DNA from: an uncultured bacterium
GTDB lineage: Bacteria > Patescibacteriota > Minisyncoccia > Phycocordibacterales > CAIZLB01
NCBI GenBank assembly: GCA_903952785.1
Contig: CAJBHC010000064.1
Span: 1 to 32,046 of the forward strand
Length of the DNA: 32,046 bases
Reading direction: 5' to 3'
In this document: one piece after another, positions 1 through 32,046 of the stretch
How the letters are laid out: the number at the start of each line of letters is the position of its first letter
Position numbering within the stretch: the first letter of the stretch is position 1
The notes under the pieces: generated by a model
The model's input: only the letters and a program-made list of their open reading frames with translations
What the model was told of the DNA's origin: nothing
Databases searched by the model: none
Made by a program: the position numbers and the translations under genes

Positions 1-1
1 C

Positions 2-172
2 GACGCTGGAGATGAGGAAGCTCAAATGGCAGATCAAGAATATGTTGAAGCAATGGAATATGGTATGCCTCCAGCATTTGGATTTGGAATTTCAGAGCGT
101 CTATTCAGCTTTTTGGAAGGCAAATCAGTGAGGGAGTGTCAGGCGTTTCCATTGATGAGGAAGAGGGAGTAG
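2..172 (+). CDS. lysS: Class II lysyl-tRNA synthetase, C-terminal fragment (5' truncated by window edge)
   Basis: Frame 2 reads DAGDEEAQMADQEYVEAMEYGMPPAFGFGISERLFSFLEGKSVRECQAFPLMRKRE*; the EYGMPP..GFGI.ERL...FPLMR block is a class II aaRS motif 3 like that of LysS. Confidence 0.75.
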   Translation, partial: DAGDEEAQMADQEYVEAMEYGMPPAFGFGISERLFSFLEGKSVRECQAFPLMRKRE

Positions 173-330
173 TTCATATTAAATTTATTATGCGCGCGAA
201 ACATATATCAACAAGTAAAACAAGAAGGAGATTGGCTATCCGCGCTACTTGGGATAAAGAGGTCAAGGTGGCATTAAAAACCAAGGGATTTAAGTCTGTT
301 AATTCTGCAATAAAACACGCATTGAAATAG
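136..330 (+). CDS. Small basic hypothetical protein (GTG start overlaps lysS; internal ATG at 190 possible)
   Basis: ORF track only; no recognised family. Confidence 0.25.
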   Translation: MSGVSIDEEEGVVHIKFIMRAKHISTSKTRRRLAIRATWDKEVKVALKTKGFKSVNSAIKHALK

Positions 331-378
331 ATGTCAGATGTTTTGTAATAAGTTCCAATAAAAGGTTACGTGGAACTG

Positions 379-512
379 TAAAATCCTATAATTCCTACTC
401 TCAGGGAAACTTGCGAACTGCAGTGAGCAGATGATTTCCGTTCCCCATAAGGAAATCACGTTTTCAGCAGAAAAATGGCGTGTTCCCTGAGGGTAAGAAT
501 TATGGAATTTTA
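379..512. repeat. Hairpin element copy 1: 30-nt imperfect inverted-repeat arms (379-408 / 483-512) around 74-nt core (409-482)
   Basis: Arms complementary except 4 positions; core is 68/74 identical to 22696-22769. Confidence 0.85.
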
Positions 513-535
513 GTGTTTGTATGTAAGCTTTTAAA

Positions 536-544
536 TGCTATAAT
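536..544 (+). promoter_or_regulatory. Extended -10 promoter (TGCTATAAT) of murG, probably leaderless
   Basis: TGCTATAAT 8 nt before ATG 553; TTGTAT -35-like at 517. Confidence 0.7.
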
Positions 545-552
545 CTATACAT

Positions 553-1695
553 ATGAAGATATTGCTTACAGGAGGTGGCACAGGAGGCCATTTTTACCCA
601 CTCATAGCGGTTGCCGAGGAAATTCGTGAGGTAACTCATAGAGAGAAAATTCTTGCGCCAAAGATATATTATATGGCTAATTCGCCATATAATTCTAAAG
701 TTCTGTTTGATCAAGAAATTGAATTTGTGCATGTTTCTGCTGGAAAAAAAAGGATTAACCCTCAAGGAATTTCTAAGCTTTTAAACTTAATAGATGTCTT
801 TAAAATGGGCTTTGGTATTATGACCGCTGTCATAAAAATGTACTTCATAATGCCAGATGTTATCTTCGCCAAGGGAGGCTTTGTAAGTTACCCAGCACTT
901 TGCGCGGGAAAGTTTTTCAAGATTCCAATAATAATTCATGAATCAGATAGCGTCCCAGGAAGGGTTAGCAAATGGGCAGGTAAGTTTGCTACTAAAGTTG
1001 CAGTCTCATATAAAGAAGCATCCGTGTTTTTTGATGAAAAAAAAGTAGCGTATACAGGTAATCCTGTTAGAACTGAGATCAGTCAGATACTTTCACACGG
1101 CGCTGGCGAATATTTAGGACTTGAAGAAAATGTCCCTGTAATATTTGTAACAGGAGGATCTTCAGGTGCAAAGATAATTAACAACATTATTCTTGAAGCC
1201 TTACCAAGACTCGTAGAAAAATATCAGGTAATCCACCAAACAGGGAAATTGAATTTTCAAGAAGTATCAAGATCTGCTGATGTAATATTGGAAAATAATC
1301 CTCACAAAAATAGATATAAACCATATGATTATTTAAATGCGCTTTCAATGAGGATGTCAGCAGGTGCCGCTAGCGTTATAATTTCTCGTGGAGGATCTCA
1401 AATATTTGAAATTGCTCTATGGGAAATTCCAGCAATCATAATTCCAATTACAGATTCAAATGGCGATCATCAACGTAAAAATGCATACAACTTCGCAAGA
1501 AGTGGAGGCTGTGTGGTTGTAGAGGAAGCTAATTTGAATACAGAAATTATTCTAAATGAAGTAGATAGAATCGTCACAAATACACATGTTAGAGGAAAAA
1601 TGATAGAAGGGATGAAGGAATTTAGAAGACCAGACGCGGCAGAGTTAATTGCAAAAGAAGTTTTAAAAATTGCATTAGGTCATGAAATACAATAA
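553..1695 (+). CDS. murG: UDP-N-acetylglucosamine--N-acetylmuramyl-(pentapeptide) pyrophosphoryl-undecaprenol N-acetylglucosamine transferase
   Basis: MKILLTGGGTGGHFYPLIAVAEE..., HESDSVPGRVSKWAGKFATKVAVSY, YTGNPVR, ISRGGSQIFEIA motifs. Confidence 0.97.
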   Translation: MKILLTGGGTGGHFYPLIAVAEEIREVTHREKILAPKIYYMANSPYNSKVLFDQEIEFVHVSAGKKRINPQGISKLLNLIDVFKMGFGIMTAVIKMYFIMPDVIFAKGGFVSYPALCAGKFFKIPIIIHESDSVPGRVSKWAGKFATKVAVSYKEASVFFDEKKVAYTGNPVRTEISQILSHGAGEYLGLEENVPVIFVTGGSSGAKIINNIILEALPRLVEKYQVIHQTGKLNFQEVSRSADVILENNPHKNRYKPYDYLNALSMRMSAGAASVIISRGGSQIFEIALWEIPAIIIPITDSNGDHQRKNAYNFARSGGCVVVEEANLNTEIILNEVDRIVTNTHVRGKMIEGMKEFRRPDAAELIAKEVLKIALGHEIQ

Positions 1696-1722
1696 TCGAT
1701 TTAAATATTAAAAAAATATAAA

Positions 1723-3144
1723 ATGAATAATCCAGAGAATAAAGAACAAATAATAACAAGATTTGCCCCATCACCAACGGGATATCTTCATGCTGGAAAC
1801 TACAGAACTGCGCTTTACGCATATTTTGTAGCAAGAAAAAACGGTGGAAAGTTCTTGCTTAGAATTGAAGACACAGACCGAGAAAGAAGTGAGAAACAGT
1901 ATGAGGCTAACATTTTTGAAACACTTGAGTGGCTAGGGTTGGAGTTTGATGGAATGGAGAGACAATCTGATAGAGTTGCAAACCACAAAGCTTATTTGGA
2001 AAAATTAATTAAAGAAGATAAAGCATATATTTCAAAAGAAACTCCCGTTAAAGAAGGGGACAGGGCTGAGGTTATAAGATTCAGAAATCCAAATAAAGTT
2101 GTAACTTTCACGGATCTAGTTCGTGGAGAAATATCAGTTGACACAACAGATTTGGGAGATTTTGTAATAGCAAAAAGTATTGATGATCCAGTTTTCCACC
2201 TAGCGGTTGTTGTTGATGATTATGAAATGGGAGTTAACCACGTTATAAGAGGTGAGGACCACATACCAAATACACCCAGGCACATATTAATTATGGAAGC
2301 AGTTGGAGCTCCAATTCCAAAATTTGCGCACCTTCCAATTGTACTTGCACAAGACAGAACAAAACTTTCAAAAAGAAAGGGGGCTCTTCCTTTGACTGAT
2401 TATAGAGACAGAGGATATTTACCAGAAGCGATGATAAATTACATGGCAATGATTGGTTGGAACCCAGGAGGGGAGCAAGATATTTTTACAAAAGATGAAA
2501 TCATAGATCTTTTCGATATAACTAAAGTTCAAAAAGGTGGAGGAATTTTTGATGATGTAAAACTAAAATGGGTAAATAGGGAACACATGCTTAAACTTTC
2601 CCCAGAAGAATACAAGAAAAATCTTGAAACATTTATGCCAGAGCATCTCTCTACACTTGACACTTATAAACCAAGAATTGATTCAGTGTGCACTATAGTT
2701 AGAGATAGATTGGAATATTTTAAACAAATTCAAGAAATGTACGATGAGGGTGATATTGAATATTTCTTTGTAGCACCACTCTATGATGCGGATATTCTTT
2801 TGTGCTCCGAGAAGATGAGAAAAGGTAAGGATTTAACACACGCTGGTTTAGCAAAAATTTTAGCAACATGCAAATTAGAATTAGAAAAACTTCCAGAAGA
2901 AAAGGGTGAATTTGTAGAGGGCGGGGAAGTAAAGTGGAATAAGGAATCGGTAAAGAATGTTCTATGGCCAATTGCAGAATCAGAAGGTAGGGGAATAGTA
3001 CTTTGGGCAGTTAGGGTTGCTCTATCTGGCAAAGAGAAGTCCCCTGATCCATTTATTCTTGCGGAGACAATCGGAAGAGATGAAACTTTAGCAAGAATAC
3101 AGAGAGCGGAAACATTTTTAAAGGAGAAGACCATAGTCTCATAA
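1723..3144 (+). CDS. gltX: Glutamyl-tRNA synthetase
   Basis: RFAPSPTGYLHAGNYRTALYAYF, LLRIEDTDRERS, KLSKRKG signature motifs. Confidence 0.97.
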   Translation: MNNPENKEQIITRFAPSPTGYLHAGNYRTALYAYFVARKNGGKFLLRIEDTDRERSEKQYEANIFETLEWLGLEFDGMERQSDRVANHKAYLEKLIKEDKAYISKETPVKEGDRAEVIRFRNPNKVVTFTDLVRGEISVDTTDLGDFVIAKSIDDPVFHLAVVVDDYEMGVNHVIRGEDHIPNTPRHILIMEAVGAPIPKFAHLPIVLAQDRTKLSKRKGALPLTDYRDRGYLPEAMINYMAMIGWNPGGEQDIFTKDEIIDLFDITKVQKGGGIFDDVKLKWVNREHMLKLSPEEYKKNLETFMPEHLSTLDTYKPRIDSVCTIVRDRLEYFKQIQEMYDEGDIEYFFVAPLYDADILLCSEKMRKGKDLTHAGLAKILATCKLELEKLPEEKGEFVEGGEVKWNKESVKNVLWPIAESEGRGIVLWAVRVALSGKEKSPDPFILAETIGRDETLARIQRAETFLKEKTIVS

Positions 3145-3165
3145 TCATAATTACGAAAACAAACA

Positions 3166-4503
3166 ATGAACATTCAAAATATTAGAATAAAAGAAAATAA
3201 ATACTCATTCATAATTAGTGTTTTAACTGTCTTAATTTTAATATTTCAGATGAGTCCAATTGCAATACACAAAGCCTATTCAGCCACAGTTGAAGAATTG
3301 CAAGCAAAGATTGATGAGAAGAACAAAAATATTGAAAATCTGAACAAGGAAATTCAACTTTATGCTGATTTGACAGACAAAACTTCTAAAGAGGCGAAGA
3401 CGCTTCAAAATAAAATTAAATCATTAACTCAGAATGGTAAGATGTTGGATTCTGATATTAAGAAAACAAAGTCTCAAATTGATGTTGCAAACCTAGCCAT
3501 TAAAAAGATTGGAATAAATATTCAAACTTCTGAAAATAAAACGGATCATTATAAAAATGTTATTGAGACAGAGCTTAAGAACATCCAGTTTAAGGAAGAC
3601 TCCTCACTCATAGAAAACATGCTTAGCAAAAGGAATCTCTCAGATGTCTTGGTTGAAATCGATAGCATCAGAAAGGTCAATGAACAATTAGGTAAAGAGA
3701 TTGATTCATTAAAATCAGAAAAAGAAATACTCCTTGAAAATAAAACCAAAAAAGAGGAGACTAAAAAGCAATTAACAACACTACAGTCTGAACTATCAGG
3801 AAAGAAGAAGGTTGTTGAAGAAAATAAGCAAGAGCAATCTCAAATATTAAAGGAAACAAAAAATCAGGAAAAAACATATCAGCAAATACTGGCTCAGCGA
3901 AAAAAAGAAAAAGAGGCGTTAGATAAAGAATTATTTGATTATGAAGCAGCGCTTAAATATACTCTAAATCCATCCCTAATTCCTTCAAAAAACTCTGCTG
4001 CAATGTTTGTTTGGCCATTTGATAAGGTTGTAATTACACAATTGTTTGGAAAGACCTCAGCATCGAAGAGATTATATGTTTCAGGAACTCACAATGGAAT
4101 TGACTTTGGAGCTAAAATTGGAACACCAGTAAAGGCAGTTGCATCAGGGGTTGTTGCGGGTTTTGGAGATACTGATTTAACTTGTAAAGGTGCGTCTTTT
4201 GGACGATGGATCCTAATCAAATTTGATAACGGCCTTGCTGCAACATATGGACACTTATCAGTAATAAGTGTTGTGGATAATCAAAGAGTGGAATCTGGGG
4301 AAATTATTGGGTATTCTGGAAATACAGGATACTCAACGGGGCCGCACCTTCATATGAGCGTATATGATGCTAGCGTAGTGAGTGCTCAAACAAGGCCAAG
4401 TGTTTCTTGCGGTGGTAAAATCTATAGAATGCCGATAGCACCGGTTGGAGCATATCTAGACCCAAGGGTTTACTTTCCCAAGAGCACAGCTTCAAATAAT
4501 TAG
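3166..4503 (+). CDS. Murein hydrolase activator / M23 family peptidase with N-terminal coiled coil
   Basis: Signal peptide, long coiled coil, GTHNGIDFGAKIGTPVKAVASGVV...YGHLS...GNTGYSTGPHLHMSVY (M23 HxxxD / HLH motifs). Confidence 0.93.
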   Translation: MNIQNIRIKENKYSFIISVLTVLILIFQMSPIAIHKAYSATVEELQAKIDEKNKNIENLNKEIQLYADLTDKTSKEAKTLQNKIKSLTQNGKMLDSDIKKTKSQIDVANLAIKKIGINIQTSENKTDHYKNVIETELKNIQFKEDSSLIENMLSKRNLSDVLVEIDSIRKVNEQLGKEIDSLKSEKEILLENKTKKEETKKQLTTLQSELSGKKKVVEENKQEQSQILKETKNQEKTYQQILAQRKKEKEALDKELFDYEAALKYTLNPSLIPSKNSAAMFVWPFDKVVITQLFGKTSASKRLYVSGTHNGIDFGAKIGTPVKAVASGVVAGFGDTDLTCKGASFGRWILIKFDNGLAATYGHLSVISVVDNQRVESGEIIGYSGNTGYSTGPHLHMSVYDASVVSAQTRPSVSCGGKIYRMPIAPVGAYLDPRVYFPKSTASNN

Positions 4504-4580
4504 GCCCGATGATAGTTTGGTTTAGCAAAATTATTTAATGGATGATATAATTAAAGTAATAAAATATTCTAAATAATCTT

Positions 4581-4829
4581 ATGAAAAATATTCAAATCAA
4601 CCCAAATAAAAACGATTTAAACGCCATAGGAAAAAAAGGTTTTATAGAAATAATAGTTGTAATTATTGTTGCTCTTGTGTTGTTAAATCTTTTAGGAATT
4701 GACCTGAAGGCCATCTTAGCCAAGGAGTCAGTAAAGCAATTCTTTGCATATGTTAAAGATATGATGATTCTGGTTTGGAATGATTTAAAATTGATTGTTG
4801 ATTTTATAAAAAATTTAGCCAATAACTAA
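4581..4829 (+). CDS. Small single-pass membrane protein, hypothetical
   Basis: One strong TM segment (IEIIVVIIVALVLLNLL); AT-rich, in line after M23 gene. Confidence 0.6.
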   Translation: MKNIQINPNKNDLNAIGKKGFIEIIVVIIVALVLLNLLGIDLKAILAKESVKQFFAYVKDMMILVWNDLKLIVDFIKNLANN

Positions 4830-5038
4830 TTTGCAGGTATTATTTAAATAATTATAGCTTAGACACTAATTTCAGTATTATCATAAAAATCACAAATATT
4901 GGCAAATTTTGACGTCACAGAATCGCTCTACAGGCTCGGGAAAATATTTAGATGAGTATTTGTATCTTGGAAAATAACTCAGAATAGCTTCTGTAGATCA
5001 TACGGTATGAAATTAGAATTGAAAAGCGGGGAATGGAA

Positions 5039-5084
5039 AAGCGCTACAGGAATCCTTGTTTAAGGGATAAAGCCCGTAGCGCTT
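5039..5084 (-). terminator. Hairpin terminator downstream of 5108-5584
   Basis: AAGCGCTAC ... GTAGCGCTT arms. Confidence 0.65.
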
Positions 5085-5107
5085 AAAGTTAGACAAAGCC
5101 GATTCTC

Positions 5108-5584
5108 TTAGTCTTGATGCGTCGCCGCATGGTTGACAGCCTTCCAGTAAGTATCTCCAACCGCCTCTTGCATATTTTCCAGAGCACAGGCAATGAGAGA
5201 ATCAATGTCAAACCTAGCATGAGGCTGATCAACTTTGGATTGATATAGATCGTTAAGCCAGATCAAAACCTGAGCAAAGTGACCATATTCAGACACGATC
5301 AAATCTGAACAACCTGAAGAGCTTTTTTGGATTGATCTCCGAACCCAATCCACCAGCAAAACCCAGCGATTGTTTCTTTGCCATGGTGAATTGCTTTTAG
5401 ACCATGACGGCCCGCCACCTTCATGGTGACAAATAATTTCCGCTGCACCGGGATTCTTGGCGATAAGATCCATTGCTGCTAAGCCGTAAGCGACAAGGAT
5501 CATCTCCTGGCTAACTTTGGTGAATTGACGCCATAGTTCAATCGTCTTCAACTTTTTTTCTTGATCAATTAATCTTTCCTTCAT
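5108..5584 (-). CDS. Orphan hypothetical protein, 158 aa
   Basis: Intact ORF with downstream hairpin; no family recognised. Confidence 0.65.
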   Translation of the reverse strand: MKERLIDQEKKLKTIELWRQFTKVSQEMILVAYGLAAMDLIAKNPGAAEIICHHEGGGPSWSKSNSPWQRNNRWVLLVDWVRRSIQKSSSGCSDLIVSEYGHFAQVLIWLNDLYQSKVDQPHARFDIDSLIACALENMQEAVGDTYWKAVNHAATHQD

Positions 5585-5847
5585 AACTGAATTAATTTTG
5601 TATTTTAGATTATTCTTAGCCTAGTCTGATTTTACGAAATAAGAGGGAAGTGGCCACCTAGCCAAATCCATTGATTCCCAAAACCTGTTCTAAGCTAGAA
5701 TTTCAAAAACCACTCATATCTAAGTCCGGGGAAAATGATATACCAAAAACTTCTCCTGGTCAAAGAAAAGGATACTTAGCTCAACTAATACACAAAAGCT
5801 AAGCCAGAATCTAAATTACAGCCGAGGTAGCAACGGCCCTTATTTAT

Positions 5848-5891
5848 ATATAGGCATGTCGCAAAAGATATATTGTGCGACGTGCCTATAT
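5848..5891. repeat. 16-bp inverted repeat (stem-loop, 12-nt loop)
   Basis: ATATAGGCATGTCGCA / TGCGACGTGCCTATAT; one T.G wobble. Confidence 0.8.
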
Positions 5892-5938
5892 TCTTAAACC
5901 CCGTTTCCCCGCATCTATTAAGGCCAGCTAATTGATTA

Positions 5939-6041
5939 CGCCAAATTTGGATTTGAATTTCAAATCTGCCGGACTCACCTACCTTTCTAAACCCGTGATG
6001 AAATTTATTTTGATTTAATTATTCAAATTTGAAATTTGGCG
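5939..6041. repeat. Imperfect AT-rich inverted repeat (5939-5960 / 6021-6041)
   Basis: CGCCAAATTTggATTTGAAT versus ATTCAAATTTGAAATTTGGCG. Confidence 0.45.
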
Positions 6042-6154
6042 AATTTTGAAATTTCTAGAGTCTGGAATTTTAGAACCATCTCCCCCACTATTTATACGTT
6101 TTAACGGACAGGCAAAAAATGAATATAAATTAATTAAAGATTTTGAAAAAGTTT

Positions 6155-6184
6155 AGCGCGGCAGGGATTGATCCCTGCCGCGCT
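6155..6184 (-). terminator. Perfect 14-bp hairpin downstream of 6213-7121
   Basis: AGCGCGGCAGGGAT-TG-ATCCCTGCCGCGCT. Confidence 0.8.
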
Positions 6185-6212
6185 TGTTTAGATACCAACT
6201 GAAGGTCTTCTT

Positions 6213-7121
6213 CTAAAGCAGACCCAGGCGTTCCATGTCAATACCATACTTGACCCCAACCGCATGGCCTGCACCTTTGTATAGCTGATTGAGACTGAGG
6301 TTTATCAGCAAACAGAAGTTTTCAGCAACCTCGAATAGTTCTGTCAGCCTACTTCTGGTCAAAATCATCTCCGCTTCAAGTGCGTCCTTCTTCGAGGCAG
6401 CGACAGGATACTGTTCAATCGCCCTAGTTGAAGTGGGCCACTCTGCACCAATGAAATCAAATTTCGCAAAAGTGCAATCTTCGACGAGTATTCGATTTTC
6501 AACCATCTTTTGCTTTAGCCATGACGGGCTCATGCGCAAAATGAGTTCGCACTCCTTCACGGTGAAGGCTAATACCGCCAACCGATCACGCACGATGCGG
6601 CTAAATCGTTCAACAGGATTGAATGTAGGATATCCATGAGCTTCCTGGTACTCGCCAGTGGTTGTAGCCAAGTGGTAGATATCCTTCTCCGTTACTTCAT
6701 CTGAATTTAGCACCACTCTTAGTAGCACCATGACGCTGGACAAGAAACGATTTGACTCGCCCCAAAATCCAAATACAGAGCGAGCTTCCTTCAAGTACCA
6801 ATGCAATCCGACAATATAAACCATACTACTTGCCAGGACGCCCAACACACACAGTGCGTAAAATAAAATATCGGCCTGAATACTGGTGTGTGGATTTACT
6901 ATTCCCTTACAATGCTCATTCACGTACATCAGGGATGAGCTACACACCGATATAAACGCCAAGAAATAAACTATACTAAGGACTTTGTACAACAAAGTAC
7001 TCGCAATTGGGCCAAACGCATTAGGCTTCTGTTTTTTATACTGGTGGCTGTAACGCCAATTTTGTGGAAGCCAACTTAAGTGTCTGTTGAGTCTAAACGC
7101 AATCAATGTTCTAGTTTTCAT
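6213..7121 (-). CDS. Orphan membrane protein, two N-terminal TM segments
   Basis: ORF 6213-7196; ATG at 7121 (MKTRTL...) preferred because AGAGAGACAA lies 4 nt upstream. Confidence 0.65.
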   Translation of the reverse strand: MKTRTLIAFRLNRHLSWLPQNWRYSHQYKKQKPNAFGPIASTLLYKVLSIVYFLAFISVCSSSLMYVNEHCKGIVNPHTSIQADILFYALCVLGVLASSMVYIVGLHWYLKEARSVFGFWGESNRFLSSVMVLLRVVLNSDEVTEKDIYHLATTTGEYQEAHGYPTFNPVERFSRIVRDRLAVLAFTVKECELILRMSPSWLKQKMVENRILVEDCTFAKFDFIGAEWPTSTRAIEQYPVAASKKDALEAEMILTRSRLTELFEVAENFCLLINLSLNQLYKGAGHAVGVKYGIDMERLGLL

Positions 7122-7254
7122 TTTTTTGTCTCTCTTCCCCGAAGTTGAATTATTTAACAAGAGGGCTACTAACCCAGCTCTACTCAGGCTACTCACCTAA
7201 CGCAGAGGGGACTTGAAATAATAGACGAGAGATCGGGAGGTCGCTAATCTGTGT

Positions 7255-7303
7255 ATTATAGTAGAACAAAATCTTGAAAAGTCAACGCCGCGCCTTGAAT
7301 TCT
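7255..7303 (-). promoter_or_regulatory. Accessory-class promoter with upstream AGAATTCAAG box
   Basis: Minus strand: AGAATTCAAG (7294-7303), TTGACT (7280-7285), TATAAT (7255-7260); spacer 19. Confidence 0.6.
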
Positions 7304-7620
7304 AACCTAAAACACAGAACCTCGAACACTACATAGTGGAACCACAGGTCCCTCTATCTAGTCTTCATTAAATTATATATTCCAACACAAGCGTATAAGC
7401 TTCAGGAACCAATACCACCGATGAAATAAATACTAAAATACTGGTAATTAAAATAACCTTAGTCTTATTTACCGTACCAGCGGTACCTAGATTTTGTGTA
7501 TTACGCTGCTTTCTATCTACAAGCTAACTGATTATAGACAATATTAATCTCTAGAGACAAAAATTAAAAACTATAGACATAGGCTGCTTTCCCTCAAATT
7601 GAACCTAGCACAACAAAACA

Positions 7621-7638
7621 CCACCCCTTTCGAGGTGG
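7621..7638 (-). terminator. Terminator hairpin, GAAA tetraloop on minus strand
   Basis: CCACCTC-GAAA-GGGGTGG (minus). Confidence 0.7.
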
Positions 7639-7722
7639 CGCCTTGTTTAGATAGTTTTTAATTCTGTGCAATGAATATTACATATCACTAACGGTAACTT
7701 TGTGGCCACTTATCTCCACTTG

Positions 7723-8388
7723 TTACTTAATATTATCAGCCAGTATTTTATTAGAATTGTTAGACATAGCTTTGGCTACCTCTGACTTTTTCCAACAAGG
7801 AGCTGAGGACTTCCATGGAGTAGTACCTTCTTCATCGTAAAGTAACTTGGCATACGCCAGGTTTCCCTCGACAGAATAGATATCCATCCCCAGTTTCTTA
7901 GCACGCTTTGCGTGGTAATATTCATTAACTTGAGCTATACCAATATCTTGGCTGTTAGCTATTCCTCTAAGTGCAGTACCGTCTGCGTTAAACTGTCTGA
8001 ATCTTGACTCACATTTAACGATCTCTGCCATTATAGGTGTATCCTTGAAATATAATCTAACCTTACTTTCTATTTCTGCGTTTCTATCAAGTTTAATTGT
8101 CTTTGCCTTTGTAGCTTCAACTGCATCATGTATTGATTCTGCTTCTGCTACCTTAACAAGACCAATGGCTCTTGAAGATGTTGCGGTTATTGACGATTGT
8201 GTACTGGTCTCTGTAATTACAGGAGCATCTGTTCCCACCATACCTGAGACAACCATCGCTATACCTATTGTAAGTTGTAAAATAAAGAATCTATTAGGTT
8301 TGTAATGCGCATGTCTTTGTCTGAGTTGGCTATGCGCTTGCACGGAACTTAAAAAGCACATCTCTGTGCTACCCCAATATACTAGCAT
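7723..8388 (-). CDS. Secreted lytic transglycosylase (SLT)-like protein; start uncertain
   Basis: Signal-anchor HYKPNRFFILQLTIGIAMVVSG; C-terminal IMAEIVKCESRFRQFN...GIANSQDIGIAQVNEYYH resembles SLT ESRF/GIxQ motifs. Confidence 0.7.
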   Translation of the reverse strand: MLVYWGSTEMCFLSSVQAHSQLRQRHAHYKPNRFFILQLTIGIAMVVSGMVGTDAPVITETSTQSSITATSSRAIGLVKVAEAESIHDAVEATKAKTIKLDRNAEIESKVRLYFKDTPIMAEIVKCESRFRQFNADGTALRGIANSQDIGIAQVNEYYHAKRAKKLGMDIYSVEGNLAYAKLLYDEEGTTPWKSSAPCWKKSEVAKAMSNNSNKILADNIK

Positions 8389-8535
8389 GACCGGCCAAAT
8401 CTGTCAATCGTTTTTAGGGTACTTTTACCCCCCAAAAAGACCAAAGTAGCCCTATATATAACGATATAATCAATACAATACAGTTGACTATGCGTCAATG
8501 TATGTGTTTTAGTTTTCAGCCTTAGACATAGCCCT

Positions 8536-8574
8536 ATAATGCCAAAAAGACCATTTTGGGTAATTTGGCATTAT
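8536..8574. repeat. 11-bp perfect inverted repeat in 330-nt intergenic region
   Basis: ATAATGCCAAA ... TTTGGCATTAT. Confidence 0.7.
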
Positions 8575-8717
8575 CCACATCCCCTACCCCAGAATACTTG
8601 ACTTTAAAAAATGGCATGGGTTCAGCAAAGTTGGACAAAAGTTATAATAATACGCCCAATATTTGACCCCCTTGTCGAGGTAAAATCGACCAGTATGACT
8701 TTATCTTGTTAAAGCCC

Positions 8718-8954
8718 CTATTCTCTCTTCTTAGCCGGTTTCTTTTTACCTTGCAACAGAATATCGTTCTGAAGGTTCAGTTCCCTCTTAAAGGTCTCGC
8801 TGGCCTTAATTAAGGTGTTTGTGTCACAGTTTAGAACGATATCCGCTGGCTCTTTATATACCCCAAGGAGATATATCAGAAAGCTGAAGTTAAACACCCC
8901 CAAAAGGATGGCTATCAGGAAAACCCAAAAATGTATTGATATTTTGTTCGTCAT
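8718..8954 (-). CDS. Small membrane protein, hypothetical
   Basis: One TM segment, basic C-terminus KKKPAKKRE. Confidence 0.45.
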   Translation of the reverse strand: MTNKISIHFWVFLIAILLGVFNFSFLIYLLGVYKEPADIVLNCDTNTLIKASETFKRELNLQNDILLQGKKKPAKKRE

Positions 8955-9115
8955 AGGTTATACTGATGACCACTTCTCATATGGCACCAGCTGGGATATC
9001 ATCTCATGATCACCCCAAAGAAGTCATAAAGATTTTATAAAGATTTCCCAAAGTTTTAATAAAGTCTCAAAAGGAATGTTTTAAAATCCCAAATAACATA
9101 AAATAAGATAATAAT

Positions 9116-9388
9116 ATGGCAACAAAAAAAGCTGGAGGTTCAGCTAAAAACCTAACCGATTCAAATCCACAATACCTAGGTATAAAACTATACGCAGGTG
9201 AGCGCGCTCAAACTGGTTCAATTATTGTAAGACAAAGAGGAACAAAGATCATGGCTGGCAAAAACGTTGGAGTTGGTAAAGACCACACACTTTACGCTAC
9301 AGCCCCTGGAATTGTTGAGTACTCAACAAAGAGAAAGGTAGACTTTGATAACAAAGTAAGCAAGAAGAAGGTTGCTAATGTTAAGTAG
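9116..9388 (+). CDS. rpmA: 50S ribosomal protein L27
   Basis: [61 protein letters not shown]. Confidence 0.97.
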
Positions 9389-9438
9389 TCACATAAGCTC
9401 GTCCTCACGCTAACTGGAGTAAGGCTCCAAAGTAAAGC

Positions 9439-9468
9439 AAAACACCCGTCGTAATTGGCGGGTGTTTT
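9439..9468. terminator. Bidirectional terminator between rpmA and CAP gene
   Basis: AAAACACCCGTC-gtaatt-GGCGGGTGTTTT. Confidence 0.85.
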
Positions 9469-9540
9469 GGTGTCACTAAAATATATCGAAAATATATCGC
9501 GAGTTTCAAGAAGTCGGAGATGACTTTAGATGCCGGGGTC

Positions 9541-10467
9541 TTACTGATAGAACTCCGCAAAGCTGGTCTCAGCGCTCCCGCTCTTAAAAATGAGTAGCAC
9601 ATAAAGGATCAAAAGAATGGATAGTGGAATAAGTGCCATCTTGGCTATTCTGACAATCATCTTCCCGCTTGGATTCATGAGTGCTAAAAGCAATACTATG
9701 ATTATTAGGATGATGATGGTGCTTAGCACAATCGTTCTTATTTTGCCAGAAAAGATTAGCTCGTATAGAGAGATTGTATCGAAGGATGCACCCAAGACAT
9801 TAGTTGTGCTTGTCGCTGTACCAGCGCTGATTGCTGTTGTACTCCCAACATTTGTGCCACTCACGGAGCCTGTGGTTGATACTGGTAAATTACCAAATCC
9901 CATCTCTTCTTTTGGAGTTCCAAAAAGCTGAACAACAAAGACGGTTGGACGACCTTGATAGAAACCCTCTGCAATTCCAATGCCAATATCTTGATATTTA
10001 GATTTAACGATATTTGCTTTGTGAGTTGGCGAATTCATCCAAGCATTTACTACATCCCTAGAATAGTCAAAATTAACGGCCAAGTTCTCTCCCGCTGCTC
10101 TATAGGTATAGCCAGTTTGATCTATCCAGTACCATGGAGTTTTACCATCTGGGCTCTGATGGGCGAAGTATCCATTCTTCGCCATATCATCTGCCTTAGC
10201 TTGCGCCGCCTTTCTTAACGCCTCGTTAGATTTTAATTCTCCTAGGCCAAGAGATTGTCTCTCTTGGTTTGTGTCTTCAACTACTATGGAATTAATTACT
10301 AAGCCAGATAGACTATGATTTATTTTAAGGAAAAGATATTGATTAAATTGAGCAAAAACAATGAGCCCAATAATTACGATAGACAATAAAGAAACACCAG
10401 CTCCAGTCCAAAGATATGGCATCTTTTCGTTTCTGTGTATGAATGTCTTCTTTATTATGTTTTTCAT
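9541..10467 (-). CDS. CAP (SCP/PR-1) domain membrane protein
   Basis: NQERQSLGLGELKSNEALRKAAQAKADDMAKNGYFAHQSPDGKTPWYWI...AGENLA...VVNAWMNSPTHKANI...IGIG. Confidence 0.92.
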   Translation of the reverse strand: MKNIIKKTFIHRNEKMPYLWTGAGVSLLSIVIIGLIVFAQFNQYLFLKINHSLSGLVINSIVVEDTNQERQSLGLGELKSNEALRKAAQAKADDMAKNGYFAHQSPDGKTPWYWIDQTGYTYRAAGENLAVNFDYSRDVVNAWMNSPTHKANIVKSKYQDIGIGIAEGFYQGRPTVFVVQLFGTPKEEMGFGNLPVSTTGSVSGTNVGSTTAISAGTATSTTNVLGASFDTISLYELIFSGKIRTIVLSTIIILIIIVLLLALMNPSGKMIVRIAKMALIPLSILLILYVLLIFKSGSAETSFAEFYQ

Positions 10468-10585
10468 TTTATGAATTGTTTTTTACTCAGTTCCTTACCC
10501 GATTAATGAAATTATTCAAATCTTTGTGGGTTTATTATAACAAAAAACTACCCTTGCGGATAGCTCTTTGTATATCTATCTTTTA

Positions 10586-11569
10586 TTATTTCAAGATTGG
10601 GAAAGCTCTGATCTCACTTGAACAAATAATCTTGTTTGCTGCGTATTGAGTTGTCTTATAGAAGTATCCTGTAGCAACAGGTTTTTTCATTAGACCAGCC
10701 TCAACCCAGGGGGCAAGAACAGTACTTAAATACTTTGTTTGAAAAACATTAACAGCTCTCTCAGTTTGTGATCCGAATTTTCCTGTTATAGGTAGTTTTG
10801 TGCCAATTTGTTCATTCAAGAACTTCTGTAGCTTCTTAACTTCAGCTTTATTGTTGTTCTTATTTGACTTTTTCATGTAGGTCTTGAACATCTGCCCACA
10901 AACAGCTTCTTTATCTGTATCAACAGATGCACCTAAAACTGACCCCGTTGTTGTTCCAAGTATAGTTGGAAAACCATAGTAACTTCCACCTGAACCACCA
11001 CTTGAGAAGCTAGTAGTTGAAGGTGCTGGAGTTGCGGGGACAACAGGAGGTGTTGTTGTGGCCACTGGTTCTTGAGCAAAACTATTACAGTTTCTATCTC
11101 CCATGTCTGTTGTTCCGTTATTGTCATTGTCTAGTCCGTCGTGACATAGAGCATATGAGTTTTCTACAACTACATTTATTGTATCAGGAATAGTCTCAGG
11201 TGCGGTTGCAAAACCAGCACAGTTTCTGTCACCCATATCTGTTGTTCCATTGTTATCATTGTCTAGTCCGTCGTGACATAGAGCATATGAGTTTTCTACA
11301 ACTACATTTGTTGTATCAGGAATAGTCTCAGGTGCGGTTGCAAAACCAGCACAGTTTCTATCTCCCATATCTGTTGTTCCATTGTTATCATTGTCTAGTC
11401 CATCGTGACATAGAGCATATGAGTTTTCTATAACTGGTGTAGAGACATCCTCTGACACTGAACCTGCAGCCTTTGCTATTGAAGCACCCAAAATCAACGC
11501 TACTGCGAAGAATGATGCACCCAATATTAGTACTGAAAAGGCAGTTACCTTAATATTTTTTGTAAACAT
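10586..11569 (-). CDS. Secreted protein with three 44-aa repeats (CHDGLDNDNNGTTDMGDRNC) and C-terminal peptidoglycan-binding-like domain
   Basis: Signal peptide; D/N-rich repeats; VKKLQKFLNEQIGTKLPITGKFGSQTERAVNVFQ resembles PG_binding_1. Confidence 0.85.
   Translation of the reverse strand: MFTKNIKVTAFSVLILGASFFAVALILGASIAKAAGSVSEDVSTPVIENSYALCHDGLDNDNNGTTDMGDRNCAGFATAPETIPDTTNVVVENSYALCHDGLDNDNNGTTDMGDRNCAGFATAPETIPDTINVVVENSYALCHDGLDNDNNGTTDMGDRNCNSFAQEPVATTTPPVVPATPAPSTTSFSSGGSGGSYYGFPTILGTTTGSVLGASVDTDKEAVCGQMFKTYMKKSNKNNNKAEVKKLQKFLNEQIGTKLPITGKFGSQTERAVNVFQTKYLSTVLAPWVEAGLMKKPVATGYFYKTTQYAANKIICSSEIRAFPILK
11087..11440. repeat. 132-bp in-frame tandem repeat, about 2.7 units
   Basis: Unit starts (acagtttct...) at 11087, 11219, 11351; near-identical DNA. 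Confidence 0.9.
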
Positions 11570-11634
11570 ATAATAAATTTAAATTTTGGCTAATACCAGC
11601 ATAGTACCACTAAAGATAAAATAGTCAAGAAAAA

Positions 11635-11664
11635 TTGCCCGACTCCTGGGGTGGAGCCGAGCAA
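11635..11664 (-). terminator. Rho-independent terminator downstream of 11695 gene
   Basis: Minus: TTGCTCGGCTCC-accccA-GGAGTCGGGCAA followed by T-run. Confidence 0.8.
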
Positions 11665-11694
11665 TATTACCGGTGTGACCGGCACTTTTTGACG

Positions 11695-12582
11695 TTACGG
11701 GGACGTCTTGGGTATCTGGACGTAGCGGGCGAAACGCTTCCCGATCTTGGGTACCCCTGGAATCTCGGTGGTTTCCGGCATTAAAGCCATGATATTCAGT
11801 GGAAGAGTAGGCCTGGATGACGGAATTACGACGTTTGGCGCCGTGACCCAATTCACCAGATCATTACTGACCTGAAGCTCCACGAGGCACGGAACCTGCT
11901 TTGAAGGATCGGTTGGCGCCACATATTCAAGCAGTCCATCCGTCATCCGGACCAAAACCTCGGTATCCGACTGGGTCAGAGTCTTGTTATAAGTCACCCC
12001 ACCGTACGTGTACGAGATGGAGATGTTGTAAACCAAACTGTAATAGTGTCCTGATAGGCCGAGCAACGGCCGGTCTGGGGTCCCGAGTGTGGTGGTCTGA
12101 TCCAACAATTGAAACCGTGACATTGTTGGGATGGTAGTCCCGCTGTTGTCTCCCAAGTATCCGGCAACGAAGCCAGAGGTTGGAGTAACATCGTTGCCGA
12201 CCGAGTCAAAGACGTAATAGTCTGGCGACCCTTGCGGGGCCGGATGGTACGAGCCGATTGGGACGTCCTTCCAAACGACAGCGCCGTTCTGGATGAGGGT
12301 GTATTCGAAGCGCCCGAACTTCACATCGGTGACATTCACAGGTGTACCATCGGCGGACTGAAACTCAATCTGCAGACCAGTGCCCAAGCGAACGATCTTC
12401 TGTGGAACAGCGTTTTGTGCTGGAGTAATTTTCGCCCTCCAGCTACTGGACTAGCTACCCGAGGGCGACCCGTTGATGGCAACACCGCTTTTCACGACGG
12501 GGTTGATTGGGGATGTCACATCAGCCGAGGCCAAAGTGACGAGTGACAAAAAGGCAATTAAGCCTTGAATTGTTTTTTTCAT
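11695..12582 (-). pseudogene. Secreted protein interrupted by in-frame TAG (12451-12453); ORF track shows only the 3' part (11695-12387, TTG start)
   Basis: From ATG 12582: MKKTIQGLIAFLSLVTLASADVTSPINPVVKSGVAINGSPSGS*SSSWRAKITPAQNAVPQKIVRLGTGLQIEFQ..., same frame throughout. Confidence 0.75.
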
Positions 12583-12658
12583 GGTTCTAATCTAATGGTT
12601 GTGTTGTGTGTTTCTGAATCGTCTTTGTCTGAGTGGACCACATAGAAGTCCATTAACA

Positions 12659-12705
12659 ACAATACATACATTTTTAGAAAAGTCAATGACTTTTCCTTGA
12701 ATTCT
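12659..12705 (-). promoter_or_regulatory. Accessory-class promoter with AGAATTCAAG box upstream of 12582 gene
   Basis: Minus: AGAATTCAAG (12696-12705), TTGACT (12681-12686), TATTGT (12659-12664), spacer 16. Confidence 0.6.
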
Positions 12706-12734
12706 GATTTTAAATCAATTGTATTAAAGAGATT

Positions 12735-12760
12735 CACCCCAGCTCTCGCGAGCCGGGGTG
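12735..12760 (-). terminator. Terminator hairpin with GCGA tetraloop downstream of 12852 gene
   Basis: Minus: CACCCCGGCTC-GCGA-GAGCTGGGGTG. Confidence 0.75.
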
Positions 12761-12851
12761 GGTTTGGGTTGAGTGGTGCAAGACCACGTTTTAATACTAT
12801 GTTATCACTACTCTTGCTAAACAGCACCTCTTGGTTGCTTGCCTTGCATCC

Positions 12852-14099
12852 CTACTGCCATTTGCTGATCCGGTAGAAGAACTTAGGTGCACCCTTATCT
12901 TTATCATAGACCCGCAGTGACTGATCACCAACAGTTCCGGTGTACAGGTTACTGTTGGAATCAATAGCAACAATTTTTCTACCATCACCTGACAGACGGA
13001 CGCAGGTCCAACTAAAGGTGCGGTCCGAACTGAAGTAGCCCGTGAGACCAAAATCTTCCGATATAAGCAATCGGCTGGCATGGTCTCCAATTGCTACCAA
13101 GTTTGTCCCGACAGAATCCATAGACAGCGAGCCAAAACCTGCATCAGTCCAACCGTTGTCTGTCCATGTAATACCGCTATCAAGTGATTTTCGGATTGGC
13201 CCGCCGGCGCCACTGACTACAGCATATTTACTGCCATTTCCTGAAATCGCAATTGATGACCAGAAATAGCTATGCGTATAGTCAATATCGTTAACAACGC
13301 CATCCAATGGATTAGGTATCCTATTCAGCGTGTTTCCTCCGTCAGGAGATACCCAGACAGAACCACCATTGACTGTGGCGCCAAGCTTTAAGCCAGAGCC
13401 GTCAGAATCAATGGATGACCAGTTGGATCGGCCAGTTGATGTTCTTTCAATCCATGTGGTACCAAAGTCCGTGGATGTATGGATATAATCTTCCTGAGCA
13501 ACCGCAGCCAACCGTACACCACCATTGGATATGGTGACGCCAGTCCAACTGTGTATTCCAGACGAAGATCTCTCTACCCATGTATTGCCAGAATCACTAG
13601 AAGTGTATATATAGCCACCGTACACCGTTGCAACAAGGTAGGTGCCAGTTGGGTCAGAATCAACAAACCCCCACGATCTCATGCCGGCATTTAATCTTTC
13701 GACAAAGGTATTTCCAGAGTCTGTAGAGGTGTAGATGTAGCCAAGGCTTGTGATAGCCACAAGTTTGGTACCGTCATAAGAAGGGGTTACAAACCTCCAG
13801 CCCTTCTTCAACTCAGATGTTGTCATAGACGGCCCGGACGCAAACCCTTCTAATGACCAATTGATCAGGTCCGTGGATTTTTCCACCTGATAGAAGGCCA
13901 TCGGTTTTGAAACCCACCGAAGCATTGCAGGTTTTGAATCCGCGGGTGGTGAGTAGACTACCTTCATCGTACTTACATCCTGCCCTTCCGCTCTAGAACT
14001 CACGCGGAGCAATGGAGAGCAGAGAGTAAGGACTGTCATGACAAGCCATGCAAATGTGCTCGCGCACTTTCCATTCTTTGTTCTTTTTTCAATTTTCAT
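12852..14099 (-). CDS. Secreted BNR/sialidase-like repeat (beta-propeller type) protein
   Basis: Signal peptide; recurring IYTSTDSGNTFVER / IYTSSDSGNTWVER / IHTSTDFGTTWIER motifs. Confidence 0.8.
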   Translation of the reverse strand: MKIEKRTKNGKCASTFAWLVMTVLTLCSPLLRVSSRAEGQDVSTMKVVYSPPADSKPAMLRWVSKPMAFYQVEKSTDLINWSLEGFASGPSMTTSELKKGWRFVTPSYDGTKLVAITSLGYIYTSTDSGNTFVERLNAGMRSWGFVDSDPTGTYLVATVYGGYIYTSSDSGNTWVERSSSGIHSWTGVTISNGGVRLAAVAQEDYIHTSTDFGTTWIERTSTGRSNWSSIDSDGSGLKLGATVNGGSVWVSPDGGNTLNRIPNPLDGVVNDIDYTHSYFWSSIAISGNGSKYAVVSGAGGPIRKSLDSGITWTDNGWTDAGFGSLSMDSVGTNLVAIGDHASRLLISEDFGLTGYFSSDRTFSWTCVRLSGDGRKIVAIDSNSNLYTGTVGDQSLRVYDKDKGAPKFFYRISKWQ

Positions 14100-14260
14100 T
14101 CGTTCTGTTTCTTTCTATCGTTTTTTTGTTGTTCGATTTGTTTTGTCTTTTCAGTTTCAGCTTAAGCTTTTGAGCCCAGCCCTTTGTTCAGAGTGGACAG
14201 AAAGTCCAGACATAAGAATACACTAAATATTCAAAAAGTCACCCCAGATTGAATTACTAC

Positions 14261-14310
14261 GATTTGGGAGAATCGCCTACTGGGTGATTTTGGAGAATCA
14301 CAACTAGGTG
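14261..14310. repeat. Two adjacent imperfect 25-bp direct repeats abutting a -10 box
   Basis: gatttgggagaatcgcctactgggt / gattttggagaatcacaactaggtg. Confidence 0.75.
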
Positions 14311-14324
14311 CTATAATAAAAAAA

Positions 14325-14441
14325 ATGATTAAGAAGATCATCTTAATTTTCTTGCTGGTTCTACTTCTTGTGTTTCTTTATTTTTTCTTTAATTCAAATG
14401 AAAATCTAAATGCCTATATTAATAAATATTCCAAAAATTAG
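14325..14441 (+). CDS. 38-aa small hydrophobic protein (below ORF-track cutoff)
   Basis: MIKKIILIFLLVLLLVFLYFFFNSNENLNAYINKYSKN*; TGCTATAAT at 14309-14317, 7 nt before ATG. Confidence 0.5.
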   Translation: MIKKIILIFLLVLLLVFLYFFFNSNENLNAYINKYSKN

Positions 14442-14567
14442 CACAATGCCAGAAGAAAGTAATGGCGTAAATGAAGATCAGGAATTAATAGTGATTTTTT
14501 GTGGTGTAATTATACTTATATAAATAGGAAATTTCGATTTTATTTGATAAAGTGCCTTAAATTTCCA

Positions 14568-15137
14568 CTATATCTCCATCTCTTTATTAGAGAAAGGTTT
14601 GATCAAATTATCTAAATAACAAGCAGGATCTTCGCATGGCCAATCATATAATCTGATATTTGCTATATTTTTAGAATTGTAGGAATTCATTATGTATCTT
14701 TGATGCAAACTTGAATATTTCCAATCCAAGACATTATCTACAAATCCAGCAGTGAGAGGGTTTCTTTCAACATACCTAATAACAGTTTCAAGATGCTTTT
14801 GATCTTTTATTAAGAATGATTTAAATCTACCTTGGTATAAATGCCCTGTTCCAGTTGTATTATTATCTTTATGACACCTTTGTGTATGAACCACCGTCAG
14901 CCATTTCATAAAATGTGACAGCTCTTTATCATATCTTGTCTTTATCACGATATGAAAATGATTGTTCATTACAACATAAGCTACAATATCTGTGTCAAAC
15001 ATCTCTTGCGCATCTGATAAAACATTCATAAATAACGCAAAGTCTTTCTCAACGAAATTTATTTTTAGCCTTGCGTTGGCCCTATTTATATAATGATAAT
15101 ATCTATCTGCGATATCTATTCTTGGTTGTCTTGTCAT
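14568..15137 (-). mobile_element. REP-associated tyrosine transposase (RAYT, Y1 transposase, IS200/IS605-like)
   Basis: MTRQPRIDIADRYYHYINRANARL...VMNNHFHIVI...HLYQGRFKSFLI...YVERNPLTAG; HxH motif plus typical RAYT order; ATG at 15137 preferred over 15197. Confidence 0.93.
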
Positions 15138-15232
15138 CCCTATATAATAAACATATCGACATGAAATAAACCCGAAGATTTTATAAAGAATTAACAAACA
15201 ACAACATTACAACATCTTTTTTACATCATGTA

Positions 15233-15289
15233 TGGGGTCAGGCCCCAATTAAGACATGATTTATGAAAAAGGTGTGGGGCCTGACCCCA
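15233..15289. repeat. REP-like inverted pair adjacent to RAYT
   Basis: TGGGGTCAGGCCCCA (15233-15247) / TGGGGCCTGACCCCA (15275-15289), perfect 15-bp IR. Confidence 0.85.
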
Positions 15290-15292
15290 AGA

Positions 15293-16828
15293 CTAAATGG
15301 CCAAATGATCACTATCGCCCATAAAAATAGTTCTGTTCTCGCTTGTCATGTTTTTCATAAATTTATTGATTCTCTCATCAATCATAATATGACGCCTAAT
15401 CAAAGGAGTTTTCAATATCATACCTTCCAGACTTCTGCATCTACTGAGCGCAACATATGCCTGACCATGAGTGAATGTTCCCCTACCAAAATCAACTATT
15501 ACATTATTGTATGTCTTCCCTTGTCCCTTGTGAATTGTGATTGCCCAAGCAAGTCTAATTGGAAACTGTGCAAATGTTCCAATGACATCCGTATCAACGG
15601 AGTCAAAATCTTTATCATATGAAAATTTAACCATCTCCCAAGTATATTTTGGAACGAGCGCTTCTACGCCATTTTCTAGTCTCACGTAAATTTCTTGTTT
15701 ATATTCATTTATCTTTGTAACAGTTCCAAGATCTCCATTAACCCATCTCCCCTCTTTGTCATTATTGAGCATCATGATTCTAGCGTTCTCCTTAAGAGCC
15801 AAATCTTCATTGGTTGGCAAATTTCTCTCAAACATTCCGCTTTTCTTGCCTTTAAAAATTATTTTATTTGACTCCAACTCATTTAATTTTCCATTATTAA
15901 TTGCATCTGCCATTGCATTGGTTGTAACAAGAAAAATATAATCATTAAATATCGATGGATCAAGGTTTTCATCCATTGGATCTTGATGTCTTTTATTCAA
16001 TAAGTCCAAATGTGAGTCTCTAATATTTCCACTTCTAATTCCTTCCAAAATATCTATGAATTTACTATCATCCTGTCTATAAATTTTATTTAGTTCAATT
16101 AATTTAAAATCCGCATCAATAAAAACTTTTGAATCAAAAAAGTATGGACTTTTATAGTACGATGAAAACATCTCCTCCTCATAACTGGTTACAACTGGTG
16201 GAAGTTGAAATAAATCCCCCACTGCAATAATTTGTACACCTCCAAATGGTAAGTTTTTATTTTTACCATTCAAACGCATGAACATATCAACACAATCAAG
16301 AAGATCTGCTCTAACCATTGAAATCTCATCAATGATTATTGAATCTAGGTTTTTATAAATTGCAGTACTCCCTGTCGCTTTTTTAATTGAAACAGGGCTG
16401 ACGTTTATTCCAAATTTAAAGAATGAATGAATTGTTTGACCTCCAATGTTCACAGCTGAAACTCCAGTTGGAGCAAGAATCACAACTTTCTTTTTTGTAT
16501 TTTCTTTAAAATATTTTAAGAGCGTAGTCTTACCTGTCCCCGCCTTCCCTGTTAAAAAGATATTTTGTGATGTACTCTCCATGGAATTTAGCGCCATGAG
16601 TGTTTCATCACTCAACTCTATTTTTTCACCATTTATATAAAATCCATCTTTTTTAGAAACTCCTCCACCCCCTTCTGCTTCTGCTTTTTCTTTTGCAATT
16701 TTGGCTAAAGTTTTTTTAAAGGTCTCCGTTTTTGAAGGGCCCGCTTTTTTCTTGGCGCCGCCGTCTGTGTATTTTTTAAATTTAGAGTATGAGGAAAATG
16801 CCATAGCTAGAATTATATCATACCCCAC
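15293..16828 (-). CDS. Pif1/RecD2-like ATP-dependent DNA helicase
   Basis: NIFLTGKAGTGKTTLLKYF (Walker A), VVILAPTGVSAVNIGGQTIHSFF, IIIDEISMVRADLLD, AWAITIHKGQGKTYNNVIVD. Confidence 0.95.
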   Translation of the reverse strand: MGYDIILAMAFSSYSKFKKYTDGGAKKKAGPSKTETFKKTLAKIAKEKAEAEGGGGVSKKDGFYINGEKIELSDETLMALNSMESTSQNIFLTGKAGTGKTTLLKYFKENTKKKVVILAPTGVSAVNIGGQTIHSFFKFGINVSPVSIKKATGSTAIYKNLDSIIIDEISMVRADLLDCVDMFMRLNGKNKNLPFGGVQIIAVGDLFQLPPVVTSYEEEMFSSYYKSPYFFDSKVFIDADFKLIELNKIYRQDDSKFIDILEGIRSGNIRDSHLDLLNKRHQDPMDENLDPSIFNDYIFLVTTNAMADAINNGKLNELESNKIIFKGKKSGMFERNLPTNEDLALKENARIMMLNNDKEGRWVNGDLGTVTKINEYKQEIYVRLENGVEALVPKYTWEMVKFSYDKDFDSVDTDVIGTFAQFPIRLAWAITIHKGQGKTYNNVIVDFGRGTFTHGQAYVALSRCRSLEGMILKTPLIRRHIMIDERINKFMKNMTSENRTIFMGDSDHLAI

Positions 16829-16897
16829 AGAACTCCACTCTTAAAATTATCCAAAATGTGGTTTATAAAATGAAATAATAAAGCAATAAACAAAATG

Positions 16898-16937
16898 GCG
16901 CGCCAATAAGTACTATACCCAGTACTTATTGGCGCGC
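16898..16937. terminator. Perfect 17-bp hairpin, downstream of 17016 gene
   Basis: GCGCGCCAATAAGTACT-ataccc-AGTACTTATTGGCGCGC. Confidence 0.75.
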
Positions 16938-17015
16938 TGATGAATAACGAGACCTCTACCCCTTCATGGAAATATTGGGATTGGATCTAATTCTCCTGAC
17001 AGATCAGGCATTTCA

Positions 17016-17390
17016 TTAAACACCCTCATCTTCAGGGTCGATGACGGGAGAAAGATCTGCCATCAAGAGTGCTTGAAAGAACTCCGCGTCCGCCTTTTTA
17101 GCCTTCAATTCAATTTCGCTGTGTGTCCATGGGATATTGTGCTCAGTCGCACACAGTTGCAACCTAACAATCGTCTCATGCCCAATTCCAGGGAGAAAAG
17201 AGACCGTGTGTGTTCCAAGCCTAGCCAAGTCTCCTAGGGTCTTCAGCTCAATACCCTGATTTTTTGCATAATTCCTGATTCCCCTTTTTACATTCTTGTT
17301 CAAGCCGAGGCTTCTAATGCTGGGGTCTGATGATGACTGTTTTCGCGGCCCTCGCCCCTTATGTTTCCTGCGGTGCTTATTATGGATCAT
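17016..17390 (-). CDS. Small basic protein with RpoA C-terminal-domain/HhH-like region
   Basis: GIELKTLGDLARLGTHTVSFLPGIGHETIVRLQLCATEHNIPW resembles alphaCTD (xKTVGDL...G.GKKSL..I...L...GL.W). Confidence 0.6.
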   Translation of the reverse strand: MIHNKHRRKHKGRGPRKQSSSDPSIRSLGLNKNVKRGIRNYAKNQGIELKTLGDLARLGTHTVSFLPGIGHETIVRLQLCATEHNIPWTHSEIELKAKKADAEFFQALLMADLSPVIDPEDEGV

Positions 17391-17550
17391 TTACTTAGAT
17401 AGTTTCAGTTTTCCAAGAGCTCTTCCTCACACGTCTCGCGCAAGGGTTGCCCAGATAAATAGTAGACTAAAAATAACAGCTGTCAACAAAAAAAGGATAT
17501 AATAAGAAATTTCGTAAATCAAATTCTTTACAAAAACAGAAAACAGAAGA

Positions 17551-17605
17551 CCCCACCAACTCTTGGCAGTAAAGCGGTAAGATTTACTGTTGAGTCGCGG
17601 TGGGG
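17551..17605 (-). terminator. Long hairpin downstream of small ORF 17650-17814
   Basis: CCCCACC..ACTC..CAGTAAA....TTTACTG..GAGT..GGTGGGG nested arms. Confidence 0.65.
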
Positions 17606-17649
17606 CGTGGCTTTGAGGCCTTTATCCAAAAAAAACAACCAAATCACTG

Positions 17650-17814
17650 CTAACGTGCCAAAAAAGCACGTTTTGCAAGAAAATCATCTTGACCAGCCGG
17701 AAAGTTTCCCCGCACCGTTCTAATATCCTGTGGTGGTTTTTTTGAAGACTTCGTTTTTCTACGAGTTCCCTTTCGATCTTCTAAATCTTGACTGAAATAC
17801 ATTTTGTTGCTCAT
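17650..17814 (-). CDS. 54-aa orphan protein (below ORF-track cutoff)
   Basis: MSNKMYFSQDLEDRKGTRRKTKSSKKPPQDIRTVRGNFPAGQDDFLAKRAFLAR*; upstream TTGACA/TTGACT promoters and downstream hairpin. Confidence 0.6.
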   Translation of the reverse strand: MSNKMYFSQDLEDRKGTRRKTKSSKKPPQDIRTVRGNFPAGQDDFLAKRAFLAR

Positions 17815-18061
17815 TGTTTCAATTCCTAGTTTGGTTTGGTTTATTTTATTTCTAAATTAATAACTACACTTTTCAAGATATTTTAATAAATACCCTCAAA
17901 GATGTAGTCAAATAAAAAAATAACCAACATCAAAATGTTCAATTTCATCACAACATTATCACATTGTAAACAACTGTCAACATGTAGGTACAAATTTAAG
18001 TTTCTTTGTCCGTATAACTTCCTAGTGTGGTATAATTAACTTATTAAAACTTAATCAAAAT

Positions 18062-18931
18062 ATTATACCTCCACAAGAAATAAAAATAGGAAAATTTAAG
18101 GCCAGCAGAATTATCGTTAAAGAATCATGGAATGTTTTAAAACAAGATAAAGAAATAATGTGGTTCCCTGTTATTTCCACAATTCTTACACTAATAGTAA
18201 TTGGTGCCATGGCTGCTTATTTCTACTTCATGCTACTTGGAGGAAGTTCAACAGAATTTAAGATTGATGAATCAAAAGAAATAAGCAATATAATTATATA
18301 TGGCACAATATTCATTTATTACCTCGTCATATTCTTCATCGTCAATTTCTTTCAATCAGCACTATTTATAATTGTTCAAGGACGTTTCTCTGGCCAGGAT
18401 TTAAATTTTAACGATGGAATACAAAGTGCCGGAAAATATGTTGGTAAAATATTTATATGGTCCCTTATCTCAGCTACGGTTGGTATTATATTAAAAGTAA
18501 TTTCAGATAATTTTAAAATAGTTGGAAGAATTCTATCAAGCATCCTTGGGGCTGCTTGGGAAATACTTACATACTTCAGCCTCCCCGCTCTTGTAATTGG
18601 AAACCTAAACATCAAAGAGTCGTTTAAAGAATCAGCATCTATTATCAAGAAAACTTGGGGCGAAACATTGATTGTAAGTTTTGGAGTAGGATTATTCTTT
18701 GTAGCAGTAGTTGTTTTAGGATTAGTTCTCTCTGTTGCAATAATAATAATAGCACCAACAACTTATGTTGTAGTTTCTGTAGCTGTAATCTTTACAATCT
18801 TCTATATCGCGATGATGCTCCTCGCAACCACACTTAGCTCAATCTTCAAACTCACTCTATTCAATTACGCGAGAACTGGAAATATTCCACAGGGCTTTTC
18901 AGATTATATTGTTAAGGGAGCAATAAAATAA
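18062..18931 (+). CDS. Multi-pass membrane protein; ORF track starts at ATG 18158 but open coding extends upstream to a putative non-AUG start (ATT 18062 or ATA 18065)
   Basis: Upstream in-frame IPPQEIKIGKFKASRIIVKESWNVLKQDKEIMWFPV...; TGGTATAAT at 18028-18036; no in-frame ATG/GTG/TTG before 18158. Confidence 0.6.
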   Translation: MIPPQEIKIGKFKASRIIVKESWNVLKQDKEIMWFPVISTILTLIVIGAMAAYFYFMLLGGSSTEFKIDESKEISNIIIYGTIFIYYLVIFFIVNFFQSALFIIVQGRFSGQDLNFNDGIQSAGKYVGKIFIWSLISATVGIILKVISDNFKIVGRILSSILGAAWEILTYFSLPALVIGNLNIKESFKESASIIKKTWGETLIVSFGVGLFFVAVVVLGLVLSVAIIIIAPTTYVVVSVAVIFTIFYIAMMLLATTLSSIFKLTLFNYARTGNIPQGFSDYIVKGAIK

Positions 18932-18981
18932 TAGCCAGCAAGAATTAATTTAGGTTAGAACAATTTTAGAATACTAAAAAA

Positions 18982-19007
18982 TGGCACCAGCAAATACGCG
19001 GGTGCCA
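18982..19007 (-). terminator. Terminator of 19059 gene
   Basis: TGGCACC...GGTGCCA with T-run on minus. Confidence 0.75.
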
Positions 19008-19058
19008 CTAACAGTTTTGACTGTCGGCAGTTTTACTTAAAGACACGGAAGCGATTCT

Positions 19059-19619
19059 TTATTTCACTTCCACCAATCGAGCCTCGCCCGTCAAGTCATA
19101 AAGGCCGCCACCCATAGCGCTCATGGCCGGGCTAAAGCTGCTTTCTTGAGGGCGAAATGCAAGTGTGCCGTGGTCGATCCGATACGTCTTTCCCGCCTCG
19201 AAATGGCCCTTTACGATGACCCTGTTCAAGGAGTGAATCGCACTAGGTTGCCGAGGCTTGATTAGTTCAGCATCATGCCCCAAAACGCCGATAGTGAAAC
19301 TGACCCCACCGCCGGGATCTTGAAGTTCAGCGTAATCGCATGAAAGGGTGTGAACGCCCGGAGTAAGCAGAACATACTTTTTCTCCACGTCCGTCGAACC
19401 ATCATCATCAATGGTCCTGACGATTGTCACCGTCGAGCCCGCAGCTCCGCCGCCGTCGTCAGTGATCACCTGCAGTCTTGCTGTACCGCCGGAAGAGAAA
19501 CCTTCATCGCCTCCCCCGCTGGGCCCCATTGAGGAGGCACAGCCAGTCAAGATGACCAAGAGTAAAGAGATTGAAGCAATACCGGCAAACATCAGAACTT
19601 TTTTCAATATTGATTTCAT
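19059..19619 (-). CDS. Lipoprotein, hypothetical
   Basis: MKSILKKVLMFAGIASISLLLVILTGCASS lipobox (LTGC). Confidence 0.85.
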   Translation of the reverse strand: MKSILKKVLMFAGIASISLLLVILTGCASSMGPSGGGDEGFSSGGTARLQVITDDGGGAAGSTVTIVRTIDDDGSTDVEKKYVLLTPGVHTLSCDYAELQDPGGGVSFTIGVLGHDAELIKPRQPSAIHSLNRVIVKGHFEAGKTYRIDHGTLAFRPQESSFSPAMSAMGGGLYDLTGEARLVEVK

Positions 19620-19673
19620 GGTAATTTTGTCTTTCTTTTTCGTTTCTATTTTCTACATATACTTTAAAAGAGA

Positions 19674-19708
19674 AGTGGCACCTCCTGGACGAATCCAAGG
19701 GTGCCACT
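19674..19708 (-). terminator. Terminator of 19751 gene
   Basis: AGTGGCACC...GGTGCCACT. Confidence 0.8.
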
Positions 19709-19750
19709 AATAGTTTTGGTAAATGGTACTTCAGAGTTAGTCGTCCATTG

Positions 19751-20434
19751 CTAGAACGACACCGTAAAACTCAAGGCACCACCGATAGTATCCGGCCCAA
19801 TGAGTGCCGACGCCCGAAGGCCCCAGCTTTCATTGAACTTGTACTGAATGTTCGGACAAACCATCGGAATGCACTTGGTGTCGGAACTCACTTCTTCGTC
19901 TGAGCCCCAGCGGTCCCAACCATGACTTATGAACAGAAACATCGCGCGCCCATCAACTCCTACGGAGAGGCCGGGGACATTGGGGATCTTATAGGAGAAC
20001 CCAACGCCGACATCTGCCGCCGTGCTCAAGGCAGAATAGATAAACGCGCCTTTTTGTTCGGGGCGAGGATCATTCACGTTTTGTTTTTCATCACGGGCGT
20101 TGCCCATCATCCAGTTAGCGCCGGCATTGAAGTTGAAGTTTCCTGACGGCTGCCACAGATAGCGGAAGCCGATGGATCCAAAGTTCAAAAGCTCGTCACT
20201 AAGGTCTGTCTCACCTGCCGATCCGGAACCCAGAAACGAACGGTCATCGGGGTGCGTCGAGTGGGCAGAGGAGGCATCAGAACCTCCGTATTTCAAGCCA
20301 ACCCACCCGACACTGACCTCCCAGTTGTGGTGGGAAGTTGAAGCGAAGTCTTGGGCCGAAGCCGTCGACGAGGCCGTGATCAAGCTGGCGGCACACATGG
20401 CGGCCAGCGTCAGTTTCATCAATTGCGTTTTCAT
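19751..20434 (-). CDS. Outer-membrane beta-barrel-like secreted protein
   Basis: Sec signal (AASLITASSTASAQ), alternating beta pattern, C-terminal GGALSFTVSF ending in Phe. Confidence 0.75.
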   Translation of the reverse strand: MKTQLMKLTLAAMCAASLITASSTASAQDFASTSHHNWEVSVGWVGLKYGGSDASSAHSTHPDDRSFLGSGSAGETDLSDELLNFGSIGFRYLWQPSGNFNFNAGANWMMGNARDEKQNVNDPRPEQKGAFIYSALSTAADVGVGFSYKIPNVPGLSVGVDGRAMFLFISHGWDRWGSDEEVSSDTKCIPMVCPNIQYKFNESWGLRASALIGPDTIGGALSFTVSF

Positions 20435-20622
20435 TGTCGTGTCTTGTCTTTCTATGTTATTCAGTTTTCAAGCGACTCGGAGGCCAACACCAGTGTTGTT
20501 ACCCAGCCCAAAAAAAGATTACCATCTGGAATTAGAATCGTCAAATAAATACTCGTCAAAATTCATTAAACAAAATTGGATGTCATTTTCCCCTATCTCT
20601 GCTAATATATTATGTATAGATT

Positions 20623-21552
20623 ATGAAAAAACTAGTTGAAATTATTTTTCTAATATCGATTGTTATTTATGCAATTGCCAATAAAGATTCACTAACAAAC
20701 ACTTGGCAACTTGCGTATCACAAATATTTTCCATGCAGAAGTCCAATCTACTATAGTATTGGAGAATTTGATACTAGATTTGGAATATCAAAAGAACATT
20801 TCATCGAAGACCTTGCGACAGCCGAGAAAATTTGGGAAGACCCTATGGGCAAAGACCTGTTTAAATATTCTTCAAATGGAAATTTGAAAATAAATCTAAT
20901 TTATGATTCTCGTCAACAAACCACAGACGAGTTAAGTAACATGGATTCATCACTTGATAACAGCAGAGGTTCATATGATAGATTGACAGCACAATATAAC
21001 AAAGAGCTTTTGGCACACAATCAGAAAAGTTCAGATTTTGAATCTAGGCTTGCAAATTTTAATGCAAGAAAAGGAAATTACGAAAGAGATGTGGCGATGT
21101 TCAATAGACAAGGCTCGGTAAGTACTGATGTTAAGAATCGCCTAAATACTGAGCGAGATTATTTAAACACAGAATCATCGGCAATAAATCAATTACAGAC
21201 AGAACTGAACAGTGAAATCGCAAAGCTGAATGCGATGGTTGCTGATATAAATCAAAACGCGAATAGTCTAAATGCTGGAGTCAATCAATATAATAGAATT
21301 AGTGAACCTCTATCTGAGGGATTCAATGAAGGACTTTACAGAAGCAATTCTAAGGGTCAAGAAATTGATGTTTATCAATTTAGCGATGATACAAAGCTGG
21401 TTAGAGTTCTCGCTCATGAATTAGGACATGCTCTTTGGCTAGAGCATGTTGATGATGAAGATGCGATTATGCACAGGCTAAACACAAGTGAAAATATGCA
21501 AGCTACAGAAAGTGATTTGGAGGAAGTAAAAACGGTGTGTAAAATTAAATAA
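20623..21552 (+). CDS. Matrixin-like (M10-type) zinc metalloprotease with coiled-coil insert
   Basis: VRVLAHELGHALWLEHVDDEDAIMHR (HExxHxxxxxH plus Met-turn-like AIM). Confidence 0.88.
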   Translation: MKKLVEIIFLISIVIYAIANKDSLTNTWQLAYHKYFPCRSPIYYSIGEFDTRFGISKEHFIEDLATAEKIWEDPMGKDLFKYSSNGNLKINLIYDSRQQTTDELSNMDSSLDNSRGSYDRLTAQYNKELLAHNQKSSDFESRLANFNARKGNYERDVAMFNRQGSVSTDVKNRLNTERDYLNTESSAINQLQTELNSEIAKLNAMVADINQNANSLNAGVNQYNRISEPLSEGFNEGLYRSNSKGQEIDVYQFSDDTKLVRVLAHELGHALWLEHVDDEDAIMHRLNTSENMQATESDLEEVKTVCKIK

Positions 21553-21612
21553 TCTGAAATTTATTCAAGAAAGAGTAAATGAGTAAATATAGATATGCGG
21601 TAAAAAAAGAAG

Positions 21613-21654
21613 AACCCGCCAATGAATTGGCAAGCTCTCCAATTCTGACGGGTT
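21613..21654 (-). terminator. Terminator of 21710 gene
   Basis: AACCCG.C...GAATTGG/CCAATTC..CGGGTT followed on minus by T-run. Confidence 0.75.
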
Positions 21655-21709
21655 TGGTTTTTAGATTTTGGTTAAGGTTTACAACCCCATATCGGCGAAA
21701 TCTGTGGAA

Positions 21710-22462
21710 TTATTTCTTGGTTGTTAAACCATCAATTTTTCCATAAATGTTTTGAACAGCATTGACCCAAACTGGATCTTTAGTGTTCCCGTTGGCAATC
21801 TTCCACGCCCTGTACAAGCCGTCCTCGGTTTTAAATAACGGCAAACCGTATATTTCCACCATCGGATCAATAACGTACCGGCAGGTATCATCCCAGGCTC
21901 TTGATTCCTCACTGATATCAATATGATCCGAGGGCGAAGCAATTCTGGCGTGCTCCATTTCGTGCATGAATATCACAATTACATGAGATTGGAATACCTT
22001 GCGCCACTCTGGGTTACCTGAATCCCTGAGCCGTTCAAACGTGTTCATGATTGCAGGAATGTACAACTCCAAACATGCAACTGTACCGTCTGAGCTACAA
22101 CCTTCCGCCGCTTCCACTCCCTTATGAGCCCAGTGATAGTTTGCAACCAGCGTGACATTTACGTTTTTGCCGGTACGCCCAACGACGAGCTTGTTCGAGC
22201 TTTTAAACCGCTCATTGATTTCCACATATGGTAACTCGCCCATGACGAGCTGACTGCGGAGAATCCCGTTAATCTCGGTCATGATAAAATACTCCATGTC
22301 CGATTTAGTAAGCACACGCGGCTTCTGCACTTGGCTGGTTTGGCAAATCTGTTCAGTGACAGTAGGCTTGGATTTCTCACCATTTGCGCCACTAATCAAG
22401 AAACAAACTCCTCCCACCAACGCAAGGATTCCGGTGAGCAAAATAAACAAATTCTTTCTCAT
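21710..22462 (-). CDS. Secreted putative metallopeptidase-like protein
   Basis: N-terminal signal; VIVIFMHEMEHARI contains HExxH; downstream EESRAWDD. Confidence 0.6.
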   Translation of the reverse strand: MRKNLFILLTGILALVGGVCFLISGANGEKSKPTVTEQICQTSQVQKPRVLTKSDMEYFIMTEINGILRSQLVMGELPYVEINERFKSSNKLVVGRTGKNVNVTLVANYHWAHKGVEAAEGCSSDGTVACLELYIPAIMNTFERLRDSGNPEWRKVFQSHVIVIFMHEMEHARIASPSDHIDISEESRAWDDTCRYVIDPMVEIYGLPLFKTEDGLYRAWKIANGNTKDPVWVNAVQNIYGKIDGLTTKK

Positions 22463-22568
22463 CTTCCTATTGTCTTTCTAATTCTAACGTTGTTCTATAA
22501 TTCTAACTGAATCATTCCGGCTTACGCCTACAAAAAATGATCCAATCTATTTTCAAAAAGCCAAAAAA

Positions 22569-22616
22569 AGAGTATCACGCGGAAGTTGTGTCGTCAACGC
22601 CTGAAACTTGAATTCT
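22569..22616 (-). promoter_or_regulatory. Accessory-class promoter with AGAATTCAAG box upstream of 22462 gene
   Basis: Minus: AGAATTCAAG (22607-22616), TTGACG (22592-22597), TACTCT (22569-22574), spacer 17. Confidence 0.6.
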
Positions 22617-22674
22617 AACCTGAATCATCTCCTCCCTCAGTTTTACAAACCAAATGTACAAACCAAATGAACGA

Positions 22675-22790
22675 AAAATCTCCCTGCCATGAAAGACTTG
22701 CGAACTGCAGTGAGCAGATGATTTCCGCTCCCCATAAGGAAATCACATTTTCAGCAGAAAATCTCCGTGCTTTCATGGCAGGGAGATTTT
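22675..22790. repeat. Hairpin element copy 2: perfect 21-bp inverted-repeat arms (22675-22695 / 22770-22790) around 74-nt core (22696-22769)
   Basis: AAAATCTCCCTGCCATGAAAG / CTTTCATGGCAGGGAGATTTT; core matches 409-482. Confidence 0.9.
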
Positions 22791-22899
22791 AAGTGAATCT
22801 GTGAACCCGACAGGACTCGTCCCTTACAGGGACTGTACAGGTTTCGTATCGTGCTCGCCGTCCAAATACAGACGGCTCCGCGCGATAAACTCCACCTTG

Positions 22900-22930
22900 A
22901 AAACAAAAACCGCCGAAGCGGTTTTGTTTT
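22900..22930 (-). terminator. UUCG-type terminator downstream of tRNA-Ala
   Basis: Minus: AAAACCGC-TTCG-GCGGTTTT. Confidence 0.8.
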
Positions 22931-22936
22931 CTACGG

Positions 22937-23009
22937 TGGACCCGACAGGACTCGAACCTGCCACCCCCTCAGTGCAAGTGAGGTGCTCTACCAGATGAGC
23001 TACGGGCCC
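22937..23009 (-). tRNA. tRNA-Ala (UGC)
   Basis: GGGCCCGTAGCTCATCTGGTAGAGCACCTCACTTGCACTGAGGGGGTGGCAGGTTCGAGTCCTGTCGGGTCCA; CCA not encoded. Confidence 0.96.
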
Positions 23010-23043
23010 GTTTGTTTATTTAATTGTTGAAAGCATTATAGCT

Positions 23044-24066
23044 TTATTTCTTTCCCATTGCAAGCTTCAAAATATGGCCAAGAAACTCGTGAGCTTTTAC
23101 CCCAACAGAGCTAAGGGATTTAAAGATTGTAGCTTCTTCTTGTAAACTTGGTTGGGTATTTACCTCTAATAAATAGACCCCCCGCTTTGGATGTATCAAA
23201 AAATCAAAGGTTCCATAATGCCTTAAATTAAAACTCTCCTTAATACTCCTTACTGCATTCTCTATTATCCCCTTCTCTTCATCCGTGATCATCGCCGGCG
23301 CTTCATAATCATAAATTCCAGAATTTTTAGATGACCAATCAAAATGCCCACTACTAGCACTTGCACCTACCCCGCTTTTTCCATGATGCTTAACCTGAAC
23401 TGGCACAGTATTATACAAATCTTGTCCCCTAAAGTCTTCTATAAAACCAGAAATAATTTCCTTCCCTGTTAAATATTCTTCAACTACAATTTCTTCACTA
23501 AAACCTCTAGAATGCTCTAGCGCATCTATCAATTCATGAAAGTTATGTGCTACAGAAATTCCAAGAGATGATCCGGAACTTCTCGGCTTTACAATAACTG
23601 GCATTGGAAAACTTTTAAATAATTCATGTGCGATAGGCTCCACATCATCGTCTAATTTTATTTTTATCTCCTTGAAATATGGAGATTTGATTCCAAGATT
23701 TTTGAAATGTTCTTTTGCCAAAGCTTTATTCAGCGCCATTGCAGAACCTAGTGCTTTTGTTCCAGTATATGGTTTTGCAAAAGAATCCAATATTCCCTGA
23801 ACTCTTCCATCACCACCGTACGCTCCATGCATTGCGTTAAATAGAACATCTACCCTGCTAACTGCCTCCTCAGGCGTCACAGGCGCACCAGAAATGTGCC
23901 AAACACTGTCTCTATCCACAAAGATATCAACCGGTTCATACTCTTCGCATAATGGCTCTTTTTTTAATAAACTCAAAATGTGTTTTCCGGTAGTTAGGGA
24001 TATATCATATTCTTGAGAAGGTCCACCCCTCAAAACTCCTACTTTAGTTTTTGCTCTATATAACAT
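23044..24066 (-). CDS. ddl: D-alanine--D-alanine ligase
   Basis: GVLRGGPSQEYDISL, FNAMHGAYGGDGRVQG, VKPRSSGSSLGIS, LLEVNTQPSL. Confidence 0.95.
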   Translation of the reverse strand: MLYRAKTKVGVLRGGPSQEYDISLTTGKHILSLLKKEPLCEEYEPVDIFVDRDSVWHISGAPVTPEEAVSRVDVLFNAMHGAYGGDGRVQGILDSFAKPYTGTKALGSAMALNKALAKEHFKNLGIKSPYFKEIKIKLDDDVEPIAHELFKSFPMPVIVKPRSSGSSLGISVAHNFHELIDALEHSRGFSEEIVVEEYLTGKEIISGFIEDFRGQDLYNTVPVQVKHHGKSGVGASASSGHFDWSSKNSGIYDYEAPAMITDEEKGIIENAVRSIKESFNLRHYGTFDFLIHPKRGVYLLEVNTQPSLQEEATIFKSLSSVGVKAHEFLGHILKLAMGKK

Positions 24067-24072
24067 GCTTGA

Positions 24073-24081
24073 ATTATAGCA
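24073..24081 (-). promoter_or_regulatory. Extended -10 promoter of ddl, leaderless
   Basis: TGCTATAAT 6 nt before ATG (minus). Confidence 0.7.
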
Positions 24082-24110
24082 CGACGAAAAATATATTTAT
24101 CCACAATGTA

Positions 24111-25454
24111 TTAAATAAAATCTTTTGCCCTTCTATTCTTATGAAAAGCGATAGCAAATCTATGCGCTTCTGCGTTAATTTTTATGATTTGTTCTTTGTA
24201 TCTTACGTCTAATCCTTTCCAAGCCTTCTTATTGAAAAATAGAATGTCTTTGGGTTTATGATGAATATCTTTTACAACACCACAAAAAAGCATATCTTGG
24301 TTCGGAGTATTATCCACACTTTCAACTCCAGAAGATTTACTCCACGCCTCACGTGCCCTTTTAAGCTGTATCTCATTTCCATCAAGAACTACAATATCAG
24401 GTCTTCCCCACTCATGGTGCTCAATTCTTCTGTTGATCATCTCTTCCAATGCTCCAGGGTCGTTTGCTTTATCGAAATTGTTTATGATAAATTTTCTATA
24501 TTGGTCGCTTTTTAGTTCTCCATTTTCCATCACCACCATTGCACCCACCATGTTTTTTCCAGACATGTGAGCGATATCATACGCCTCAATTCTTGTACCT
24601 CTAATTTTACCAACCTCAGTTTCATCAATCTCTTCCGGTATATTCTTGATCAAAGAAACATCTTGAATATGATTTAATGCAAAAATAGTTTTTTTGATTT
24701 TGTTAGCCTTTTCAAATTCCTTCTCTTTTGCAAATCCCGCCATTTGTTTTTTCAGACTATTTAGAAGTGCTGGCTTTTTACCTTCGAAAAACATTTTAAT
24801 ATTTTTTATCTGCACTCCGTAATCTTTTTTTGAAATTTCACCGGTGCACACCCCAGGACATAGGCCAATCATTCTATTAAAGCATGGTCTAGGGTTAATA
24901 TTTGTCACTTCCGTCACGGAACCCTGCCCTGTTTTTGAAACAAAAGGTATACATTTATCTCTGAAAGGAAATATCTTTCTAACTAACTTTAAGGCCTCTT
25001 TTAATTCTCCACCATGCGGATATGGTCCGAAGACGTCTTTGTATAGGTTCTGCTGGTTTGAATCTTGATTCGATTGTTCCAAAAGCCTTCCACGAACAAC
25101 AAGAACCTTGGGGTATTCCTCATCAGTTATTACAACGTAATTGTAACTTTTATTATCCTTATCCTTAGTATTGTACTTAGGTTGATTTTTCTTAATTAAA
25201 TGAGCTTCCAAAATCAAGGCCTCTAGAACTGAGTCTGTAGTCTGAAATTCAACCTTATCCGCGAGCGTAACCATATCAACCAAAAGACGCCCTCTGGTCT
25301 TAATAAGATCATTGGAAAAATAGCTACGAACACGCTGTTTCAAGCTTGTTGCCTTTCCAACGTAAAGCAGGTCTTTCCCACATTTAAAAATATATACGCC
25401 AGGTGCATCTGGTAGTTTTGGAATAAATAATGATTCAAGTTCCTGCTTGTTCAT
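24111..25454 (-). CDS. uvrC: Excinuclease ABC subunit C (short form lacking C-terminal HhH)
   Basis: LPDAPGVYIFKCGKDLLYVGKATSLKQRVRSYF (GIY-YIG), NPRPCFNRMIGLCPGVCTGEIS, RIEAYDIAHMSGKNMVGAMVV; ends at AHRFAIAFHKNRRAKDFI. Confidence 0.95.
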   Translation of the reverse strand: MNKQELESLFIPKLPDAPGVYIFKCGKDLLYVGKATSLKQRVRSYFSNDLIKTRGRLLVDMVTLADKVEFQTTDSVLEALILEAHLIKKNQPKYNTKDKDNKSYNYVVITDEEYPKVLVVRGRLLEQSNQDSNQQNLYKDVFGPYPHGGELKEALKLVRKIFPFRDKCIPFVSKTGQGSVTEVTNINPRPCFNRMIGLCPGVCTGEISKKDYGVQIKNIKMFFEGKKPALLNSLKKQMAGFAKEKEFEKANKIKKTIFALNHIQDVSLIKNIPEEIDETEVGKIRGTRIEAYDIAHMSGKNMVGAMVVMENGELKSDQYRKFIINNFDKANDPGALEEMINRRIEHHEWGRPDIVVLDGNEIQLKRAREAWSKSSGVESVDNTPNQDMLFCGVVKDIHHKPKDILFFNKKAWKGLDVRYKEQIIKINAEAHRFAIAFHKNRRAKDFI

Positions 25455-25560
25455 GATGTGAAGAGTCTATCATTTATTTTGAACTTTGTGGAGAAAACCA
25501 TTTTATAAATCAACTATATTGATGAAGGTACTTTTCAAAAATAGATATATAAAGACAGCA

Positions 25561-25594
25561 AAACATATCACAATTTTCTCGTTGTGATGTGTTT
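25561..25594. terminator. Bidirectional hairpin between uvrC and 25765 gene
   Basis: AAACATATCACAA-ttttctcg-TTGTGATGTGTTT. Confidence 0.7.
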
Positions 25595-25764
25595 TTATCT
25601 TTTAACACCCCCGAAAGTTACCCACCTTGACGCCTATTTACTATTCGCCCGTGCTCGCTCTGCAAAATGGAGTTTTAAGATGATGGCCCAACTGTCTTTG
25701 TGACATAATCTTTTAGAACTATAAGCTACCAGCCTAACAACTAATTTGTAGTCAACAATTAATA

Positions 25765-27561
25765 TTAAGATAGGGCTTCCAGTATCTTAGTCCACCAACT
25801 TTTTGATTTCTCTGGAACCTCTTTTTTAGCAGTCAAGTCAGGACCAAAAATATCTATAACTTCATTAAAGGATAACCCAGGAATAGTTACTGTTGCCTCT
25901 CGATCATTAAAATACTTTACCTTTATGGCAATACTACCAAAACCAATAAATTTAGCCAAATAGTTTTCCGTCGCAGTTGTATCGTACTCGTACACCTTAC
26001 CATATGAGCTTAGGTATGATTTCGTCTCAACCAAACAGTCACGTTTATTACGACTACTATCATTTATACTCAATTCATACCAACGTGATGCATTCATAAA
26101 GACTTCTTCATGGTTTAATTCTGTAATTCTTTTCAAATCTCCTGATACTATAAACTTGTCATACAAATCTAAATAATATTTTTGTTCTTTTGTTGGAGTC
26201 ATCTGTCCAAATCCTTGCGCGCTCCAGACTGCCATTGGAATATCATCTGAACTACCCACAAAGAAAACGGGTGTAAGTTCAAACTTATAATTAATACCTT
26301 CGTATCCAAAACCATCAAAGCCTTGACCATATTTTTTAGAAGCGTATAACTTCGGCTTCGGCACCGGCTCGTACAAATCCGGACAGGCGTTTGGATACGG
26401 CCCACTCCCGCTCGCCCCTGTTCCACTCGCTCCCGCTGGTGTCGTAGTTGCCGCCACCTTCGCCCCAGCTCTCTCTCCCCAGAACATATAACCAAAGAAG
26501 TCAGAGATTGCGGTCCAGATGCCACCAAACCAGTTACCAATAGAGTTAATAACACTCGCCTTCTGTGTTGGTGGTTGTTGTTGAACTATAGGAGGAGTGT
26601 TTGCTGGTACTGCTGGTGTTGTGGTGCCATAGAGAGAACCAAACAAAGTAACTGAAGATTGTATTAAATCTCTATTACCAGCAGAATACATTTCTGCAAA
26701 TCTTGTCTTATTAGCATTGAATGTATTTACATACTCTTGTAATGATCTAAATGCAAGGTGACCCACTCTCTTGTCTGTCACATTGTTTGTCAATCCAAAG
26801 AAAAGAAATATGTTAGGCATACTTAGTACTGCTGAAGGAGCCTGTGGTGCAACTCTTGATCTTGGTGTGACAACAGTTGTGTTTGTTTTGAATGTAATTT
26901 GTGCAAGGGTGCGTAGATTAGCTGAAGACGGTGTAGCATCAACAAACTTATCAGCTGTAACCGCCGCATTTAACTTACTCACCAAGTTCTTGTTCACGTT
27001 ATTGAGGAGTGTAGCATAGTCAGTGAACTTCTTGTTTACATATGCGTCTCTTACTGATGCATAGGTTAGAGCTACTATGTCTATTCCATAGTATGTCTTC
27101 TTGTATACATTAGGCTTCCTTGTATTGTCTGCATTACATATATAAGTCTTCTCCTTGGCTTGTTTTAAACCTTCCACTTGGTATGTGGCAAAGGTTAGAG
27201 TTAGGTTGTTTATTGTATCAATGTAGCTATTACATGTTGTGGAGGGAGTGGTTTCTGTATTACACGACGCACTGTTATACATTGCTATCATATCCTTAAT
27301 TTGAGTAGTCAAGAGATATGTTATCTTTGTAGTATCAGATGCAATGTTTGCGTATGCAAAGCAGGAGTCAGGGAGCATGGAGACACCGAAGCCAGCAAAT
27401 GGAGTTATGTAGTCTCTTCCTGAGGCTCCGATGATGTATGCGGAGGAAGTTGCAAAGGATTGAGGTGATGGAGGAGTTTGTGCTTCCGTGTGGTTAGTAA
27501 AAGATACAGTAGTTAGAATAGCAAGAGTAGCTATTAGTAACTTGATCGTTAATCTGTTCAT
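25765..27561 (-). CDS. Large secreted/membrane hypothetical protein, 598 aa
   Basis: Signal peptide, internal TM-like segment, GASGTGASGSG linker. Confidence 0.75.
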   Translation of the reverse strand: MNRLTIKLLIATLAILTTVSFTNHTEAQTPPSPQSFATSSAYIIGASGRDYITPFAGFGVSMLPDSCFAYANIASDTTKITYLLTTQIKDMIAMYNSASCNTETTPSTTCNSYIDTINNLTLTFATYQVEGLKQAKEKTYICNADNTRKPNVYKKTYYGIDIVALTYASVRDAYVNKKFTDYATLLNNVNKNLVSKLNAAVTADKFVDATPSSANLRTLAQITFKTNTTVVTPRSRVAPQAPSAVLSMPNIFLFFGLTNNVTDKRVGHLAFRSLQEYVNTFNANKTRFAEMYSAGNRDLIQSSVTLFGSLYGTTTPAVPANTPPIVQQQPPTQKASVINSIGNWFGGIWTAISDFFGYMFWGERAGAKVAATTTPAGASGTGASGSGPYPNACPDLYEPVPKPKLYASKKYGQGFDGFGYEGINYKFELTPVFFVGSSDDIPMAVWSAQGFGQMTPTKEQKYYLDLYDKFIVSGDLKRITELNHEEVFMNASRWYELSINDSSRNKRDCLVETKSYLSSYGKVYEYDTTATENYLAKFIGFGSIAIKVKYFNDREATVTIPGLSFNEVIDIFGPDLTAKKEVPEKSKSWWTKILEALS

Positions 27562-27581
27562 AATTTATTTATTTGTTTATT

Positions 27582-27617
27582 AAAATTAAACCACTCTTTA
27601 GGGAGTGGTTTAATTTT
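27582..27617. terminator. 15-bp perfect hairpin 20 nt upstream of 27561 start (leader hairpin, attenuator or bidirectional terminator)
   Basis: AAAATTAAACCACTC-tttagg-GAGTGGTTTAATTTT. Confidence 0.75.
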
Positions 27618-27745
27618 AGCACAGTATATAGTTTTGGGGATGGGATGGGTTGGGGATAACTATTGTGCACTAAGCACTTGGATTTATTGTAAATAGATAA
27701 TGTGGCAAGTATAAATAATAATTGTTGGATTGATTTTCAATTAAT

Positions 27746-27754
27746 TGCTATAAT
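27746..27754 (+). promoter_or_regulatory. Extended -10 promoter, leaderless
   Basis: TGCTATAAT 7 nt before ATG 27762. Confidence 0.65.
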
Positions 27755-27761
27755 TTATTAC

Positions 27762-28340
27762 ATGAACACAATTATTACTCTGACGACAATTCAGCTCGTT
27801 GCGATTGCGCTTGGTGCAGCGGGAGCACTTATAATAGATTTGTTTTTTATTACATCCTTAAGCCACAGTAAATTAAGACCTCATGAAATCCTTATGGTTA
27901 GAAGATTAAGTCTGCTAAGTATAGTATCAGCATGTTTTGCGATTTTCATTCAAACCCTAATATTATTTTCTATTCAAGCCTCAATTCTTGAAAATTTTAT
28001 TTCATTTTCATTTATAACAATCGTCTTTACCATCGCTGCACTAATTTGCTCCATCACATTAAGAAAGATTCACATCCCTGCACTACTCCGACACCAAAAA
28101 GATCACGCCCACCTATCAGATCACCACCTTCATCACGGAGAGGAAATTGTTTTAATCTCTACCATCTCAACTGTCTCGTGGATTATTGTTTTAATAGTTT
28201 ACGCGGTTGCACAAGATGGCAATTACAGCGGTCCATATCCCTTCATTATCGGTTACATAATATTTGTAGTGATTATGTCAGTCTTGACAAAGATGATTAA
28301 AAGACACCTGTTGGATTCTAGAAAACATAAGAAGAACTAA
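27762..28340 (+). CDS. Multi-pass membrane protein, hypothetical
   Basis: ORF 27702-28340; ATG 27762 (MNTIITLTTIQLVAIALG) preferred from promoter position; His-rich loop HQKDHAHLSDHHLHHGEE. Confidence 0.7.
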   Translation: MNTIITLTTIQLVAIALGAAGALIIDLFFITSLSHSKLRPHEILMVRRLSLLSIVSACFAIFIQTLILFSIQASILENFISFSFITIVFTIAALICSITLRKIHIPALLRHQKDHAHLSDHHLHHGEEIVLISTISTVSWIIVLIVYAVAQDGNYSGPYPFIIGYIIFVVIMSVLTKMIKRHLLDSRKHKKN

Positions 28341-28496
28341 TCCGCTGTTATTGTTAGGCTTTATATTTGGGCAAAAAAGATGCTCCAAAAACATCTTTGT
28401 TATACACAGCTTGTGAACAGCTTTTGCTCTGTTTTGGGCTTTTTCCTGTCAAAACTTATTTTTAATTTTGTATGTGTATGTTAAAATTGGGACACT

Positions 28497-29939
28497 ATGG
28501 CAACAGACACAAACACATACAGCGGAACATATAAAAAGAGTGGTTATGGCTCCCAAAAGGTGGAGCCTTTTCACAACAGAAGAGAACTGCGTGTTCCGCC
28601 ACACAGCATTGAAGCTGAACAAGCCGTGCTTGGTTCTGTCATGCTTCGACAAGAAGCCATCATAGACATTTCAGATCTCATAAAAGCAGAATCATTTTAT
28701 AGTGAAAAACATAGAATGATTTTTCTAGCAATGCTTGAACTATCAAGCAAGCATGAACCAATTGATCTTCTCTCCGTTAGATCCAAAATTGAAGAGCAAG
28801 GTATACTTGACCAAATTGGTGGAGCGAGTTACTTAACAGAACTTGTCCACTCCGTTCCATCTTCTGCAAACATTGAGCACTATGCAGGACTTGTTAGAAA
28901 GAAGTTTATGATGAGAAACCTAATTGGAGCTTCTGAGTTTATTTCTCAGCTTGGTTTTGATGAACAAGGTGATTTGGATGAAATCCTAGACCTAGCGGAA
29001 AAGAAGGTCTTTGAACTTACAAACGTTGGAAATGCTAAAAAGTTTACAGATCTTAAGAGTGCCCTTGAAGATACCTGGAATCATATCGATAGACTTCACA
29101 ACGCTCCAGATGATCTTCGTGGTGTTCCAACGGGCTTTAAAGACTTGGATAATAAACTAGCAGGCCTTCAGAAATCGGACTTAATAATTCTTGCCGCTCG
29201 TCCATCCGTTGGAAAGACATCTTTTGCGTTAGACATCGCTCGTCATGCTGCTGTGGAGTGTAAGGTGCCAGTTTGCATCTTCTCACTGGAAATGAGTGCA
29301 CAACAGCTGGCACAAAGAATGCTCTCCGCGGCGTCTCGTGTTGATTCGTGGAAAATTAGAACTGCAAAGAATTTAAATGATAATGACTTTGAAATGCTTC
29401 AACTCGGTCTTGGAAAACTAAATGACGCGCCAATTTATATTGACGATCAGGCCGGGAACAATATCGTTAAAATGAGGAGTTTTGCAAGAAGAATAAAAGC
29501 TGAAAAGGGCTTGGGGCTTATCATTGTTGATTACTTACAACTTATGTCTCCGACTGCTGCCAAAGGATCAGATAACTTGGTCCAGCAAATTACAGAAATT
29601 TCTCGCTCCCTTAAGCACCTTGCGAGGGAGATGGATGTACCAGTTCTTGCCCTCTCACAGCTCTCTCGTGCGGTTGAGCAGCGTGGAGGAAAGCCAAGAC
29701 TGTCTGATCTTCGTGACTCTGGCTCTATTGAGCAGGACGCCGATGTTGTTATGTTCATTCACAGAGAAGATAGATATAAGGAACATAATGAACGAGACGG
29801 TATTGCTGAGATTCTAATTGAAAAGCATAGAAACGGTCCAACTGGAGTTATTAATCTTAAATTTGACGGTGAGCATACATCCTTCATCTCAATTGAGAAA
29901 AGTGACTTTGGGGATTTTGCTGATCATATGCAGGGATAA
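28497..29939 (+). CDS. dnaB: Replicative DNA helicase
   Basis: RVPPHSIEAEQAVLGSVML, ILAARPSVGKTSFALDIA, VDYLQLM, LSQLSRAVEQR, DLRDSGSIEQDADVVMFIHRED. Confidence 0.97.
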   Translation: MATDTNTYSGTYKKSGYGSQKVEPFHNRRELRVPPHSIEAEQAVLGSVMLRQEAIIDISDLIKAESFYSEKHRMIFLAMLELSSKHEPIDLLSVRSKIEEQGILDQIGGASYLTELVHSVPSSANIEHYAGLVRKKFMMRNLIGASEFISQLGFDEQGDLDEILDLAEKKVFELTNVGNAKKFTDLKSALEDTWNHIDRLHNAPDDLRGVPTGFKDLDNKLAGLQKSDLIILAARPSVGKTSFALDIARHAAVECKVPVCIFSLEMSAQQLAQRMLSAASRVDSWKIRTAKNLNDNDFEMLQLGLGKLNDAPIYIDDQAGNNIVKMRSFARRIKAEKGLGLIIVDYLQLMSPTAAKGSDNLVQQITEISRSLKHLAREMDVPVLALSQLSRAVEQRGGKPRLSDLRDSGSIEQDADVVMFIHREDRYKEHNERDGIAEILIEKHRNGPTGVINLKFDGEHTSFISIEKSDFGDFADHMQG

Positions 29940-30036
29940 GTGATTTTTAAGCGTAAAAATCACACCCAAATCGTCCGATTTGGTCAGCAGATTTTGGTGC
30001 AGAATTAAGTAAAATATTAATCAACAAACAAATAAA

Positions 30037-30759
30037 ATGGACGCCTTAGATAAATTATCAGAGATATTCAAAAGATTTCCCGGAATTGGCCCCAGGCAGG
30101 CCAAGCGTTTTGTATATCATATTCTGCAGGAGAATGAAGAAGATACGGCGGAGTTGATAAACGCCATCGGAAATATTAAACGAGGTATTTCTATTTGCGA
30201 TAAATGCTATCGCTACTTTGAAAACAAAAATAAGCAGGCCATTGTCCCCTGCCCAATCTGCTTTAGCAACAGCCGTGATCAGGGAACATTAATGATTGTT
30301 GTGAAAGATATTGATCTCTTAGCTGTTGAGAGAAGTAAGGCTTACAATGGTTTATATTTTGTCCTAGGAAACACGGTACCAATTTTAGATGAATCACCTC
30401 ACAAGAAAATCAGACAGGGTGAACTACTTTATAGGATTGGAGAGTTATGTGGAGTGAAAGATGGCGATGTAAGAGAAAAGGAATCCGAAACAATAGAAGA
30501 ACTATCTGAGGAGTTAAATTCTCTCTCTAAGGCACATGAGTCCGCCAAAAAAGTGAGCCCACTCAAAGAAGTGATTATTGCAACCAGCGTTAATACAGAA
30601 GGAGAACACACCGCATTTTATCTCAACACCCTCCTTAGACCATATGTAGAGAAATATGGATTTAAAATTACAACTCTCGGGCGAGGTCTTTCAACGGGAA
30701 CAGAATTGGAGTATTCCGATGGGGATACGCTGAAGAGCGCGCTGGAGAATAGGCATTAG
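30037..30759 (+). CDS. recR: Recombination protein RecR
   Basis: MDALDKLSEIFKRFPGIGPRQAKRFVYHIL; Cys4 zinc motif CDKCYRYF..CPIC; Toprim-like region. Confidence 0.95.
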   Translation: MDALDKLSEIFKRFPGIGPRQAKRFVYHILQENEEDTAELINAIGNIKRGISICDKCYRYFENKNKQAIVPCPICFSNSRDQGTLMIVVKDIDLLAVERSKAYNGLYFVLGNTVPILDESPHKKIRQGELLYRIGELCGVKDGDVREKESETIEELSEELNSLSKAHESAKKVSPLKEVIIATSVNTEGEHTAFYLNTLLRPYVEKYGFKITTLGRGLSTGTELEYSDGDTLKSALENRH

Positions 30760-30783
30760 TTGGAATAAATTTTTTAAAAAATA

Positions 30784-30803
30784 ACACCATCCGAAGATGG
30801 TGT
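30784..30803 (-). terminator. UUCG-tetraloop terminator
   Basis: Minus: ACACCATC-TTCG-GATGGTGT followed by T-run. Confidence 0.8.
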
Positions 30804-30876
30804 GCCCCAAAGAGTTGAACTTCGGTAACGGTTTGCAACCGAGTGGAGGATACCACTATTAGATGACTACTTGATT

Positions 30877-31506
30877 TTACGGACCAAGAGGAAAAGCGTA
30901 AGGGCTATCGAACGGCGGTTGATAACTCAAACAACTGTAAACCAACACGAACGCAAAAAGAAGTAAGAGCGTATGTTCGACAGGGTGTCGCCATATTTCT
31001 GTCACTGTTTCAAGAAGTTTTTTCAGTATTGGTTGAACGAACTGCCGTTTCTCAACTGGCGAATAAAACATTCTCCAAGTCGACGAGGCAACAAGCTCTC
31101 CTTTTTCTGTTTTCACTTCAATCAACCAGTCACAGTAGGCTCTACCTTTTTTTAGCGAACGGTTCGTCAAGGTGTATGAGTACTTATAGCACATACCGAG
31201 GTGAAGCGGTCGCTTCAACTCGACAGAACTATAACCCAGAGCGATTATCTCCGTGTCTTCGTCGATACGAAGGATTTTGTGAATCCCTGGTTTCGTTAAG
31301 GCAAGGACCAAGTCTCCACAACAAGCCAGACCTTTGAGGTTAGACCTATAACGCCAAGCAGTGAATGGATTGATGTGAACCTTGTTCCAGTCTCCAGTTG
31401 CGATTGCAAAAAGGATAAAACGAAAAAAGGACACGAACAATAAACCAGACTGCCAACGGAATCCAATCGGAAGACTGGAGATGTCAGATATGTTTTTAAG
31501 GTGCAT
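30877..31506 (-). CDS. MaoC-like/hotdog-fold protein with TM segments
   Basis: IATGDWNKVHINPFTAWR resembles the hydratase motif GDxNxxHxxxxxA; start at ATG 31506 preferred because TTGACG-N17-TAATGT lies inside the longer ORF (to 31596). Confidence 0.6.
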   Translation of the reverse strand: MHLKNISDISSLPIGFRWQSGLLFVSFFRFILFAIATGDWNKVHINPFTAWRYRSNLKGLACCGDLVLALTKPGIHKILRIDEDTEIIALGYSSVELKRPLHLGMCYKYSYTLTNRSLKKGRAYCDWLIEVKTEKGELVASSTWRMFYSPVEKRQFVQPILKKLLETVTEIWRHPVEHTLLLLFAFVLVYSCLSYQPPFDSPYAFPLGP

Positions 31507-31604
31507 TTGTGTAGCAGAGTTTTGCCCAGAATTAGGCGTAGACACATTAACACTAATTATACATGTCGTCAAATTATTTTTGAGCATGTTAGCCAAAAGA
31601 AAAA

Positions 31605-31626
31605 CCTCAAGCTCTTAAACCTGAGG
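31605..31626 (-). terminator. Terminator of rplU
   Basis: CCTCA...TGAGG then TTTTT on minus. Confidence 0.65.
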
Positions 31627-31655
31627 CTTCTATTGATATAAAACGCAAAGGCAGA

Positions 31656-32021
31656 CTACGCCACTGAAACAATCTTCACCTTAAAGAAAGGTTGTCTGTG
31701 TCCAAACTTCATAGATCTTGAACGAGACTTTTGCTTGTATCTCATTCCAACCACCTTAGGTGATCTACCAATCTCTACTATCTCCCCTACTACCTTAGCT
31801 CCAGTTATCATTGGTGCCCCAACAACTGTCTCAGTTCCATTATCCTTAAGAAGTACGTCTGTGAACTCTACCTTCTCTCCTACAGCGTGTTCTCCCTTAA
31901 GTATTTCCATACTGATAATAAGTCCTTCAGAAACTCTGTATTGTTTTGCCCCAGTTTTAATAACGGCAAAAGCCCCCTCTGAACTTGCGATTTTTGGTGA
32001 TATTTTATTAGTTATAGCCAT
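31656..32021 (-). CDS. rplU: 50S ribosomal protein L21
   Basis: AFAVIKTGAKQYRVSEGLIISMEIL...GRSPKVVGMRYKQKSRSRSMKFGHRQPFFKVKI. Confidence 0.93.
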   Translation of the reverse strand: MAITNKISPKIASSEGAFAVIKTGAKQYRVSEGLIISMEILKGEHAVGEKVEFTDVLLKDNGTETVVGAPMITGAKVVGEIVEIGRSPKVVGMRYKQKSRSRSMKFGHRQPFFKVKIVSVA

Positions 32022-32046
32022 ATGGATGTAGAGTATACACTACGAG

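Follow-up and report, generated by a model that had tools for sequence, protein, structure and literature searches.

A dispersed hairpin element with a conserved folded tip and a free but paired stem in Patescibacteria

The window, by which we mean the whole 32,046-nt stretch of DNA analysed here, is contig 64 of a 99-contig, 0.88-Mb Patescibacteria genome (G000). It carries two copies of a hairpin element, one beside the murG promoter and the other beside a tRNA-Ala gene, with the features listed below.

379-408, plus strand: left arm of the outer stem P1 of copy 1, forming 26 Watson-Crick and 2 G·U pairs out of 30 with 483-512
409-482, plus strand: conserved core of copy 1, the three-way-junction tip in a 74-nt variant, 68/74 identity to copy 2
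411-430, plus strand: hairpin P2 of copy 1, with a UUGC/GCAG closing helix, a GA/GA internal loop, a 2-bp inner helix and a TGCA loop
432-458, plus strand: optional 27-nt extra hairpin of copy 1, TGATTTCC..GGAAATCA, which replaces the 5' side of lower P3
461-474, plus strand: upper P3 of copy 1 with its AGCA tetraloop (466-469); TTTTCAGCAGAAAA is nearly invariant and the stem pairs covary
483-512, plus strand: right arm of P1 of copy 1, pairing with 379-408
539-544, plus strand: -10 box TATAAT of the murG promoter, directly following copy 1
553-1695, plus strand: murG, an ORF with N and C domains of Pfam glycosyltransferase 28; its promoter directly adjoins copy 1
22666-22695, plus strand: left arm of P1 of copy 2, with 21 contiguous base pairs at 22675-22695, next to the core
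22696-22769, plus strand: conserved core of copy 2, 74-nt variant, matched by covariance model R1 at 22678-22787 (E 4.2e-12)
22719-22745, plus strand: the same 27-nt extra hairpin as in copy 1, common to 7 copies in the genus
22770-22799, plus strand: right arm of P1 of copy 2, 25/30 pairs with 22666-22695
22935-23009, minus strand: tRNA-Ala, its 3' side facing copy 2

A preliminary description of the window, made from the sequence alone, had claimed that the cores at 409-482 and 22696-22769 share 68/74 identity and that the enclosing arms, unrelated between the copies, pair with each other in both places. Both claims hold (28/30 pairs including G·U in copy 1 and 25/30 in copy 2), and the two left arms agree at only 11/30 positions. 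The fold energies of both copies lie far below those of shuffled sequence (z -7.3 and -7.8), and copy 1 is matched by model R1 at 391-500 (E 1.1e-9). Chance is excluded because the core finds four more copies in G000, one of them degenerate, and many in related genomes; the two best-preserved of these further G000 copies have perfect 26-bp arms of unrelated sequence. Two details of the proposed core fold had to be changed. The first hairpin, drawn as CTGC-AGTGA-GCAG, fails: the partner of GCAG (427-430) is UUGC (411-414), and this helix encloses a tandem GA/GA and two more pairs, a redrawing made because copies with TTGT..ACAG, TTAT..ATAG and TAGT..ACTG fix that partner. The second hairpin, TGATTTCC..GGAAATCA, holds only in part as a piece of the core, being an optional 27-nt insert that only 7 copies of the genus, from five genomes, carry.

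The core is usually 50 nt long in the window's genus, as in most G000 copies (ACTTGCGARYTGCARYGAGCAGAGCCARTTTTCAGCAGAAAAYTGGCGTG), and 56-57 nt elsewhere, and the 74-nt copies of the window are therefore an atypical form. Copy 1 has nearly the same arms as the copy at the orthologous murG site of the sister genome G005, which also nearly shares the 3' side of P3 and lacks the 27-nt insert. Core segments, the insert included, are common to loci whose arms differ, suggesting that the core segment has probably moved between loci without the arms, and such transfer explains the combination of same core and different arms seen in the window. A 126-nt form with a larger insert occurs at least five times in another genome (G018), and core inserts may be a general feature. 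Other repeats were also observed in the window. At 11076-11471 a 132-bp unit is present three times in tandem (100/92/73%), inside a 327-aa ORF (10586-11569, minus strand) with a peptidoglycan-binding domain, and a 37-nt direct repeat is present at 20508-20544 and 22561-22597 (76% identity).

The window's two copies are members of a large family, of which hundreds of copies were found. The family, with its conserved folded tip and free paired stem, is real, and it is likely to be undescribed. The core is present in all genomes of the window's genus (3-16 copies each), and with R1 the element was found in 12/15 genomes of the taxonomic family. A second model, R2, matched 160/299 genomes and 92/165 genera of the order, in a survey whose counts per genome were cut off at 14 and are therefore lower bounds. 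A phylum-wide R2 search gave matches in 28/389 genomes, about half of the 28 outside the order. Eight genomes that were searched fully contain 10-39 copies each. The E-values of these home-made covariance models are rough. When an exact 22-base core pattern was run against GTDB, with one genome for each of 85,488 species, it matched 68 stretches, 67 of them from Patescibacteria or unnamed MAGs. Titles naming a phylum or group referred to Nomura-, Kaiser-, Yonath-, Zambryski-, Taylor-, Vogel-, Giovannoni- and Azambacteria (Patescibacteria/Parcubacteria), the sole exception being one 'Bacteroidetes' MAG, which is likely to be mis-binned. A viral origin was set aside, as the exact core pattern is absent from the viral contigs of IMG/VR.

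At gathering thresholds, the 4227 Rfam models found only tRNA and tmRNA in the window and 18 further loci, and a relaxed Rfam search of four element loci gave only sub-threshold miRNA/sRNA matches. Nor did our literature search find a paper on such an element in Patescibacteria. The preliminary description had not recognised the structure as a known RNA, which holds for Rfam, and had called it an undescribed structured RNA or hairpin mobile element, naming the kinds of evidence that would bear on this proposal. Support was to come from numerous copies whose arms vary but pair, and hundreds were found, with arms that pair in nearly all of them. A covariance-model search of related genomes did yield further copies, restricted almost wholly to Patescibacteria, whereas an Rfam match that could name the element was not obtained. 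The covariation that was to be looked for proved strong. The proposal is thus supported, although sequence does not settle whether the element is an RNA or a mobile element.

The shared fold is a three-way junction composed of P1, about 26-31 bp long, free in sequence and almost perfectly paired, together with P2 and a P3 capped by an AGCA tetraloop. The tip is conserved in sequence, while P1 is conserved only in pairing. In a genus-level alignment of 13 copies from the window's family, gap-free over 86 columns, 98.3% of cells are paired and 29/36 pairs change on both sides, including 5/6 pairs of P2. The covariation score of 0.74 compares with 0.22 in shuffles and no more than 0.15 when the partners are slid. 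In a broad set of 35 copies across Parcubacteria, 23/36 pairs change on both sides. For both sets, 0-1 of 500 shuffles were as good as the observed covariation and the slid controls were far lower. These tests are not R-scape, and the shuffle and slid-partner controls agree. Cores of the broad set (56-57 nt) have a bulged A in P3 and a longer, 8-bp P2 made of UUGC/GCAG, an internal loop GCA/GA and a freely covarying 4-bp helix. Unguided RNAalifold recovers the same fold, and the loops and junction (GA, the AGCA tetraloop and GAGCAGA) are nearly invariant. These results show that the fold of the element has been kept by evolution. The arms of P1 carry a pattern of composition, with purines beside the core, CC at base pairs 10-11 and A-rich sequence farther out.

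If only DNA palindromy counted, G·U and A·C mismatches should be equally frequent in P1. On the element's own strand we find 75 G·U against 28 A·C (p 4e-6, with copies that are not fully independent), and the ratio is 15:4 where both neighbouring genes lie on the opposite strand; one U·G pair of P2 is invariant. The excess of G·U and the invariant U·G indicate that the folded plus strand is probably selected whatever the direction of the neighbouring genes; it would be single-stranded either as a transcript or as ssDNA, a view formed without RNA-seq data. An own promoter to the left of the element was rejected, since sigma70-like scores there equal those of shuffled sequence in all gene-orientation classes; the same test does detect the promoters of downstream genes to the right.

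Copies lie between ORFs, in all four gene orientations, and are located at the borders of transcription units, where they either immediately precede a promoter or come behind a stop codon or a tRNA. The right edge is tight against the promoter or 3' end, whereas the left edge is loose. When the right-hand gene is on the plus strand its promoter usually follows the stem directly, as at murG, where the TATAAT is preserved whether or not a congener carries the element, G003 alone having a different sequence. When it is on the minus strand, its stop codon or tRNA end is mostly no more than about 12 nt from the stem base. A U-tract on the strand of the right-hand gene accompanies 7/8 gene-end copies in the genus, compared with 1/27 promoter-class copies, and about half of all copies precede promoters and have no U-tract. 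In the sister genome G005 the element follows the same tRNA-Ala as in the window at a distance of 14 nt, and its end is a U-tract on the strand of the tRNA. At hpf the element of G003 corresponds in place to an ordinary terminator of one congener, and the outer stem bases of the two are similar. No motif could be aligned to the stem base, the information there being at most about 0.1 bit per position. Minus-strand -10 boxes to the right of the element were considered and rejected as mirror images of plus-strand TATAAT-like boxes. The right-hand genes in the genus are often what we take to be translation genes (tuf, typA, infB, rpsL, rplY, rplS, rpmF); gene names other than murG were read from protein sequences without a database search, and gene calls around the copies are plain ORFs. 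A regulon defined by gene function is not claimed, the right-hand genes of the broad set being mixed housekeeping genes.

A separate observation was made beside copy 2. Positions 22801-22819 repeat the 3' end of the tRNA-Ala (22936-22954) with 18/19 identity, and the stretch of about 117 nt between the two repeats (within 22801-22954) holds a terminator hairpin and another fold. No such insert is present at the sister locus in G005. Inserts of this kind, likewise with a tRNA 3' end repeated, are found at tRNA-Arg in G002 and at tRNA-Val in G005. One possible explanation is a second small element with tRNA 3' ends as its target.

Six congeners were compared at orthologous sites, and at ten loci at least two of the six have the element. 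At most of these loci the arms have strongly diverged between congeners yet still pair, so that the same site in a sister species can have different, fully paired arms. Changed stem pairs between orthologs are mostly two-sided and few are one-sided, with 11 two-sided and 0 one-sided changes at the tRNA-Ala locus and 10 and 0 at locus J; one row (G002_L087, locus F) has a one-base offset in its pair counts and was left out of the argument. Template switching is a known mechanism of rewriting hairpins and predicts two-sided changes (PMC8794818). The two-sided excess fits this mechanism, because stepwise compensation via G·U should leave more intermediates. In other congeners the element is missing at the same promoters, and presence/absence and decay are seen at clpC, rpmF, secA, typA and rpsL, with remnants still visible at rpmF (G003) and secA (G004); gain and loss cannot be distinguished at these sites. 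Between species, the right flank alone is conserved at five loci, both flanks at five and the left alone never, and at typA, rplY, rpsL and tuf the element stays with the right-hand gene while the left neighbour changes. In two other genomes, G131 and G039, copies at unrelated sites form subfamilies with related arms and cores, from which it follows that whole hairpins have multiplied. In the window's genus each locus has its own unrelated arms, so no donor copy is visible. Taken together, multiplication within genomes and retention at orthologous sites are both shown. As a further observation, one locus of G039 (L309, C7:279222-279484) holds three copies or partial copies in tandem over about 260 nt.

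No mobilising enzyme was found for the element. IS200-like and RAYT-like Y1 transposases are patchily distributed (10/13 genomes with the element and 8/14 without), are absent from several copy-rich genomes and are not adjacent to copies, the nearest being 1.4 kb to many kb away. A Y1/RAYT transposase was rejected as the mobiliser for want of a clear association across genomes and of adjacency. The window itself contains a single-gene RAYT-like Y1 transposase at 14568-15197 on the minus strand (about 210 aa, PF01797, E 6e-14), with no element copies beside it. The only usable empty site, clpC in G005, shows no clean target-site duplication.

On balance, and with only modest confidence, we read the element as a REP/ERIC-like dispersed element that is recognised by its shape, is spread by an unidentified mobiliser and has partly been co-opted as a terminator; its mobility, the factor and the function are all inferred. 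We lean this way because of the dispersed copies, the bursts of copies with related arms, the presence and absence between sister species, the strand-specific fold in every gene orientation and the lack of a recognisable promoter. According to this reading, an unidentified trans-acting factor would bind the folded single strand, either ssDNA or RNA, recognising its tip and how long and how perfect its stem is. New copies would arise through this recognition, much as they do for REP/REPIN and ERIC-like elements. Selection on the fold would keep the arms paired, and hairpin-primed template switching would contribute by rewriting both arms in a single event. After insertion, copies behind genes would double as intrinsic terminators of those genes, an inferred role supported by the stop codon at the stem base and the U-tract in 7/8 genus copies. 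What speaks against this reading is the lack of a mobilising enzyme, of a clean target-site duplication and of a visible donor copy in the window's genus; long retention with compensated arms also exceeds the needs of a purely selfish element.

The main rival, which remains possible and may coexist with the dispersed-element reading, is a host-function RNA or terminator/insulator. Here the plus-strand RNA would mark the borders of transcription units, with copies selected for that role, and would stop or protect transcripts from the left before the next promoter or before they run antisense into the next gene. The tight right edge at a promoter or 3' end with a loose left edge, the constancy of the right-hand gene at typA, rplY, rpsL and tuf, the compensated structure at orthologous sites and the ordinary terminator at the same hpf place in a congener without the element all favour this view. 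However, some orientations leave no neighbour to transcribe the plus strand, the left sigma70-like promoter is not above the shuffled level, the promoter-preceding class has no U-tract, and sister species lack the element at the same promoters.

Three other explanations are very unlikely. Neutral palindromes, made and perfected by template switching alone without function or mobility, would account for the concerted two-arm changes by a known mechanism (PMC8794818), but a tip of 50-57 nt shared across many families and the G·U strand bias need selection or recent common descent, and P2 and P3 covary as well as P1. An attC-like site, at which a recombinase cuts and joins a folded single strand, would fit the strand-specific fold, the intergenic position and the varying left but constant right neighbours, but the conservation is inverted, with a variable stem and a conserved tip, and no cassette arrays were seen. 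Guide or siRNA-like hairpins, whose variable arm would be processed to a small RNA targeting matching sequences, agree with near-perfectly paired arms of about 26-31 bp and free, fast-changing sequence, but the arms of five G000 copies match their own genome only by weak chance (14 nt exact or 81% over 31), and the patterned arm composition and paralogues with common arms are unlike captured guides.

A bolder reading goes beyond the one we favour and is no more than possible as a joint claim. It holds that mobile or replicating elements of a new class are at work here, identified solely by the shape into which their single strand folds and moved by an unknown enzyme; that each has a conserved three-way-junction tip on a stem rewritten by hairpin-primed copying; and that they are long established and built into the transcription-unit borders of the order.

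Few free-living or episymbiotic bacteria have genomes as small as those of Patescibacteria, where to our knowledge dispersed repeats would not be expected to last. The element reaches 39 copies in about 0.9 Mb, occurs in more than half of the order's sampled genomes and has no Rfam family, which makes it a sizeable feature of the lineage that has gone unannotated. It is also a clean natural example of long stems that stay perfectly paired despite turnover of their sequence. Should a mobiliser be found, the known elements would be joined by one that is recognised by its shape; should the element prove to be a host RNA or terminator, it would be a widespread unannotated structured element at Parcubacterial operon borders.

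Several known systems resemble the element in part. Like integron attC sites, it places structure above sequence and favours one strand, but the conserved and variable parts are swapped. Copies that lie behind a gene of the opposite strand have a stem and a U-tract, as intrinsic terminators do, and differ from them by a conserved strand-specific tip and by promoter-class copies that have no U-tract. REP/REPIN sequences, which are mobilised by RAYT (PMC3116915), are likewise short, intergenic, multi-copy, hairpin-forming and non-autonomous. They are, however, mostly inverted doublets, whereas our element occurs mostly as singlets, with only a few inverted doublets (in G093, G039 and G069) among about 160 copies. 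REP copies flank a RAYT gene, while no RAYT adjoins the element and no clear link to Y1 exists, and instead of their conserved palindrome and foot the element has a conserved three-way-junction tip, and no conserved foot sequence. The review of MITE-like repeats (PMC10969869) does not mention Patescibacteria. ERIC, Correia/NEMIS, RPE, BOX and MITE-like repeats (PMC10969869) are also short palindromic intergenic sequences that need no ORF, lie near promoters or 3' ends as the element does, and can affect expression as transcribed hairpins. The element meets the MITE-like trait of dispersed copies in intergenic DNA, in all orientation classes. Compared with the terminal inverted repeats of MITEs, its arms are unrelated in the window's genus and related within the G131 and G039 subfamilies. 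In all these known kinds the whole repeat, including its inverted ends, is conserved. The element differs from them in this respect, its arms being free in sequence and only its tip conserved.
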